From Phycisphaerales bacterium (lineage in GTDB: Bacteria; Planctomycetota; Phycisphaerae; Phycisphaerales; SM1A02): DNA of 64,000 nucleotides. Shown here piece after piece: positions 1-64,000 of the stretch. How positions within the stretch are numbered: the first letter of the stretch is position 1; each line of letters starts with the position of its first letter. The notes below the pieces were generated by a model. The model saw only the letters and a list, made by a program, of their open reading frames with translations. It did no database searches and was not told where the DNA came from. Location: contig SIAP01000010.1 in NCBI GenBank assembly GCA_009691725.1, positions 1-64,000 on the forward strand. The letters run 5' to 3'. The position numbers and the translations under genes are program-made.

Positions 1-1
1 G

Positions 2-466
2 CTGAGCATTCTCAGCGCCATTGGCTACGGAATGTATGGACTCAGTGTGCGCCGCTGTATGCATCAGTATCACCCGGTGATTGCATTCGCCGTCATCTGC
101 CAACTCACAGCAGTTGGACTCATCATCCTAATGCTCATCTACGGACGCGATCATGGCATGTATGTCCCGCAACTCTCTGGCATGGTGCTTGCTGAACTTG
201 GCATCAGTGCCTTCATCGGCATCGCCGTTGGTCACGTCTTCTATTATGTGAGTATCGCGCGCATCGGCGTGGTGATCACCAGCGGCGTGCTGCAACTCCA
301 ACCCTTTCTCGTGAGCGCAGGCAGTTTCGTGCTCTTTGGCGAACTCTTTGCCTGGTGGCAGTGGCTCGCAGGTTTCGTCGCAGTCGGCGGCGCGTACCTG
401 ATGCTCACCGCCAAGGGCAGCGGCGCGAAGAGACTCTCGATGGCATCGACCGAGGGATCGGATTGA
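2..466 (+). CDS. EamA/DMT-family transporter, C-terminal part (5' truncated by window edge)
   Basis: The reading frame is open from the first bases of the window, so the gene starts upstream; only about 155 residues are seen. They form four to five hydrophobic segments separated by short loops, with the ends pattern of EamA (DMT superfamily) permeases: a late helix followed by GxVLFGE, a WQW segment and a last helix G-A-Y-L-M-L. Members export or import small metabolites across the inner membrane; the substrate cannot be told. The stop lies 47 bases before the start of the aldehyde dehydrogenase gene on the same strand, so the two may be co-transcribed. The family call rests on the hydropathy pattern and these short motifs. 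Confidence 0.75.
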   Translation: MSILSAIGYGMYGLSVRRCMHQYHPVIAFAVICQLTAVGLIILMLIYGRDHGMYVPQLSGMVLAELGISAFIGIAVGHVFYYVSIARIGVVITSGVLQLQPFLVSAGSFVLFGELFAWWQWLAGFVAVGGAYLMLTAKGSGAKRLSMASTEGSD

Positions 467-513
467 CCGTGCGGACCGCAAGCGGATCTCCCGCAACATC
501 TATCCTTGATCCA

Positions 514-2010
514 ATGACTGCAGCGACTGCAATGACCGCAACCACCACCATTCAGAATCTGATTGATGGTCGATTCGCACCTGCGAGTGGTGGTGCGATC
601 ATTTCGGTGTACGACCCGGCCACAGGATCACTCATCGCCACCGCACCCGACAGCACTGCACACGACATCGATGCCGCAGTCGATGCCGCTGCCGCTGCCT
701 TTCCCGCGTGGCATGCGCTGGGTGCACCAGCTCGCGCTGCACAATTGCGCACACTTGCAGACCTTGTCGAGCGCGACGCGGATGAGTTCGCACGCGTCGA
801 ATCACTCGACACGGGAAAGCCGCTCGCCCTCGCCCGTTCCATCGACATTCCGCGCGCCATTTCCAATCTGCGTTTCTTTGCTGATGCCGTTGTTGCCGAC
901 GAAGGCGAGACATTCGAGAATGCGCAGTCGCGCAGCGCGGTCCATCACCGAGCCCTCGGCGTCGCCGCCTGCATTTCGCCCTGGAATCTTCCGCTCTATC
1001 TCTTCACATGGAAGATCGCGCCTGCGCTCGCGGCGGGATGCACCGTCGTCGGCAAGCCCAGTGAAGTCACGCCGCTCACGGCATGGATGCTCGCGCGTTT
1101 GTGTGTTGAGGCGGGGTTCCCAAGAGGCGTGGTGAACATTGTGCAGGGACGTGGGCTGCTCTCGGGTGCCGCACTGGTGGCGCATCCGCGAGTTGCGTGC
1201 ATCACATTCACTGGCGGCACGGCGACAGGAGAATCCATCGCGCGCGCTGCGGCTCCGTCGTTCAAGCGCACCGCACTCGAACTGGGTGGCAAGAATCCCG
1301 CGTTGGTCTTCGCCGACGCCGCGGGTCCAGCGCAACTGCAGGCAACCGTCGAAGGCATCGTCCGTGCTGCGTTCACAAATCAGGGACAGGTCTGCCACTG
1401 TGCTTCGCGCATCTTGGTGGAGCGCAGCGCATGGGATGTGTTCGTCCCAGCACTCGTTGAGCGCACGAAGCGACTGCGTGTCGGCGATCCACTGGATGCC
1501 ACGACCGACATCGGCGCTCTCGTCTCTGGACAGCATCTGCTGAAAGTTGCTGCAGCGGTCGATGCCGCACGACGGGATGGAGCAACCATTCACTGCGGTG
1601 GTGTGCGTGTCGATCCTGCGATGCTCCCAGAGCGCATTCGCGCCGGCGCGTTCTATCCACCAACGCTGATGAGCGATCTCGCGACGACCGCACGCGCCAA
1701 CCAAGAAGAAATCTTCGGTCCAGTCGCAACGCTGATTCCATTTGAGAGCGACGCAGAGGCGATCGCCATCGCCAATGGGACTCGGTATGGACTTTCGGCG
1801 ACGGTGTGGACGAACGACGATGCACGCGCTTCACGCATCGCATCGCAACTCGACTGCGGCACGGTGTGGATCAACTCGTGGATGGTGCGCGATCTGCGCG
1901 TTCCAATCGGCGGAATGCATGCGAGTGGACTCGGTCGCGAAGGCGGACGCGAGGCGCTGCACTTCTTCGCGGAACCCGTTGCCGTTGTGCGTGCGAACAC
2001 TTCAACGTGA
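514..2010 (+). CDS. Aldehyde dehydrogenase, probable 2-aminomuconate (2-hydroxymuconate) 6-semialdehyde dehydrogenase
   Basis: NAD-dependent aldehyde dehydrogenase of 498 residues, the usual family length. Expected catalytic residues are present: Asn158 in ISPWNLPLY, Lys181 in GKPSE, Glu256 in LELGGKNP and nucleophile Cys294 in NQGQVCHCASR. The ISPWNLPLY-TWKIAPALAAG block and the double-Cys CxC active site are typical of the branch containing XylG/DmpC and 2-aminomuconate semialdehyde dehydrogenase. The RidA-like gene directly downstream, matching 2-aminomuconate deaminase, favours the kynurenine branch over phenol meta-cleavage. The frame is open further upstream, but ATG 514 is the first ATG after the transporter stop that precedes the conserved domain; ATG 532 is an alternative. 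Confidence 0.9.
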   Translation: MTAATAMTATTTIQNLIDGRFAPASGGAIISVYDPATGSLIATAPDSTAHDIDAAVDAAAAAFPAWHALGAPARAAQLRTLADLVERDADEFARVESLDTGKPLALARSIDIPRAISNLRFFADAVVADEGETFENAQSRSAVHHRALGVAACISPWNLPLYLFTWKIAPALAAGCTVVGKPSEVTPLTAWMLARLCVEAGFPRGVVNIVQGRGLLSGAALVAHPRVACITFTGGTATGESIARAAAPSFKRTALELGGKNPALVFADAAGPAQLQATVEGIVRAAFTNQGQVCHCASRILVERSAWDVFVPALVERTKRLRVGDPLDATTDIGALVSGQHLLKVAAAVDAARRDGATIHCGGVRVDPAMLPERIRAGAFYPPTLMSDLATTARANQEEIFGPVATLIPFESDAEAIAIANGTRYGLSATVWTNDDARASRIASQLDCGTVWINSWMVRDLRVPIGGMHASGLGREGGREALHFFAEPVAVVRANTST

Positions 2011-2034
2011 GGGCATATCAATGAGAGACACCAC

Positions 2035-2436
2035 ATGAATCACGACATTCATTCCACGCGCGCGCCGGAACCGGTTGGTCCATACCCACATGCCAAACGC
2101 GCAGGAGGATTCGTTTTTCTCAGCGGCGTTGGACCACGGCAGCGTGGAAGCATGGTCATCCCAGGCGTCGATCCCTTTGACTTTGAGACGCAGTGCCGCG
2201 CATGTTTCGAGAATGTTCGACTCGTCGTCGCCGATGCAGGATTGCCCTGGACGAGCGTTGCCGATGTCACCATCTATCTCACCAACATGCAGCGCGACTT
2301 CGCCACTTACAACCGCATCTACGCCGAGTATTTCGCTGGGACGGGGAATCCAAATCCAACACGGACCACACTCGAAATCGGCGCGCTGCCGACTCCGATC
2401 GCGGTCGAGGTGAAGGCGATCTGCTGGGCTGGATGA
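2035..2436 (+). CDS. RidA/YjgF-family protein, probable 2-aminomuconate deaminase
   Basis: 133 residues, the length of a single RidA domain. The N-terminal GPYPHAKRAGGFVFLSG and the C-terminal TRTTLEIGALPTPIAVEV are the two RidA signature regions; the second carries the Arg that binds the substrate carboxylate. Ordinary RidA hydrolyses reactive enamines. The subgroup acting as 2-aminomuconate deaminase turns 2-aminomuconate into 4-oxalocrotonate (2-oxo-3-hexenedioate) plus ammonia. That specific function is inferred from the aldehyde dehydrogenase 24 bases upstream, which would supply the substrate. A generic enamine deaminase remains possible. Confidence 0.85.
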   Translation: MNHDIHSTRAPEPVGPYPHAKRAGGFVFLSGVGPRQRGSMVIPGVDPFDFETQCRACFENVRLVVADAGLPWTSVADVTIYLTNMQRDFATYNRIYAEYFAGTGNPNPTRTTLEIGALPTPIAVEVKAICWAG

Positions 2437-2583
2437 CAGGCTGGATCACTCACACTGGACTCACTTCTCACGCGCTCGTCGCTCCAAGGACTTGTCAGTA
2501 CCCTCCACGCTCTTGTCGTTGATTGGCGTGATTGGCATCGCACGTTGCACACACGCCTCTCTTTCCTCCTGGAGTGACTCATC

Positions 2584-3111
2584 ATGCTCGAACATGTCTG
2601 GCCGACGCTTCCACTTTCCTTGCGCGACGAACTCATCGCGCAGTGTGTGAAATACCTGCGGAATTCGCCTGATGAGTGTGATGCGTTCGCTCAGATCGTC
2701 GCTGACATCACCAAGTCGCGCGCGCAGACCGTCAAGTCGCAGTGGCGACTCGCCAACATCTACGGCACAAAGTTGGCACTCGCACGAGATCCACAACGAG
2801 CATCGCCATTTTTCGCGACCACCTTCGTCGCCGTTCGGAAGGACGATGTCACCGCGCTCTACTCTGCCCTTGGAGTTGCGCACAAGGATCTCGCGGTCGA
2901 ATCGTCGTCCGCGGACATCACGCCACCGACTCAGGCGCAGTTCGCGTCCGCGCTCACCACAGGCGTGGATGGCATCTCTGGCGATGTGCTGCACTGCATG
3001 ATCGCTGTGATCGCCGATGCCGGTATTGATGCGTGGCAATTGCCAGCGCGCACGGCACTTGCATCACACTTGCTGCAGGCGCGGCGGCAGGAGAGTCCGC
3101 AGGAGCGTTGA
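2584..3111 (+). CDS. Hypothetical protein, 175 aa
   Basis: I do not recognise this protein. It has 175 residues, no signal peptide and no membrane helix, so it is probably cytoplasmic. The first 50 residues look helical and acidic (LPLSLRDELIAQCVKYLRN), and the C-terminal third is Ala-rich and helical. A GGAG motif lies 10 bases before ATG 2584. It sits 147 bases after the RidA gene and 24 bases before the ABC-F gene on the same strand, so it may be transcribed with the ABC-F gene. The 147-base gap upstream shows no clear hairpin or promoter. Confidence 0.7.
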   Translation: MLEHVWPTLPLSLRDELIAQCVKYLRNSPDECDAFAQIVADITKSRAQTVKSQWRLANIYGTKLALARDPQRASPFFATTFVAVRKDDVTALYSALGVAHKDLAVESSSADITPPTQAQFASALTTGVDGISGDVLHCMIAVIADAGIDAWQLPARTALASHLLQARRQESPQER

Positions 3112-3135
3112 GCGCGCCCACCCGCGCAGATCGTC

Positions 3136-5061
3136 ATGCTCCTCGTCGCAACTGACCTGGCAAAGTCTCACGGACTTCGCGAACTCTTTTCCAGCGTCTC
3201 TATCAGCGTCGCCGATGGAGATCTGGTTGGATGCATTGGTCCAAATGGTTCTGGCAAGAGCACGCTCCTGCGAATGCTTGCGGGCAAGGAGGAACCAGAC
3301 CGAGGCATCGTGCGCACGCAGCGCGGCGCGGTGATTGTGTATGTGCCGCAACGGGATGACTTTCCAGATGGCACGACCCCCCGCCTGGTTGCGACAGCTG
3401 CGTCGCTGGGAGCGGCATCGGTTCATGATGATGCGCACGAAGCACAAGTGCTCGGCACGATGATCCTTGGGAAGTTGGGATTCCCCGATGCCTCGATGGA
3501 TGAGTCTGTCGAGCTGCTCTCGGGTGGATGGAAGAAGCGACTCTCGATTGCGCGCGGACTCTGCGAGGCCGGTGGCACGCCTGACCTCCTCCTGCTCGAT
3601 GAACCCACCAACCATCTTGATGTGGAGGGAATTCGCTGGCTCGAACAGTTTCTCGCGCGTCCATCAAACGACATTCGCGCTGGCGCGTGTGTGTTCATCA
3701 CACACGATCGTGCCTTCTTGGAGCGGGTCGCCACACGCGTGGTGGAACTCAGCCGTGCGTATCCGCAAGGAACGCTCTGCACCGAGGGGAACTACACAGA
3801 ATTTCTCCGCCGTCGAGGCGAGTTTCTCGAATCGCAGGCGCGTGCGGAGAGCGCGCTCGCCAACGAAGTGCGAATCGACAATGTGTGGCTTGGTCGTGGT
3901 GCGCAGGCACGGCGCACCAAGGCGAAGGGTCGAATCGAAGAGAGTGCCCAACGCCGCGACGAACTCGATGCCATCAGCGAACGCAATGCTGCTGCGAGTG
4001 CTGGCGGAGCGCGAGTCGATTTCACTGCCAGCGGACGGCGCACTCGCAAACTCGTTCACGCCGTTGGCATCGCCAAGGGTTTCGCCAATGCTGCAGGTGA
4101 GACCCGCACGCTCTTTCGCGATCTTGACCTTGACCTCGCACCGGGTGATCGCATTGGGTTGATGGGCGCCAACGGCAGTGGCAAGACGACGCTCTTGCGG
4201 ATTCTCTGCGGCGACCTTGCGCCGGATCGAGGGAGTGTGGCGCATGCAGATCCAATGCCGCGCATCGTTGTGCTGCGACAACAACGCGCCGATATTCCAG
4301 AGAGCACACTTCTGCGTGACGCGATCTGTCCAGTCGGCGATGTGGTTGACTTTCAGGGACGCCCGATGCACATCACGGCATGGGCGAGGCGCTTTCTGTT
4401 CAAGGATGCGCAGTTGCTCCAGACGGTCGGCAATCTCTCTGGCGGCGAGCGGGCGCGCGCCCACCTTGCACGGATGATGCTCGAACCCGCAGACATTCTG
4501 GTCCTCGATGAACCGACCAATGATCTCGACATTCCAACACTCGAAGTGTTGGAAGAATCCGTCGAGTCTTTCCCAGGCGCGGTGTTGTTGGTCACACATG
4601 ACCGCACAATGCTGGCGCGACTGGCAAAGAGCGTGGTCGTGATTGGTGCGCCAGACGCGTCCGTCTCGGTGGTGGCCAGTCTTGATCAGGCACTCACTGC
4701 TCTTGAGCGAGCAGAGCGTGCGACACAGGTTCGCCACCGCGAGTCGCAGCGGGAAGTGCGAGCGGATACCCAGCGCGATGCCCAGCGCGATGCGTCTGCG
4801 AACGCCGCTGCGCCAGCGACCTTTTCTCCCGCGCTGCGCAAGAAACTGAGTTACAAGGAGCAGCGCGAGTTCGATGGGATCGAACGCGCGGTTCATGATG
4901 CCGAAGCGGCTGCGCACGCCGCAGAGGCGCGTGTTGCAGATCCTGAAGTCGCTGCAGATCACCTCAAGATGGCGCAGGCGTGTACAGCGCTCGATGAAGC
5001 ACATGCCACGGTGCACTCGCTCTACGCACGCTGGCAAGAATTGGAAAGCAAGCGCGGGTGA
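3136..5061 (+). CDS. ABC-F family ATP-binding protein (Uup/EttA-like ribosome-associated ATPase)
   Basis: Soluble tandem ATPase of 641 residues without membrane segments. Domain 1 has Walker A GPNGSGKST, signature LLSGGWKKR and Walker B LLLLDEPTNHLD. Domain 2 has GANGSGKTT, LSGGERARA and LVLDEPTNDLD. The arm between them (about residues 215-300) is charged and helical, as in the ribosome-contacting linker of ABC-F proteins. The last 110 residues are a charged Ala-rich coiled coil with an RDAQRDA repeat, resembling the C-terminal domain of Uup. ABC-F proteins act on the ribosomal E site or in antibiotic protection, not in transport. The subfamily (Uup or other) is not settled by eye. Confidence 0.92.
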   Translation: MLLVATDLAKSHGLRELFSSVSISVADGDLVGCIGPNGSGKSTLLRMLAGKEEPDRGIVRTQRGAVIVYVPQRDDFPDGTTPRLVATAASLGAASVHDDAHEAQVLGTMILGKLGFPDASMDESVELLSGGWKKRLSIARGLCEAGGTPDLLLLDEPTNHLDVEGIRWLEQFLARPSNDIRAGACVFITHDRAFLERVATRVVELSRAYPQGTLCTEGNYTEFLRRRGEFLESQARAESALANEVRIDNVWLGRGAQARRTKAKGRIEESAQRRDELDAISERNAAASAGGARVDFTASGRRTRKLVHAVGIAKGFANAAGETRTLFRDLDLDLAPGDRIGLMGANGSGKTTLLRILCGDLAPDRGSVAHADPMPRIVVLRQQRADIPESTLLRDAICPVGDVVDFQGRPMHITAWARRFLFKDAQLLQTVGNLSGGERARAHLARMMLEPADILVLDEPTNDLDIPTLEVLEESVESFPGAVLLVTHDRTMLARLAKSVVVIGAPDASVSVVASLDQALTALERAERATQVRHRESQREVRADTQRDAQRDASANAAAPATFSPALRKKLSYKEQREFDGIERAVHDAEAAAHAAEARVADPEVAADHLKMAQACTALDEAHATVHSLYARWQELESKRG

Positions 5062-5073
5062 TGGACTGTGGAG

Positions 5074-5736
5074 TTATCTCGGGCGATCGCCGAGTGAGCG
5101 CAGCGCTGCGCGGATCGGACTGGCGTCGAACCTCTCAAGATTGAGCGGGAGAGCACACAATTCGTACAGCCCGGGTGACACAGCATCGAGTACCAATCCT
5201 TCGATGATCGCCACATCGCGCGCAAAGAAGCGCGCATGCGCGGGCAACTCCTTAGAGTCTGCGCAGTCCACGCTGGGCGTGTCGATCCCCACGAGACGCA
5301 CACCTCGATCAGCGAGCCAATCAACCAGCGCAGGTTCGAGCGCAGTGAACATGGGGTTCCACACGCAGGGATCGCCGCACGAGCCCGTGGCAATCAAGAT
5401 GCGTGGGACGGATGGTGTCCAATCTTCTGGCACATCGAGATCGCCATGTCCAATGCGTGCGCACGCACTGGGACGATTCGCACGAACGCGCACAACGTCG
5501 CACGCGCCCCAGTACAACTCGAGCGGTTGCTGATCGATCGTGCGACCATCCCTCCCATAGTGACTCGGCGCATCTGCATGCGATCCAAGATGCACCGTCG
5601 TTCGCAGCGTGCTCAACGTGATCGCATCACCTCGCGTCATGTCGAAGAGCACCTCGCGCGACAGCGGCGCGTCGCCAGGAAAAACCGCCGTGCGAGAGGA
5701 GACGCGCGGCGAGATGTCGATGATTTCGCCGCGCAT
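5074..5736 (-). CDS. kynB: Kynurenine formamidase / cyclase-family metal-dependent hydrolase
   Basis: 220 residues, matching the KynB/cyclase family. The metal site HLGSHADAPSHY (HxGSHxDxPxH) is intact, and the N-terminus starts with the family pattern EIIDISPRVS---VFPGD. The enzyme hydrolyses N-formyl-L-kynurenine to L-kynurenine plus formate in tryptophan breakdown. With the 2-aminomuconate enzymes 3 kb away it makes a kynurenine pathway plausible. The start is uncertain: ATG 5736 gives the normal N-terminus, while TTG 5748 would overlap the stop of the upstream SDR gene (TTGA, 5745-5748). Other cyclase-family amidases share the motif, so the exact substrate is inferred. Confidence 0.85.
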   Translation of the reverse strand: MRGEIIDISPRVSSRTAVFPGDAPLSREVLFDMTRGDAITLSTLRTTVHLGSHADAPSHYGRDGRTIDQQPLELYWGACDVVRVRANRPSACARIGHGDLDVPEDWTPSVPRILIATGSCGDPCVWNPMFTALEPALVDWLADRGVRLVGIDTPSVDCADSKELPAHARFFARDVAIIEGLVLDAVSPGLYELCALPLNLERFDASPIRAALRSLGDRPR

Positions 5737-5744
5737 CGTCACGC

Positions 5745-6551
5745 TCAACTCTGCATCGCCGTGCGTCCACCATCGACTGGAAGATTCACTCCATTCACAT
5801 ACGACGCGGCGGGCGAGGCAAGAAAGAGCGCGACTGATGCGATCTCATCGGCCTCCCCGAGGCGGCCCGCAGGGATGGTTGCGATTGCGGCGCGTTCCAC
5901 CTCTTCGACCGTTGACGCGGCGCGACTCGCACGTCCTTTGAAAATCGCGGCAAGCCGAGCGGTGCGCGTGAACCCGGGCAAGATCGTGTTCACTGTGATT
6001 CCAAAGGGCGCGAGTTCACCCGCGAGTGTCCGTCCCCAGTTCGCAACCGCAGCGCGAATGGTGTTTGAGATTCCAAGTCCTCGAATGGGAGTGATCACAG
6101 ATGTGCTTGTGATATTGATGATGCGTCCATACTTCGCGTCGCGCATTCCAGGCGCACAGGCTTGCACGATTGCCTGACCAGTCAGCACATGCAATTCAAA
6201 TGCCTTTGTGAAATCCTCGGGCGCTGCATCAATCGCCAACCCCGCCGGTGGACCTCCAGTGTTGTGGAGAACGATGTGGACGATTCCCACACTCGCCACA
6301 TGCGCAAGCACCGCCGATTGCACCGTGCGCCAGTTGGTGTAATCGACGAGGAGCGTGTGGTGTGTCTGCGTGGCGGTCTTCGCGAGTCCAGCCATCACCT
6401 GCGCGAGCCCGTCCCCGTTGCGACCCATGATCGTCACCGAAGCACCAGCGCGTGCGAAAGACTCTGCGCAGGCACGACCAATTCCTTGCGTCGCTCCGCC
6501 GACGAGTGCGTGCCGTCCAACCAATGACAGGGGACAAGTTGAGTCGCTCAT
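5745..6551 (-). CDS. Short-chain dehydrogenase/reductase (SDR) lacking the Tyr-xxx-Lys pair
   Basis: 268 residues with a Rossmann fold: GGATQGIGRA near residue 20 binds the dinucleotide, and the NTGG motif and NITSTS region follow. Where a classical SDR carries YxxxK, this protein has ISNTIRAAV, so both the catalytic Tyr and Lys are missing. I recall a subgroup of SDRs with this LSNxxR-like replacement; its substrates are poorly known. ATG 6551 is the first ATG before the conserved domain. The gene is upstream of and nearly touching kynB on the same strand, suggesting co-transcription and perhaps a role in the same pathway. Confidence 0.85.
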   Translation of the reverse strand: MSDSTCPLSLVGRHALVGGATQGIGRACAESFARAGASVTIMGRNGDGLAQVMAGLAKTATQTHHTLLVDYTNWRTVQSAVLAHVASVGIVHIVLHNTGGPPAGLAIDAAPEDFTKAFELHVLTGQAIVQACAPGMRDAKYGRIINITSTSVITPIRGLGISNTIRAAVANWGRTLAGELAPFGITVNTILPGFTRTARLAAIFKGRASRAASTVEEVERAAIATIPAGRLGEADEIASVALFLASPAASYVNGVNLPVDGGRTAMQS

Positions 6552-6561
6552 GTGCGCAAGA

Positions 6562-7560
6562 CTATCGACCTCGCCAGTCGCTCGTTCCCACAGTTTGCGT
6601 GAAGGAGCGCGACATGTCCTGCACCTGACTCTGCATCGCATTCATCTGCGCCTGCATCTGCTGTCGTTGCTTCATCATCGCACTCAACAATTGTTGATTC
6701 TCTGCCATCGTCGCAGGAGGACGGGTGATCGCCATCCCCTGCGGCGTCTGCACAATGAAACTTCCACCGGCGTTCCCTGCACCGCCAGTTCGAGCAGCGC
6801 CAGATGCGCCGGTTGGTGCCGCCTCTTGCGCTCCCTGCTGCGCGATCATCGGCGCCCCAAATGGAGTCTGCGGAGACGACAGCCCTGGATTCTTGCTGGT
6901 CTGCGTCATCACGAGCGAGACCGATCCTGCGGGTTGATCGTTCTCCTCAAAGGTGGTCTTCCACAAGACTGTGCCGTCGAGTTGAAAGAAGAACGTCGTG
7001 TCGAGTGATCGCTTCATCCCATTCGAATTCAAGAGCGCGTTGGAAGTCACGAATGTCAACGCACGTGCGGCATCGTCGTACATCCCCGTCGAGAGGAACA
7101 TCGAACGATCGCCATTGGTGATTTCGCTGCGCGTATACCCAATGCTCGGAGTGAATCCCATCACATCAATCGTCTGCAGCGCTGCGCCTGACCCATTCCA
7201 CAGGACATGATCACCTGAAAGAAAATGACCGCCGAGTGTCCACCCGAACTGTGCCTCTCCCTGAAATGGTCCACTGACGGTGCCGTCTGATGCTGTCGCG
7301 TTTCCAGCGACGGACCACGATCCAACCAATTGACCCAAGATCGCCATCGCCATCGCATCATCCGCACCGGCTGGAGTGATCGAGCCACGGGGTGCTCGTT
7401 GTGCACTGGCACCCTGCGCAACCGCTGGCGGTTGAGCCGTCGCCGCGGGTGGAGTCGGCGGCGCCTGTCGTAACGCGCCAGCGAGGGTCAGCGCGAGCGC
7501 AGTGCATACGCCCATTCCAACTGCGAATCCATATGAAAATGTGTTGCGCGTGGTGGTCAT
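6562..7560 (-). CDS. Membrane-anchored or secreted DUF1579-like protein
   Basis: 332 residues. An N-terminal hydrophobic stretch (FAVGMGVCTALALTLAGAL, about residues 10-28) is a signal peptide or anchor, followed by a Pro/Ala-rich spacer. The middle region (about 85-220) has the pattern of DUF1579: LVGSWSVAGN, GEAQFGWTLGGHFLSGD, and GYTRSEI. The C-terminus is Ala/Gly-rich and ends in a Gln/Met-rich helix (MMKQRQQMQAQMNAMQSQ) likely to form a coiled coil. Function is unknown; DUF1579 proteins are often lipocalin-like. ATG 7560 overlaps the stop of the dCMP deaminase gene (ATGA, 7557-7560), so translation is coupled. Confidence 0.75.
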   Translation of the reverse strand: MTTTRNTFSYGFAVGMGVCTALALTLAGALRQAPPTPPAATAQPPAVAQGASAQRAPRGSITPAGADDAMAMAILGQLVGSWSVAGNATASDGTVSGPFQGEAQFGWTLGGHFLSGDHVLWNGSGAALQTIDVMGFTPSIGYTRSEITNGDRSMFLSTGMYDDAARALTFVTSNALLNSNGMKRSLDTTFFFQLDGTVLWKTTFEENDQPAGSVSLVMTQTSKNPGLSSPQTPFGAPMIAQQGAQEAAPTGASGAARTGGAGNAGGSFIVQTPQGMAITRPPATMAENQQLLSAMMKQRQQMQAQMNAMQSQVQDMSRSFTQTVGTSDWRGR

Positions 7561-8027
7561 TTCGAAGAGGGTACCGAAGCAGCAAAGGTGCGGTAGCACA
7601 CGCCGGCCTCGTCGAACAGTTCCCTCGCAAGAGCCAGTGACCTCTGCCAATGCTCATCGCCACCTGCAACTTCGTAGGTCACCACTTCCGCGATCCCCGC
7701 CTGAATCACCGCGAGCGCACATTGCACGCATGGGCTGAAGGTGGAATAAAGCGTGCAACCCTGTGGGCTCACCCCATTTCGCGCGCACTGCAAGATCGCA
7801 TTGAGTTCCGCATGACAGACCAGGTCGTACTTCGTCGGTCGTTCGAGTCGCTCTGGATGATCTGCGATTCCCTGCGGCAGTCCATTGAATCCAGTACTCA
7901 GGATCTGCTTTGTCGGAGAGACGATGACCGCACCAACTCCCCGTGACGGGTCCTTGCTCCATGTTGCGATTCTCCCCGCGAGATCCAAGAAGCGTAAGTG
8001 CCAGCGATCTGTTCGTTCATGGGTCAT
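7557..8027 (-). CDS. Deoxycytidylate (dCMP) deaminase family protein
   Basis: 156 residues with the complete zinc-dependent cytidine deaminase motif: CHAELNAIL (His ligand and catalytic Glu) and PCVQCA (two Cys ligands). The N-terminal WSKDPSRGVGAVIV and GFNGLPQGI match the dCMP deaminase/ComEB branch. It converts dCMP to dUMP and feeds thymidylate synthesis in the cytoplasm. ATG 8027 overlaps the stop of the protease gene by ATGA, and its own stop overlaps the next start in the same way, so it is the middle member of a coupled chain of otherwise unrelated genes. Confidence 0.93.
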   Translation of the reverse strand: MTHERTDRWHLRFLDLAGRIATWSKDPSRGVGAVIVSPTKQILSTGFNGLPQGIADHPERLERPTKYDLVCHAELNAILQCARNGVSPQGCTLYSTFSPCVQCALAVIQAGIAEVVTYEVAGGDEHWQRSLALARELFDEAGVCYRTFAASVPSSK

Positions 8028-10243
8028 CAACTTGTCCTCTTCAATTCGACGGCGTGCAGATTCATCAACGGTCCTCGCAATCTGCCACCAGTCTTGACTT
8101 CGATGATGGCACGCCCCAGTGTTTCTACATGAATGGATCCAAGGTCGACACCTTGGAAGTCGCTCCAATCGGCGGTCGGCAGTGACTTCCCCCGCAACAT
8201 CGTGTCGCCGATGGAGACCACGAAATCCTGTCCCGCGATCTCCGCCGGACACGCCTGCATCACGCGCACTGCATAGTCGCCTGGCTTGGTGAACTCGACC
8301 AACCACCGAGCCGAGTCATTGGAGTCGATCCATCGATCCAGCATTCCAGGCGTGTCCTCGACCTGCGTAAAGTGCAGCGTCGTGCCCACGATTTCTGCGG
8401 CGTTGGCGTTGAGTCGAATGACAGCGCCATCCTGCAAGGTCACGATGCCTGCGTCAAGCGGATCCGTCAGCGGGAGTGGCTCCGTGCGCTCTTTCGCACT
8501 GGCCATCATCCGCGTGATAGCGTCGATCACAGTCGCAGAGGAGAGCGCATAGGTCTTCGTGCGATCGGCGCGCGCGATGTTGACGCCGATCACCTGCCCG
8601 TGCAGGTCAACGAGCGGACCTCCCATCTGATCTGCGCGCAGTGCAGTGTCGTGCTGGATCACCTCACCAAATCCACTCGACCTTCGGCTCGCAGGAAACC
8701 TCGGCGTCGATGGCGATGGACCATGCTCGCGCGGGCGCGACGCGAGTCGAGCGCGGAGTGTCTCCTCGTGATCTCCCACACGTCGAACGACATCGACCAC
8801 TTCGCCCAGCGCATGCCGTCGCACAGCCTCGCCAAGTTGCGGCAGATTCTCCACGATCTCGCCAGCGATGCGCACTACGAAGTCGCCAACGTGAAGTCCC
8901 GCCCGCGCTGCTGGACTTGCGGGCGCAACAACCAACAGAACCACACCAGCACTTCCCCCATGCGCATCTTTCTCCTCGTTGGTCGCGGGGCGCGCGCGCA
9001 CGCCGAGATAACTCGCCGTCACATCACTGCGACCGGGTCGATACGAATCGAGACTCCGAACACCGAAGGCAACTGGACTGCCATCGCGCCCAACGGTCAC
9101 CACAATCGCACCGGCAGCTGGCGACTCCTTTGTCTCGAAGACTGGTTCGTCGAGTGTTTCCTTCGTCTGAATCAGGACCAAGTCCAATTCACTATCGATC
9201 GCCATGCGGTGACCAACGACGGTCAGTCCATCGGGGAGCGCGATCATCAGATTCGCGCTGGCGTTGCCGACTTCGGATGCCTTGGCAATGATGAATCCGT
9301 TCGCATCAGCAACTGTGCCGAAACTCACAAGGCGACCATCCACGAAGACTCCGACTGTCATCATGATCGCGTTGTCCACCACTGGAGCAATCGCCTCAAT
9401 GATCTTGCGATCACACTTCCCAGGCACATCTTCCGAGGGCGACTGCATCTCAACCAAGCGCGCCCCGCCATCGCCACGACGCTTGCCGTCGTGTTCGTCC
9501 TGTGCATCCTGCCCAGTCGCGGCGTTCTGTTGCATGTCTCCGATCCGCAACTGAGCGAAGTCAATCGATGTCGCAGCATTGATCTGCGGCTCTGGTCCCG
9601 CGGTCGAGTTGATGCCGACGAGCCGTCCATGCATATCAAAGAGCCCGCCACCAGAGTCGCCAGATGAGAGCGGCGCATCCATGTGGATGACATGACCGCT
9701 GATGTCACTCACACGACCGAGTCGCAGCACAGGTGGTCGAAATGGATCCTTCTCGATACCAAATGTGTGTCCCAGTGCAATCACCCAATCACCGACGGCG
9801 AGGCTCTTGATCGTCCCAATGTTGGCGGCGACGAGTTCGCGACCTGTTGGATCGAATCGAACGAGACCGCAGTCTTCTGTCCCATTCCAGTGCAACCCTG
9901 CGGTCTTCCCCCGCACAGACGATCCGTCTGAGAAATAAATCTTCACTTCAAGATCGGGGATTCCACAGACATGACCTGCGGTCATGATCCAACCATCCTT
10001 GGAGATGATTGTGCCGCTTCCGGTGCTCATCCCCATGGTGTCCATGACCTCGAGCCCAACTGCTGCGAGAAGGATCGCACTGCGAACCTGCTTGATCTGC
10101 GCCTCGAATTCCAACGAAGATTCGAGATCACCCATCGCCGACGACTGGCCGTTGGCGCTCTGGTGTGCCGACACCGTTGCGAGGAAGATGGCGCCGACGA
10201 AGAGCGATGCGTTGAAGAGACTTCGAGTTTGACTGCGCCGCAC
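8027..10243 (-). CDS. Secreted trypsin-like serine protease with PDZ and a degenerate second protease domain
   Basis: 738 residues from the chosen GTG 10243, which places a signal peptide (SLFNASLFVGAIFLATVSAHQ) at the N-terminus; a TTG at 10309 would add 22 basic residues and overlap the kinase gene. Domain 1 is an active-looking HtrA/DegP-type protease: His91 in TAGHV, Asp124 in EDCGLV, Ser197 in SSGDSGGGL. A second trypsin-like half follows around residues 285-400 and continues after a PDZ-like segment (GVVLLVVAPASPAARAGLHVGDFVVRI). It has lost its His (AKASEV) and Ser (RADQMGGPL), so it is a pseudo-protease. The last 150 residues form a beta-rich domain. Likely periplasmic or extracellular. 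Confidence 0.88.
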   Translation of the reverse strand: MRRSQTRSLFNASLFVGAIFLATVSAHQSANGQSSAMGDLESSLEFEAQIKQVRSAILLAAVGLEVMDTMGMSTGSGTIISKDGWIMTAGHVCGIPDLEVKIYFSDGSSVRGKTAGLHWNGTEDCGLVRFDPTGRELVAANIGTIKSLAVGDWVIALGHTFGIEKDPFRPPVLRLGRVSDISGHVIHMDAPLSSGDSGGGLFDMHGRLVGINSTAGPEPQINAATSIDFAQLRIGDMQQNAATGQDAQDEHDGKRRGDGGARLVEMQSPSEDVPGKCDRKIIEAIAPVVDNAIMMTVGVFVDGRLVSFGTVADANGFIIAKASEVGNASANLMIALPDGLTVVGHRMAIDSELDLVLIQTKETLDEPVFETKESPAAGAIVVTVGRDGSPVAFGVRSLDSYRPGRSDVTASYLGVRARPATNEEKDAHGGSAGVVLLVVAPASPAARAGLHVGDFVVRIAGEIVENLPQLGEAVRRHALGEVVDVVRRVGDHEETLRARLASRPREHGPSPSTPRFPASRRSSGFGEVIQHDTALRADQMGGPLVDLHGQVIGVNIARADRTKTYALSSATVIDAITRMMASAKERTEPLPLTDPLDAGIVTLQDGAVIRLNANAAEIVGTTLHFTQVEDTPGMLDRWIDSNDSARWLVEFTKPGDYAVRVMQACPAEIAGQDFVVSIGDTMLRGKSLPTADWSDFQGVDLGSIHVETLGRAIIEVKTGGRLRGPLMNLHAVELKRTS

Positions 10244-10298
10244 ACAATCAGAGTAGCGACCTCCCCCAAGCCTCCCCAGCGCCCAGCGCCAGCGCGAA

Positions 10299-11159
10299 TC
10301 AAATGGCAATATCGCGAACGGTCGATTCGAGCGCGCGAAGTGTCTGCGCGACTTTCTCCATCGAACTGATTCGCCGCTCCATCTTCAGTTGCAAGCAATC
10401 ACTAATGAGGTTCGACAGCTCACGGCTGAGTCCGACAACTCGCTCTGCTGCCGGCACCATCGGAGGAATCTCTTCAACTTTGCGTGACTTGCTCTGCCCC
10501 GGCACGAGGACGGTTTCGGCGTACTCGCGCGTGACGGCTCGGTACATCGTCGCGCCGAAATTGTAGATATCAGTTCGCTCGACGACCGCTTCCTTCGCAG
10601 CCTGCTCTGGCGCCATGTATCCGGGCGAACCCTGAAAGCGCGGCTTGAGCGATCCCAACTTGCACGACTGACCGAGATCGATCACTTTCGCCCGCGTCGC
10701 TCCCTCGCGTTCCTCCGGCATCATGATGTTGCCGGTCTTCATGTCTGCATGGGCAAATCCACGTTCGTGCATGTGTGCAAGTGCTTCGGCCACTTCTGCG
10801 AACGTCGTCACCATCCGACGGAGCGACTTCGGTGGATCCTGCTCGAGTGTTGCAGAGTCGATCATCTCCAACACGAGTGCGACTTCTGTCACCTGGAAGA
10901 GTGGACGGGCGCGCTTGAGCGCGATCATTCGGCGGATCGATGGGTGATCCAATTCCTTGAGTGTGGCGTACTCGGTCTCGACCTGCTTGAGATACCGATC
11001 GTCCTTGTCACGGGATTCGTCGAAGACGACATGCTTCAGCGTGTAGGTCCCGCCTGTTTCGCGATCCTTGACCGCGTACAACTTGCTCCGAGCCCCCTCG
11101 CCGAGAAATGCCACCACCTTGTAGCCAAACAATTCGTCGACGGTCAATTTCGTGCTCAT
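10299..11159 (-). CDS. Serine/threonine protein kinase (cytoplasmic, kinase domain only)
   Basis: 286 residues, a bare kinase domain without a membrane helix or sensor region. The Gly-rich loop is LGEGARSKLYAVK (residues 19-31), the ATP Lys is Lys42 in YTLKHV, the catalytic loop is HADMKTGN (Asp139, Lys141, Asn144; HAD in place of HRD), the metal Asp161 is in DLG, and SPGYMAPEQ is the P+1/APE region. It is therefore probably active. Start ATG 11159 gives the MSTKLTVDELFGYKV entry to the domain. The protease gene follows 55 bases downstream on the same strand. The 175-base gap upstream of the start (11160-11334) must hold its promoter, but I could not assign boxes. Confidence 0.93.
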   Translation of the reverse strand: MSTKLTVDELFGYKVVAFLGEGARSKLYAVKDRETGGTYTLKHVVFDESRDKDDRYLKQVETEYATLKELDHPSIRRMIALKRARPLFQVTEVALVLEMIDSATLEQDPPKSLRRMVTTFAEVAEALAHMHERGFAHADMKTGNIMMPEEREGATRAKVIDLGQSCKLGSLKPRFQGSPGYMAPEQAAKEAVVERTDIYNFGATMYRAVTREYAETVLVPGQSKSRKVEEIPPMVPAAERVVGLSRELSNLISDCLQLKMERRISSMEKVAQTLRALESTVRDIAI

Positions 11160-11334
11160 CTCTCGAACGCCCACCGCGCTAACAAATGATCGTCCACGGC
11201 TTGAAATGGAGCAGGAACAGCATTCCGACCAATATAACGAATGATGCGCAGAAAGCGAATTCATGTCGTGGAAATCCCCAGCGCGTCAACCTGCTGAATC
11301 GAAACTGAACAGAGCCAGCCGCATCCCCCGGCGA

Positions 11335-12111
11335 TCAGTCCCGGCGGATTTGCGCCTCAAACTCGGCTGTCGGAAAGAACTTCCCGGGGCTCTCGAGTTC
11401 GGAGAGATCAGAGTGCAGGCGCACCGCAGATGCTGAAATCCCCAATTCGACTTGAAGCGTTCGCACCAGCGTCACCAACTCGCGCAGCTGACGGTCGGTG
11501 AACTCCCTGCGATTCCCATTCCCGATGAGGCAAATGCCAATGGAATGACGGTTGTACTGATCGGCATCCTGCGCAGACAGACTCACCTTGTTGATGCTGC
11601 CACGGGACTGAACTGAACTCCCGCCCTGTCCGCCGGTGGCAACATGTGCCCCGGAAAGTTGTTGATTCCACCGATACCCAACTTCGACGACGCCATCGCC
11701 GAGACCCTGTCCGTTCCCGATCACGAAGTGGTATCCAAGTCCAGAGAGCCCCGCCGCGACATGCTGTCGATTGAGCGTGATCGCATCGCCTGCAGGGGTT
11801 GCAGAATGGTGAATCACGATCGCCTGCCACTGCCCTGCGTGGATCGCACTCTCCCGAGGGAGCACAAACGATCCGTTGTTCTGCTCCGCTCCAACGACCT
11901 TTGGACTCACCACGGGGTCCACGACTGGTGCTCCTCGATCGCCAATCAGGAGGACGCCAGCGACAGTGGTCATCGCCGTGACGAATGAAGCCCACACCGT
12001 CATCCGTCGGCGATTGGACCTGAGATTGCTCGAGGAACTCCCTCCCGCGAGACCGCGCGAGAGGATTCCAGAAGTGCTCAGCTGTGGGTGTGCGTTCATG
12101 TGCCGTTGCAT
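11335..12111 (-). CDS. N-acetylmuramoyl-L-alanine amidase (Amidase_2/PGRP fold), membrane-anchored
   Basis: 258 residues. A basic N-terminal segment is followed by a hydrophobic helix (about 39-56, VWASFVTAMTTVAGVLLIG), so the domain is outside the membrane. The Amidase_2 domain follows: AIVIHHSA supplies the first zinc His, GLGYHFVIGNG and SIGICLIGNG are family landmarks, and RLHSDL (His233) is the second His. The usual third ligand (Cys or Asp before PG) is replaced: the segment reads LESPGKFF. The enzyme would cleave the lactyl-amide bond of peptidoglycan if a zinc site is still formed. ATG 12099 is an alternative start. It ends the rex-lipoprotein cluster. Confidence 0.85.
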   Translation of the reverse strand: MQRHMNAHPQLSTSGILSRGLAGGSSSSNLRSNRRRMTVWASFVTAMTTVAGVLLIGDRGAPVVDPVVSPKVVGAEQNNGSFVLPRESAIHAGQWQAIVIHHSATPAGDAITLNRQHVAAGLSGLGYHFVIGNGQGLGDGVVEVGYRWNQQLSGAHVATGGQGGSSVQSRGSINKVSLSAQDADQYNRHSIGICLIGNGNRREFTDRQLRELVTLVRTLQVELGISASAVRLHSDLSELESPGKFFPTAEFEAQIRRD

Positions 12112-12182
12112 CCTTGCTTCGACACTCTGTATCGGAAGGACAGCACAGATTCGTTAGGAAAATCCCAGAAAACCGCCGCTTT

Positions 12183-12434
12183 TCAACCTTGAGGAGAGAG
12201 CCGCGCACGAAGTGCAGGCTGTGGATTGCCGAACTCGTCAGGCACCAGGAGAGGCTGATTCTGCTGTCGAAGAGTGTCATAAGTCTCGAACTGCGTTCGC
12301 GGATACTTCTCTGGAAAGAGCGGCTTCTGACAACCACTGCACACTCCGCTCATTGCGATCACCGAGAGCCAAACCACTATTGAGTGGGTGTTCCGGCAGA
12401 GTTTCCATCTATCCCTTGGGGTGTGGTGGTTCAT
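12183..12434 (-). CDS. Small lipoprotein, 83 aa
   Basis: 83 residues. A basic N-terminus, hydrophobic stretch (IVVWLSVIAMSGVC) and lipobox-like SGVCSGC near residues 29-35 suggest lipid attachment at a Cys and export. The mature part is short and Pro/Gln-rich with the stretch PLFPEKYPRTQFETYDTL; I have an impression that this PRTQ-F/Y-x-x-YD pattern recurs in small planctomycete lipoproteins, but I cannot name a family. It starts 7 bases after the stop of the larger lipoprotein gene and is followed 71 bases later by the amidase, in one unit with rex. Confidence 0.7.
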   Translation of the reverse strand: MNHHTPRDRWKLCRNTHSIVVWLSVIAMSGVCSGCQKPLFPEKYPRTQFETYDTLRQQNQPLLVPDEFGNPQPALRARLSPQG

Positions 12435-12441
12435 GTGTGCG

Positions 12442-13146
12442 TTACTCTTGGGTGGTTAGTTCGCGCTGTGTCGTGAATGGACGACCCGTTGACCCATCGA
12501 CAAACTCCAATCGCGCGGTGGTCGTTCCCTTGCATCCCCAACCCTCGCCAGCGAGCGGCAATTCGATTGTGTAGTGAGATCCCATCATGCCTCCCCGCCA
12601 CGCATCGCGCACCTGCGAGGGCGAAAGTGCGATCTGACCAAGCGTCCGTGATTCTCCCGCCGCAGTCAGTTCGAAGATTGACAATTGCACACGGCCGACG
12701 ATTTGAATGAACCGACCCAGCCCATCGGATGGTTCTAGATAGATCCGCGCCAGACAGGATGGGGAAGACTCGACATGACTGAGCGACCCCAACCGAATTG
12801 CCGCCAGGTACGGCGTCGCGGCCACGATTTGCGGGTCGATTCCAGAACGCGCCTCTGCGTCCTTCGCAAGCCGAGTCAACTGTTGTTCCAACTGGATCTT
12901 CTCTGCTTCGAGCGCTTCGATCCGCTCTGTGAGATCACGAACTTGACTGCGCAGGGCATCATTGGGGTTTGGAGCAAGCGCGGTTCCTGCGCACCCAGCA
13001 ACTACCACGAGTGATGGCATGACGATGATGAGTGTCATGCGTGTCATGCGTGTCATGCGTGTCATGCGTGTCATGCGTGTCATGCGTGTCATGCTTGTCA
13101 TGCTTGTCATGGCACACCCTGTCATTGCTCTCGATTGATCTTTCAT
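12442..13146 (-). CDS. Lipoprotein with coiled coil and an (MTR)n repeat before its signal peptide
   Basis: 234 residues from ATG 13146. The first 38 residues include MTS-MTS-(MTR)6-MTL encoded by a 9-bp tandem repeat; a hydrophobic core (LIIVMPSLVVVAGC) with lipobox VAGC follows, placing the lipidated Cys at residue 52. After export the protein has a heptad coiled coil (RSQVRDLTERIEALEAEKIQLEQQLTRL) and a C-terminal beta-rich domain of unknown type. ATG 13146 overlaps the rex stop (ATGA) and is preceded by AGAGG at a 6-base spacing, so it is the best start; but every repeat unit offers another in-frame ATG. Function unknown; possibly an envelope spacer working with the amidase downstream. 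Confidence 0.75.
   Translation of the reverse strand: MKDQSRAMTGCAMTSMTSMTRMTRMTRMTRMTRMTRMTLIIVMPSLVVVAGCAGTALAPNPNDALRSQVRDLTERIEALEAEKIQLEQQLTRLAKDAEARSGIDPQIVAATPYLAAIRLGSLSHVESSPSCLARIYLEPSDGLGRFIQIVGRVQLSIFELTAAGESRTLGQIALSPSQVRDAWRGGMMGSHYTIELPLAGEGWGCKGTTTARLEFVDGSTGRPFTTQRELTTQE
13032..13112 (-). repeat. 9-bp in-frame tandem repeat (ATG-bearing) in lipoprotein gene
   Basis: Nine consecutive 9-bp units. Seven are identical (GTGTCATGC on +, 13032-13094) and two differ by one or two bases (TTGTCATGC, TTGTCATGG). On the coding strand each unit reads ATG-ACA-CGC or ATG-ACA-AGC, giving Met-Thr-Arg or Met-Thr-Ser. Because the unit is a multiple of three, gain or loss of units by slippage would keep the frame. 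Confidence 0.95.
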
Positions 13147-13844
13147 GCTGCACCTCTGTCTGATCCGCGCTTCTGTTCACGTCGACCTGACTGATCTCGA
13201 CGAGAGATGTCCATCGAAAGTTGCTCGAGCGAAACGCTCACGTCGATGTTGGTCACACTGATGCCTTCGTCCACTGCAATTCTCATGGGTGCGAAGTTTA
13301 GGATCCCCCGGATCCCTGCGCCGCAGAGTTGATTTGCTGCCGCTTGAGCCGCAGACCGCGGAACGGCGAGGATGGCGATGGTGATGTCGTGGCGACAGAT
13401 CAGGCGTTGCATCGCATTCAGTGGCGAAACGACATGCCCACTGACCTTCTTCCCAACCATGCGCGGATCCGCGTCCACGACGGCGACGATTGGAAATCCA
13501 TCCTGTGCGAATCCTTCGTAGGCGAGGAGTGCTCGACCGATATTGCCGACTCCCATGAGGAGTGTCGACCATCTGCGATGCGTGCCGATGACCCGACGGA
13601 CCGACTCGCACAAGGCGGCGCAGTTGTAACCCACCCCTGCTTGCCCAGTCTCGTCGCTGCCGCGCGACTTCACGACCCACGCCAAATCCTTGCGCACTTG
13701 CGCTCCTGGAATACCGAGTTTCTCGCCCAACTCTCTCGAACTCAATGTGTTCTGTCCTTGTTCGATGATCGGACGCATCTCGCGCAAGTACAAACTCAAT
13801 CGCTGCGCGGTGGGTCGAGGTATTGGGCGATCCTTCGATGGCAC
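13143..13844 (-). CDS. rex: Redox-sensing transcriptional repressor Rex
   Basis: 233 residues. The N-terminal winged helix has SSRELGEKLGIPGAQVRKDLAW, the hallmark Rex DNA-recognition region, and the second half is a Rossmann domain with LMGVGNIGRALL binding NAD(H). Rex senses the NADH/NAD+ ratio and represses respiratory or fermentative genes when NAD+ is high. The start codon is GTG 13844; the frame has no nearby ATG that keeps the helix-turn-helix intact. It is divergent from metF with only 28 bases between the starts, so the promoters must lie in or next to the coding starts. It is the first gene of a unit with two lipoproteins and an amidase. The C-terminal 20 residues are unusually rich in Arg. 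Confidence 0.93.
   Translation of the reverse strand: MPSKDRPIPRPTAQRLSLYLREMRPIIEQGQNTLSSRELGEKLGIPGAQVRKDLAWVVKSRGSDETGQAGVGYNCAALCESVRRVIGTHRRWSTLLMGVGNIGRALLAYEGFAQDGFPIVAVVDADPRMVGKKVSGHVVSPLNAMQRLICRHDITIAILAVPRSAAQAAANQLCGAGIRGILNFAPMRIAVDEGISVTNIDVSVSLEQLSMDISRRDQSGRREQKRGSDRGAA
13153..13157 (-). promoter_or_regulatory. Ribosome binding site for lipoprotein start at 13146
   Basis: AGAGG on the minus strand lies 6 bases before ATG 13146 inside the last codons of rex. It supports the coupled start rather than one of the repeated internal ATG codons. Confidence 0.55.
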
Positions 13845-13872
13845 GCTGTGAGTCTAGTGCTAGAGTGTCCAT

Positions 13873-14793
13873 ATGCATCTCAACGATGTGCTAGCCCGCG
13901 ATTCATTCACGGCGAGTTTTGAGTTCTTTCCGCCGAAGAATTCGACGGGCTTCGAGACGCTCTTTGCGACGATCGCCGACTTCGAGAGATTGCGCCCATC
14001 ATTCGTTTCGGTGACCTACGGTGCCGGCGGATCCACGCGACAGAACACGCACGATCTTGTCGTCAGAATCGGCACGCAGACTGGGCTCGCTGCGATGCCA
14101 CACTTGACCTGCGTCGATCACACTGCACAAGAGATCGATCACATTCTTGTGCGGTACGCCGCGGCTGGAGTGTCCAACATTCTCGCGCTGCGTGGTGATG
14201 CGCCGCTTGGGGCAGCGCATTCGTCGAGCGCCTATCCCCATGCAGTCGATCTGGTGAGTGCCGTGCGCGCCTTCGCGCGCAGTGGACGCCATCCAGATCC
14301 GCGAGGCTTCGGGATCGCAGTCGCTGGATATCCAGAGGGTCACTCTCAAACGCCAAACACACTCGTCCAGATGGATCATCTGAAGGCGAAATGTGATGCC
14401 GGCGCAGATCTCATCATTTCACAACTCTGCTTCGACAATCATGCGTTCCACGATTGGAAGGAGCGATGCGAATTGGCCGGGATCAAGATTCCGATTCTGG
14501 CAGGGATCATGCCCATCACTTCAGTTGCGGGTCTAAAGCGGATGGCCGAATTGGCCAGCGGCACACGCTTCCCTGCACCGCTGCTGCGAGCCGTTCGTCG
14601 AGCACAGGATGACCCCGACGCTGTCGCGCGAGTCGGGATCCACTGGGCAACCGAGCAGTGCCGAAACTTGGTGGATCGCAAAGTTCGTGGAATCCACTTC
14701 TACACCCTCAATCGCAGCGACGCGACTCGCAAGATCTACGAGAACCTCGGAATCAGTTCAACGGACGCACTTCGTTCGTCGGTGGATCGGTAG
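13873..14793 (+). CDS. metF: 5,10-methylenetetrahydrofolate reductase
   Basis: 306 residues, normal for bacterial MetF. Family landmarks are the N-terminal SFEFFPPKN, the VTYGAGGSTR motif near residue 55, NILALRGD near residue 110, and ISQLCFDN later. It reduces 5,10-methylene-THF to 5-methyl-THF with FAD, supplying the methyl group for methionine synthesis. The 3' end overlaps the end of the convergent gene 14753-16645 by 41 bases. Start ATG 13873 is 28 bases from the rex start on the other strand. Confidence 0.97.
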   Translation: MHLNDVLARDSFTASFEFFPPKNSTGFETLFATIADFERLRPSFVSVTYGAGGSTRQNTHDLVVRIGTQTGLAAMPHLTCVDHTAQEIDHILVRYAAAGVSNILALRGDAPLGAAHSSSAYPHAVDLVSAVRAFARSGRHPDPRGFGIAVAGYPEGHSQTPNTLVQMDHLKAKCDAGADLIISQLCFDNHAFHDWKERCELAGIKIPILAGIMPITSVAGLKRMAELASGTRFPAPLLRAVRRAQDDPDAVARVGIHWATEQCRNLVDRKVRGIHFYTLNRSDATRKIYENLGISSTDALRSSVDR

Positions 14794-16645
14794 AAGCAGC
14801 TGGCGCCGGGTTCTCAGTTGGCGCGGCGATCGGCGCAGGAATCGCGGCTTCTGCGGGGATCACCGGCTGCGCGGTCCTCACGGGATACGACCAGATTCCA
14901 CGGAGTGCTTCGACGAGCGCACGATCGCTCGGATTCCCATTCATGATCGACAGCCCCTTGGCGGTGATCTCGGCATCACTCAGTTGATGCCCAACATATG
15001 CGGCGATGAAACCATACTCCGTCGCGAACTGCGATCCTTCGCTCTTGGAGAGCGACTCCGCTGCGATTTCTCGCAAGCGCTCTGTCGAACCTAAAATGTC
15101 GTGCGCATAGCGGGTATCGATCATTTCCGGCCACATGGTGAACAGACGACGCAGAGACATCGCCGCAGCAAGTTGGAGCCCTGCCGCAACCTGTGCGTTT
15201 GCGATGCCCGCTGCAGGAAGTGGATTCGATGGCGCGATGGCGGCTCCTGAACCAAATATTTTTTCTGCGGAGAGAAAGCGTCGCGCTCGCATCATTCGAT
15301 CGCCCACTCGAAGCAGAGTGTCAAGTGCCTCTTGCGTTCCGCCATCGAGTTGCGACATGGTCTCTCCATGCGCCATCAGCAGATACGCCTCGTCGGCAGT
15401 CAGAGCGCGAATGGGCTTCGATCCCTCCCTGGATTGTGCAGCGTTGGAGTCCGAGTTGGGATTCGCTCCCGCTGGTTGCGTTGCTGCATCTGCCGCAGTT
15501 TCGGCTGACGCGTCACCGCCAGTCGTGTCGGCAGCGCCATCGGCGGCGGACCTTCTCGGAGCGAGAAGTCGGCTTGTTCCTTCGCGCGATTCATTCGGCG
15601 CCAGTTGCAGACTCGCACGAACATCACCGAGAAAACTGTTGACTTCCGAGATCTCCTGCCCATCGACAAGCTCGCCATCGACGGTGGCTTCTCCTTGGGA
15701 ATGCTGATACCGCTTGGTGAGTGTGGTGACGACTCGGTCATAAGGAGATCGGATTTCTAAAACCTTTCGAGGAGCAGTCGCCCCACCCGAAAGCCTCCCC
15801 GCCGTGGCAGAGTCCGTGGGTCTCGCAACGCCGCTGGCAGTCGATGGAAGTTGGGTATCCAGTTTCGTGCCAGTCGCCATTTCGCTGGGAGGAGGTGAAC
15901 GCTCGTCGGAAAGCCCCGAGAGGTACGACTTCAGAATTCGTGATCCATGTGTTCGCCCTGAACGAAGATCCGCTCGCATCAATGCACTTCCGTAGACGCC
16001 ATTGCTCAAAGACTCGATCAGGTCCGCCTCCGGAACTGCGATAATCCCAACAAATGGATTGGAGATGATGCGTGCGCGGCGCTGGTCCGAGGAGCGCGTT
16101 ATCTGAATGGTGGTCGGTTGATACATCGCCGACAACTCGCTCGAAAACGCCGCCTGCCGAGTCATGTTGTCCAGTTGCAGTCGCGCATCATTCGATGGTG
16201 CTGCTCCCACCAAACCAGTTCGGATGGGACCGCTCAACGCTTCCGCATTCCCACGCTCTGCATCCAAAACGGTGAAGTCCCGGCGATATGCCGCGATTCC
16301 CATTCCAGTTGCCACACTAAACCGATCGTTCATCGTAATCGACGCCAACGCATCCGCGCTCGAAATGGCTGCATTGGATCGGAAGCTTTGGGTCGAGTCC
16401 CCTGCAGTCGCGCCGCGAAAGTCCTCCGCCGCCGTGTACCCCACGGAACCGCGAAAGCTTCGTCCACCCGCAGCATTGCCGGTGACCACGAGGTTGCGCG
16501 CGCGGTAATCCTCGCGCTGGCTCGCTGAATTGACCGTGGCCCCGTGCTGGAGCGGACGATCGAGTGCCGTTCCACTGCCGCGCTGAAGATTTCCGTCAAG
16601 CGCGTTCTGCGACAGGATCAGTGCTATGAGCAAAAGACTCAACAT
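14753..16645 (-). CDS. Large secreted protein of unknown function with TPR-like C-terminal region
   Basis: 630 residues from ATG 16645, which is directly followed by a hydrophobic signal sequence (MLSLLLIALILSQNALDGN). I do not recognise the protein. The first half is rich in Ser, Ala, Gly and Arg with few hydrophobic blocks and looks like an extended surface or matrix region. A low-complexity Ala/Thr/Asp stretch follows at about residues 365-410. Around residues 430-590 helical pairs rich in Ala (RRFLSAEKIFGSGAAIAPSNPL) resemble tetratricopeptide repeats. The tail is Pro/Ala-rich. Its start is 24 bases from the divergent gene at 16670, and its end overlaps metF. Confidence 0.7.
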   Translation of the reverse strand: MLSLLLIALILSQNALDGNLQRGSGTALDRPLQHGATVNSASQREDYRARNLVVTGNAAGGRSFRGSVGYTAAEDFRGATAGDSTQSFRSNAAISSADALASITMNDRFSVATGMGIAAYRRDFTVLDAERGNAEALSGPIRTGLVGAAPSNDARLQLDNMTRQAAFSSELSAMYQPTTIQITRSSDQRRARIISNPFVGIIAVPEADLIESLSNGVYGSALMRADLRSGRTHGSRILKSYLSGLSDERSPPPSEMATGTKLDTQLPSTASGVARPTDSATAGRLSGGATAPRKVLEIRSPYDRVVTTLTKRYQHSQGEATVDGELVDGQEISEVNSFLGDVRASLQLAPNESREGTSRLLAPRRSAADGAADTTGGDASAETAADAATQPAGANPNSDSNAAQSREGSKPIRALTADEAYLLMAHGETMSQLDGGTQEALDTLLRVGDRMMRARRFLSAEKIFGSGAAIAPSNPLPAAGIANAQVAAGLQLAAAMSLRRLFTMWPEMIDTRYAHDILGSTERLREIAAESLSKSEGSQFATEYGFIAAYVGHQLSDAEITAKGLSIMNGNPSDRALVEALRGIWSYPVRTAQPVIPAEAAIPAPIAAPTENPAPAASTDPPTNEVRPLN

Positions 16646-16669
16646 TCTCTTCAAGTGTACAACCCAACC

Positions 16670-17296
16670 ATGGCACAGCGCGCTGAAAACGAGCGGCGAT
16701 TGATCCATCCTGTCGCGCTCGCCCTCGCCCTCGCAATTGTCGCTGGCAGCGTGTGGATGGGGATCGTCGGACCGCGCCTTCGTGAGCGCGAAATCGGTCC
16801 ATGGATCCCACTTGCGGATGTCGCGGGTGCTGCGCGCCAGATTCAGATGGGCATGCAGCTTGAGGCAACGCACCGACCGTCCGATGCCGTGCCTCCGTCG
16901 CGCGCCGAACTGAAAGAATTGGTGCAGTCCACTCTGCAGAGCGACTGGAGGCCACCGGACTTGAGTTCCGCAGGATTTGTGCCAGTGTCTGCCACTTCAG
17001 CACTCTTGCCCGGCTGTGAGACTGGCATCGCAATCCTCTACGAGAGCTCGGGTGACGTTTCCGACCGCTTCGTGGTGATCTTCGCCGCGGTGGATCAAGG
17101 TCACTTCGCATCCTTCGATGAGTTTGGGCGGATGGAACCCTTCACGCACACCACCTCGATCATCGAGCCGGATGATCCAAGCGATCACAACTCCGGAGCA
17201 ACCTTGGTGTACATCGATGCTGAACTTCTTGTGATTGTGCGAGGCGGAAGTCTCGGCCGAGTGGAAAGCGTGCGGACACTCGTTGGCTCTCGATAG
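16670..17296 (+). CDS. Single-pass membrane protein of unknown function
   Basis: 208 residues from ATG 16670. A basic start is followed by one strong transmembrane helix (HPVALALALAIVAGSVWMGIVG, about residues 13-34), so most of the protein lies outside the cytoplasm. The rest has alternating helix and strand character with no motif I recognise; the topology resembles bitopic anti-sigma factors, but no cysteine-zinc motif and no sigma gene is nearby, so I do not assign that. It is divergent from 14753-16645 with 24 bases between starts, and metG follows 51 bases downstream. Confidence 0.7.
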   Translation: MAQRAENERRLIHPVALALALAIVAGSVWMGIVGPRLREREIGPWIPLADVAGAARQIQMGMQLEATHRPSDAVPPSRAELKELVQSTLQSDWRPPDLSSAGFVPVSATSALLPGCETGIAILYESSGDVSDRFVVIFAAVDQGHFASFDEFGRMEPFTHTTSIIEPDDPSDHNSGATLVYIDAELLVIVRGGSLGRVESVRTLVGSR

Positions 17297-17347
17297 TGCG
17301 CATCGTGCGGCGGTGTGATCGCGGCGCTCCTCTAGTATCAAACATGA

Positions 17348-18934
17348 ATGAGCACATCTGCCTGCATCACCACACCGATTTATTATGTCAACGACCGTCC
17401 CCACATCGGACATGCGTACACCACCACGATTTGCGATGTGTGGTCGCGCGCTGCAAGACTCCGCGGCAGCGATGTCTTCTTTCTGACTGGAACTGATGAA
17501 CACGGGTCGAAAGTCGAGAAGAGCGCGGCCGCGCGGGGCATTTTGCCGCAAGCACTTGCCGACGAGAACGCCGCCGAGTTCCAGCGGGTTTTAGCGGTCT
17601 TTGGCATCTCCAACAGCGATTTCATCCGGACCACCCAACCGCGGCACGAACGGCAGGTGCGCGCGCTCCTGCAGCGTCTGGTCAAGACGGGCGCGGTGTA
17701 TCTGGGCACCTTTGAAGGGTGGTACGACGATGGCCAAGAGGAGTATCACACTGAAACGCGCGCGCGCGAACTGAATTACAAGAGCCCCATCAGCGGCAAA
17801 CCGCTCACCCGCGCGACCGAACAGAATTACTACTTCAAGTTGAGTGCGTATGCGGACCGCCTCGCTACGCACTTTGCCAGTCACCCAGACTTCGTCCGTC
17901 CTCTTGAGCGATCGAATGAGATGCTCGCCCGACTTCGTGATGGGCTCCAAGATGTTCCGATTACCCGCACAAATTTTTCGTGGGGCATCTCGATGCCCGA
18001 TGCGCCTGGGCATGTCGTGTATGTCTGGATCGACGCGCTCTTCAACTACATCACCGCACTCGACCTGGGAGCAACGGATGGTGATCGCACAGGAGGATCC
18101 CCCTACTGGCCTGCCGACTATCACATCGTTGGCAAGGAAATCCTCTGGTTTCACGCAGTCATCTGGCCAGCGTTGTTGATGGCGCTCGAACTGCCTCTGC
18201 CCAAGTGCATCTACGCCCACTCATTCTGGATCGCGGATGGCCAGAAGATGAGCAAGTCGCTTGGGAATTTTGTGGACCTCCCAACCATCGACCGGTACAT
18301 CGCGCACTTTGGATTGGATGCGTGGCGTTGGTACATGGCGACGCAAGGTCCCATCGCTGCGACCGATTCTGACTTCAGCGCCAAACACTTTCACGAGATC
18401 TACACAGCCGACCTCGTGAACACAGTCGGCAACTGCCCCAGCCGCGTTGGTGCGATGATCGCGAAGTATTTTGATGGCGTCCTGCCCGTTGATACGCGCC
18501 CACAGGATCCGCCAGATTCGGGGCCCTCGTGGGAGGCAATCTGCTCAAACACGGTGAGCGATTGGGAGCGGCGAATGGCTGCGTTTGACTTGCACGGCGC
18601 TGCGCGCGTGGCGATGGATCTCCTTCGACGGGTTGATGTCTTCATCAATGACACGGCACCATTCAAGTTGGCGAAAGATCCCGCCAATGCAGAGCGGCTT
18701 GCCTCGATCCTGAATCAGTGCGCACAGACCGTGCGCGTTGCGGGAGTGCTCCTCGAGCCATTCATGCCATCCAAGATGGCCGAACTCGCGCGTGCGTTTG
18801 GAAGCGTGCCCAGCGGTGAAGTTGCGTGGTCAGTCCGTGCGAAGTATGGAACCATCGCAGCTGGTCATCGCATTGAAAAACTGGCGCTCTTTCCTCGCGT
18901 CGATCCGGTGAAGATCGCTCCATCGCCATCGTGA
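17348..18934 (+). CDS. metG: Methionyl-tRNA synthetase (short, zinc-free form)
   Basis: 528 residues. Class I synthetase signatures are present: HIGHAYTT (residues 19-26) and KMSKSLGNF near residue 300. It charges tRNA-Met with methionine. The connective-peptide region reads EGWYDDGQEEYHTE---SPISGKPL, so the four Cys that bind zinc in many MetRS proteins are all absent; zinc-free MetRS forms are known in several bacteria. There is no C-terminal tRNA-binding EMAP-like domain. The gene ends 13 bases before the convergent PEP-CTERM-like gene. Confidence 0.97.
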   Translation: MSTSACITTPIYYVNDRPHIGHAYTTTICDVWSRAARLRGSDVFFLTGTDEHGSKVEKSAAARGILPQALADENAAEFQRVLAVFGISNSDFIRTTQPRHERQVRALLQRLVKTGAVYLGTFEGWYDDGQEEYHTETRARELNYKSPISGKPLTRATEQNYYFKLSAYADRLATHFASHPDFVRPLERSNEMLARLRDGLQDVPITRTNFSWGISMPDAPGHVVYVWIDALFNYITALDLGATDGDRTGGSPYWPADYHIVGKEILWFHAVIWPALLMALELPLPKCIYAHSFWIADGQKMSKSLGNFVDLPTIDRYIAHFGLDAWRWYMATQGPIAATDSDFSAKHFHEIYTADLVNTVGNCPSRVGAMIAKYFDGVLPVDTRPQDPPDSGPSWEAICSNTVSDWERRMAAFDLHGAARVAMDLLRRVDVFINDTAPFKLAKDPANAERLASILNQCAQTVRVAGVLLEPFMPSKMAELARAFGSVPSGEVAWSVRAKYGTIAAGHRIEKLALFPRVDPVKIAPSPS

Positions 18935-18947
18935 CGATGGCAAAGAA

Positions 18948-19607
18948 CTAGCGGCGACGATGCCCGTGCGATCTGAGTCCATATGCCATGCACAGGAGCG
19001 CCAGTGCGCCGGGCGCGGGCACATAGCGGAAGTCTGCGCTCACCGTGTTGAGTGCGATCGAGCTGGATTGGCTTGCAAAGTCGATCACAAATCGTGTTGC
19101 TTCGAATGAGAGGGGCCCAATCTCCCAGCGGTAGGCGCGTGTTTGGATATAGCCACCCTCCCCTTCGGTACTGGACTGGAGCGAACTGACTGTTGGCGCG
19201 AGCATGACGAAGTTGCCAGCATTGTCGGCGAGCGTCACGCGGACCGAACCTCCGTTGATAATCGTTCCCATTGTCGCAAGGTTGACGATGATGTCGCTCA
19301 CTGCACTCGTCAACCCGCCATAGATCGAGATCGAAAGCGGTCCGCCACCTGCGTAAAGATTTCCTGCGCCCGTGATGAACGCGCCCGCACCGAAGTTGAA
19401 GAGAGCCGCGCCAGACTCCGTCCCTTCATAGTTGGGCAGATTTGGACCGCCGAAGGCACTCGTGAAGGATTCCCACCCATAGAAGTCGGCACCAGCAGAG
19501 CCGCGCCATGCAGGCACAACCGGGTCTATGAAATCCGCAGCAGCGGTCGCAGAGAACAGCGCAGAACACCCAATCCCAATGGCGCAACGCCAAATCTTGC
19601 TTGTCAT
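18948..19607 (-). CDS. Secreted protein with PEP-CTERM-like C-terminal sorting tail
   Basis: 219 residues. The N-terminal signal peptide (IWRCAIGIGCSALFSATAAA) ends near residue 24. The mature part is rich in Gly, Ala, Ser and Asn with beta-strand periodicity, as in many extracellular PEP-CTERM proteins. The C-terminus has the three parts of the sorting signal: VPAPGA, a short hydrophobic helix (LALLCMAYGL) and a basic end (HGHRRR). In organisms with exosortase this tail directs processing and surface or matrix attachment; no exosortase gene is in the window. Function of the mature domain unknown. ATG 19607 is preceded by AAGGA. Confidence 0.8.
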   Translation of the reverse strand: MTSKIWRCAIGIGCSALFSATAAADFIDPVVPAWRGSAGADFYGWESFTSAFGGPNLPNYEGTESGAALFNFGAGAFITGAGNLYAGGGPLSISIYGGLTSAVSDIIVNLATMGTIINGGSVRVTLADNAGNFVMLAPTVSSLQSSTEGEGGYIQTRAYRWEIGPLSFEATRFVIDFASQSSSIALNTVSADFRYVPAPGALALLCMAYGLRSHGHRRR

Positions 19608-19741
19608 AGTAACGGTCCTTTTCTCTCACCTTTTTCGAACAAATCGAGTCGCCCCTAATGTGATGCCACGAGAGCAAAAGTCAAAGTTGGGCGGCAAAAA
19701 CCTTTAGAAAGATGGAGAAACCAGTGAAACTTCCCAGAACC

Positions 19742-21283
19742 TCAGTATGCCTTGGCCCACACGACCCGCCTTTTGCTCGGCGCACCAGTGATAATGCACC
19801 TGCCAGGTTCTTCCGCCCCATCGATTGACCGCTCGATGGGCACGCATCGAATGGTGACCCCAAGTCGATTTTTCACCTGCGCCTCCACCGCTGGATCGCC
19901 GCAGAAATGCGCAAGAGCGAAACCGCCGTGGATGGGTGTGGGTTGATTCTCTTTGATCTCCGGCGCAGTGAAGAATGCTTCAAACTCCGTGGCGTCGTCA
20001 ATCACCTTGGTGTGGGTCTTACGAAACTCTTCGGCGCGGGCAAACAAGCCATCTTGAATCTCTTGAAGAAGTGCGGCGATGCCCTTGATGAATACATCGC
20101 GCTGCACCGCGACTTTCTCCTTGTGCGGTCGATCCCGTCGCGCCATGAAGACACTCCCAGCGGCCATGTCACGCGGACCAACTTCCACGCGTACTGGCAC
20201 CCCCTTCTTGATCCAGCTCCATGCCTTGTCTCCGCCACGCATGTCGCGCGCGTCGAGTTCAACTTGCACTGGACGACCGTCGAACAATTGCAGTTTGAGT
20301 TCATCTGCAAGCGACTTCGTCCACGCTTGAATCGCAGCCAAATCCTCGGGCTTGTGCACCACTGGAATGATGACGACATGCGCCGGGGCCAACTTGGGAG
20401 GAAGCACGAGACCATCGTCATCGCTATGCGCCATGATCATTGCGCCCACAAGGCGTGTGCTCACTCCCCATGAGGTCGTCCATGCAAACTGCTGCGTCCC
20501 CTGTGCGTCGAGAAACTGAATCTCGCTCGCCCTCGAAAAATTCTGCCCCAAGAAGTGGCTCGTCCCTGCTTGCAGTGCTCTTCGATCCTGCATCATCGCT
20601 TCGATGCAGTAGGTGTCGACTGCACCAGGAAATCGTTCGCCATCGGTCTTGCTTCCCTGCAGCACGGGCATCGCCATCCAACCCTCTGCAAATGTTGCGT
20701 AGACCTTGAGCATCTTCATCGTCTCCTCGACTGCCTCTTCGCGTGTGGCGTGCGCGGTGTGCCCCTCCTGCCAGAGGAATTCCGTGGTGCGCAGAAAGAG
20801 TCTCGTGCGCATTTCCCATCGCACCACATTTGCCCACTGATTGATCAGGATTGGAAGATCTCGGTAACTCTGCACCCACTTGGCGTAGGTCGCGCCAATG
20901 ATCGTCTCCGAGGTCGGGCGAACAACGAGTGGTTCTTCGAGTTCGCCAGCAGGCACGAGTTTCCCATCTGGACCAACCTCAAGCCGATGATGCGTGACGA
21001 CCGCACACTCCTTGGCGAAGCCATCCACGTGTGCCGCTTCCTTTTCCAGGAACGACACGGGAATGAACAGCGGGAAGTACGCGTTTCGGTGACCGGTTTC
21101 CTTGAACATGCCATCGAGCACGCGCTGCATGTTTTCCCAGATCGCATACCCCCAGGGCTTGATGACCATGCATCCGCGAACTGCGGAATTCTCTGCAAGG
21201 TCGGCCGCTTTGACGACCTGCTGATACCACTCGGAATAGTTTTCGCTGCGTGTTGGAGTAATCGCTGTCGTCGGAGTGGCCAT
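19742..21283 (-). CDS. proS: Prolyl-tRNA synthetase, archaeal/eukaryotic-type
   Basis: 513 residues. Class II motifs are clear: the GCMVIKPWGYAIWENMQ region, VVRPTSETI (motif 2 region), RWEMRTRLFLRTTEFLWQEGHTAHAT, and the anticodon-binding domain with KDLAAI-like helices. The protein lacks the INS editing domain of the long bacterial form and ends in the Tyr-terminated C-terminal domain (VVWAKAY) typical of the shorter archaeal/eukaryotic form. It charges tRNA-Pro. This type occurs in scattered bacterial lineages. No gene overlaps it; the 134-base gap downstream toward 19607 is the promoter region of the PEP-CTERM-like gene. Confidence 0.97.
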   Translation of the reverse strand: MATPTTAITPTRSENYSEWYQQVVKAADLAENSAVRGCMVIKPWGYAIWENMQRVLDGMFKETGHRNAYFPLFIPVSFLEKEAAHVDGFAKECAVVTHHRLEVGPDGKLVPAGELEEPLVVRPTSETIIGATYAKWVQSYRDLPILINQWANVVRWEMRTRLFLRTTEFLWQEGHTAHATREEAVEETMKMLKVYATFAEGWMAMPVLQGSKTDGERFPGAVDTYCIEAMMQDRRALQAGTSHFLGQNFSRASEIQFLDAQGTQQFAWTTSWGVSTRLVGAMIMAHSDDDGLVLPPKLAPAHVVIIPVVHKPEDLAAIQAWTKSLADELKLQLFDGRPVQVELDARDMRGGDKAWSWIKKGVPVRVEVGPRDMAAGSVFMARRDRPHKEKVAVQRDVFIKGIAALLQEIQDGLFARAEEFRKTHTKVIDDATEFEAFFTAPEIKENQPTPIHGGFALAHFCGDPAVEAQVKNRLGVTIRCVPIERSIDGAEEPGRCIITGAPSKRRVVWAKAY

Positions 21284-21313
21284 CGGTCAAGCCTAGCGAA
21301 AACGATCCTCGAT

Positions 21314-22345
21314 TCAGGAACGACCGACGCGACGGATGAGAGAGCGCCGAATGTGCGCTGTGGGTGCTGCGAGCGCTGCGCGCGACGCAGCGCGTGCGCT
21401 GCGAACTGCCCTCGCTCGGAGCACGAGCGCGCGCTTTGACAGCGCACGACCCTCAGCCGTGGACCGCTTGATCTTGCCTGCGAGAAGATCAAGATCACGG
21501 GCACGACCAAGATGCTCTGCTGCGCGGCGCAGTTGCTTTCGAGATACGCCCGCACTCGCATCAAGACATCCTGCCAGCGCGGTCAGCTGATCTGCGAGTC
21601 GTTGGAATCGCTTGCGCATCTCGTGCAATTCCGTTTCGGTGCGACCCAACCACGCAGCAGTGGCTGAACTCCGTGCACGACCCCACGATCGACCGAGCCG
21701 CGTCATCAATTCATGCCAGTCCAGCGGCGCGCCAGCGGTCAATCGCATCGATCGCTCCGCAGCGGCGACTGCGATGTGCGCAGCGTCCAGTGCCTGTGAT
21801 GTTGGCGCCCACTGCGCGGCGGTCCAGCGGGCACTCGTCGTCGAGTCCGACGGAATCGCGGTGAGCGGTTGCCCGCGCAGCGCACAGAGTTCCTCCAACA
21901 GCCCAGCGAGCGCATCGCGCTGACGTGATTCGGCAAGACCCTCTTTCGCACTGCGAATCGCGGATCGTGCGGCGGTTCGACCATGCGGAACCCCTGATTG
22001 AATCAGGTCACCGAGGGCCTGCAGGCGCTTGAGACCCCGACGCGCGCGGTGCACTCCGGCAAGGCGCGCTGCCAATGGCTGAGTCTCATCCGCAGCATGG
22101 GCAAGACCAAGTCGTATTGCCGCAAACTCGTGAGCGACGACCGCCCGAGCGGTCACACGCACGGGTTTGGCGGGGTCGAACTCCCCCGTGCACGCTGGAC
22201 GGACTGGAATCGAAGGCGTCGCGTGGGTGAGTGCTGGCACGACTCCCACGACTCCCACGACGACCTGTGCATGATGGATCGCTGCAAGCACATCGCGCGG
22301 AACGAGCGTTGTCGTGCGCCGAGTCTGTGTGGCCGCGTGCTTCAT
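21314..22345 (-). CDS. CHAD domain protein
   Basis: 343 residues from ATG 22345. It is mostly alpha-helical and rich in Ala and Arg. Conserved-His positions of the CHAD fold are visible: VHRARRGLKRLQAL in the first half and ELHEMRKRFQRLADQL in the second (the VHxxRKxxKRLR-type motif repeated). CHAD domains bind inorganic polyphosphate through basic faces; the protein has no CYTH triphosphatase partner in the window. The C-terminus is very basic. A TTG at 22363 would add six residues. Its start lies 20 bases from the stop of the lipoprotein gene at 22366 on the same strand, so it may be the end of the secE-nusG transcript. Confidence 0.85.
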   Translation of the reverse strand: MKHAATQTRRTTTLVPRDVLAAIHHAQVVVGVVGVVPALTHATPSIPVRPACTGEFDPAKPVRVTARAVVAHEFAAIRLGLAHAADETQPLAARLAGVHRARRGLKRLQALGDLIQSGVPHGRTAARSAIRSAKEGLAESRQRDALAGLLEELCALRGQPLTAIPSDSTTSARWTAAQWAPTSQALDAAHIAVAAAERSMRLTAGAPLDWHELMTRLGRSWGRARSSATAAWLGRTETELHEMRKRFQRLADQLTALAGCLDASAGVSRKQLRRAAEHLGRARDLDLLAGKIKRSTAEGRALSKRALVLRARAVRSARAASRAALAAPTAHIRRSLIRRVGRS

Positions 22346-22365
22346 TCGTCCCCGTTGGTTCAAGA

Positions 22366-22893
22366 TCAGGTCGTTGGTTTGGACTGATCGATCACAGCCT
22401 GAGGCGTGTTGCAGACCGGCGCATTCACTGGGACGAGCCAGAGCTGCAACCCGGTTGGCAGAAATGGCTGTCCGACTGATCCTTCAAAATGAACCGTCGC
22501 GAGGCGATAGATGCCATCTGTTGGGTAGATGACATCGACTTCTGCGCGACCACCATTGAGCCGCACTTGCGCAACGGACCAGACGAGCGCGTCGCCCGAC
22601 ACCATCGGTCGACCAACGCCCACTCTCTTCCCAACACCCTGCCAGACTTGGACGGGCGTTGTCGACGGCAAGTTGTAAACAAGTTCGGTCGATCCACCGA
22701 CGCGTTGATGCGCCAACTTCAGCGCGTCCGCCATCAGATTTGGCATCGGCTGGAGACTTGGATCTGCTTTGGGCGCGCCGGGATACTCGGGATAAGTCAT
22801 GCTGCTGATGCAACCGTTCATGAAACACACACTCGCCACCACCAGAAGTGCGAGGACGAAACACGATCGAAGATTCATGTCGGGCTTTTGCAT
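22366..22893 (-). CDS. Lipoprotein of unknown function downstream of nusG
   Basis: 175 residues. The signal sequence CFVLALLVVASVCFMNGC ends in a lipobox-type NGC, giving a lipidated Cys near residue 28 and placement in the cell envelope. The mature part contains beta-strand-like segments (TPVQVWQGVGKRVGVGRPM, RAEVDVIYPTDGIYRLATV) and no family motif I recognise. ATG 22893 overlaps the nusG stop (TGATG), so it is translated with nusG; ATG 22878 is an alternative start. A lipoprotein in this position between nusG and the CHAD gene is not part of the usual secE-nusG-rplK order. Confidence 0.75.
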   Translation of the reverse strand: MQKPDMNLRSCFVLALLVVASVCFMNGCISSMTYPEYPGAPKADPSLQPMPNLMADALKLAHQRVGGSTELVYNLPSTTPVQVWQGVGKRVGVGRPMVSGDALVWSVAQVRLNGGRAEVDVIYPTDGIYRLATVHFEGSVGQPFLPTGLQLWLVPVNAPVCNTPQAVIDQSKPTT

Positions 22894-23705
22894 CACTTCT
22901 CCGCACGCTGAACTGACCAATACTCCATATCAATCGGCGCTTGACGCCCGAAGATGGTGACGAGTACCCGAACCTGGCCCTTGTCCGGGAGGACTTCGTC
23001 AATGGTTCCTTCATACCCCTGGAATGCGCCTTCCTTGATCGTGACGTTGTCGCCCTTGTGGAGATCCATCTTGAGTTGCGGAGCTTCTTGGGCAGGCTTC
23101 GAGTCAAAGAGCATCTTCTCGACCTCGGCGACTGACATGGGAGTCGGTCGACCCGCTGTGCCGACGAAATCGCCGACACCAATCGTCTCCTTGATCAAGA
23201 AAAACACATCTTGTGGAATTCGACCATCTGGCTCGAGGCGCATCTCAACGAACACATACCCCGGATAGAGTTTGGTCTCTGTCACGGTTTGTTTGCCTTG
23301 CTTGCCGAGCACCTTGATCTTCTCGGTGGGAACCATGATGCGACCGACCAACGCCTCCATCGAGGCGATCTGCACCTTGCGAAGCAGCGTTGAGCGAACA
23401 GAATCTTCCTTGTTGCTTGCCACGCGCAGCACAAACCAGTCCATCCCCTCGCGGAACATTGGCAGTTCGCCCTCTGCGACCTGCGTCATCATCTCTGCAT
23501 GCGATGGGATCACGATGCGAGTCGTCTCGACTCCCAGACTTCGCGTCGCAGTCGTTGGACGGGCTTCACCAGCATGAATCGCCCGAAGATTTCGAGGACC
23601 AGCCGGTTCTGCGGGCGCTGCTTCTGCCTTGGGCTTGCGCTTGGCACGCACCTTGGCTGGCTTCGCTTCTGCATGTGTCGGATCGTTTTCGTCGGTTGGG
23701 TTCAT
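22893..23705 (-). CDS. nusG: Transcription termination/antitermination protein NusG, with long N-terminal extension
   Basis: 270 residues, against roughly 180 for E. coli NusG. The NGN domain begins near residue 88 (WFVLRVASNKE) and contains LYPGYVFVEM; the KOW domain is at the end (LHKGDNVTIKEGAFQGYEGTIDEVL). The first 85 residues are a Lys/Ala/Glu/Pro-rich disordered leader plus a short conserved-looking segment (IPSHAEMMTQVAEGELPMF). NusG links RNA polymerase to Rho or the ribosome. It starts one base after the secE stop. rplK does not follow; a lipoprotein does. Confidence 0.95.
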   Translation of the reverse strand: MNPTDENDPTHAEAKPAKVRAKRKPKAEAAPAEPAGPRNLRAIHAGEARPTTATRSLGVETTRIVIPSHAEMMTQVAEGELPMFREGMDWFVLRVASNKEDSVRSTLLRKVQIASMEALVGRIMVPTEKIKVLGKQGKQTVTETKLYPGYVFVEMRLEPDGRIPQDVFFLIKETIGVGDFVGTAGRPTPMSVAEVEKMLFDSKPAQEAPQLKMDLHKGDNVTIKEGAFQGYEGTIDEVLPDKGQVRVLVTIFGRQAPIDMEYWSVQRAEK

Positions 23706-23706
23706 G

Positions 23707-24105
23707 TCAGGTACCTGGATTCAAGACGCGCAATTGCACGAAGAGCAAGAAGAACGCTTGATCGAAGAAGTAGCAGAAGAATGCGATGACCAAACTTGTG
23801 AAGATGACGATGACGGTGGACCCGCTCACTTCCTTTCGAGTCGGCCAACTGACCTTCTTCATTTCAGTTTCCGTCGCGACAAGGAAGTCGACCGTCCGCA
23901 CCGTTCGTGCTGTCCAGAGATAGATCGCTGGACAGCAGAGCGTGACGAAGAGTCCGCCGATTCCCCACGACAGATAGATTGGGTTCACTCCCCAATCGAC
24001 TGTCTCGAAGATGTCGTGCAGCCACCATCCACCGAGCAGTGCGATCACGCCTCCTGCCGTCGCGGAAATCACTCTCGTCCAGTAGCCCTGTCCAATCTTG
24101 TACAT
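23707..24105 (-). CDS. secE: Preprotein translocase subunit SecE with extra N-terminal helices
   Basis: 132 residues. The conserved SecE core is at the C-terminus: an amphipathic ETEMKKVSWPTRKEV followed by the final transmembrane helix (VIVIFTSLVIAFFCYFFDQAF). Two additional hydrophobic segments precede it (about residues 15-30 and 45-65), so this is a three-helix SecE like that of E. coli rather than the single-helix form. SecE clamps SecY in the Sec translocon. Start ATG 24105 is the one that gives a full protein after the tRNA-Trp gene; the gap to the tRNA is 77 bases. Confidence 0.93.
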   Translation of the reverse strand: MYKIGQGYWTRVISATAGGVIALLGGWWLHDIFETVDWGVNPIYLSWGIGGLFVTLCCPAIYLWTARTVRTVDFLVATETEMKKVSWPTRKEVSGSTVIVIFTSLVIAFFCYFFDQAFFLLFVQLRVLNPGT

Positions 24106-24153
24106 GGTTCCTACGCTTTTTCGTTTACGAGCAATGCACTCTGAAATGAGGGA

Positions 24154-24189
24154 AGCAACACATCCAGCAACACATCCAGCAACACGTCG
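24154..24189. repeat. 12-bp tandem repeat adjoining the 3' end of tRNA-Trp
   Basis: Three 12-bp units on + : AGCAACACATCC twice (24154-24177) and a variant AGCAACACGTCG (24178-24189) that runs into the tRNA acceptor stem. It looks like a local duplication of the sequence following the tRNA. Confidence 0.75.
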
Positions 24190-24255
24190 AGAGGGGCTCG
24201 AACCCACGACCTGCGGATTTGGAATCCGCTGCTCTACCAACTGAGCTATCGACGT
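24183..24255 (-). tRNA. tRNA-Trp (anticodon CCA)
   Basis: The minus strand folds into a cloverleaf of 73 bases: acceptor stem ACGTCGA pairing with TCGACGT, D arm with AGCTCAGTTGGTAGAGC, anticodon stem GCGGA/TCCGC around loop TTCCAAA (anticodon CCA), and T arm with GGTTCGAGCCC. The discriminator is G and CCA is not encoded. Its place between rpmG and secE matches the classical bacterial order. Confidence 0.95.
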
Positions 24256-24276
24256 CTTTGCGAAAACAAGCCAAGG

Positions 24277-24456
24277 CTATTTCCGCTTGATCTTGTGGAG
24301 TGTGTGCCGACGAAGACGGGGGCAGAACTTCTGGAAACCGGCTTTCACCTTCTCCAGGATCCCGCCTTTGACGCGGATCTCCGTTCGATAGTTCATGTCA
24401 CCCGTTTCGGTGCACTGCAACCACACGTATTCACGATCGAGACTTTTCTTCGCCAT
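24277..24456 (-). CDS. rpmG: Large ribosomal subunit protein bL33
   Basis: 59 residues read directly from the sequence. The start MAKKSLDREYVWLQCTETG, the central NYRT and the end FQKFCPRLRRHTLHKIKRK match bL33. Only one Cys is left at each half-site (QCTETG and FCPRL), so the two CxxC zinc knuckles of the C+ form are absent. It lies between tuf (3 bases) and tRNA-Trp (21 bases) in the conserved tuf-rpmG-trnW-secE-nusG order. Confidence 0.93.
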   Translation of the reverse strand: MAKKSLDREYVWLQCTETGDMNYRTEIRVKGGILEKVKAGFQKFCPRLRRHTLHKIKRK

Positions 24457-24459
24457 GGA

Positions 24460-25668
24460 TTACTTCACAATCTTGGTGACGACACCAGAGCCGACTGTCT
24501 TGCCGCCTTCGCGCACTGCGAAGCGCACACCGACTTCCATCGCGACGCCCTTGCCTTCAAGGTCGACATTTAGGTTGACATTGTCGCCGGGCATGCACAT
24601 CTCTGCGCCAATGAGCGTCAACTTGCCAGTGATGTCCGTGGTTCGGAAGTAGAACTGAGGCTTGTAGCCAGAGAAGAAGGAAGTGCTGCGACCACCTTCG
24701 TCCTTGGTCAACACATAGACCTGCGCTTCGAATTCCGTGTGTGGCTTGATCGATCCTGGCTTGCAGATGACCTGACCGCGCTCGATGTCGTTCTTTTCAA
24801 CGCCACGGAGAAGGCAGCCGACATTGTCGCCCGCCATGCCGGAGTCGAGCGTCTTCTGGAACATCTCGACGCCGGTGACGGTGGTCTTGATCGGTTCCGG
24901 ACGCAGTCCGACGACTTCGACTTCTTCGCCGACCTTGATCATGCCGCGCTCGATACGACCAGTGGCAACCGTTCCACGACCCTTGATCGAGAAAACATCT
25001 TCCACAGACATGAGGAATGGCTTGTCGATTTCTCGGGCTGGCTCTGGGATGTATGAATCGATTGCATCCATGAGCTCTCCGATGCACTTGTTCTTTTCTG
25101 GATCCGTTGGATTCATGAGTGCTGGGAAGGCAGCGCCGCGCACCACAGGAATGTCCTTCGATGGAAAGTCATACTTCTTGAGCAAGTCGCGCACTTCTTC
25201 TTCGACGAGGTCGATGAGTTCTGGATCATCCACCGCATCGCACTTGTTGAGGAAGACCACGAGGTATGGAACGCCGACCTGACGCGCCAAAAGAACATGC
25301 TCGCGAGTTTGCGGCATGACACCGTCGTTGGCGGAAACCACAAGGATCGCGCCGTCCATCTGCGCTGCACCAGTGATCATGTTCTTGACATAATCCGCAT
25401 GGCCTGGGCAATCGACGTGTGCGTAGTGACGATTCGCAGTCGCGTACTCAACGTGCGATGTCGCGATTGTGACGATCTTGGTTGGATCGCGGCGGCCTTC
25501 ACTTTCGGAAGCCTTGGCGACCTGGTCGTAACTGATCGGCTTGCTAAAACCACGCGCCGCTTGCACAGCGGTGATCGCCGCAGTCAGTGTGGTCTTCCCG
25601 TGGTCAATGTGTCCGATCGTTCCGACGTTCACGTGCGGCTTGTTGCGATTAAAATTTTCCTTGGCCAT
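24460..25668 (-). CDS. tuf: Elongation factor Tu
   Basis: 402 residues, standard EF-Tu. GTPase motifs are GHIDHGKTT (G1), [12 protein letters not shown] (G3) and NKCD (G4), and the C-terminal beta barrels are complete ([27 protein letters not shown]). It delivers aminoacyl-tRNA to the ribosome. It is preceded on the same strand by tRNA-Thr at 70 bases and followed by rpmG, so tRNA and tuf are probably co-transcribed and processed. Confidence 0.99.
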
Positions 25669-25738
25669 GTCGAGTTACTCCGTTGAGTCGTCAAATGTCT
25701 ATCTACTGAAGTAGGCACCCAACGCGAGTGCTTACGGA

Positions 25739-25810
25739 AGCCACCGAAGGGGATTGAACCCTCGACCTCACCCTTACCAAGGGTGTGCTCTACCACTGAG
25801 CTACGGTGGC
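25739..25810 (-). tRNA. tRNA-Thr (anticodon GGT)
   Basis: The minus strand folds into a 72-base cloverleaf: acceptor stem GCCACCG/CGGTGGC, D arm AGCTCAGTGGTAGAGC, anticodon stem CACCC/GGGTG around loop TTGGTAA (anticodon GGT), T arm GGTTCAATCCC. CCA is not encoded. It stands directly upstream of tuf, a location known from the tufB operons of other bacteria. Confidence 0.95.
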
Positions 25811-25821
25811 GTTCCCGAGAT

Positions 25822-25844
25822 GAAAAACCGCCCTCTCGGGCGGT
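25822..25844 (-). terminator. Rho-independent terminator (minus strand) between prepilin gene and tRNA-Thr
   Basis: On the minus strand a 6-bp perfect GC stem CCGCCC/GGGCGG with loop GAGA is followed at once by five T and a C. It lies 90 bases past the stop of the prepilin-type gene and 12 bases before tRNA-Thr. The 124-base gap 25811-25934 otherwise shows nothing certain. Confidence 0.75.
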
Positions 25845-25934
25845 GGGCGGGTAAGTGTAACGAGATTCTTCCAGCCAACAAGTGATGCGGTCGTTCCAGA
25901 CATATTCACCGCTCGTCCACGATTGCCGCTGGCG

Positions 25935-26984
25935 TCACGGTGCTGGGTTATCGGACCGGTCAAGATTGGAGATGCGCAGACCTCTTGGGTCTGGATCATT
26001 TGGCCCAGGCGTCGGCGGATCAGCGGGCGCCGTGTAGTAGGGACGTTGAAGATCCTCGATTCGATCCCATTTCACCTCGGGTTGGACATGTCCATCGAGG
26101 CAGAGCATCAAGCAAGAGCTGCCTGGGTATCGAAAATCGACTTCGCAGAGGTTGATGTTCGATCCCATCCACGGATTGGGAAGAGGCGCGATGACCTCGC
26201 CCGCACAACTATCCACCAGATAGACAGACGTGGCCGGGAAGTGAATCTGTGAGAGTGGGTAGTAGCGCGGGCGGGCGCCTGGAAGGGCACGCGCCGAGAA
26301 AAAGTCGTTCGCTGCAAAATATCCGGCGTGATCAATCTCGCGCTCGCTCGCGCCGATACCCCACGGGGTGGCCTCGGTCGTCGGATCGATCGAGAACGGG
26401 CGCTTTATTCCCACCACTGAACGGAGAATGTTCTTGTCGTATCCCGGATTCTCGCGGTAGACCGCACGATCTGGGGAGTCGTTTCGATAGTTGTAAAAAC
26501 CTGAATTTGGCTCGCCGCCCGCGCCGAGAACAGTCTCACCATTGGCGTCCAGTTCCGGCATGACGACCGTCCCAAGATTCGAGGTCGTCCACAGGATGTC
26601 CGCCCACGTTCCAACAAGCGGAAGTCCGATGGGAGGCGGAATAAAAATCGCACCGCCAACACCAGCTGGGGTTGGCGCACGCATGGCTCCCTTGTAGAGA
26701 AGCGGAGCGCGGTGATCGAACTGGCTCGGCAGGACGGTGTCGCGATTGTCCGCTGTGTATCCGTGCATGAGCGACGCAATCTGCCTCAGGTTGTTCTGGC
26801 TCGCGGCCCATTGACCGTTGGCCTTGGCGATCCTCAACGCAGGCAGAAGCAACGCGATAAGCAATGCGACGATTGCAATCACCGCGATGAGTTCGACCAA
26901 GGTGAAGCCCCTCTTGGAATTGTCGTGGATCGCCAATGCCATCGGGGAAGCCATTGGGAATGTCAGCGGTTTGGGGCGGTTCAC
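25935..26984 (-). CDS. Prepilin-type N-terminal cleavage/methylation domain protein (planctomycete type)
   Basis: 349 residues from GTG 26984. The type IV prepilin motif KRGFTLVELIAVIAIVALLIALLLPAL is cut after Gly and gives a hydrophobic N-terminal helix for pseudopilus or pilus assembly; the rest is a long globular domain with NNLRQIASLMHGYTADNRD right after the helix, as in DUF1559-like proteins amplified in Planctomycetota. GTG 26984 is chosen because GGAG lies 6 bases upstream (26991-26994); GTG 27011 and ATG 26954 are alternatives. Location is envelope or type II secretion pseudopilus. The gene lies 61 bases after rho. Confidence 0.85.
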   Translation of the reverse strand: MNRPKPLTFPMASPMALAIHDNSKRGFTLVELIAVIAIVALLIALLLPALRIAKANGQWAASQNNLRQIASLMHGYTADNRDTVLPSQFDHRAPLLYKGAMRAPTPAGVGGAIFIPPPIGLPLVGTWADILWTTSNLGTVVMPELDANGETVLGAGGEPNSGFYNYRNDSPDRAVYRENPGYDKNILRSVVGIKRPFSIDPTTEATPWGIGASEREIDHAGYFAANDFFSARALPGARPRYYPLSQIHFPATSVYLVDSCAGEVIAPLPNPWMGSNINLCEVDFRYPGSSCLMLCLDGHVQPEVKWDRIEDLQRPYYTAPADPPTPGPNDPDPRGLRISNLDRSDNPAP

Positions 26985-26990
26985 TGGTTG

Positions 26991-26994
26991 CTCC
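26991..26994 (-). promoter_or_regulatory. Ribosome binding site deciding the prepilin start
   Basis: GGAG on the minus strand, 6 bases before GTG 26984. The competing starts GTG 27011 and ATG 26954 have weaker or no such motif. Confidence 0.45.
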
Positions 26995-27045
26995 GTTGGA
27001 TCTTCGTGCACACTTCCATACGCATACTCACTGAGCGTTGATGCC

Positions 27046-28569
27046 TCAACCCATGCTCATTGTCATCAAGAATTCCGCGTTTGATCTGGTCTTAGTGACT
27101 CGGCTGCGCAGCAACTCCATCGCCTCGACCACATTCATGTCGGAGACGACCTTGCGCAGGCGAATGATGAGTTCGAGTTCTTTGGGGTCGAGCAGGAGCT
27201 CCTCGCGGCGGGTGCCCGAGGCTCCCACATTGATCGCTGGATAGACCCGCTTTTCGACCAGTTTTCGGTCGAGATGGAGTTCTGCATTGCCAGTTCCTTT
27301 GAACTCCTCGAAGATGACTTCGTCTGCGCGACTTCCCGTGTCGACGAGTGCTGTGGCGATGATGGTGAGCGATCCGCCACCCTCAATGTTGCGGGCACTG
27401 CCAAAGAACTTCTTGGGTTTGATCAGCGCAGAGGTGTCGACACCACCCGAACCGATCTTCCCCGAGTTGGGCATCGCATTGTTGTAGCCGCGAGCAAGTC
27501 GGGTAATCGAGTCGAGCAAGATCACCACATGATCACCGAACTCCACCATTCGCCGCGCCTTCTCGATCACCATCTCGGCCACCTGAATGTGCCGCGATGC
27601 CTCTTCGTCAAAGGTGCTAGAGACAACTTCCACGCGCGATGGCGTGTTGCGTTTGAAGTCGGTGACCTCCTCCGGTCGCTCATCGATCAAGAGCACGATG
27701 GTGTGCACATCGGGATGGTTCGTTGCCACAGCATTGGCGATCTGCTGCAGAATGACTGTTTTTCCCGTGCGAGGAGGGGCGACGATCAAACCGCGTTGAC
27801 CGAATCCAAAAGGCGTGACCATGTCAATCACCCGAGGTTCGATCCGTGTTGGCTGACTGAGGATCTCAAGGTGAATCCGCTTGTTGGGATGGAGTGGCGT
27901 CAGGTTCTCGAAAATCGGAAGCGAGTGCACTGTCGACGGATCGCGCCCATTGACGGCGTCAACGCGCATCATGGCGAAGAACAGTTCTTGCTCCTTCGGT
28001 GCACGAATGAGACCGCGAATGGTCTGACCTCGGCGCAATCCAAGTTTGCGAATGACCGTCGCGCTGATGTACACATCGTCCTCGCATGCGAGGTAGGAGT
28101 ATTCCGCGCTTCGCAAGAATCCAAAGCCCTCTGGCAAGATGTCCAGTGACCCTTCTGCCAACATCATTCCATCGACGAGTGCCCGCGCGCGGAGAATCTC
28201 AAAGACGAGTCGGTGATTCGGAATCCCGCCCGTGTCCTCGAGACCAACTTTCTTTGCCTCCTTCTGAAGGTCTTCGGTGGTCAAGTGTTGCAGTCCCGCA
28301 AAGTCAATCTCGCCCTTCTTTGAAGGCTTCTTCTTCTCTTTCATGTCCGCGAGGAGTGCGGCGAGGTCGAGTTCCAATTGCTCATCCGATGGCAACGCCC
28401 CGGGTGTCACGACCACCTGCTGTTGGGCATGTTGACCGCCACCACCGCCGCCACCACCACCGCCACCGCCACTGCCACCTCGCCGACGGCGCCGTCGACC
28501 CTTGTCTCGGTAGTTGTCCTTGTTTCCGTGGAATGAGGCTTGTGAAGAGGATGACTGTGTGTCGCTCAT
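27046..28569 (-). CDS. rho: Transcription termination factor Rho with Arg/Gly-rich insertion
   Basis: 507 residues. The helical N-terminal domain ([18 protein letters not shown]) and the RNA-binding cold-shock-like fold ([12 protein letters not shown]) precede the ATPase with P-loop VAPPRTGKT and the LIDERPEEV motif; the ring helicase dissociates RNA polymerase. Residues 25-45 are six Arg, then GGSG and twelve Gly in total run 34-45, forming a flexible basic leader. A second charged segment ([12 protein letters not shown]) follows. Extended Rho leaders are common in high-GC and planctomycete-type Rho. ATG 28569 starts before this leader; the 132-base gap to coaE is its leader/promoter region. 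Confidence 0.97.
28435..28470 (-). repeat. Poly-Gly codon tract in rho
   Basis: Twelve consecutive GGN codons (mostly GGT and GGC on the coding strand) encode Gly34-Gly45. The imperfect triplet tract could slip during replication without frameshift. Confidence 0.85.
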
Positions 28570-28701
28570 GGATGAAATCTCGTGAGATGCAATTGGTTGT
28601 GATGCGGTGATGCGATGGTGAAACGAACTGGCAAAGACGGGGAGAGGCTTCTCTTGTTTCAAGAGAGGGTGTAGAGGAAAATTCCCGAGCGATGCAGGAG
28701 G

Positions 28702-29382
28702 TCAGGTTCTCTGCTTGCCTCGGTACTCCTCAATGGTGATCTTGAGAATCCGGACAACTTGCGCCCGCAACGACTCAACACTTCCGTCGTTGATCAGTAC
28801 ATGATGGGCAAGTTTCCGCTTCAGGTCAAGGGGCATTTGCGCGATTTCTCGACGAGAAAGTTCCGCCTCGCTCCAGCCACGGGTCGTTGACACTCGTTCT
28901 AGGCGCATCGCACAGGGTGCGTCCACCATCCAAATCGAGTCGCATGTGTTTGCCATGTTTGATTCGAGAAGAAGTGGTGCGTCGATCACCAGCGCCACTG
29001 TCTTTGGCGACGCGCGCGCGAAGAGTTCCTCCCTTCGACTGGCAATAAAAGGATGGACCAGCGCTTCGAGCCGAAGGCGTTCTTGTGTGGCGCGGGTTCG
29101 GTCGTCGCATGAGCCACTGGGTGACGCGAAGATGATCGACGCAATTTTGCTGCGGTCGACTGCTCCCTGTGCATCCAGGATGGATGTTCCCCACCACGCG
29201 CTCACCTGTTCGCGAATGCTGGGGTCACGATAGGCAACTCGTGCAAGTGCATCAGAATCGCTGACGACGCAACCGAGTGCGGTCAGCATCTGCGCAACGG
29301 TGGACTTTCCCGCGCCAATCGATCCCGTCAAACCAATCACTGCGAGCGGCGTGCGCGCTGCGTCGCTCACGAACGGGTCCAT
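28702..29382 (-). CDS. coaE: Dephospho-CoA kinase
   Basis: 226 residues. The P-loop GLTGSIGAGKST (residues 17-28), the DSDALAR segment, and the lid-region LVIDAPLLLES match CoaE. It phosphorylates dephospho-CoA, the last step of coenzyme A synthesis. ATG 29382 overlaps the 3' end of cysS by 16 bases (29367-29382), so the two genes are on one transcript. Confidence 0.95.
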   Translation of the reverse strand: MDPFVSDAARTPLAVIGLTGSIGAGKSTVAQMLTALGCVVSDSDALARVAYRDPSIREQVSAWWGTSILDAQGAVDRSKIASIIFASPSGSCDDRTRATQERLRLEALVHPFIASRREELFARASPKTVALVIDAPLLLESNMANTCDSIWMVDAPCAMRLERVSTTRGWSEAELSRREIAQMPLDLKRKLAHHVLINDGSVESLRAQVVRILKITIEEYRGKQRT

Positions 29383-30938
29383 GTGGTCGGCAGCGACCCA
29401 TCCTTGAGTGATCCATCTTTGATGTGCACACCAAGCGCAGCAAGCTCATCGCGAATTCGATCGCTCCCCGACCAGTCCTTCGCGGCACGCGCTGCGGCGC
29501 GCTGCGCAATCAGCGCATTCACGTTGGCATCAAAGGCGTCTGCGGATGGATCCGCTCCCGGCGACGGCGTTGACGATGCAACAGTGTTTCGTTCAAGCAC
29601 GCCGAGCACGCTGTCGATCTTGTTCAGTGCAGCAAGTTCCGAGTGTGGGCACGCCTCTCCCGTGGTGCCATCAGGGGATTCGGTGACTGCGGCGTTCATC
29701 GCGGCCGTCGCCCGTGCCACATTCAAGTCGTCGCACATCGCAGCCGTAAATTGTTCGAGCGCTCGCGCGAATGGACCCTGTGCAAGGGATGGATTCGCCG
29801 CGCGCTGTGTGGTTGCTGCGCGGAGCCCCGTGTGCGCCCGAGCCCAGCGATCGATCTGGCGTTGCCCATCGCGGAGTCCCTGCCATGTGAAGTTGGCGTT
29901 GGTGCGATAGTGCATCCGGATGAGTTCAAAGCGCAGCGCGGCGGGGGTGATGCCGCGGGCGAGGACATCGCGGACGGTGAAGAAGTTGCCCTTTGACTTG
30001 GACATTTTCTCGCCCTCCACGATGAGGTGTCGCGTGTGAAACCAGCACCGAGCAAAGGACGCATGTCCGAAGCCGCAGCAACTCTGGGCAATCTCGCACT
30101 CGTGATGGGGAAAGATGTTGTCCTCGCCCCCCGAGTGCAAGTCGATTTGCTCTCCGAGATACGCCGCCGCCATCGCGCTGCACTCGAGATGCCATCCCGG
30201 GTATCCCGCCCCCCACGGCGACTCCCACTTCATGACATGCGCCGCGTCTGGTTTCCACAGCATGAAATCTGCGGGATGCTTCTTGAATGACTGATTGCTG
30301 GCAGAGACCCGTTCGCCAGCGCCCTCGCGCAGCGCATCAAGTGTGTTGCCAGAGAGTCGCCCATACTGCGGAAAAGACCGGATGTCGAAATAGACCACGC
30401 CGTCGCCAGCTTGGTAGGCATGATTGCGTGCGATGAGTTGCTCGACGAGCGCGATCATCTGCCCAATGCACTGGGTTGGGCGGGGCATCAGTGTCGGAGT
30501 GATCATCGCCTCATGCGCAACTTTCAGACCCAGCGTGCGCGCATCTTCGAGAAATCGATTCGCGTAAAAGTCTGCGATGGCCAGTGGATCGCGCGGATCG
30601 ACGGTGACACCTGCTGGAAGTTTGCCCGCTTTCTTTGCCTCTGCGATGCGACGACCTGCAACCGCCATCTTGTCCTCGCCGCCACCGTCCGCATCACCGT
30701 CATCGGTCATGTGCCCGACATCCGTGATGTTCATGACATGGCGCACTGAATAGCCGAGCAATTCCAGCGTGCGCCGCAAGACATCGGCGTTGAGGAACGA
30801 ACGAAAGTTGCCGACGTGTGCATCGTCGTAGACCGTTGGACCGCACGAATAGAAGGACACGGTGCGACCCGCAGAATCGATGGGAACAAATGGGTCTGCC
30901 CGCCGTGTGAGTGTGTTGTGCAGGACGAGGGAAGTCAC
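29367..30938 (-). CDS. cysS: Cysteinyl-tRNA synthetase
   Basis: 523 residues. The zinc site and HIGH-like motif are in YSCGPTVYDDAHVGNFRSF; a further zinc Cys is in GWHLECSAM and the HHECEIAQ segment; the second class I signature is GEKMSKSKGNFF near residue 305. It charges tRNA-Cys. A Gly/Asp/Glu-rich insertion (DGDADGGGEDKMAVAGRR) extends the region after the first signature. The start is GTG 30938, giving MTSLVLHNTL. Its 3' end overlaps coaE by 16 bases. Confidence 0.97.
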   Translation of the reverse strand: MTSLVLHNTLTRRADPFVPIDSAGRTVSFYSCGPTVYDDAHVGNFRSFLNADVLRRTLELLGYSVRHVMNITDVGHMTDDGDADGGGEDKMAVAGRRIAEAKKAGKLPAGVTVDPRDPLAIADFYANRFLEDARTLGLKVAHEAMITPTLMPRPTQCIGQMIALVEQLIARNHAYQAGDGVVYFDIRSFPQYGRLSGNTLDALREGAGERVSASNQSFKKHPADFMLWKPDAAHVMKWESPWGAGYPGWHLECSAMAAAYLGEQIDLHSGGEDNIFPHHECEIAQSCCGFGHASFARCWFHTRHLIVEGEKMSKSKGNFFTVRDVLARGITPAALRFELIRMHYRTNANFTWQGLRDGQRQIDRWARAHTGLRAATTQRAANPSLAQGPFARALEQFTAAMCDDLNVARATAAMNAAVTESPDGTTGEACPHSELAALNKIDSVLGVLERNTVASSTPSPGADPSADAFDANVNALIAQRAAARAAKDWSGSDRIRDELAALGVHIKDGSLKDGSLPTTWTRS

Positions 30939-30984
30939 GACATCGATCCTATAGCGCGATGGTCGTCGGGGAATGATCGATGGG

Positions 30985-31518
30985 TCACTGGCGAGGGCGC
31001 TGCTTCAGGGCGACCGCCGGATTGCCGAGATAGATCGTCCACGGCTCGAGATCTTCGAGCGCAACCGCGCGCGCTCCTGCGATGGCACCTGCCCCAACGC
31101 GAACATCGGGCCCGATGAACGCATCTGCTGCGATCCACGCATCGTCACCAATCACGATTGTCGATCGACGCAGCGGCATCGCGGGGTCGCGGTAGTCGTG
31201 CGTCCCGGCGCAGAGATGTGCGCCTTGCGAGATGGTGACGCGATCCCCGATTGCAACTGGACCCAGGCAATAGACGATCGCGCGATCACCAATCGATGAG
31301 TCATTCCCAATCGTGAGGTTCCACGGAATCTCGATCCGAACGCTGCGACGAATGCGCGCCGAATCGGCGATGTGCGCGCCGAATGCTCGCAAGAGATGTC
31401 GGCGAAATCCGTAGAAATTGTGAAAGCTCCACGCGAAGAGCGTGGTCTGCACGCACCCCCAGACCACTCGTCGGATCTTGTCGTGGGTGCTGTAGGGGGA
31501 TGTGTTGCGATCGCTCAT
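30985..31518 (-). CDS. WcaF-like hexapeptide-repeat acetyltransferase
   Basis: 177 residues. The second half is a left-handed beta-helix of hexapeptide repeats (ADSARIRRSVRIEIP, IGDDAWIAADAFIGPDVRVGAGAIAGARAVA) with the catalytic-site region GTHDYRDPAMPL containing the expected His. The N-terminal WGCVQTTLFAWSFHNFYGFRR is typical of the WcaF/colanic acid O-acetyltransferase group. It probably acetylates a polysaccharide precursor in the cytoplasm. It is transcribed away from the GT2 gene (80-base gap) and toward cysS (46 bases), at the outer end of the polysaccharide region. Confidence 0.88.
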   Translation of the reverse strand: MSDRNTSPYSTHDKIRRVVWGCVQTTLFAWSFHNFYGFRRHLLRAFGAHIADSARIRRSVRIEIPWNLTIGNDSSIGDRAIVYCLGPVAIGDRVTISQGAHLCAGTHDYRDPAMPLRRSTIVIGDDAWIAADAFIGPDVRVGAGAIAGARAVALEDLEPWTIYLGNPAVALKQRPRQ

Positions 31519-31598
31519 CGTGGCATCTCATCATCGGCATTGTTGAGAGACAGAATCAAGAGAGCGGTCCATCTTGCCCGATACTATGCCGACGCCCC

Positions 31599-32450
31599 AT
31601 GCACACGACGAAACTGCCAATCACGGTGGTCATCCCCGTCAAGAATGAGGAGCGCAACCTTCCACTCTGCCTCGCTCGGCTCGCTCGATTCGAGAGAGTC
31701 ATCGTCGTGGACTCTGGAAGTACCGACCAGACACAGGCGATCAGCGTCGCGCACGGGTGCGAATTCGTCTCGTTTCGATGGGATGGCCACTATCCAAAGA
31801 AGCGCAATTGGCTCTTGATGAACCATGCACCCGCGACGCCATGGGTGTTCTTTCTCGACGCCGATGAGTACCTCAGCGATGCGTTCGTGGATGAACTCGC
31901 GATTGCCATCGAGATGACGACGCATGTCGGATTCCGAGTGATGTACTCCACCTATTTTCTAGGACGGAAACTGAAGTACGGCGCACCGATGATCAAGCTG
32001 CCGATCTTTCGGGTGGGCAGCGGACTCTACGAACGCATCGACGAACAGGGTTGGAGCACCTTGGACATGGAAGTGCATGAGCATCCCGTCTTGAATGGAT
32101 CAGTCGGAGTGCTGCACACGCTCGTGGACCATCGCGACTACAAGGGACTGCACGCCTACATCGCACGCCACAATGAGTACTCCACGTGGGAGGCACGCCG
32201 CTACATGCGGCTGTTGCAGACGCCAGAGGCCATGGCGCACTTCACCCCTGAACAGCGCGCGAAGTACGGCAACCTCACTCGTTGGTGGTTGCCTCCTGCG
32301 TACTTTTTTTATTCGTACATCTACAAACGCGGATTTCTCGATGGGCTCGTTGGGCTCGCCTTCGCCAAGATGAAGGCCATCTACTTTTCGCAGATTCGTC
32401 TGAAGATCATTGAGATGTCACAGGATCAGTCAGCGTCGTCGTCCCGTTAA
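31599..32450 (+). CDS. Family 2 glycosyltransferase (WaaE/KdtX-like)
   Basis: 283 residues from ATG 31599. The GT-A nucleotide-binding site is TVVIPVKNEERNLPLCL, followed by VDSGSTDQT and the metal-binding FFLDADEYLS. The C-terminal half has the W-x-x-HE-like and RHNEYSTWEARR segments seen in WaaE-like glucosyltransferases of the lipopolysaccharide core. A hydrophobic-aromatic stretch near the end may bind the membrane. It is the only + gene in this part of the locus; its TAA stop shares the palindrome TTAA (32447-32450) with the stop of the fused glycosyltransferase on the other strand. Confidence 0.9.
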   Translation: MHTTKLPITVVIPVKNEERNLPLCLARLARFERVIVVDSGSTDQTQAISVAHGCEFVSFRWDGHYPKKRNWLLMNHAPATPWVFFLDADEYLSDAFVDELAIAIEMTTHVGFRVMYSTYFLGRKLKYGAPMIKLPIFRVGSGLYERIDEQGWSTLDMEVHEHPVLNGSVGVLHTLVDHRDYKGLHAYIARHNEYSTWEARRYMRLLQTPEAMAHFTPEQRAKYGNLTRWWLPPAYFFYSYIYKRGFLDGLVGLAFAKMKAIYFSQIRLKIIEMSQDQSASSSR

Positions 32451-34879
32451 CGCCGAGCCTTTGCGACATCGTGCAGTACATCGCGCCACGCCTCGCAGGC
32501 ATGTTGTGCCGAGTACTTCGACTCGTACGCAAGTCGTCCGCGCAGACCCATCGCGCTCGCCTCTGCCGGATGTGAGATGAGATACGAGATTCGCTCCGTG
32601 AGCGCGTTGGAATCACCTGGAGCAACCTCGAATCCACAGTTGTGTTCGCGAAGGATCGTGACGCAATCGTTGCCAACGGGACCGACCCACAGCACGGGCT
32701 TTCCAGCGGCGAGCACACTAAAGAACTTGCTTGGCAGAATCAGCCGTTCCCACCCCGGCAAGAGTGTGACCAAATGCGAATCGCCGACATCGAGCACATC
32801 CGCCAATTGCTCGCGCGTCTGATAGCCCTTGACGATGACATTTGTCGCTCCACACGCGTTCACTCGCGCTTCAAGGACGGATTTGGTCTTGCCCTCGCCG
32901 ATGAAGAGCCAGCGAATGTCGTCGCGATCCTTGAGTCGCTCGACTGCGCCTGCAATTGCTTCCATGTCGTGACCGAGCCCGAAGTTTCCAACATAGAGCA
33001 CCGTGAATCGATCGCCGACGCCCCATGCTTCACGAAGTGCGTTGCGCTCGCGAGGGCGATTTGGAATGGTCTCCGCACCGCTCCACACGCCGATGGTGCG
33101 CACCACGCCAGGATGCGCACCTTTCTCGATCACGACGTCCTTCATGTACTGACCAAGGGCGACGACGCGATCACTGTTGCGCAGACAAATGCGGTCAATC
33201 CATCGAAGGACACGCCAGGTGAGATTGCCCTTGCGCACCAGCCCCGCGGCGTGAGCAACTTCGGGATAGAGGTCCATCGTCCAGTACACCAATCGTGTCC
33301 CCTTGGTCCACTTCAGGATCACGCCGACGAGCGCGATGAAGGGCGGCGTCGTGAAACAGATGATCACATCATGTCGTGGCAGGATGAGACAACGCCACGC
33401 TGCGGCAAGATAGAAGAGCGTGAAGTCAAAGCTGCGCGACGCGATGCCGCCCTTGCCGAACAATTGCACTCCCACTCGGTAGATTTCGATGCTCTCGCGA
33501 ACATCGCGCTTGGGCAGCGACGATCCGCGCGCTCCGTAGATCGCGCGACTCGCCACCACCGTGACATCATCGCCGTGCGAGATCATGTACCTCGCCAGAT
33601 CGTCTGCGTGCTGGGCGGTGGCAACCACATCGGGCCAGAACGCCTGATTGAGGATCATGATGCGAAGCCCGCGCAGGATCTCGAGCATCTTGAGGGCGAG
33701 CGTGGTCCGATCGTAGTTTCGCGCCGCACGCAGACAATTGGCTCGGTAGCGCGCATAGAGGTCCGCGTCCGATTGCAGTCGCCGAAGCGAGGCGAGCAGT
33801 CCAACAGAATCCTCGGGAGTGAATGGAATTCCGACTCCCTCTTTCTCAACGATCGCAGCGGACTCTCCCGCAACTCCATGCAAGACTGGGATCCCCATGC
33901 CCATGCACTCAAACAACTTCGACGGGATGACTGTCTCGAAGAGTGGCGTGCGGCGCAAGTGGATGATCGCGACATCGAGGAGCGCCCAGTATTTTGGAAC
34001 TTCATCCTTCCCGACCGAGTCGACGAATCGAACATTGCGAAGTTGTAACTCTTCGGCGCGCTGCATGAGCGCTTCCTTGCGCGCACCATCGCCAAGAAAG
34101 ACGAATGCGATCGAGTCGTCGCCCTGTGACTGCGCCATGTGCGCAGCGTCGAGGACGGATTCGAGGGAATGCGCCAATCCATGCGTGCCGATGTATCCCG
34201 CCACGAATCGACCTTCGAGCCCGAGTTTTCTGACGAGCTCTTCGTCGCGCTGTTGTGGCATAAACCGTGTGATGTCGACTCCATTGGTGACGACATGGAT
34301 CTTTGATCCCTTGATGCCGCGCGAGATCAAGTTCGCCTTGAACGCATGGGTGACAGACACGATGCGGTAGGCGCGTCGGTAGAGGAAGAGTTCGAGTCGT
34401 TCGAGCATCCGCAGCGCGAACGAGTCTTTCATCGCTCCCACCACTCGGATCGATTCCGGCCACAAGTCGCGCAATTCGAAGACGAATGGTCGTCGCTTGA
34501 CAACGCTGACAATCCATGCCCCCAGCGCGGTAAAGAACTGCGGCGATGTTCCGATCACCACATCGACACGCGTCACAAAGAATGCGGCAATGACCGCGCT
34601 GACCATGAAACTCACATAATCCAGCACGCGGCGGAGGAATCCCTCATTGGCGGTGACATATGTCCACACGCGAATGACCCGGATGCCATCCATCTCTTCC
34701 CGCTGCCACAACTTGTTCTGATAGCCCGCGAACACCTTACCCGTTGGAAAGTTCGGCGCGCCGGTAATCACGGTGACTCGCTGTCCGTGCTTCACCCACT
34801 CGCGGCAGTGCTCGAATGTGCGAGAGGCTGGAGCGTTGACCTCGGGAGGAAAGTTGTCCGTCAGAAACAAGATGTGCAT
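32447..34879 (-). CDS. Fused double family-4 glycosyltransferase (GT4-GT4)
   Basis: 810 residues, twice the usual size. Residues 1-405 are a WbuB-like GT-B glycosyltransferase: MHILFLTDNFPPEVNAPASR at the start, FELRDLWPES in the middle, and FETVIPSKLFECMGMGIPVL near the nucleotide site. Directly after LEILRG a second, similar enzyme begins (RIMILNQAFWPDVVATAQH) and continues with YWTMDLYPEVAHAAG and RLILPSKFFSVLAAGKPVLW. There is no stop or frameshift at the junction. The two halves would add two sugars, or one half may have lost activity; both nucleotide-site Glu/Lys regions look intact. Cytoplasmic or membrane-peripheral; last gene of the long operon, one base after the heparinase stop. 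Confidence 0.92.
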   Translation of the reverse strand: MHILFLTDNFPPEVNAPASRTFEHCREWVKHGQRVTVITGAPNFPTGKVFAGYQNKLWQREEMDGIRVIRVWTYVTANEGFLRRVLDYVSFMVSAVIAAFFVTRVDVVIGTSPQFFTALGAWIVSVVKRRPFVFELRDLWPESIRVVGAMKDSFALRMLERLELFLYRRAYRIVSVTHAFKANLISRGIKGSKIHVVTNGVDITRFMPQQRDEELVRKLGLEGRFVAGYIGTHGLAHSLESVLDAAHMAQSQGDDSIAFVFLGDGARKEALMQRAEELQLRNVRFVDSVGKDEVPKYWALLDVAIIHLRRTPLFETVIPSKLFECMGMGIPVLHGVAGESAAIVEKEGVGIPFTPEDSVGLLASLRRLQSDADLYARYRANCLRAARNYDRTTLALKMLEILRGLRIMILNQAFWPDVVATAQHADDLARYMISHGDDVTVVASRAIYGARGSSLPKRDVRESIEIYRVGVQLFGKGGIASRSFDFTLFYLAAAWRCLILPRHDVIICFTTPPFIALVGVILKWTKGTRLVYWTMDLYPEVAHAAGLVRKGNLTWRVLRWIDRICLRNSDRVVALGQYMKDVVIEKGAHPGVVRTIGVWSGAETIPNRPRERNALREAWGVGDRFTVLYVGNFGLGHDMEAIAGAVERLKDRDDIRWLFIGEGKTKSVLEARVNACGATNVIVKGYQTREQLADVLDVGDSHLVTLLPGWERLILPSKFFSVLAAGKPVLWVGPVGNDCVTILREHNCGFEVAPGDSNALTERISYLISHPAEASAMGLRGRLAYESKYSAQHACEAWRDVLHDVAKARR

Positions 34880-34880
34880 G

Positions 34881-36506
34881 TCAATTCCAGCGCAATTCCA
34901 AGGTCATTTCGGGTGCAGTCATCGAACAGATCACAACATGACTCCCGACATCGACGCCGAATTCGGGGTGCCAAGAAGCGCTCTCCATTCGCAAGATACC
35001 GCCTCGCACGATGAAGGATAACGCTCTGCCGTCGGCGAGTTGAACACGATCATTCGCAAGTTGCGTCACCGATGGATGCAGATAGAGGTGTGCGGTCGCA
35101 CAGGTGAAGGCACCGCGAATCGTGTCGGTGATGATGAGTGCGTTCTCGGAGAGTTCCCAGCGCCGATGATGCACTGCGCCACCGATCATCCTCCGATAGC
35201 CGTCGTGCGCTGCCTCGATCTCGATCCCCCGCACTGACGCAGTTGCAACGCACTCGATCACGCGAGCCCGACGGGCAACACGAAATCCTCCCCACACTTC
35301 ACTCGAATCGCGTCCGTCAATCTCCAGCGTGTTGTGCGCAGCGGTTGATCGTTCGTGCGTGCGCTGTCTGCCGATTGCGTAGGTCGATGTTCCCGAATTC
35401 ACAATCACTCGTTGACCGTGCAGTGAGAGTTCAAACGAGAGTGTGTCGGCGTGTGCGTGACCGGGCTGATAGTCCGGACCGACGGGAGCGACATCTGCGA
35501 TGAGCACTGCTGGACCCAACACCGCGCGGATGTAGCCAGAGGGTTGAAGTTGTTGGAGTGGCGTCGGCTGGTGCAGCGGTCTCCCAGTGATCGCAAGCCT
35601 CTGTGCGTATTCGTCGAGTTGCGCGGTGTTTGCAGCGATGCCAGACGCGGCATCATTGAAAAACGCGATCTCGCCATCGGGATGACTCATCGCAGCCAGA
35701 TAGTCCAGCATCGGCGGGATCGTGTTCTTGCACGCTGTGATCGTCTGCGCATCGACCTGACCGCTCCACACCGAAGCGGCATTGAGCAGATCGAGCAGAT
35801 CCTCCAGGATGATCGCGTGATACATCGGACTGCGCTCGAAGTGCCCGCCATCCGGCAGAATCTGCTCTGGAATCTCTCGGCGCAAGATCCGTACTCCTTC
35901 GGCAAGCCACTCCTGCGACTGAGGATCGTCGAAGAAGTGCCCTGCAAAGATCAACGCCTTCGCATTCACGAAGAGATGGTTTGCCAACAGATGATGCTCC
36001 ACCCGCACACGCAGCCAACGCGCTTGCGTCGCGAGACTGTCGAGCGCACGTGGCGACAACGTGTTTCCCGCAAGCGACCACTTGATCCAATTCACGATGC
36101 GCAGTGAGGTTGGATAGGGCTCCCATCCATTGCCGTGGGGTGGCGGATTCTCTGTGATCCATCGCTCGATCCATTGGGATTGAAGTGCAGTGTGCGCCGC
36201 GCCATCGTTGCACGAGAGATCATCGAAGTAGTGCAGGTTGTAGAGCCACAATTTGTCGAGTGTGGTGTCGTTCCAAATCGCGCGCGAATCAATCGCACGG
36301 GTCTTCCCGAGGAAGCGTGCGGTTGTTCCGTTGAGGATGCTCGATGGTCTCGCAATGGGGGCGACCCACTGACCGGTGCATTTGCGCTGCGCGGGTGCGG
36401 GAGCGGCATCCACGGCTGGGCGTGCAAGCCGAAACCACACCCGTCCATACACCTGGACGGCTCGAAGGTGCCGAAGTGTGTGCCAGTATCGCGCGATCGA
36501 TGCCAC
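34881..36506 (-). CDS. Heparinase II/III-family protein (polysaccharide lyase-like), no signal peptide
   Basis: 541 residues from GTG 36506, which is the only start giving the family N-terminus (SIARYWHTLRHLRAVQVYGRVWFRL). An (alpha/alpha) toroid follows (NHLFVNAKALIFAG, PDGGHFERSPMYHAIILEDLLDLL), then the beta-sandwich domain with GHAHADTLSFELSLHG and SGTSTYAIG--RTHERSTAAHNTLEIDG. Such genes occur in many capsule/EPS operons, where the enzyme is thought to trim uronic-acid-containing glycans. No export signal is visible, which is odd for a lyase acting on a secreted chain. It follows wecB by 25 bases. Confidence 0.9.
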   Translation of the reverse strand: MASIARYWHTLRHLRAVQVYGRVWFRLARPAVDAAPAPAQRKCTGQWVAPIARPSSILNGTTARFLGKTRAIDSRAIWNDTTLDKLWLYNLHYFDDLSCNDGAAHTALQSQWIERWITENPPPHGNGWEPYPTSLRIVNWIKWSLAGNTLSPRALDSLATQARWLRVRVEHHLLANHLFVNAKALIFAGHFFDDPQSQEWLAEGVRILRREIPEQILPDGGHFERSPMYHAIILEDLLDLLNAASVWSGQVDAQTITACKNTIPPMLDYLAAMSHPDGEIAFFNDAASGIAANTAQLDEYAQRLAITGRPLHQPTPLQQLQPSGYIRAVLGPAVLIADVAPVGPDYQPGHAHADTLSFELSLHGQRVIVNSGTSTYAIGRQRTHERSTAAHNTLEIDGRDSSEVWGGFRVARRARVIECVATASVRGIEIEAAHDGYRRMIGGAVHHRRWELSENALIITDTIRGAFTCATAHLYLHPSVTQLANDRVQLADGRALSFIVRGGILRMESASWHPEFGVDVGSHVVICSMTAPEMTLELRWN

Positions 36507-36531
36507 GGAAAACTCGTGCCGCCTCGCGCCC

Positions 36532-37680
36532 TCAGCGCGAAAGCAGTTTCTCCAGACACGCCACGATGCGTGTTCCCGTGTTGCCGTCCCACAGTGGTGG
36601 AATCGCGCCCTTCTTCCATGCGCCCGCAAACAATCGCTCCAGCGCGGGGGCGAGAGACGCAGGGTCTGTGCCGAGCAGTTCATTCGTTCCAATCGACACC
36701 GTTTCGGGGCGCTCGGTGGAGTTGCGCAGCGTCATGCATGGCACGCCCATCACCGTCGTCTCCTCAGTAATCCCGCCAGAATCTGTGATGACAGCCTTGG
36801 CATGCTTCACGAGATAATTGAACTCGAGGTAGGGCTGTGGGTCGACGAAGTGGAAGTTGGAGCCCAGCGATGCGATGGTTTTCAGCGTCTTGGCAGTCCT
36901 GGGATGCACCGGAAAGACGATCGGCAATCCACGTGCTCCGCTGCCAACCGCCATCAACATCTTGGTGAGCGTCTCTTCGCCATCCACATTGTTTGGTCGG
37001 TGGAGCGTGAGTACGAAATAGCCATTGTCACGCAGTCCAAGTTCGTCAAAGAACAGAGGAGGTTGCAACCGATCCATGTTCGCCAACAATGTGTCAATCA
37101 TCGTGTTGCCCACAAAGAAGATGCGATCCTCCGCCACTCCGGCGCGACGGAGATTCGCGTTGGCGACATCGCTTGTGGTGAAAAAATAGTTGGTGATCGA
37201 GTCGGTCACCATCCGATTGATCTCCTCTGGCATCGTCCAATCGCCCGAGCGAATGCCGGCTTCGACATGAGCCACTGGAATGCAGAGCTTCTGCGCCGTG
37301 ATGGCGCACGCCATGGTGGAGGTGACATCACCCACCACCAGACAGAGCGCGCTGCGCTCTTCGAGGAGCAGTTTCTCGTAGCGCGTCATGATCGTGGCGG
37401 TCTGCTCTGCCTGTGTGCCAGAACCTACTTCCAGATTCATGTGTGGCGCGGGGATGCCAAGTTGTGTGAAGAAGTCCCCAGACATCTTGGAGTCGTAGTG
37501 CTGTCCCGTGTGAACCAGTCTGTAGTGCAGATGACCGCCGCGGAGTTGACTCGCTTCAAGTGCCCGAATAATGGGCGCAATTTTCATAAAGTTCGGGCGC
37601 GCTCCAGCAATGATGTCGATGGTCACCCTCGCTCCATGCCCTTGGGCCTGCCCTTGAATGGGATTGTGTTGCGTGGTCAT
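36532..37680 (-). CDS. wecB: UDP-N-acetylglucosamine 2-epimerase (non-hydrolysing)
   Basis: 382 residues with the WecB fold: IIAGARPNFMKIAPI, HTGQHYDSKMS, HVEAGIRSGDWTMPEEINR, VLTLHRPNNVD, and ITDSGGITEETTVMGVPC are the substrate and UDP-site motifs. It interconverts UDP-GlcNAc and UDP-ManNAc in the cytoplasm, supplying ManNAc-type residues to the polysaccharide. ATG 37680 overlaps the stop of the bi-domain oxidoreductase by ATGA. Confidence 0.97.
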   Translation of the reverse strand: MTTQHNPIQGQAQGHGARVTIDIIAGARPNFMKIAPIIRALEASQLRGGHLHYRLVHTGQHYDSKMSGDFFTQLGIPAPHMNLEVGSGTQAEQTATIMTRYEKLLLEERSALCLVVGDVTSTMACAITAQKLCIPVAHVEAGIRSGDWTMPEEINRMVTDSITNYFFTTSDVANANLRRAGVAEDRIFFVGNTMIDTLLANMDRLQPPLFFDELGLRDNGYFVLTLHRPNNVDGEETLTKMLMAVGSGARGLPIVFPVHPRTAKTLKTIASLGSNFHFVDPQPYLEFNYLVKHAKAVITDSGGITEETTVMGVPCMTLRNSTERPETVSIGTNELLGTDPASLAPALERLFAGAWKKGAIPPLWDGNTGTRIVACLEKLLSR

Positions 37681-39803
37681 GTGTTGCTCTGTGCAACCTC
37701 GATGCTGATCCGGGCGATCTCGAAGATCTCATCGATGGGAATCGGTGGAGCGCCGCCATCGCGCACCGCACGGATGAATTGAGCAGCGCATGCCCTCTGC
37801 CCCTTGTCCTGCTTCCACAGATTCATCGCTTTGAAACCCGTCCAACCAAAGCCCTTGAGTTTTCGGTAGTTGTCGAGTTGGAGCACACCGCCAGCAGCGA
37901 ATGCCTCAACGCGTTCCTTCGGAAACGACTTGCTTCCGTTTGCGAAGTAGTGCACGGTGCCGATCGATCCATCGCGAAACCGCAGGTTGATCGTGACCGT
38001 GTCGCCCGTTGGGGATCGCATGGCCGTGGAACTGTGCGACTCTATCTCGCAGCCCGCGAGAAATCGAAGGAGATCTATAAAATGACATGCCTCACCGATG
38101 ATTCGGCCGCCGCCTTGCTCGCTGTCATGAACCCAATGATCCGCTGGAATAGCGCCAGCATTCACTGTCATCACAAAACTTTTGACGCCGGGCGCGGCTG
38201 CAAGAAGTGCCTTCATCTTTTGAACCTGCGGCGCGAATCGACGATTGAATCCAACCATCAACTGCGGCCTGCTGCGCTGGGCCGTGGTCGCTGACTGGTA
38301 TGCACGCTCGATGCGTGCGAGTTCGTCGTGGGTCAGACAGAGCGGCTTCTCCACGAAGACATGCTTGCCTGCGGCGAGCGCGTCGCACACAAACTGTGCG
38401 TGGCTGTCGTGTCGAGTTGTGATCACAAGCGCATTCGTCTGCCCGTCGGCGAAGAGTTGCGCGGTGTCGGTGGTGGTCTCCTCGAAACCATGCTTCCGTC
38501 CAGCGTGCAATCCGCTCACTCCCGCGCTCGATCCCACACTTCGCAGTCGTGCTCCCCCCTCTTTGAACGCAGCGATCAGCACCCCTGTCGCGTAATTGCC
38601 CGCCCCAACGAAACTCACAGCCACGCGACCATCCCCTGCGCGCACTGGCGACAGTGCAACGGTCTTGCCCGACACATCACGCTCGGCTCGACCCACATCG
38701 GCGTAGCTCAGCACGATGCCCATCGATGGTTCAGACCCCCCAACCACTTCATACGCATCGGAGGCCTGCTCGATCGCGTAGCGATGTGAGATGAGAGACT
38801 TCACCGCGAGCCGACCATCGGACATCATGTCTAAAACCGCTTCGAGATTCCGCTGTTCGGTCCAGCGAACATATCCCACTGGATAGTCCTGTCCCTTCTC
38901 TTCATAATTGGGGTCGTAGCGACCGGGACCATACGAACAGGACACTTGAAATGTGATTTCCTTCTTGAAGAAGTCGTCGCGTGCCAGTTTCAACCCCGTG
39001 ACGCCGACGAGCACGATGCGCCCGCGCTTGCGGCACATCAACGCCGCTTGGTGCATCGGCTCATTGCTCTTTGTTGCAGCCGTCACGATGACCGCATCGA
39101 CGCCACGACCACGCGAGAATGCTTCGGCGCAGGCGATGGGATCTTGTCCAATCGAAAGATCAACCACTTCCGCGCCGAACTCCCGAGCCATCGCCAACTT
39201 CTTGGAATCAAAGTCAATGCCAAGCACACGGCATCCATGCGCTCGGAGCAACTGCGTGGTGACGAGCCCAATCAGACCCATCCCCGTGACCACGACCGCC
39301 TCACCGAGTGTCGGTTGGACGAGTCGAATGCCCTGGAGTGCGATCGCGCCGAGCACTGTGAACGCGGCCTCCTCATCAGACACGCCGCTTGGAACTTTCG
39401 CGCAGAGATTCACTGGCACGCACACCATTTCGGCATGCTTGCCGTTCGATGCGACGAGATCCCCGATCTCGAACCCCGTCACGCCAGCGCCGATTCCCAC
39501 CACCCTGCCAACATTGCAGTACCCCAGCGGCAATGGCTGATCCAACTTGTTGAAGACAGCCTCCATCGTCGGCATGACTCCATCAGTCCGCATCTTGTCG
39601 AGCACCATGCGAATCTTGTCCGGTTGTTGGTACGCCTTTTCGATCCATCCCGCCTTGCCGAAGTCGACCATCATCCGCTCGGTGCCGACCGAGACCAGCG
39701 TCCGCGAAGTGCGGATGAGCAGATGACCACGCTTGACGGATGGGCATGGAACATCGGCGACTTCGGTCGTGCCGGTCTTGAGTGATTGCAGTATTTGTCT
39801 CAC
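37677..39803 (-). CDS. Bi-domain oxidoreductase: Zn-type alcohol dehydrogenase fused to Gfo/Idh/MocA oxidoreductase
   Basis: 708 residues from GTG 39803. Residues 1-345 are an MDR (zinc alcohol dehydrogenase-like) domain with substrate-binding LGYCNVGRVVGIG and the NAD site VTGMGLIGLVTTQLL; residues 375-705 are a Gfo/Idh/MocA domain with AVSFVGAGNYATGVL, VITTRHDSHAQFVCDAL and the EKPLCLT motif containing the catalytic Lys. The fusion is a known architecture near UDP-GlcNAc epimerases and heparinases in EPS loci, and probably oxidises a nucleotide sugar in two steps. GTG 39803 overlaps the methyltransferase stop (GTGA); translation continues directly into wecB. Confidence 0.93.
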   Translation of the reverse strand: MRQILQSLKTGTTEVADVPCPSVKRGHLLIRTSRTLVSVGTERMMVDFGKAGWIEKAYQQPDKIRMVLDKMRTDGVMPTMEAVFNKLDQPLPLGYCNVGRVVGIGAGVTGFEIGDLVASNGKHAEMVCVPVNLCAKVPSGVSDEEAAFTVLGAIALQGIRLVQPTLGEAVVVTGMGLIGLVTTQLLRAHGCRVLGIDFDSKKLAMAREFGAEVVDLSIGQDPIACAEAFSRGRGVDAVIVTAATKSNEPMHQAALMCRKRGRIVLVGVTGLKLARDDFFKKEITFQVSCSYGPGRYDPNYEEKGQDYPVGYVRWTEQRNLEAVLDMMSDGRLAVKSLISHRYAIEQASDAYEVVGGSEPSMGIVLSYADVGRAERDVSGKTVALSPVRAGDGRVAVSFVGAGNYATGVLIAAFKEGGARLRSVGSSAGVSGLHAGRKHGFEETTTDTAQLFADGQTNALVITTRHDSHAQFVCDALAAGKHVFVEKPLCLTHDELARIERAYQSATTAQRSRPQLMVGFNRRFAPQVQKMKALLAAAPGVKSFVMTVNAGAIPADHWVHDSEQGGGRIIGEACHFIDLLRFLAGCEIESHSSTAMRSPTGDTVTINLRFRDGSIGTVHYFANGSKSFPKERVEAFAAGGVLQLDNYRKLKGFGWTGFKAMNLWKQDKGQRACAAQFIRAVRDGGAPPIPIDEIFEIARISIEVAQSNT

Positions 39804-40612
39804 CCTGTTTTTCTCGCCTTGATGAGCATAAATAGTCCAAAGTCCCCCAACAGCAATCGGATAAGAGTCCGCGGCCAGACCTTGCGCGCGACACGCAAAA
39901 GTGTTCCTTCGTGGCGCTGCCCAGCCTGTGATGTGAGCGTGTCTCCATGGGTCAGCGCCGTGGCGATGTCGACCTCCTGAAACTCCCGCATGAGCCTGCG
40001 CGCCTGCGCCACCGTGTACGCCTTCGTTCCAGGGCTTTCGAGATGCTGCGCGTAGATCGCTGATAGGGAGATCCATGGGCGACCCCGCAACAGTGCGTAC
40101 CTCGTCCAGAGCATCACTCCAACGAGACTCCACTTGGAATAGATCATGATCCGTGCGATGCCGCCAACTTTGAGCACACGGAACACTTCGGAGATCGCCC
40201 GTTGCGAATCGGGCGAGTGATGAAGGACTCCCCATGAATAGACCACATCGAATGAATTGTTGGCGAAGGTGAGATCCTCCGCATCGCCAACTGCCAGCAC
40301 AGAGCGCAGACCCAAAGCGTCGAGGCGTCTGCGTGTGTGATCGATCGCGCGTTCGGTCAGGTCAATTCCATACAACTCGGCTCCAGCTTCGGCGAAGCGC
40401 TGATGATCTGCGCCAAGGCCAACACCGATCTCGAGCACCCGCTTTCCCGCTGTCGCTGGGAATTCGGCGAATGGAGGGATGAGCGGTTCAAGTTCATATC
40501 GCAACTTCGCGTGCTCCTCGTACCCGCGCCGATCCGGGTGCGCGAGATACAGTTTCTCGCCGCATGAGCCTTGATTCCAGAAGTTGGCAACCTGTTGTTT
40601 GTCTGTGGTCAT
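39800..40612 (-). CDS. Class I SAM-dependent methyltransferase
   Basis: 270 residues. The SAM-binding motif I is VLEIGVGLGADHQRF, motif II ends in YGIDLTERAI, and motif post-I/III is GDAEDLTFANNSFDVVYSWGVLHH. The N-terminus (VANFWNQGSCGE) fits methyltransferases of sugar or lipid-linked substrates. The C-terminal third is hydrophobic and basic, suggesting membrane contact. It probably O-methylates a sugar of the polysaccharide. Coupled by ATGA to the asnB gene upstream (40609-40612) and by GTGA to the oxidoreductase downstream. Confidence 0.9.
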   Translation of the reverse strand: MTTDKQQVANFWNQGSCGEKLYLAHPDRRGYEEHAKLRYELEPLIPPFAEFPATAGKRVLEIGVGLGADHQRFAEAGAELYGIDLTERAIDHTRRRLDALGLRSVLAVGDAEDLTFANNSFDVVYSWGVLHHSPDSQRAISEVFRVLKVGGIARIMIYSKWSLVGVMLWTRYALLRGRPWISLSAIYAQHLESPGTKAYTVAQARRLMREFQEVDIATALTHGDTLTSQAGQRHEGTLLRVARKVWPRTLIRLLLGDFGLFMLIKARKTG

Positions 40613-42537
40613 GAACTCGCTCCTGTTGCTCGTTGATCAATATAGTTCCTGCACCACACTTCGATGCCCAGCAGCGACAGGAGCGTGTAACTCGCATCGA
40701 CGCGCCCAGAGTCGTTGTCAGCAATCAAGCGTTGCACCGCCGCCGCATCGAACAAACCTCGCCGATTGATGCTCTCTGCGGACAGCAGATCGCCCAGCAG
40801 CGGCTTGAAATCTCGGCGCATCCACCGCCGCAGGGGTGCTGTGAACCCAGACTTCGGACGATAGATGACATCATGTGGAAGAGAGGACTCCATCGCCCTC
40901 TTGAGCACCCATTTTCCCACGCGACCGCGTTGTTTGAGTCGCATGGGAATACGCGCCGCAAACTCGACGAGATCGAGATCGAGGAAGGGCACACGAACTT
41001 CGACTCCAACAGCCATCGACATCTTGTCGGTGTAGGGCAGGTTGTGATCTGCAAGAAAGTATTGTTGTTCAAGCGTGAGCATTCGATCGAGCCGCCCAAC
41101 GGATTCTGGAAGCGGTCGAAGAAAGTCGAGCATCGGATCGGTCGCCCTCGCACTCCCCAACTCCGCCTTGAACTGCGGCGAATAGAGTTGCATGAGATCG
41201 CTCTCACGCGCCCATGCGAAATAGTTTGCCACTCGCGCATCGTCATCGAGTCCCGCGCCACGACAGAGTTTGTTCAACCTGCGCTGCCATGCAATGCGTT
41301 GATCGAGTCTCATCGACATGCCCTCAATCCCACGTCGCAAACCGCCAGGTATCCAACTCCAGAGCGATTCGTAGTTCGCCGCAACATGACGGCGATACCC
41401 AGTGAAGAGATCGTCGCCGCCCGCGCCCGACAGCAGCACTTTCATGCCATGTTCGCGCGCCAACTGACTGATGTAGAGCACATTGAGCGGTGCAGGGTCA
41501 GCGAGGGGTTCGTCCAATTGCACAATCATGCGCTCAAGATCGCCAGCCATCCGCGCCGAATCGATATGCACGATGTCGAGTGCGACGCCGAGGTGTTTCG
41601 CGACGCGCTGTGCGTAGGGAAGATCATCTGTCTCGCCAGCGTCAATTCCTCCAGTGGCCTCGATGGTGAAGCACCGGATCGCAGGATTCTGCTCGCGCGC
41701 GAATGCGACGATCGAGCTCGAATCCAGTCCGCCGGACAGGAACGCTCCAACGGGGACGTCGGCGATGAGTTGCCGCTTCACGGCGGTCCGCAGGTGAGCG
41801 ACCGTCCCTTCAATCGCACTGGTTTCATCGAGATCGGCCTGGACGCCGCGAAAGGGCGGCAGTCGATACCAGATCCACTTGCGTTCGATCCGACCAGCAC
41901 GAATCACCATCGCCTCGCCGGGCAAGACTTTGCGCACTGCTCGCAGAGGCGTTCCCTCACCGGGACACCAGTTGAACGACAGGTATCGGTGCAGTGCAAC
42001 GGGATCGAGTTCGCGCGCCTCCGGCACGAGTGGCAGGAGCCCCTTGATTTCACTGGCGCATGCAAACCCGCGCGATGTGGTGCTGTAATAGAGCGGCTTC
42101 ACGCCGAGCGCGTCGCGCGCAACAAAGAGGCTCTGATCTCGCGCATCCCACATCGCGAAGGCGAAGATGCCGTTGAGTCGCTCAAGCATCGACGCGCCCT
42201 CGTGGAGATACAACGCCAAGAGAACTTCGGTGTCCGACTGACTCTTGAATCGGTGGCCCTTCGATTCAAGTTCGGTCCGCAGTTCTTGAAAGTTGTAGAT
42301 CTCACCATTGAAAACGAGCACGACTTTCCCATCCGGCGACATCATCGGCTGATGACCCAGTGGCGAAAGATCGAGAATAGAAAGTCGACGATGACCGAGT
42401 CCGATGGAGGCTTCGGAATCGCCACGCGAGGGAAAGTAGGTCCCCGAATCGTCTGGCCCTCGGTGCGTGATGCGATCGAGACCGACCTGCAGTGCACCGC
42501 GATCGAAGTTGCCGAAGTAGCCGATTATTCCGCACAT
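40609..42537 (-). CDS. Asparagine synthetase B-like glutamine amidotransferase (copy 1)
   Basis: 642 residues. The mature Cys2 nucleophile is in MCGIIGYFGN, the glutaminase domain has RGPDDSGTY and GEIYNFQELR, and the synthetase domain has the PPi loop GAFLSGGLDSSSIVAF near residue 265. Such AsnB paralogues in polysaccharide loci are usually thought to amidate a sugar carboxylate, not aspartate. Likely substrate here is a uronic acid or precursor; this is inferred from context. A second copy lies at 47153. Start ATG 42537; an 83-base gap separates it from the upstream glycosyltransferase stop. Confidence 0.92.
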   Translation of the reverse strand: MCGIIGYFGNFDRGALQVGLDRITHRGPDDSGTYFPSRGDSEASIGLGHRRLSILDLSPLGHQPMMSPDGKVVLVFNGEIYNFQELRTELESKGHRFKSQSDTEVLLALYLHEGASMLERLNGIFAFAMWDARDQSLFVARDALGVKPLYYSTTSRGFACASEIKGLLPLVPEARELDPVALHRYLSFNWCPGEGTPLRAVRKVLPGEAMVIRAGRIERKWIWYRLPPFRGVQADLDETSAIEGTVAHLRTAVKRQLIADVPVGAFLSGGLDSSSIVAFAREQNPAIRCFTIEATGGIDAGETDDLPYAQRVAKHLGVALDIVHIDSARMAGDLERMIVQLDEPLADPAPLNVLYISQLAREHGMKVLLSGAGGDDLFTGYRRHVAANYESLWSWIPGGLRRGIEGMSMRLDQRIAWQRRLNKLCRGAGLDDDARVANYFAWARESDLMQLYSPQFKAELGSARATDPMLDFLRPLPESVGRLDRMLTLEQQYFLADHNLPYTDKMSMAVGVEVRVPFLDLDLVEFAARIPMRLKQRGRVGKWVLKRAMESSLPHDVIYRPKSGFTAPLRRWMRRDFKPLLGDLLSAESINRRGLFDAAAVQRLIADNDSGRVDASYTLLSLLGIEVWCRNYIDQRATGASS

Positions 42538-42620
42538 AAGTGAATGGCAAGGATGAATCTAAATCGTGAATGGAGCCTCTCGAAGTGCCGGCCGAGTTAT
42601 AGACACAACGATCTGCGCAT

Positions 42621-43838
42621 TCACGAACTACATCGGTTGCACTGGCGAGGTTCGTGAACAACAATCGGAAAGTCTTTTCGGACATCCCACAAATCATCTG
42701 CATCCTCACCGCAGACTGCTCGCTCGATTGCATGCTGCTGATAACTCGAGTTCCAGAAGCGATCCACGATGGCATGACACGCATCGCGAACCGCATCCGA
42801 CGGAAAGGACGTCCTCAGCCAAGGCATGATTGCATCGGCGAGCGATCCAACATCGCCCTTGGTGAAATACGCACCGGTCCTTCCCGGGATGATGGCCTCC
42901 CATTCGGGACCTTGATCGTCGCCATCGCCATGCGAGATGACCGGCACGCCATAGACCATGCTGTGCGTCACCGTCAACCCGACGCGACCCGGCGAAACCG
43001 TCACATTCGACGACATGATCAGCTCTGCAATTCGCTGTTCGTCATAGCACGCACCTTCGAAGTGCACGCGAATGCCACGCGCGGATGCAAGTGCCTCGAG
43101 ATCGCCTCGGACAGGGCCATCGCCGATCAGAATAATGTTGACCGCAGTCGACCGTCGTTTCAATTCGGCAGCAGCCTCGATCAGAAGATCGAGCCTGCGC
43201 ACCGCGACCAGACGCGTCGAGCACACCAGGACTGGCGTGCGATCCTCGCCAAAGAGATCAACACGCACCTGCGATCGCACTGCGCCAGTGACTCGTTCAC
43301 GCGCCGCGATTTGCTCGCGAAGATCCTGGCTGTTGTAGATCACATGCAACTTCGCAGGACTCCAGCCAAGGTCCATCGCGAACTGCTTTGCGCGTCGACC
43401 ATAGAACATCTGCACTCCAGCGAGTGCGTGCAGCGCTCTTCGGATGAGACCATTGACTCCACGCGGCGGCGCGAGGAACCCGTGCCCCCAGAACATCACC
43501 TGTTTGCCAAAGAGGCGTGCGAGGAACGCGCCGATCCATGTGCACGGCCAGTGCGGCACGGGGTGAAAGACAATCGTGTCATACGCCGGATTGAATGCGA
43601 TACGAATCGCTCCCCACTGCCACATGAACGGACCACCCATGTGATATGTCGGCGTGCGGACAAATCGGACGTGATCGCTCAAGACTGCTGGTTCGATGGA
43701 ATGGAGATACTCGTGATCGTCTCCGAAAAATGTGAAGTCGGCTCGCTCGCTGCGTGCGAGTGCTTCGACAATCGCGCGCCGATAGTGCGGATAGAAGTGA
43801 TACACCACCGCAACGGATGGGCGCGGGCGGGCTGTCAT
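42621..43838 (-). CDS. Glycosyltransferase (GT4/GT1-like), paralogue of 44398-45579
   Basis: 405 residues with GT-B architecture: N-terminal VAVVYHFYPHYRRAIVEAL, WGHGFLAPPRGVN in the middle, and a UDP/GDP-site region ELIMSSNVTVSPGRVGLTVTHSMVYGVPVI with conserved Glu following in GPEWEAI. The sugar transferred is unknown. It is clearly paralogous to the next-but-one gene (YHFFAHYRETIVERL, WSHGFLGPPKGVKG). ATG 43838 overlaps the acyltransferase stop (ATGA, 43835-43838). Confidence 0.9.
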   Translation of the reverse strand: MTARPRPSVAVVYHFYPHYRRAIVEALARSERADFTFFGDDHEYLHSIEPAVLSDHVRFVRTPTYHMGGPFMWQWGAIRIAFNPAYDTIVFHPVPHWPCTWIGAFLARLFGKQVMFWGHGFLAPPRGVNGLIRRALHALAGVQMFYGRRAKQFAMDLGWSPAKLHVIYNSQDLREQIAARERVTGAVRSQVRVDLFGEDRTPVLVCSTRLVAVRRLDLLIEAAAELKRRSTAVNIILIGDGPVRGDLEALASARGIRVHFEGACYDEQRIAELIMSSNVTVSPGRVGLTVTHSMVYGVPVISHGDGDDQGPEWEAIIPGRTGAYFTKGDVGSLADAIMPWLRTSFPSDAVRDACHAIVDRFWNSSYQQHAIERAVCGEDADDLWDVRKDFPIVVHEPRQCNRCSS

Positions 43839-44401
43839 GCGTCAAGCTGCGGCTTGGCAAGACTGCCATGCACCAATGGACCGTTGAGCATCGCATCATG
43901 TCGCGCGCGATCTGCTGGATCTGGAAAGCGATCGCTGATTTTCTTTGCTGGGATCCCACCGTAAATCTCATAGGGCGGTACATCCTTGGTCACCACCGCG
44001 CCAGCCGCAACGATCGCACCGCGACCGATGCGAACCCCCTGCATGATCGTCACTGCATGACCGATCCATGCGTCATCTTCGATCACGGTCTCCAGGATCG
44101 CCGGTCGTCCGCTGAAAATGCTCGGCACACCAGGCAGACCTGGGCGGTGATCCCCACCCACCACCGCCACATATGGCGCAAGCAGCACATATCGACCAAG
44201 CACAACACGCGCTTGCAGCATGCAATTGTTGTTCATGAACGAATACGCACCTGCGACAAGGTCCGGCATGACGATGCACCCCGCGCCCATATAGAAAGTC
44301 GGGTGGACATGCTTCAGTCCGTGCCGAATTCGCCGACACGCCATCAGCCTCCCTCGCAGGAAGAGGAAACACCAACTGCGACCAAGCATCTTTCGAATCA
44401 T
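43835..44401 (-). CDS. Hexapeptide-repeat acyltransferase
   Basis: 188 residues. A left-handed beta-helix with repeats GAGCIVMPDLVAGAYSF, WIGHAVTIMQGVRIGRGAIVAAGAVVTKDVP and ends with YEIYGGIPAKKI, the usual CatB/Vat/maltose-acetyltransferase tail. The His in VVGGDHRPGLPG is the expected catalytic base. It probably acetylates a sugar or other hydroxyl on the polysaccharide precursor. Coupled on both sides: ATG 44401 overlaps the upstream glycosyltransferase stop (44398), and its stop overlaps the next start. Confidence 0.9.
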   Translation of the reverse strand: MIRKMLGRSWCFLFLRGRLMACRRIRHGLKHVHPTFYMGAGCIVMPDLVAGAYSFMNNNCMLQARVVLGRYVLLAPYVAVVGGDHRPGLPGVPSIFSGRPAILETVIEDDAWIGHAVTIMQGVRIGRGAIVAAGAVVTKDVPPYEIYGGIPAKKISDRFPDPADRARHDAMLNGPLVHGSLAKPQLDA

Positions 44402-45579
44402 GTGCTCGCGCTCCTTGAAGTCTGTTCACGCAGAAAAAACAAATCATCGGCAGGATAGCCACGCACGGCGTGCTCGATCGCACCCTGCTGAAAGGATGGT
44501 GACCAGAATCGCTCAACCATCGCGATACACGCCGCACGCGTTTTGGATCGATCGATCCCCCGCTGCAGCCATGGACGCATCACCCGTGCAAGGTCGGCGG
44601 TATCGCCGAGCGTGAAGAAGTCTCCAGTGACGCCGGGAACCACAGCTTCAACTTCGGGAGCTTGCTTCGCCATCGATCCATGAGTCACCACCGGAACGCC
44701 AAACGCCATACTGTGAATCGCCGTCAGCCCGACGAACCCCGGCGACACGGTGACATCCGACGCGCTAATCAATCGCGCCAGTCGCGCATCGTCGTAGCAA
44801 ACACCCGTGAAGTGCGCATCGATGCCGGCGTCGCGCGCACGCTTTTCCAATTCGCCGCGACATGATCCATCACCGACAATCAATAGGTTCGCTTTGATGC
44901 CCTCCGTCCGCAGCGTCGCCAGCGCAGTCACGAGCATGTCGAGTCTCTTGGATGGCTGCAGACGACAGGAGCAGAACGCGATGGGGAGTGATGGATCGGC
45001 GAAGAGCGACGCCCGCAGGTCGGTGAGTTCCTGTTGGGTCACCGACCCGCGAGAACGGATCTGCGAGTCCAGGTCGAGGCAGTTGTGAACGACATGCAGC
45101 GCAGATGGATCCCATCCGATTTCGATCGCGTGCTGCTTGGCCCACCTGCCATAAAAAAGATGCGCGTGTGCGAGCCGAAAGAACGCACGCCGAAAGAGCC
45201 CCTTGACGCCCTTGGGTGGACCGAGAAATCCATGACTCCAAAACAGGACGCGCTTGCCGGTCATGCGCGCTGCGATGGCTGCAATCCATGTGGCAATCCA
45301 ATAGGCGTTGCCGAGGAAGCACACTTGATCGAACTCGCGCGAGAGGGCGATGCGAATGATCCCGCTCTGCCACATGACCGAGCGATAGATGCGCGTGGTC
45401 TTGCAGGACCGAAACCGCACTTGTTGGCTGAAGTGCGCTGGCTTGATCGCGCTCTCGTAATCATGGTCATCGCCGAAAAAGACGAAGTCTGCGGCGGTGC
45501 TGCGCGCGAGCCGTTCAACGATCGTCTCGCGGTAGTGTGCGAAAAAGTGATAGATGATTGCGATGCGCGGTCGCCTCAT
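44398..45579 (-). CDS. Glycosyltransferase (GT4/GT1-like), paralogue of 42621-43838
   Basis: 393 residues from ATG 45579. The motif layout matches the paralogue: IAIIYHFFAHYRETIVERL, LFWSHGFLGPPKGVKG, LISASDVTVSPGFVGLTAIHSMAFGVPV with APEVEAVV after it. Start choice: ATG 45579 overlaps the flippase stop by ATGA, like its neighbours; ATG 45591, four codons earlier (MADD), is an alternative. The frame stays open far upstream but only overlaps the flippase gene there. Sugar donor unknown. Confidence 0.9.
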   Translation of the reverse strand: MRRPRIAIIYHFFAHYRETIVERLARSTAADFVFFGDDHDYESAIKPAHFSQQVRFRSCKTTRIYRSVMWQSGIIRIALSREFDQVCFLGNAYWIATWIAAIAARMTGKRVLFWSHGFLGPPKGVKGLFRRAFFRLAHAHLFYGRWAKQHAIEIGWDPSALHVVHNCLDLDSQIRSRGSVTQQELTDLRASLFADPSLPIAFCSCRLQPSKRLDMLVTALATLRTEGIKANLLIVGDGSCRGELEKRARDAGIDAHFTGVCYDDARLARLISASDVTVSPGFVGLTAIHSMAFGVPVVTHGSMAKQAPEVEAVVPGVTGDFFTLGDTADLARVMRPWLQRGIDRSKTRAACIAMVERFWSPSFQQGAIEHAVRGYPADDLFFLREQTSRSAST

Positions 45580-47156
45580 GTCGTCAGCCATTGTGGGGCA
45601 ATTCGGCGCAGAAGGCGAGTCGCCATAGGCGCCAATTCTCGGTACGCAGCAGGTTGACTCCATCGAATTGCCAACAGCGATGCGATGAACGCGAGCGGAC
45701 CCACCAAACAGAGTGCGATCACCGCTCCCGTGCTGCCGAACCTCTCCAGAAACAGCCACGCGCCCCATGCTGCGAGCGCGATCGGTGCAGCTGTCGTCCA
45801 CGGTGCCACCAGCGTTCCAATGGACGACCACACTGATCCACCCACATCACGCAGGCACAACCACACAGCGACTGGCAAGCTCACTCCCCACACAATCGCA
45901 GCGCACACTGCAACGCCACACGCTCCATAGTGTGTCGCAGCGATCGAGTATGCCGCGACGGAGATTGCGAACTGCGTCGCCTGCCAGACGAAGTAGGTGC
46001 CAAATCGCCCTTGTGCGCGCATGAGCGCCATGGTGGGAGCAGTCGCGAAGTACACACCTTCCATCATGCTCAGCACTGCAAAGACCATGATCGCTCCCTC
46101 CCACTTGGCGGAGAAGAACAGTCGGAAGAGTGGTTCGGCAAGCGCTGCCTGCAAGAGACAGACCGGCACCGCGACGGCGCCGATCGTGCGAAGCACACGC
46201 ACGAATCCCTCCGCTTGACGGAGCGTGTCCTGACCAAGCCGCGCAAAGATCGGCTGCAACACCGTCCCCAATTGCGATGCGATCAATCCGTTGGCTTGCG
46301 CTGAAAGCATGAAGGCGAAGGCATAGAGACCAGTCTGTTCATCGTTGGAGAAGTAACTCAACACCACCGCTGGCAAGAGCACCACGACATTGTGCGCATA
46401 CTGTGCGCTTGCCGCAAGAAGAAACTCGCCGACAATGCGCCTGCGAATGCGGGCGTGATGCGGTGACCGGTTCGACGCGTTGGATCGCGCCGCGACTGGT
46501 CCAGGCGCAACAGTTCCTGCGTGCTGGATCGACCTGTACCACATCGCACGTGCGAACATCGTCACCACCTGGGGAAGCACCAGCGAAAGCGCGCTGCAAT
46601 TCGAGAACGCCATCACGACCGTCGCGAGTGTTGCGACAAGTTGCGTCGATCCATCGACGATGGCGATCGAGCGATACTGCAGATTGACGCGAAGACGCGC
46701 GTGTGCGACTGTGGCGATGCCATCGCCGATCGGTCGCAGTGACACGACCCACACAAGCCCGACCAGAATTCCCGTAGGAAAGTTGTGAAACACCATTCCG
46801 ACTACTGGTGCGGCAAGCGCTATGAGTATTGTCGTCGCAATGCCAACGGTGAGCGCGAGCCGTGATGCGATGGGCGCGATCAACTCGAAGCGCTTGCGAT
46901 GCGTCACCAGGACATCGCCCACGGTGAGTGGTGGCAAGATCACCAAGAAGACTCCAACGGCAAGCACCAACGACGCCAGTCCAAACTCGTCTGGGGTGAG
47001 CCGAAGTGCGACCACCCACATCGCACCCATCGTTGCAACCTTGTTGATCACCGCCTGCGCAGAGGTCCATGTTGTGCCGCGCGTCGCCGTCGCAGCGAGA
47101 CCACCGCTGTTCCCCGAAGCGTCGCGGGACGAATCGGTGGGTGCGTGTTCGTTCAT
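45576..47156 (-). CDS. Wzx-type polysaccharide flippase (oligosaccharide translocase)
   Basis: 526 residues with about 12-14 hydrophobic helices in the pattern of the MATE-like Wzx/MurJ superfamily (WVVALRLTPDEFGLASLVLAVGVFL is the characteristic first-helix pair). It would move lipid-linked repeat units across the inner membrane. A central loop contains a basic low-complexity stretch (SNRSPHHARIRRR). ATG 47156 overlaps the stop of asnB copy 2 (ATGA) and the gene overlaps the next glycosyltransferase start. Together with the Wzy-like gene at 49097 it indicates a Wzx/Wzy-type pathway. Confidence 0.88.
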   Translation of the reverse strand: MNEHAPTDSSRDASGNSGGLAATATRGTTWTSAQAVINKVATMGAMWVVALRLTPDEFGLASLVLAVGVFLVILPPLTVGDVLVTHRKRFELIAPIASRLALTVGIATTILIALAAPVVGMVFHNFPTGILVGLVWVVSLRPIGDGIATVAHARLRVNLQYRSIAIVDGSTQLVATLATVVMAFSNCSALSLVLPQVVTMFARAMWYRSIQHAGTVAPGPVAARSNASNRSPHHARIRRRIVGEFLLAASAQYAHNVVVLLPAVVLSYFSNDEQTGLYAFAFMLSAQANGLIASQLGTVLQPIFARLGQDTLRQAEGFVRVLRTIGAVAVPVCLLQAALAEPLFRLFFSAKWEGAIMVFAVLSMMEGVYFATAPTMALMRAQGRFGTYFVWQATQFAISVAAYSIAATHYGACGVAVCAAIVWGVSLPVAVWLCLRDVGGSVWSSIGTLVAPWTTAAPIALAAWGAWLFLERFGSTGAVIALCLVGPLAFIASLLAIRWSQPAAYRELAPMATRLLRRIAPQWLTT

Positions 47157-49093
47157 GGACTCGTGCGCACGCGTGGTGCGTTTGCCGACGCGCGCGACAT
47201 TCCCTGCGCCCAGCACTCGAGCACAAGCATGTGTATGAGCAGCGGGAATGGTCTGCCTAGCCAATCGGTCGTGCGCGTGACATTGTCATACGCACCTTTG
47301 CGCAGAATGCCAGACTGCACGAGTGCACCACTCCGCAAGTCGCCGATGTGACGACTAAAAATAGCCTCGTACCAGCGACGCCACGGCGGCGAGAATCCGC
47401 GCTTGGTCCGCTCGAACACAAACTTTGGAACGATGTCCCGTGATGCCTCGCGAAGCCACGCCTTTGCTGGAAGATGATGATCCGGTCGCGCCTTTCGTAA
47501 TCCGATGACGGTCTCGATCAGTCGGTAGTCCACGAGTGGAAGTCGGCTCTCCACGCTGGTCGCCATACTCAATCGATCTCCCTGGGCAATGCCGTTGACG
47601 GACATGTAGGTCTCGCTCACAAGCTTGGTCAATGAAATGTCGGTGCGTGGATAGAACTGCTCGCCGCGAAAGAGCGCGGTTGCATCTGTCAGCCTTGCTT
47701 CGTCCCAGCACGCCAGAATGTTTGGCGCCATCGCATCGGCGAAGCGCCAAGTGTTGTGCGGGTCCCAGAATGGCAATTGATGTCGATGGCTATGCTTGTC
47801 TTCGCGCCAATTTCTCCAGCCCTTGGCGAGACCGCACCCATTTTCGAGCCAATCAATCGCGCCTGTCCAACTGACGGGTGGCTTGGTGAGCGTCACGTAA
47901 TCAGCCAGTCCAGCCTCGCCGCGCAGCATTTTCTCACGTCGCTCGCAGCGAATCGCGGCATCGCGCAACCACTTGTAGCCCCAGAACAACTCATCACCAC
48001 CATGACCCATCAGCATCACGGGAACGCCATGTTCACGCGCCATCTGCATGACCGCGAAGTAACTCGCTCCAGCAAGATCCGCTGTTGGATCGTCGCGCTT
48101 GAAGCAGATGTCGGCGAATGAATCCGCCGCCTCTTGTGTTCGCATCTGGCGAACATGCATCGTGATCCCAACCTGGTCGGCAAACTCTTTGGCAAGTCCT
48201 GTTTCGTCCTGCCACGCTCCGCCCTCGTAGCCAATGGAGAACGCCGTGACCTTGTCGTGCAATTCGCGCTGCGCCAACATTGCGATGAGACTCGAATCGA
48301 CTCCGCCCGAGAGTGCGATCCCCACAGGCACATCCGATCGCACCACGAGCGACGAGAGTTCTTCGAGCATGGCGCGAACTGTGGTTCCAGGATCTGCATC
48401 AATCGGCGGCGCATCCTCCATCCGCCACCAGCAGCGCTGTGTCACGCGCCAGGGCCGCAGATCGATTTCAACGAGATGACCGCCAGGCAGTTTCTCCACG
48501 CCTCGCACGGCGGTCCATGGTTCGGGAACGAAGCCGTAGTGCATGAAGAGATTCACACCACCGGGATCAATCTCGAATGGAACAGCACCGGAGGCAATCA
48601 GACCGCGCAATTCGCTTGCGAAGACCAGTCGATTTCCCTTCCACGACAGATAGAGCGGCTTCTCGCCGATGCGGTCGCGCGCAATGAGGACGCGTTGCTT
48701 CGTTCGGTCGAGCAGCGCGAACGCAAACATCCCGCGCAAGTGCTTCACACAATCGGATCCATACTCCTCGTAGAGATGCACAATTGTTTCGCAGTCGCTG
48801 CGGGTGTGAAATCGGTGTCCGCGCGACTCGAGGTCCCGGCGCAACTCGACGAAATTGTAGATCTCTCCGTTGGCCACCAGCGCAATCGACTTATCCTCAT
48901 TGAAAAGTGGTTGCCATCCGCCTTGAAGGTCGATGATCGCCAGTCTGCGCATCCCAAGAGCGACATGTTCATGGTTGATGAATCCCTCACCATCTGGACC
49001 TCGGTGAACGAGTGCGTCTGCGAGATGCCGGATCAGTTGCGTGTCGCCGTCAACGATCCCCGCCATTGAGATGATTCCAAATATTCCACACAT
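47153..49093 (-). CDS. Asparagine synthetase B-like glutamine amidotransferase (copy 2)
   Basis: 646 residues. N-terminal Cys2 (MCGIFGIISM), RGPDGEGF, GEIYNFVELRR and the PPi loop GIALSGGVDSSLIAML are intact. It is only a distant paralogue of copy 1 (different spacing and C-terminus), so it probably acts on a different carboxylate or acceptor. Located between the Wzy-like gene (3-base gap) and the flippase (ATGA overlap). A housekeeping role in asparagine synthesis cannot be excluded but is less likely in this context. Confidence 0.92.
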   Translation of the reverse strand: MCGIFGIISMAGIVDGDTQLIRHLADALVHRGPDGEGFINHEHVALGMRRLAIIDLQGGWQPLFNEDKSIALVANGEIYNFVELRRDLESRGHRFHTRSDCETIVHLYEEYGSDCVKHLRGMFAFALLDRTKQRVLIARDRIGEKPLYLSWKGNRLVFASELRGLIASGAVPFEIDPGGVNLFMHYGFVPEPWTAVRGVEKLPGGHLVEIDLRPWRVTQRCWWRMEDAPPIDADPGTTVRAMLEELSSLVVRSDVPVGIALSGGVDSSLIAMLAQRELHDKVTAFSIGYEGGAWQDETGLAKEFADQVGITMHVRQMRTQEAADSFADICFKRDDPTADLAGASYFAVMQMAREHGVPVMLMGHGGDELFWGYKWLRDAAIRCERREKMLRGEAGLADYVTLTKPPVSWTGAIDWLENGCGLAKGWRNWREDKHSHRHQLPFWDPHNTWRFADAMAPNILACWDEARLTDATALFRGEQFYPRTDISLTKLVSETYMSVNGIAQGDRLSMATSVESRLPLVDYRLIETVIGLRKARPDHHLPAKAWLREASRDIVPKFVFERTKRGFSPPWRRWYEAIFSRHIGDLRSGALVQSGILRKGAYDNVTRTTDWLGRPFPLLIHMLVLECWAQGMSRASANAPRVRTSP

Positions 49094-49096
49094 GGT

Positions 49097-50431
49097 CTAT
49101 TGGGCGGGCGCGTCGTCGAGGTCTTGGGAGCTTTCCTCGTCGGCCGCGAGCATCGCCCGATCATAGTCCTCTTCTTCGGTGCGCTTTCGAAGTCGCGCCA
49201 ACACCACGATGATCAAGAAGAAGGTCATCGCGGCCCAGAGGTATCCCTGCTTGTTCACCAGCAGCACTTGGTACGCCAAGAACGCCAGCAGCACGGACAG
49301 CGTCGTGCGCGCGATGGGATCCTCTGCAAATCGCCTGAAGAGCCAGAGAGAGTTCTTCACGCTGATCCCCATCATGATCGAGAACAAGATGAACATCGGA
49401 ATGCCGAGTTCCGCAAGGATGTCAATGAACATCACGTGCGAGTAGGGTTCTTTCCCCGCGCGCGTGATCGATGTGAAGGCGTTGAATCCCAGACCTGCCA
49501 CCCACGCGAGGGGGCTCTTTAAGAATGCGCCAACCAGATCCAGAACATTGGCGATTCGAATCTCGGTTCCACCTGCCAGGGTGTCGGCGTCCCAGCGACG
49601 CATTTCTGCGGCTCCCAGAATCATCGATGCGACATACAGCACGATCGGAACGAGCACGATGGCGCCCACGGCGGTCCAGATGAACCCCATGATGTTCTTG
49701 ACCTTGGTGGAGATGGGATAAAAGACCAGTGCCAAGATGACTGCAAAGACGATCTGTCCGCGCGAGCCGGATTGCAGCGCCAGAACCGCGCCGAGAAAAA
49801 ATCCTCCAACTCGGAGGAGATTGGTGAAGATGGAACCGGCACCGACCCGAAAGAGCGCGGCGACGAGGAGCAGGTTCCCACCAAGTTCTCCCATGGCCAG
49901 TGGGTTGGTTCGGATGAGCGCGCTGAGATTGACGCCCAATCGCCCAGACCAGAAGGTGAACTTGGGATTGGTCAACACCAGCAGGACGACGACGACACCA
50001 TAAATGAGGAATGCACGGAGGAACTTCGTCGCCGATTCCATGTCATCGATGAGCAAGGGTGCGACCATGACAAAGAGCACCATGTACGGCAAACCATTCG
50101 TGATCAGTGGCAATCCAGTCTCGATCGAGGGCGACCACGCCATGGAGATCAGCGACCACGCAAAGAGAATGATTGTTCCGCACCACACCAATGAGAAGTA
50201 CCCGAGCACTGGTCGATGCTGTGTCGCAATCGTGCGCATCGCACCAATTCCAACGGAGAGTGCCGTCAACACATTCGCAAGCGGCAAGATGTTCAAGAAG
50301 ATCGGCGACGATGCTTGCAGCGCCTGCTCAAGCGTGTACATGACGAGAACCAATGCGAGTCCCCACGCTGGACTCAGCATCGCCCGCAGACAACCCAGCG
50401 CAAATGCGCCAACCGTCAGGACTTCAAACAC
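49097..50431 (-). CDS. O-antigen ligase/polymerase (Wzy/WaaL-like) membrane protein
   Basis: 444 residues, about 11-12 transmembrane helices with a larger periplasmic loop in the second half (MILGAAEMRRWDADTLAGGTEIR--AWVAGLGFNAF--KEPYSHVMFIDILAELG). The SGSRGQIV motif before the loop and the GxG-N-x-H-like region are hallmarks of the O-antigen ligase/polymerase family. Expected role: polymerising or attaching the polysaccharide outside the inner membrane. The cytoplasmic C-terminus is highly acidic. The start is GTG 50431; the gap to the upstream gene is 42 bases. Confidence 0.88.
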   Translation of the reverse strand: MFEVLTVGAFALGCLRAMLSPAWGLALVLVMYTLEQALQASSPIFLNILPLANVLTALSVGIGAMRTIATQHRPVLGYFSLVWCGTIILFAWSLISMAWSPSIETGLPLITNGLPYMVLFVMVAPLLIDDMESATKFLRAFLIYGVVVVLLVLTNPKFTFWSGRLGVNLSALIRTNPLAMGELGGNLLLVAALFRVGAGSIFTNLLRVGGFFLGAVLALQSGSRGQIVFAVILALVFYPISTKVKNIMGFIWTAVGAIVLVPIVLYVASMILGAAEMRRWDADTLAGGTEIRIANVLDLVGAFLKSPLAWVAGLGFNAFTSITRAGKEPYSHVMFIDILAELGIPMFILFSIMMGISVKNSLWLFRRFAEDPIARTTLSVLLAFLAYQVLLVNKQGYLWAAMTFFLIIVVLARLRKRTEEEDYDRAMLAADEESSQDLDDAPAQ

Positions 50432-50473
50432 CCGCGGCCCTTCTCCGCGCGGTCATCCAATGCACGAAATGGC

Positions 50474-51601
50474 TCACGGCGTCGCCGCCTGTGGCTGCGC
50501 ACTGCGAATCCATCGAATCGAATCCATGATGGTGTTCGATGCCTTGCGAACGAGTGTCATGCGAACCATCGGATCATTCCAATCCGCGGGCGGTCGCAAG
50601 TCGAGATACTCCTTCACGAACGCCTCGCGCCAGACGCGCGTGCCAAGTGTTTCGTCTTGCTGAGGGTGCTTCGAATATCCACCGACCGCCAACTCAATGC
50701 CGTATCCCACACCAGTCCAGAGGGCGACACCACACGCACCGGCTTGGACCGCTGGCTGGACTTGATCTTCGATGAATTGATCTTGAGGAACTGCCGTTCC
50801 CGCCAGCGCGACTCCGTTGGGTTGCCAGAGTGAACTGACGGTTGGAATGACGGGCTTGCCAGCCGCAAGAATCTTCGCCAATCCCACGGATGTCGTTCGC
50901 CACGCACGCCCATGCTCACGAACCAACTGCGGAGTCGTGGGTTCAAACATCATCGGGTCGTAGACGGGATAGATGCTCGGACTGAGCCAATCGACTTCTG
51001 CAGCGAGCGGCGCATAGATCTTGTGCAGACGGTCGAGCAACGCAGCCTTCGCCGGCGCAGTCGCAGTCACCCAGTTCTTGCCGTCAAGCCAATAGGGCAC
51101 GAATGGTGCTCCGTACAGAGTCCATCGGATACCTGGAAAGCGTGCACGAACTGCGCGCAGGGTCGCGACAAGCGTCGCAACCGCATCGCCACACTTGGAA
51201 TTCTCCACTCCTAACTGCAGATGGGCGGTGAATGGATCCTCGAAGTCCAGCATCCCCCATCGGATGGAACCTGCTGGATTCGCCGCGATTTTGCGGTGGA
51301 TCTCGCGAAGGACTGCCTCCACATCAATCACCCCGGTGCGTGCCGCTTGGGGATCGCATCCTTGATAGATGATGAGATACCTCTGCGCATCAAGTTGCTC
51401 AGCACGCCGCGCAACACCCTCGTCTGGAATCTCGTCGAAGAGAATCTGGATGGTGGCGATCGTCGCAGCGTTTGGTGCTGGTGCTGGCCCAGGTGTTGCG
51501 ACAGGTGTTGCGACAGGGACCGGCAGCGACTGCGCCTGCAGCAGGGCCGAGCATGCAATCAATGCCAATCCGGCGCGGAGAGACCCCGATCCCATGCGCA
51601 T
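50474..51601 (-). CDS. Secreted protein of unknown function, possible TIM-barrel glycosidase-like
   Basis: 375 residues from ATG 51601 (ATG 51595 also possible). A signal peptide (RAGLALIACSALLQAQS) is followed by a Pro/Ala/Val linker (PVATPVATPGPAPAP). I do not recognise a named family. The rest has the look of a glycoside hydrolase-like TIM barrel: RYLIIYQG, SIRWGMLDFEDPF with a DFED acidic cluster at a strand end, RWTLYGAPFVPYW, VDWLSPSIYPVYDP, and GACGVALWTGVGY. It sits inside the polysaccharide operon between gmd (TGATG overlap) and the Wzy-like gene, so action on the secreted glycan is a reasonable guess only. Confidence 0.65.
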   Translation of the reverse strand: MRMGSGSLRAGLALIACSALLQAQSLPVPVATPVATPGPAPAPNAATIATIQILFDEIPDEGVARRAEQLDAQRYLIIYQGCDPQAARTGVIDVEAVLREIHRKIAANPAGSIRWGMLDFEDPFTAHLQLGVENSKCGDAVATLVATLRAVRARFPGIRWTLYGAPFVPYWLDGKNWVTATAPAKAALLDRLHKIYAPLAAEVDWLSPSIYPVYDPMMFEPTTPQLVREHGRAWRTTSVGLAKILAAGKPVIPTVSSLWQPNGVALAGTAVPQDQFIEDQVQPAVQAGACGVALWTGVGYGIELAVGGYSKHPQQDETLGTRVWREAFVKEYLDLRPPADWNDPMVRMTLVRKASNTIMDSIRWIRSAQPQAATP

Positions 51602-52650
51602 CACTGGTCGTGCCCAACGCCCGCAGGGAGCGAGTGCCCCGCGTTTCGAAGAGTCTGTTCGCGCCGAGCGATTTCCATGTCGCTGTCCACCATCATCGCT
51701 GCGAGTGACTCGACCGAGCATTTCGCTTGCCACTGCAATTTAGATTTCGCCTTTGATGCATCGCCTTGGAGTTGCTCCACTTCTGCGGGGCGCAGATACC
51801 GAGGATCGATCTCGATGAAGTCCTTGCCATCCAATCCTGCGTGCGCAAACGCGAGATCGCAGAACGCACGAACCGAAATCATCTTCCCCGTTGCAATGAC
51901 AAAGTCGTCGCCGACGGGTTGTTGCACCATTCGCCACATGGCATCGACATACTCGCCAGCGAATCCCCAGTCGCGCATCGCGTCGAGGTTTCCGAGATAG
52001 AGCTTCTTCTGTAATCCAAGTTTGATGCGTCCGACCGCACGGGTGATCTTGCGAGTCACAAATGTCTCGCCCCTGCGCGGACTTTCGTGATTGAAGAGGA
52101 TGCCGCAACTGGCGTGGATGCCATAACTCTCTCGGTAATTCACAGTGATCCAGTGACTCATCGCTTTCGCGCAACCGTACGGAGAGCGTGGGTAAAAGGG
52201 AGTTGTCTCGCGCTGGGGCACTTCCTGCACCCTGCCGAACATCTCGCTCGAACTCGCCTGATAGAAACGCACCGCGCGACCCGCGCTCTGCTGAAATGCG
52301 CGGATCGCCTCAAGCAGGCGAATCGTCCCCATGGCGACAGAGTCTGCGGTGTAGACGGGTTGATCAAAACTCACACGAACATGACTCTGCGCGCCCAGGT
52401 TGTAGACCTCATCGGGCGCGACGAGATGCATCACGTTGAGCAGCCCGTTTGCATCGCAGAGGTCCCCGTAGTGCAACTTGAGTTGCACACCCGTCTCGTG
52501 GGGATCTCGGTAGAGATGCTCGATGCGCTCGGTATTGAAAGTCGAACTGCGACGGATGATTCCGTGCACCTCATATCCCTTGGCGAGGAGGAGTTCGGCG
52601 AGATAACTGCCATCTTGCCCAGTGATTCCGGTGATGATCGCTTTCTTCAA
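51601..52650 (-). CDS. gmd: GDP-mannose 4,6-dehydratase
   Basis: 349 residues with the extended-SDR Rossmann site [17 protein letters not shown], the NLGAQSHV motif, the substrate-region ASSSEMFG and [10 protein letters not shown] (active-site Tyr-xxx-Lys), and [18 protein letters not shown]. It converts GDP-D-mannose to GDP-4-keto-6-deoxymannose. The start is TTG 52650, supported by GAGGA 7 bases upstream (52658-52662) and by the exact family N-terminus MKKAIITG. First gene of the long operon, divergent from fcl. Confidence 0.97.
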
Positions 52651-52657
52651 CGGGAGG

Positions 52658-52662
52658 TCCTC
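52658..52662 (-). promoter_or_regulatory. Ribosome binding site for TTG start of gmd
   Basis: GAGGA on the minus strand, 7 bases before TTG 52650. It supports this rare start codon; no in-frame ATG exists nearby. Confidence 0.5.
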
Positions 52663-52753
52663 ATCGGAAAGATCATATCGGGGGACTTTCCATCGAACCG
52701 TCTGCGCAACTGAATGCCGCTACAGTTTGCGTGTGGTCACGCCATCGCACGAC

Positions 52754-53695
52754 ATGAGCCAATTCGTCCACCAGCGCATCGTGGTCACAGGCGGCGCTGG
52801 CTTTCTCGGCAGCGTCCTCGTTGCAAGCCTTGTGGCGCGCGGAGTCCGACAGGTTCTTGTGCCACGGCGTGCCCAGTATGACCTGACGAATCAGGCGGAT
52901 GTTTCGCGCATGTATGACCAGATGAAGCCAGATGTGGTCTTTCATCTTGCTGCAGAGGTCGGCGGGATCGGCGCAAACATGGCCAATCCTGGGAGGTACT
53001 TCTTTGCGAACATGGCGATGGCGCTGCATCTCATCGAGGAGGCGCGCGCGCGCGGACTCGACAAGTTCGTGCAAGTCGGCACGATTTGCGCCTATCCAAA
53101 GTTCACCCCCGTTCCGTTTCGCGAATCTGACCTGTGGAATGGCTATCCAGAGGAGACCAACGCTCCGTATGGCATTGCGAAAAAGGCTGCGATGGTGATG
53201 CTCGACGCGTATCACCGTCAGTACGGATTGAAGAGCACCTATGTCTTGCCAGTGAATCTCTATGGCCCAGGCGACAATTTCAAGACCACGTCATCGCATG
53301 TCATCCCGGCATTGGTGCGAAAGTGTGTTGAGGCGGTCGATGCTGGAGCGGCTCACATCGACTGTTGGGGAACGGGATCGGCGAGTCGCGAGTTTCTCTA
53401 TGTCGATGATGCCGCCGAGGGGGTGATTCGTGCTGCACAGGTGCTCAACACGCCTGACCCCATCAATCTCGGCACCGGCGTGGAGATTTCCATTCGTGAA
53501 CTTGTCGTCTTGATCGCCAGCCTCTCTGGCTTCACTGGAGCAATCCGCTGGGATGACACCAAGCCAGATGGTCAACCGCGCAGATGCCTCGACACTTCGC
53601 GTGCGACAGCGTTGCTCGACTGGCGCGCACAGGTTGGCTTCGAAGATGGACTTCGCAGGACGATTGACTGGTATCGCGCGAATCGCAGCAGCTGA
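52754..53695 (+). CDS. fcl: GDP-L-fucose synthase (GDP-4-keto-6-deoxymannose 3,5-epimerase/4-reductase)
   Basis: 313 residues, family-standard length. [11 protein letters not shown] binds [23 protein letters not shown] is the Fcl signature; [17 protein letters not shown] (Tyr-xxx-Lys) and [10 protein letters not shown] follow. Acts after Gmd to form GDP-L-fucose. ATG 52754 has no clear ribosome site. The 103-base gap to gmd (52651-52753) must hold both promoters, but I could not identify -35/-10 pairs with confidence. Confidence 0.96.
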
Positions 53696-53716
53696 TTGCT
53701 CGTCCTGCTGTCGGAT

Positions 53717-55279
53717 TCACTGCCAATCAGCAAGCACTGTCGCGAGGTCGACCCCATTGACGATGCCGTCATTGTTGATGTCGGCATCTGCGTTGTCGGT
53801 CGCCCATGCGGCCAGAACCGCAGCGAGGTCAGCGCCATTCACGACACCATCTCGATTGACATCGCCGGGTGTCGTTGGGTTTGAACCCACGAGCCCATCG
53901 TCACCAACGCGTTGGGCAGCGATATCCATTGCACCAATGCCGCCATTTGGCCAGACGAAGACCGACGCGCTCGACTGACGAACAGACATCATCATCCCCT
54001 TGTCGGTCGCACCGTCAACTCGTGACGCGAGTGCCCACTGCACAACACCCGCTGCACTCACGCGCTGCGAGTAGATGGAGTCTTGGCTCGCCGCGGTGGA
54101 TGTCTGCCACGCGAATGTTGCGCCGCCGATGCCGGCAGTGGCTGCGGTGAAGTCGGTCGAGTATTGCGCAACGACTGGAGAGACAGAAAGAGCTGACTCT
54201 CCCCAGAGCCGCGCGCCGTTTCCACTGAGCGCGAAGGCTTGCGCTGCGACCCCGTAGTTCGAACTGGCCGGCACATGCTCTGGAAACACGACATAGATCC
54301 GATCTGCCGCTGCATCGACCGCGAATCGTGGAGAGACGCGCTCAAGTGTTGTGGTCGATGCCACCGGCGCACCGTTGGCACCAAACTTTGCGACGCCTTG
54401 CATGTCAAGGAACTGCACGGAACATTGCAGAGGAGTCGATGTGTACCAACAGAAGACATACCCCACGCCGGGAATCGATTGGCACGGTGGATAGTTTCCA
54501 ATCTGCAGCGATCCAGTTGAAAAGACAACCGCAGGCGCGGTCGATCCGGTTGTCCATCCCAAGACGCCCGCTGGCGAAACGCGCCACGCCTTCAGTGTCT
54601 TTGCTCCCGTGAATCCAACTTGTCGAACGCATGAGACCATCACGCCCCCCGTGGCATCGGCCGCTGGCCAGAGGTCCGCATTGGTTGTCTGCGCGGTGCC
54701 GTCTTGGATTGCCACGGGAGTTGCCCAGAGCATTGCGCCGGTGACCGGATTGAGTTTCTGCAACTTGGATGCGGTGCCCTGATTCCACGAGCAATAGATC
54801 GAACCATCAAATGGATCCTGGCGAACCTTTGGATTTGCGACATACGCACCCAGTGGATCTGGCATCGTGCTCGTCCAGAGAATCACACCTGTTGATGAAA
54901 GAAGCGACACGCTGATTCGATCGCCCCCCAGCCGATCGTCGTTGTATGCAACGGCGAGTTTCCCGCCGCTCACGGGCGAGGAGTAGTAATCAACGGTCGA
55001 TGAGTAACTGCGGTCAGCGATCAGCGTTCCGTTGGGACCCCATGATGGAGTTCCCGTTGCGTCGAAGTGATTTGCGCGTACGTCATATCCACCGGTCGCG
55101 TTGTCGAACCACGACATGAAGAAGCCATCATTGCTCGCGGCAGAGAGTTTGGGTTGCACTTGATCGTTCGCGCCGCTGGCAAGAATCGTGGTTGCGATCG
55201 GTGACCAGGCGAGCGTGAGTGCTGCTGCAGTCACCGCGACGACCGAAGTCACGGTGACGGCGAATCTGAGATTGCTCAT
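53717..55279 (-). CDS. Secreted beta-propeller-like protein with C-terminal dockerin-type repeats
   Basis: 520 residues from ATG 55279. A signal peptide (VTVTSVVAVTAAALTLAWSP) precedes a beta-rich body with repeated blade-like segments (GGKLAVAYNDDRLGGDRISVSLL; FDGSIYCSWNQGTASKLQKLNP). The C-terminus carries two Ca-binding dockerin-like repeats: GDVNRDGVVNGADLAAVLAAW and ADINNDGIVNGVDLATVLADW, the form very frequent in Phycisphaerae secreted proteins. No cohesin partner is visible. Function unknown; probably extracellular. The stop is 21 bases from the fcl stop on the other strand. Confidence 0.85.
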   Translation of the reverse strand: MSNLRFAVTVTSVVAVTAAALTLAWSPIATTILASGANDQVQPKLSAASNDGFFMSWFDNATGGYDVRANHFDATGTPSWGPNGTLIADRSYSSTVDYYSSPVSGGKLAVAYNDDRLGGDRISVSLLSSTGVILWTSTMPDPLGAYVANPKVRQDPFDGSIYCSWNQGTASKLQKLNPVTGAMLWATPVAIQDGTAQTTNADLWPAADATGGVMVSCVRQVGFTGAKTLKAWRVSPAGVLGWTTGSTAPAVVFSTGSLQIGNYPPCQSIPGVGYVFCWYTSTPLQCSVQFLDMQGVAKFGANGAPVASTTTLERVSPRFAVDAAADRIYVVFPEHVPASSNYGVAAQAFALSGNGARLWGESALSVSPVVAQYSTDFTAATAGIGGATFAWQTSTAASQDSIYSQRVSAAGVVQWALASRVDGATDKGMMMSVRQSSASVFVWPNGGIGAMDIAAQRVGDDGLVGSNPTTPGDVNRDGVVNGADLAAVLAAWATDNADADINNDGIVNGVDLATVLADWQ

Positions 55280-55338
55280 GATGCGAGTATGGCTCAATGA
55301 GAACGCGGGGGCAAGAGAAATCTGAAAGAAATCGCAAG

Positions 55339-55656
55339 TTAATCGAAGAGACCAGGCTCTGCACGAGTTCTCGGAGCATCCAGTGATGGCGTCTGCACTG
55401 GCAGGCGCGTGGTCGATCCAGTGAATTCCTCGTCATCGGCATTTGGGTTTTCGCTTGTCCAGTTGATAAATGTCTCGACTTCATGGGCAATTGCGCTCTC
55501 ACGCCACGCCGCACCAAACCGAGTGCGAATGCCAAGCCAGATGTGCGCGTATGCGTTTCGTTTGGCGATCGCACCGTGTGGATGGAGCAGTGGTTGAATC
55601 GTCGCACCGGTCGATGCGACGAGTTCGCGTATTCGCGCGATCTCCTCTTTGAGCAT
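55339..55656 (-). CDS. Hypothetical protein, 105 aa
   Basis: About 105 residues from ATG 55656 (MLKEEIARIRELVASTG). An alternative ATG at 55707 adds 17 residues and lies in the palindrome GCATGC that also contains the start of the large + gene. I do not recognise a family. It has an Arg/Trp-rich segment (YAHIWLGIRTRFGAAWRESAIAHEVETFINW) and an acidic, Thr/Pro-rich tail, with no signal peptide. It is upstream of the dockerin-protein gene on the same strand with a 59-base gap. Confidence 0.55.
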   Translation of the reverse strand: MLKEEIARIRELVASTGATIQPLLHPHGAIAKRNAYAHIWLGIRTRFGAAWRESAIAHEVETFINWTSENPNADDEEFTGSTTRLPVQTPSLDAPRTRAEPGLFD

Positions 55657-55705
55657 CAGTGAACGGTAGCAGTTGTGATCCTCTGACCCGTCTACTCTGA
55701 ATTGC

Positions 55706-58700
55706 ATGCCGATTGCTCATTCGTTGTGGGGTTCCGTCATCGCTGCGTGCTGTGTGATGCAGGTCACACCTCCACCGATCCACGTGCTCGTGCCTGATGG
55801 ATTTCGGGTTGAACTCTTCGCGCGAGAGCCGCTCGTCGCAGATCCCGTTGCATTCGACATCGATGCGCGGGGTCGCATCTTCGTGGCGGAGAGTCACCGG
55901 CAAGAACGGGGCATTGAAGACAATCGCTCGAGCGCCTTTTGGTTGATGGATGATCTCGCAGCGCACACCGTCGAAGACCGACTGCGCTACTACGAGAAGT
56001 GGAAGGACAAACGCAAGAACGGGATGGACTATTACAGCGCGTTTGTCGATCGCGTGCGCATGGTGGAAGACTCCGATGGCGATGGACTGGGCGACCGAGT
56101 CACGAACTTCTCGCCAGACTTTCGCGATCCTCTTGATGGCACTGGCGCTGGTGTGCTCGTGGACGGCGATGATGTGTTCTACACATGCATTCCACATCTT
56201 TGGAGAATGCGCGACGGCGATGGTGATGGCATCAGCGAGCGTCCCGAGTCGATCTTCGATGGATTCGGTGTTCGCACGGCACTGCGAGGTCACGACATGC
56301 ACGGACTCATCATCGGGATGGATGGACTCCTCTATTGGTCGATTGGAGATCGTGGCTACTCGGTGACGACGCGCGAGGGCTCGCTGCTTGCGGATCCAAA
56401 GTCAGGCGCTGTGTTTCGATGTCGTCCGGATGGGACGCACCTTGAATTGTTTGCGACGGGCCTGCGAAATCCCCAGGAACTCGCCTTCAATGAGTTTGGC
56501 GATCTCTTCACGGGCGACAACAATTCAGACGGTGGCGACAAGGCGCGATTTGTTTTCGTGATGCACGGTGGCGAGACGGGGTGGGACATGAACTACCAGA
56601 CGCTCGAGGGATCGAATCAGCGAGGTCCGTGGAATCAAGAGGGCATCTGGCATGTGCGCGGCGCACACGAGCGCGATCATCCTGCGTGGGTGCTGCCGCC
56701 ACTGGCGCACATTGGCAGCGGTCCATCCGGACTGGCGTATGCGCCGGGAACGATGTTGTCCGCAGAGTGGGCGAATCGCTTTTACATGTGCGACTTTCTT
56801 GGCAGCGACACGCACAGCAGTGTGCTGGCGATTCAAGCGGTACGAAGTGGTGCTGGGTATGAGGTGACTGAAGTGAAACCCTTCGCACGCGAAGTCCTCG
56901 CGACCGATGTGGCGTTTGGTCCAGATGGTCGCGTCTATGTGAGTGATTGGGGAGGTGGTTGGTACTCGAAGGATGCGGGAGAGATCTATGCGATCTGGGA
57001 ACCCGCTGCACGCGACGCCGCCGTGAGCGTGCAGACCCGCGCGATCATCGCACAGGGATTCGCAGGGCGAACGATTGATGAACTTGTCCCGTTGCTTGCG
57101 CATCAAGACATGCGTGTTCGCAGAGGTGCGCACTTCGCGCTCGCTTCGATGAGTTCATCATCGACGCTGGCGTTGCTCGCCGTCGCACAGGCGGGCGATT
57201 CGATTGACGATGCTCCAGAAGATGTTCAGTCGCTGCGCCGTCTTGCGCAGATGCACGCCATCTGGGCACTTGGTATGCAGGCCTGTGGAGTGCGATGCGA
57301 TGTGGTGACGACTCCCGACCCGCTCGCGCCACTTGTGTCGCTCCTCGACAGCGACGACAGGGAAATCCGCGCCCAAGTTGCCCGCACCCTCGGCGAGGCG
57401 CGCTACCAACCTGCCGCCGCGAAGTTGATGGAGCATCTCTTTGATGAAGATCTTCGCGTGCGGAGTGCGTGTGCGATGGCGTGTGGTCAGTTGCAGTTAC
57501 CAGATGCGGTTCCCGCGATCGCTGCTGCGCTCTGGGAGAACGATGATCGTGATGCGTTTCTTCGCCATGCGCTGGTCATGGGGCTCGCCGGATGCGCGGA
57601 CGCAGCGAAGTTGCAGGAACTCTCGGCCGACCAGTTCCAAAGCGTCCGACTCGGCGTGCTGCTGGCGATGCGCCGTCACACGGATCCTGCGATTGCTCGG
57701 TTTCTCTTCGATCCAGATCCGCGCATCACAGCAGAAGCCGCTCGCGCCATTTGGGATCTGCCGATTCCAGAAGCCTTCGGTGCGCTGGCAGAGTCCGCTG
57801 GACGCATTGCGATTCGTGGTCTGGACGAATCGGCGGCTGTTGCGTCAGTCAACTTCACCCGCGAGGTGTGGAAAGACACGAAGATCGATTCATCGATCGC
57901 ACTTGAAACGTGTGTTGCGTTTGACCGTGCTCCCGACGAATCAGCACATGTCAGTGAAGCCACCGGATTCGCTGCGCATGGCAACAGTTATGTTCAGCGA
58001 CTCCGCGGCGAGATCACGCCGAAGATCGATGGTGAGTACCAATTTTTCATCACCAGCGATGACCACAGCATCTTGACGATCACGGAGCAGGGGCGGGGGG
58101 CATCCAAGGAAGTGATCGCACGCATCGATGGCTACAGCGATCCAGAGGGATGGGAGTCAACGCCATCGCAGATGTCGCGCCCGATGGCACTGCGTGCTGG
58201 CATCACCTACGTCGTTGAAGCACGCCATGCGCAGGGCGGCGGCGGGAATCATCTGGCGATCGGATGGAAACATCCAGATGGCGCACTCGAGCGACCCATC
58301 GGAAGACGCACGAGTGATCCCAATACGACGGCATGGGCGCGGCGCGCCATCGCGGCAAATGCGGCACTCGCAATCGACGGCGGATCTGCCATCGCCAAGA
58401 TCGCTACGAATCAGGCTCTTCCGTCGGCGGTGCGGCTCGAAGCAATTGCGGCGCTCGGTGCGTACCTCGTCCCCGCAGCGCGAGACCGCGTGCATGGGCG
58501 TGTCAACCACACGCAACCCGTTGCACGCGATGCGAGTGCGTTTGTGCGAGCGATGGCTCTCTCGTTGCCATCCCTCGCGACTGATCCAGATGCGAGTGTG
58601 CGTGCCGGTGCGATGCAACTTGCGACTGCGTCTGGAATCGCGCTCGATCAGCGCGCAAATCTGGCGTGCGTGCTCGACGCAACTCGCCAGAGCGCCGAGC

Positions 58701-59359
58701 GATGCGCAGCACTCGATCAACTTGTCTCTGCGAAGGATGAGCGCGCTGGCGAGGCGATCGATGCGGCGCTTGCATCGGCAGAGCCGCGCCTGCGGATCGC
58801 CGCGCGCAATCATCTTGCCTCGCGCGATCCTGTTCGTGCTATCGCCGCTGCGATCGAAGCGCTCCACACTGGCACCGAGTCGGAGCAGCAGTCTGCGATT
58901 CGACTCTGCGCAACACTCGCGAGATCCCTCGACCATGCCACGGCGAGCGCTGCACAATCACAACTCGCCATCCTGACAGAGCGGTTCACGCGCGGTTCAC
59001 TCTCGCCTGCACTTCGGCTCGATGTCGCAGAAGCAATCGGCAGTGTTGACCTCGGTCAACTTGCACTCCTGCTGCTCGATGGCGGCGATCCTGTGCAGGG
59101 TCGTGAAGTCGTCATGTACCACTCCGGGGCGACATGCCTGCGATGCCACTCACTTGGAGGCGTTGGCGGTCATGCGGGACCTGCGCTCGATGGCGCTGGG
59201 CTGCGCCTCGATCGCACCGCACTCCTCCAATCACTCGTCGATCCGAATGCCGTCATCGCTGCGGGATTCAGCACTCCATCTGCCATGCAATCGATGACCA
59301 CGCTGCTGAGCCCACGCGAATTGCGCGATGTCATCGCGTATCTCGCGTCGCTGCGCTAG
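55706..59359 (+). CDS. PVC-type c-type cytochrome: membrane-bound dehydrogenase-like beta-propeller, HEAT repeats, PA14, heme-binding domain
   Basis: 1217 residues. A short signal-like N-terminus (LWGSVIAACCVMQV) is followed by the PVC dehydrogenase-type propeller (PDGFRVELFAREPLVADPVAFDIDARGR, LYWSIGDRGYS, FATGLRNPQELAFNEFGDLFTGDNNSDGGD, HIGSGPSGLAYAPG). A Ca-site DSDGDGLGDR lies near residue 125. HEAT-like repeats cover about 455-700 and 870-1120. A PA14-like domain (GEYQFFITSDDHSILTI, YVVEARHAQGGGGNHLAIGWKHPDG) lies at about 750-860. The c-type heme site CLRCH is near residue 1144 with a Met ligand candidate in PSAMQSM. Periplasmic or surface electron-transfer/sugar-oxidising protein; substrate unknown. 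Confidence 0.9.
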   Translation: MPIAHSLWGSVIAACCVMQVTPPPIHVLVPDGFRVELFAREPLVADPVAFDIDARGRIFVAESHRQERGIEDNRSSAFWLMDDLAAHTVEDRLRYYEKWKDKRKNGMDYYSAFVDRVRMVEDSDGDGLGDRVTNFSPDFRDPLDGTGAGVLVDGDDVFYTCIPHLWRMRDGDGDGISERPESIFDGFGVRTALRGHDMHGLIIGMDGLLYWSIGDRGYSVTTREGSLLADPKSGAVFRCRPDGTHLELFATGLRNPQELAFNEFGDLFTGDNNSDGGDKARFVFVMHGGETGWDMNYQTLEGSNQRGPWNQEGIWHVRGAHERDHPAWVLPPLAHIGSGPSGLAYAPGTMLSAEWANRFYMCDFLGSDTHSSVLAIQAVRSGAGYEVTEVKPFAREVLATDVAFGPDGRVYVSDWGGGWYSKDAGEIYAIWEPAARDAAVSVQTRAIIAQGFAGRTIDELVPLLAHQDMRVRRGAHFALASMSSSSTLALLAVAQAGDSIDDAPEDVQSLRRLAQMHAIWALGMQACGVRCDVVTTPDPLAPLVSLLDSDDREIRAQVARTLGEARYQPAAAKLMEHLFDEDLRVRSACAMACGQLQLPDAVPAIAAALWENDDRDAFLRHALVMGLAGCADAAKLQELSADQFQSVRLGVLLAMRRHTDPAIARFLFDPDPRITAEAARAIWDLPIPEAFGALAESAGRIAIRGLDESAAVASVNFTREVWKDTKIDSSIALETCVAFDRAPDESAHVSEATGFAAHGNSYVQRLRGEITPKIDGEYQFFITSDDHSILTITEQGRGASKEVIARIDGYSDPEGWESTPSQMSRPMALRAGITYVVEARHAQGGGGNHLAIGWKHPDGALERPIGRRTSDPNTTAWARRAIAANAALAIDGGSAIAKIATNQALPSAVRLEAIAALGAYLVPAARDRVHGRVNHTQPVARDASAFVRAMALSLPSLATDPDASVRAGAMQLATASGIALDQRANLACVLDATRQSAERCAALDQLVSAKDERAGEAIDAALASAEPRLRIAARNHLASRDPVRAIAAAIEALHTGTESEQQSAIRLCATLARSLDHATASAAQSQLAILTERFTRGSLSPALRLDVAEAIGSVDLGQLALLLLDGGDPVQGREVVMYHSGATCLRCHSLGGVGGHAGPALDGAGLRLDRTALLQSLVDPNAVIAAGFSTPSAMQSMTTLLSPRELRDVIAYLASLR

Positions 59360-59405
59360 CGACACGTGATGCGAGTATTCACCGGTTCGCGCTGGGATGG
59401 ACGGT

Positions 59406-60707
59406 TCACCGCTTCGCGGATGCGATGTGGAGTGCCACAAAGGTGGCTATGAGCGCGGCGCTGTACGCATATGCAACTTCGCCGTAAGTTCCGGATCGCG
59501 CGACGAGGGTCATCCCAATCAATGCGATGATCATTCCCGTCCCGGCGATGACGACTGTGCGCTTGGTCGCCCCATGAAACTGCAAGACGGTGGGCGCGAA
59601 TCCAAGAATGGTGTTCGCACAGTTACCGATGGTCAGAACGATGAGCGTGGGATAAGCGTCGCGGTATGACGCGCCGAAGACTCCCAACATCTCTCGTCCA
59701 CAGAACACGACGAGTGCGAGGAAGACGCCACTGATGAGCACCATGAACTTCATCCGCGAGCGCATCAGCGCGCGCTCGCCTGCAGCGTCACCTGCCGTGA
59801 TCAAGCGCGCGAGCTGCGGTGAGTAAACGCGAGCCGTCGCCGTCTGCGCCAGAACAATGAACCCTGCAACTTGCATTGCGGCTGCCATCAATCCCACACC
59901 TACGCGATCACCCTTGAGAACCTCCAGGACGACGATCGCCCCTTGATTGAACAGGGTCATGATGAGACTGAATCCCAAGTATCCGACGCTCTGTGTGAGC
60001 CAATCGCGCGGCGCGTACTCGGCGCGTGCCGCTGCGACTCCTTGCGGAATGCGCCGCCAGATGAGAATCACCATCATCAGTAGACCCACAACCCATGTTG
60101 CGCCGAAGGCAAAGATCGTCTCGCGCAGGGTGACGTGTTCGACGAAGAGACTCAGCCCACTCACTGCAACCACGGCGGCCGCTGGCACGATCAATCGATA
60201 GATCACCGTTGATCCGATGGTCGATCCAAATGCGGTCGCAACCTCAAGCGCGAAGAGGAAGAGCGTGATCGTGGGAACGAACCACAGCATCTGCTTGAGT
60301 GGTTCGAGGTTCGCGCTGTGTGGTCGTGCTGCGTCATAGAACACGAACGCACCAGATGCGCAGAGCGCGCCGACTCCGACACTGATAGCGATTCCAAAGA
60401 TCAGGTATCCCTTTGTTCGCGACTGCAGTTTGCGCTGCACGTATTCAGGGAGCAACCGCAGCGCACACTTCTCCAGCCCCAGCGTCGCAACCGTGCAGAC
60501 GATAGCGACCATCGAGATCGTCGCGCTGAATGCGCCGAATTCCTCTGCCGAGAGAATCCGTGCCGCGACCATGTTGAGGAAGCAGGTCAGCGCATAGCCG
60601 CAGAGTGCCGTCGCCACGATGAATCCACTTCCAACGGTTCGTGATTGCCCGTTGGTTGCCCGCTGCGGAGTCGGTGGATGAATGTCGTGATGGCCGAGTC
60701 CAAGCAT
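59406..60707 (-). CDS. Polysaccharide flippase / membrane protein of the MOP (Wzx-like) superfamily, second copy
   Basis: 433 residues from ATG 60707. About 12 hydrophobic helices: VATALCGYALTCFLNMVAARILSAEEFGAF at the start is the characteristic first-helix pair with the F-G segment. The frame continues upstream into the dockerin gene and does not belong to this protein. It is a different subfamily from the flippase at 45576. It lies 7 bases after the stop of the VCBS-dockerin gene on the same strand. Its cargo is unknown; it may serve a second glycan. Confidence 0.85.
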   Translation of the reverse strand: MLGLGHHDIHPPTPQRATNGQSRTVGSGFIVATALCGYALTCFLNMVAARILSAEEFGAFSATISMVAIVCTVATLGLEKCALRLLPEYVQRKLQSRTKGYLIFGIAISVGVGALCASGAFVFYDAARPHSANLEPLKQMLWFVPTITLFLFALEVATAFGSTIGSTVIYRLIVPAAAVVAVSGLSLFVEHVTLRETIFAFGATWVVGLLMMVILIWRRIPQGVAAARAEYAPRDWLTQSVGYLGFSLIMTLFNQGAIVVLEVLKGDRVGVGLMAAAMQVAGFIVLAQTATARVYSPQLARLITAGDAAGERALMRSRMKFMVLISGVFLALVVFCGREMLGVFGASYRDAYPTLIVLTIGNCANTILGFAPTVLQFHGATKRTVVIAGTGMIIALIGMTLVARSGTYGEVAYAYSAALIATFVALHIASAKR

Positions 60708-60714
60708 GTGGGGG

Positions 60715-62412
60715 TCAGATACCAAACGCCGCGAGCACGGACGCGAGATCGATTCCGTCCACGAAGCCATCATCGTTCACGTCACCACTTGGGTTGCCAC
60801 TTCCAAATGCGGCGAGGACTGCACCAAGATCTGCTCCATCAACATGCCCATCGCCGTTGAGGTCCGCAGGATTGGTTGGTGTTCCAGGCTCGGTGAATGT
60901 CATCGTTGGTCCATCGCCTGTGTTGCCGAATGAATCGACCGAGCGCACGGAGTAACTCACCACCGACCCTGCGGTCTGCGGCGGGATGACTCCACGCCAG
61001 AGCGCGTTGCCAGTGAGTTTCATCGGCGCAGATTGGCTCAACACGCCGCCTGTGCCGAAGCGCACCGTCACGCTGCGGGGATGAAAACCCATATGGCTCG
61101 TGTACGCGTCGCGCAACTCAACACGCACCGGGTGGGACACGCCGAGAACTGTGCCGCCGACGATTTGCTCCGTCCGAACGGTCACCGGCGCACGCGTATC
61201 GACCGCGCCGTTATTCATGTAGAGACGGTTCTGGAAGGCGCCACTCTCGCCCTGGCCGGTCACGATGTCGTATCGACCATCGCCGTCGAAGTCCGCAACC
61301 TTCACATCGAGTGATGAGTCGGTCGATGCCGTGATGACACCAGTCACCTGCGTGAAGGCTCCCGTCCCACTGTTGCGATAGATGCGTTTCGATCCGCCGA
61401 GCACGGCGATGACCAAGTCGAAGTCGCCGTCGTTGTCCATGTCGAAGAATTTGCTGTCGTTGTCATCGACCGATGGATTGGGCGAGATGGAAGTTGAGAT
61501 GTTTGTCCACGAAGTGCCCAGTCCGGTGGCATTGCGCGCCAGCAATTCCTGATTCGATGTTCCGGCGTTGGTGCCGATGAGATCGAGATCGCCATCGCCA
61601 TCGATGTCGCCGGCGTCGTAGGCGTAAGCCGTGGCATCATTTGGAAAATTACCGCCGCTGGCAAAGATGCCCGATCCATTGTTGAGCCACAGCCGACTCT
61701 GGTTCGGCGTCGAGGCGCGGGTCGCCACAAACAGGTCGAGGTCGAAGTCGCCATCGGCATCAAGAAAGAGCACATCCATCTGCTCGGCAATGTTTCCGAC
61801 AGGCAGTCGTGACGCGGTCGCGTCGATGAATCGTCCCGTGCTGTCGTTGGTGTAGAGCCGAGGCTGCCCGCTGCCGAAGCGACTGGTCGTCCCAGAATTG
61901 CAGAGCGCAATGTCGAGATCGCCATCGCCGTCGACATCGCCAAAGGTTGCGCGCGCAGTCGACGAAGTCAGGGCGGGAAGACGAATCGTTGTCTCGTTGG
62001 CGAAAGTTCCAGCACCGTTGTTGATCAAGAGCAATGGCGGACGGTTGAAATCCTGACCGAGCAAGAGATCGAGATCGTTGTCGCCATCGACATCTCCAAA
62101 CTCGGCGCTGCGAAAACAACCGGTGATCCCTGCGACGCGCGTGTCGGTCAGATCGGCAAACACGCCCGCGCCGTTGTTGACATAGATGCGCGGCTTGAGA
62201 AGTGCTCCCAGCGATGAGTACGACTGACCGTTGGCGAAGCACAAGTCGAGATCGCCGTCGGCATCGATATCTCCCACGCCGATTTGGTTCGTGTACTCCG
62301 CCTGCACTGGGAAGCGAGTTGTCGTCTGATCGACGAACTGAATCTGCGCGTGAGCACAAAGAGTGAGCGTCAAATGAGTGATGACACAGGTGATCGTGGT
62401 TCGTGCGGGCAT
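60715..62412 (-). CDS. Secreted FG-GAP/VCBS-repeat protein with C-terminal dockerin-type repeats
   Basis: 565 residues from ATG 62412 with signal peptide (ITCVITHLTLTLCAHA). The body has many VCBS/FG-GAP-type blades with Ca-binding DxDxDGDxDL cores (DIDADGDLDLCFANG, FGDVDGDNDLDLLLG, FGDVDGDGDLDIALC, LDADGDFDLDLFVA), forming an integrin-like propeller. A beta-sandwich region follows, then two dockerin-like repeats (ADLNGDGHVDGADLGAVLAAF, GDVNDDGFVDGIDLASVLAAF). Likely cell-surface or matrix; function unknown. The flippase gene follows after 7 bases. Confidence 0.9.
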   Translation of the reverse strand: MPARTTITCVITHLTLTLCAHAQIQFVDQTTTRFPVQAEYTNQIGVGDIDADGDLDLCFANGQSYSSLGALLKPRIYVNNGAGVFADLTDTRVAGITGCFRSAEFGDVDGDNDLDLLLGQDFNRPPLLLINNGAGTFANETTIRLPALTSSTARATFGDVDGDGDLDIALCNSGTTSRFGSGQPRLYTNDSTGRFIDATASRLPVGNIAEQMDVLFLDADGDFDLDLFVATRASTPNQSRLWLNNGSGIFASGGNFPNDATAYAYDAGDIDGDGDLDLIGTNAGTSNQELLARNATGLGTSWTNISTSISPNPSVDDNDSKFFDMDNDGDFDLVIAVLGGSKRIYRNSGTGAFTQVTGVITASTDSSLDVKVADFDGDGRYDIVTGQGESGAFQNRLYMNNGAVDTRAPVTVRTEQIVGGTVLGVSHPVRVELRDAYTSHMGFHPRSVTVRFGTGGVLSQSAPMKLTGNALWRGVIPPQTAGSVVSYSVRSVDSFGNTGDGPTMTFTEPGTPTNPADLNGDGHVDGADLGAVLAAFGSGNPSGDVNDDGFVDGIDLASVLAAFGI

Positions 62413-62486
62413 TGGTCTTTGCAAAAGTAGCACCGCTGGGCGCAAAATCGACTGAAACTCTCAAAGAACTCCCAAAGAGTTGCGCC

Positions 62487-63317
62487 TTATCGGCGACGGC
62501 GCGGTTTGACCACTGTCGCAGCCCTAGAGGAAGCCGGCGAAGAAGCCACGGAAGAAGCCGGCGCGCGCGCATTTTGCGCTTGCGAATTCAACTGCCCAAT
62601 GCGAGCGCGCATTCGCTGGACTCCATCGCCCCCTGCGCCTTGCAGGTAGGCAGATGCCGCTGCGTTCGCCTCTGAAAACAGTCCCGCGAATGTGATCGTG
62701 CTTGTGGCGGTATCCACGCTGACACCAACGACCCCCAGATCGGACAAAAGCGTCACGATGGCATCAACTCGTTCGTCGTCGTTTGGAACGCCGCTGGCGA
62801 CGAGTGATGCGAGGGCGCGAGTGCATGCGATGTGAATCGGTTCATTCAAGCGACGCATGTCCACGACTGCCTGCATCGCAGGTGCCATCTTGTCGCGCGG
62901 CAGGATCTTCACGTCGCGGCGCATGTCATTCAATAGGAATGTCCGAAGTGAAACATTCGAGAGCGCCACCGCCATCGCACGACCCGTCGCCATGTTTCCT
63001 GCCGAGTACGGATCGGATGTATCGCAGGCCCGCTCGGCTTCCGTGGTGACCTTGTCGATCGATCCGCCCTTGCCGCTCGCAGAGGTTGTCATCGCGCGGA
63101 CTCCCATCTCGTGGAGGAGCCAGAGACACGCTTGCATTGGTGGCTCGCTGGTGGCGATCGGTGTGGCGAGACCATGCGATAACACCGCGCCGAGCGCTGA
63201 CAGAAGCTGCTCCTTCGCTGCCAACATCGGCACGATGGTCTGCGCAAGGGCGCCAAATGTCTCCTGCTTTTGGAGTGTGAGTTCGATCCGCTCGCCGTTG
63301 AGAATCATGGAAGCCAT
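62487..63317 (-). CDS. Hypothetical protein, 276 aa
   Basis: I do not recognise this protein. 276 residues, no signal peptide; ATG 63317 is well placed 9 bases after the stop of the fucosidase gene on the same strand. The body is helical (FGALAQTIVPMLAAKEQLLSALGAVL; RTFLLNDMRRDVKILPRDKMAPAMQAV) with acidic loops, and the last 40 residues are an Ala/Ser/Pro/Arg-rich disordered tail ending in RRRR. It may be co-transcribed with the fucosidase, but no functional link is visible. Confidence 0.7.
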   Translation of the reverse strand: MASMILNGERIELTLQKQETFGALAQTIVPMLAAKEQLLSALGAVLSHGLATPIATSEPPMQACLWLLHEMGVRAMTTSASGKGGSIDKVTTEAERACDTSDPYSAGNMATGRAMAVALSNVSLRTFLLNDMRRDVKILPRDKMAPAMQAVVDMRRLNEPIHIACTRALASLVASGVPNDDERVDAIVTLLSDLGVVGVSVDTATSTITFAGLFSEANAAASAYLQGAGGDGVQRMRARIGQLNSQAQNARAPASSVASSPASSRAATVVKPRRRR

Positions 63318-63326
63318 GGGAAGAGA

Positions 63327-64000
63327 TTAGCGGCTCGCGCTCGGCTCGCGCGCAACATCGACGGCGATCACGCTGCTGACCGAATCGGGGGCAACGACAG
63401 GAATCGTGATTGACCATCCATCGCCAGCGCGAACTGCGGTCGAAGTGAAATGTGTTGCGCCGAGCAGACGAACTGCGGCGATGGTGCCACCGAGGTCACC
63501 CAACGGAGGCAGCGTGAGCGTGTTGGTCAGTCCATCGGCGGACTTCGGCCAATCGAAGACCAGCAGATAGAGGCGCTTGCGATCCTCTGGCAAACGCTTC
63601 TGAGTGCAGCGGCCCCAAGGCAGTGAAGCGAAGGGACTCGCGGTCGTTCCATAGATCGCTTCGCCGTTGGTTTCCATCCACGCACCGATGCGCCCGAGGC
63701 GATCGATCGATTCTGCTGGAATGCGGCCATCTGGTTGCGGTCCAACATTGAGGAGGAAGTTGCCACCCTTGTTGGCGATGTCGCACAGCATTCGGATCAT
63801 GGTCTCGGCGCTCTTCCAATTCTTGTCGCTCGACTTCCACCCCCACGTGTCGTTCATCGTCATGCAGGTTTCCCAGTCGCTGCCAGCGATCCCTGTCGAT
63901 GGAATCTCCTGCTCTGGAGTGCCATAGTCGCCAGCCCAATCGCCTGGGGTATTCATTCCCGCCATTCCGCTGCGGCCCTTGTCGACGCGGTTGTTGACGA
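63327..64000 (-). CDS. Alpha-L-fucosidase (GH29), C-terminal part (5' truncated by window edge)
   Basis: The frame is open to the last base, so the start is outside the window; about 223 residues are seen. Segments VNNRVDKGRSG, GDWAGDYGTPEQEIP, SDWETCMTMNDTWGW, DIANKGGNFLLNVGPQPDGRIP and GEAIYGTTASPF are the GH29 second-half landmarks; the acid/base Glu candidate lies in the PEQEIP region. A beta-sandwich domain follows. It would remove fucose from glycans, probably outside the cytoplasm. This is notable near a GDP-fucose operon 11 kb away. Confidence 0.92.
   Translation of the reverse strand, partial: VNNRVDKGRSGMAGMNTPGDWAGDYGTPEQEIPSTGIAGSDWETCMTMNDTWGWKSSDKNWKSAETMIRMLCDIANKGGNFLLNVGPQPDGRIPAESIDRLGRIGAWMETNGEAIYGTTASPFASLPWGRCTQKRLPEDRKRLYLLVFDWPKSADGLTNTLTLPPLGDLGGTIAAVRLLGATHFTSTAVRAGDGWSITIPVVAPDSVSSVIAVDVAREPSASR

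Follow-up and report, generated by a model that had tools for sequence, protein, structure and literature searches.

A lipoprotein gene of the window (the whole 64,000-nt stretch of DNA that was analysed) carries a tandem repeat with an ATG in every unit just ahead of its signal-peptide core, and this raises the question of whether the array multiplies the start codons of the gene, tunes its signal peptide or is simply tolerated there. Reading the sequence directly, nine 9-bp units (81 bp, minus strand) were found within an ORF of 234 amino acids (12442-13146, minus strand), in the order ATGACAAGC twice, ATGACACGC six times and ATGACACTC once; the translation is MTS-MTS-(MTR)6-MTL, it falls within the lipoprotein signal peptide and it directly adjoins the hydrophobic core IIVMPSLVVVAG-C. 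Tandem Repeats Finder (TRF) reported 9.3 copies at 13028-13111 with a 97% match and a score of 147, the highest among the 45 rows in the window, and the identity of the six central units along 54 bp rules out chance as the origin of the array. The sequence, the ORF and the repeat score thus agree with an earlier reading made from the sequence only, which had described nine such units before the core. That reading had also credited each unit with an ATG and one positive charge; the ATG is indeed present in all nine, but the charge is confined to the six MTR units and is missing from the MTS pair and from MTL. Its statement that changes in copy number keep the reading frame was correct, since 9 bp is a multiple of three. 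With head-to-tail copies of a unit divisible by three inside a long ORF, the array is an in-frame coding tandem repeat (VNTR-like) and not a phase-variable contingency locus, because the unit preserves the frame and the array lies within the coding region rather than in a promoter. RNA structure was considered as a role of the array and dropped, the folding of the array region being no better than that of shuffled sequences (z +1.15).

The features of the locus, together with the arrays of other genes in the genus that lack an upstream start, are collected in Table 1. The n-region, the hydrophobic core and the lipobox cysteine of a bacterial lipoprotein (signal peptidase II substrate) could be recognized by eye in IIVMPSLVVVAGC, and the column of cysteine 52 was conserved in at least 90% of the 14 aligned orthologue rows. 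The mature part gave no Pfam or NCBIfam match above the curated cut-offs, only zipper matches below them. The product of the overlapping rex gene scored 213.1 bits with the NCBIfam Rex subfamily model (cut-off 126) and matched the Pfam families CoA_binding and Put_DNA-bind_N.

Table 1. Features of the lipoprotein locus (window positions) and Met-frame arrays of the genus with no in-frame start upstream
Feature	Position	Strand	Basis
rex-type redox-sensing repressor gene, GTG start	13143..13844	-	ORF, NCBIfam, Pfam
GAGGTG, Shine-Dalgarno-like site ahead of ATG 13146	13151..13156	-	sequence; duplex energy
ATGA, lipoprotein ATG overlapping rex stop TGA	13143..13146	-	sequence; same offset in 13/18 relatives
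Codons 1-12 (MKDQSRAMTGCA), n-region upstream of array	13111..13146	-	sequence, ORF
Nine-unit 9-bp array, codons 13-39	13030..13110	-	sequence, TRF
Signal-peptide core IIVMPSLVVVAG and lipobox cysteine 52 (VAGC)	12991..13029	-	by eye; Cys column aligned
Mature lipoprotein, possible zipper stretch, conserved C-terminal part, stop codon	12442..12990	-	alignment
Arrays without upstream start, window genome (G000): C13 (Mfd-like), C50 (RibH)			
Arrays without upstream start, G015: C5; C12 (HlyD-type); C12 (NagB-like)			
Arrays without upstream start, pilin-like: G013:C33; G017:C113			G017:C113 by eye, no Pfam match

As two in-frame ATGs, at 13146 (codon 1) and 13125 (codon 8), precede the array, the start codon of the window gene need not lie within it. 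When the duplex energy of each in-frame ATG was calculated with a generic anti-Shine-Dalgarno sequence, ATG 13146 gave the best value (-7.1 kcal/mol), followed by the ATGs of the first two array units (13110 and 13101, -4.1 kcal/mol) and by ATG 13125 (-3.0 kcal/mol); the remaining seven array ATGs gave 0.1 to 0.7 kcal/mol and had no Shine-Dalgarno match. Moreover, in 13 of the 18 other genomes of the genus (L004 to L016) the start in the lipoprotein frame overlaps the stop codon of a rex-like gene exactly as in the window (eight ATG codons, five GTG codons), and no rex tail was found by the script in the other five (L002, L003, L017, L018 and L019). An overlap-type ATG stands 22 residues before the cysteine in 6 of the 18 relatives (L003, L004, L005, L006, L008 and L012), and in the other scored loci the distance from an overlap-type start to the cysteine is 18 to 33 residues, with the reservation that in L007 the script put the cysteine in the wrong place and in L013 it located no cysteine; in the window, the cysteine is residue 52. 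Because of the conserved overlap and the best duplex energy, initiation most likely takes place at ATG 13146, coupled to rex, and the proposal that the array is the site of translation start was not supported for this gene. Automatic start calls in these genomes may miss the true start by many codons.

The mature part of the lipoprotein is conserved, matches having been obtained in 73 of the 101 genomes searched (E <= 0.001), including all 19 of the genus, and an orthologue is thus present in each of the 18 other members. No array was found in the lipoprotein N-termini that were read among these 18 relatives, one contig of which (G005, L018) begins inside the N-terminus. The array is therefore specific to the window lineage and represents an addition between the conserved start and the hydrophobic core. 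A copy number that is constant among relatives, which would have spoken against the sequence-only reading, was not observed, the array being present here and absent elsewhere. These differences between species, with one genome per species, would point to copy-number instability. We conclude that the array is a genuine, lineage-specific and frame-safe repeat in a signal peptide.

A second site in the genome, a convergent intergenic stretch (G000:C4:56425-56456, L054 6426-6457), holds 3.6 copies of the exact unit, and the gene just upstream of it reads by eye as polyphosphate kinase 2. A dispersed or mobile 9-bp element, recognised at the DNA level and inserted at CATG sites, would account for the two places, and CATG may be in excess among the period-9 repeats of the genus, being present in 17 of the 26 rows of the survey described below as compared with about 4% of random 9-mers. 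Nevertheless, a dimer of the unit with up to two mismatches occurs at these two places only in the genome, the units vary between loci, and the survey contigs were partly selected for holding arrays, with seven period-9 rows without CATG in a single genome (G015), which makes such an element highly unlikely. The related idea of a DNA-uptake or otherwise dispersed signal was dropped, GTGTCATGC occurring outside the array three times in the window, both strands counted together, where 0.73 are expected; among the remaining 8- and 9-mers of the window none is conspicuous. A rule that only CATG 9-mers expand, which a smaller survey had suggested (8 of 12 rows), was withdrawn when 9 of the 26 rows of the larger survey lacked CATG.

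Similar repeats recur in relatives of the window genome. Of 151 relatives, 12 matched the pattern (ATGACNNNN)4, seven from among the 19 of the genus and five from among the 132 outside it, and the backwards control gave no match; the matches in G008, G012, G042 and G114 are ATGACG-type units that resemble runs of Asp codons (checked in G008, by eye in the rest). The stricter (ATGACNNNC)4 was found in 2 of 294 genomes across the phylum, one of them the window's own, in a sample that holds a single other member of the family. Within the genus, Met-frame arrays were located at the N-termini of unrelated genes (NagB-like, HlyD-type, FlgM-like, LpoB-like, pilin-like, FtsH-like and Sel1-repeat), and outside it at the N-terminus of a menaquinone-biosynthesis (VitK2_biosynth) gene in G051. 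The looser pattern (ATGN6)5 matched 91 of 101 relatives, many of the matches, judged by eye, being Met motifs like those of GroEL and SRP, and a bare count of ATG repeats at 9-bp spacing therefore proves nothing. The notion of start-codon arrays as a general bacterial trait was likewise abandoned: a scan of genome_contigs for (ATGACNNNC)5 returned at least 120 stretches, and among the 80 listed the longest frame was His in 59, Met on the array strand in 10, Met on the other strand in 7 and another in 4. Six of the 10 array-strand Met stretches among the matches listed were judged to be N-terminal in credible genes (L271, L303, L306, L315, L322 and L333), and two of these, L303 and L333, match contigs of this genus in length. 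As a separate observation, lipoprotein-like hydrophobic cores built of 9-bp repeats on the other strand (GML x8, IMV and MVV types) were seen at G013:C18:445982 (L108), G009:C39:4933 (L222) and G004:C1:436160 (L165).

A census of the pattern CATGN5 x4 in all 19 genus genomes gave matches in 14 of them and none with the backwards control (GTAC). Once overlapping rows had been collapsed by hand and 13 GroEL-GGM-like loci dropped (the C-terminal GGM tail was checked for the window genome), 36 loci were retained, and their gene frames were assigned by hand with the aid of codon-usage scores, four being left without a call (G018:C18, G013:C7, G008:C3 and G017:C10:11407). An array was scored by eye as N-terminal when it contains the earliest possible start, or when a plausible start lies less than about 50 codons ahead of it. 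By this hand classification all 18 Met-frame arrays were N-terminal, as compared with 5 of the 14 in the His or Cys frame, the other 9 being internal (Fisher p = 7e-5; three of the 14 belong to one orthologous family, G012:C95, G011:C81 and G009:C9). Other 9-bp arrays that contain CATG in the same genomes, which we take to be the GGM tail of GroEL and His-rich HDx loops, differ in being internal or C-terminal motifs in another frame or place. HDx arrays were seen in a loop of a protein reading as NuoL in four species (L053, L125, L168 and L226).

Two further Met-frame arrays of the genus (NagB-like and LpoB-like) came from another pattern, and 20 arrays could hence be inspected for upstream starts. 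In seven of them the stretch from the last in-frame stop to the array lacks ATG, GTG and TTG (Table 1), and these genes therefore probably have their start codon within the array, if they do not use a rarer codon. The general idea that repeats multiply start codons, which was not supported for the window gene, thus finds its place in other genes of the genus, where the 9-bp duplication recurs and has probably copied the start codon itself.

The gene for RibH, found in all 19 genomes of the genus, provides the most direct evidence for a duplicated start 9-mer (the start and the next two codons) whose number varies between species. In the window genome ribH (G000:C50:63369-63656; L230, L391) begins with MKPMNPMNPMKP, that is, with four copies of the start 9-mer, and two copies are present in G014 (MKPMKT) and G010 (MKPMKP). 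In 16 of the 19 genomes the conserved core is preceded, at a distance of 17 to 22 codons, by an ATG without a 9-bp repeat; the start is less sure in G007, G015, G010 and G002, which have further in-frame ATGs well upstream. With 1, 2 and 4 copies, ribH offers a natural series for asking whether redundant starts alter initiation. A GGCTACCATT-like stretch was also noted shortly upstream of the ribH start in many members of the genus (L391-L409).

Repeats of the genus were then viewed irrespective of ATG. In 1.94 Mb from six genus genomes, on contigs whose partial selection for arrays keeps the rates from being unbiased, 54 of the 63 rows of at least three copies had a period divisible by three, namely 9 (26 rows, with array L240 counted as two and the GroEL tail included), 12 (17), 18 (5), 24 (3) and 6, 15 and 21 (1 each), and the others had periods of 10 (4 rows), 13 (2), 20 (2) and 11 (1). 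Arrays without ATG were located by eye in post-signal linkers, signal-peptide neighbourhoods, N-tails and C-tails. The prevalence of periods divisible by three and the presence of ATG-less arrays in linkers and tails fit slippage filtered by tolerance. Two arrays of other periods were noted in the window's genome, one of 13 bp x6.8 (L118 4048-4136) and one of 20 bp x4.2 (L122 7912-7995).

The reading that we regard as probable is that a frame-neutral 9-bp repeat, made by slippage, sits in the n-region of the lipoprotein and is tolerated there, with the start at 13146 and with the same process recurring in the genus. Slippage would copy 9-mers at gene starts, and N-termini would tolerate the result; at this locus an ATGACAnnC-type 9-mer near the start would have been duplicated and then expanded, the identical ATGACACGC units being the newest step. 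Tolerance would be favoured by a unit length divisible by three, by the lack of a stop codon in the gene frame and by an added n-region that is no more than mildly basic. Slippage on its own is at odds with the 3.6-copy intergenic site, which local slippage does not predict. In contrast to tolerance, start-codon redundancy might be selected, extra in-frame ATGs raising or buffering initiation and copy number tuning it, as the N-terminal bias of Met-frame arrays, the seven genes without an upstream start (including ribH, nagB-like and Mfd-like) and the variation of ribH among species would allow. We consider this unlikely, given that seven of the nine window-array ATGs have no Shine-Dalgarno match and that the ATG-less arrays of N-tails, linkers and C-tails suggest that tolerance may suffice; the N-terminal bias could nevertheless reflect selection as well as tolerance.

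That the array tunes the charge of the n-region, and with it export or lipoprotein maturation, appears very improbable: six arginines are indeed added before the hydrophobic core, but a third of the window units are uncharged, the orthologues have short n-regions, and related arrays are either uncharged (MTT, MTN, MTS) or form the hydrophobic core itself (GML, IMV and MVV types). An assembly artefact, which a draft genome of 51 contigs might suggest, has a next to negligible probability for an array of just 81 bp that has distinct edge units and joins the halves of one conserved gene in frame, with arrays of other units recurring in other genomes. The window array, probably a tolerated product of slippage, is most likely neutral and, taken alone, an ordinary outcome for a signal peptide.

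In-frame coding tandem repeats of bacteria alter the length of a protein upon expansion and keep its reading frame, whereas phase-variable repeats usually act by breaking the frame. In lic2A of Haemophilus influenzae, a repeat of 4 bp alters the reading frame and thereby switches the gene, and the start codons lie outside the repeat. This gene is reported by Dixon et al. (2007) to be phase-variable and to have more than one functional initiation codon. The window array resembles lic2A in having a repeat near the 5' end and more than one possible start, but its 9-bp unit is frame-neutral and each unit carries an ATG. In the opa genes of Neisseria the CTTCT repeat is placed in the leader. Such a CTTCT repeat of opa is named in PMC5320596, and it resembles the window array in lying within 5' coding sequence for an exported protein; however, its 5-bp unit leads to frame shifts and phase switching, with no multiplication of start codons. 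A short unit that is a multiple of three is shared with the in-frame coding repeats (VNTR), the class to which PMC3899988 relates, and the present unit differs from that class in carrying an ATG and in sitting in a signal-peptide n-region or, elsewhere in the genus, in holding the start codon. Among the papers listed by our literature search, which covered the larger result sets partly, none has a title or abstract opening that deals with the multiplication of start codons by bacterial tandem repeats.

The wider pattern of start-codon-multiplying repeats in the genus, which are frame-safe and occur both in housekeeping proteins and in exported ones, deserves further attention, and these repeats may have some effect on translation. 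It is improbable, though conceivable, that expansion of the start 9-mer constitutes a recurrent and evolvable layer of translation control in the genus; if it did, copy number would set the frequency of initiation and the heterogeneity of the N-terminus without a risk of frame loss, and the layer would span ribH (1, 2 and 4 copies) and nagB-like, Mfd-like, pilin-like and secretion genes (about four copies). The Mfd-like gene of the window genome (G000:C13:116128, L211 2129-2159) reads MPPMPLMPHM at its first possible ATG, GTG or TTG start.
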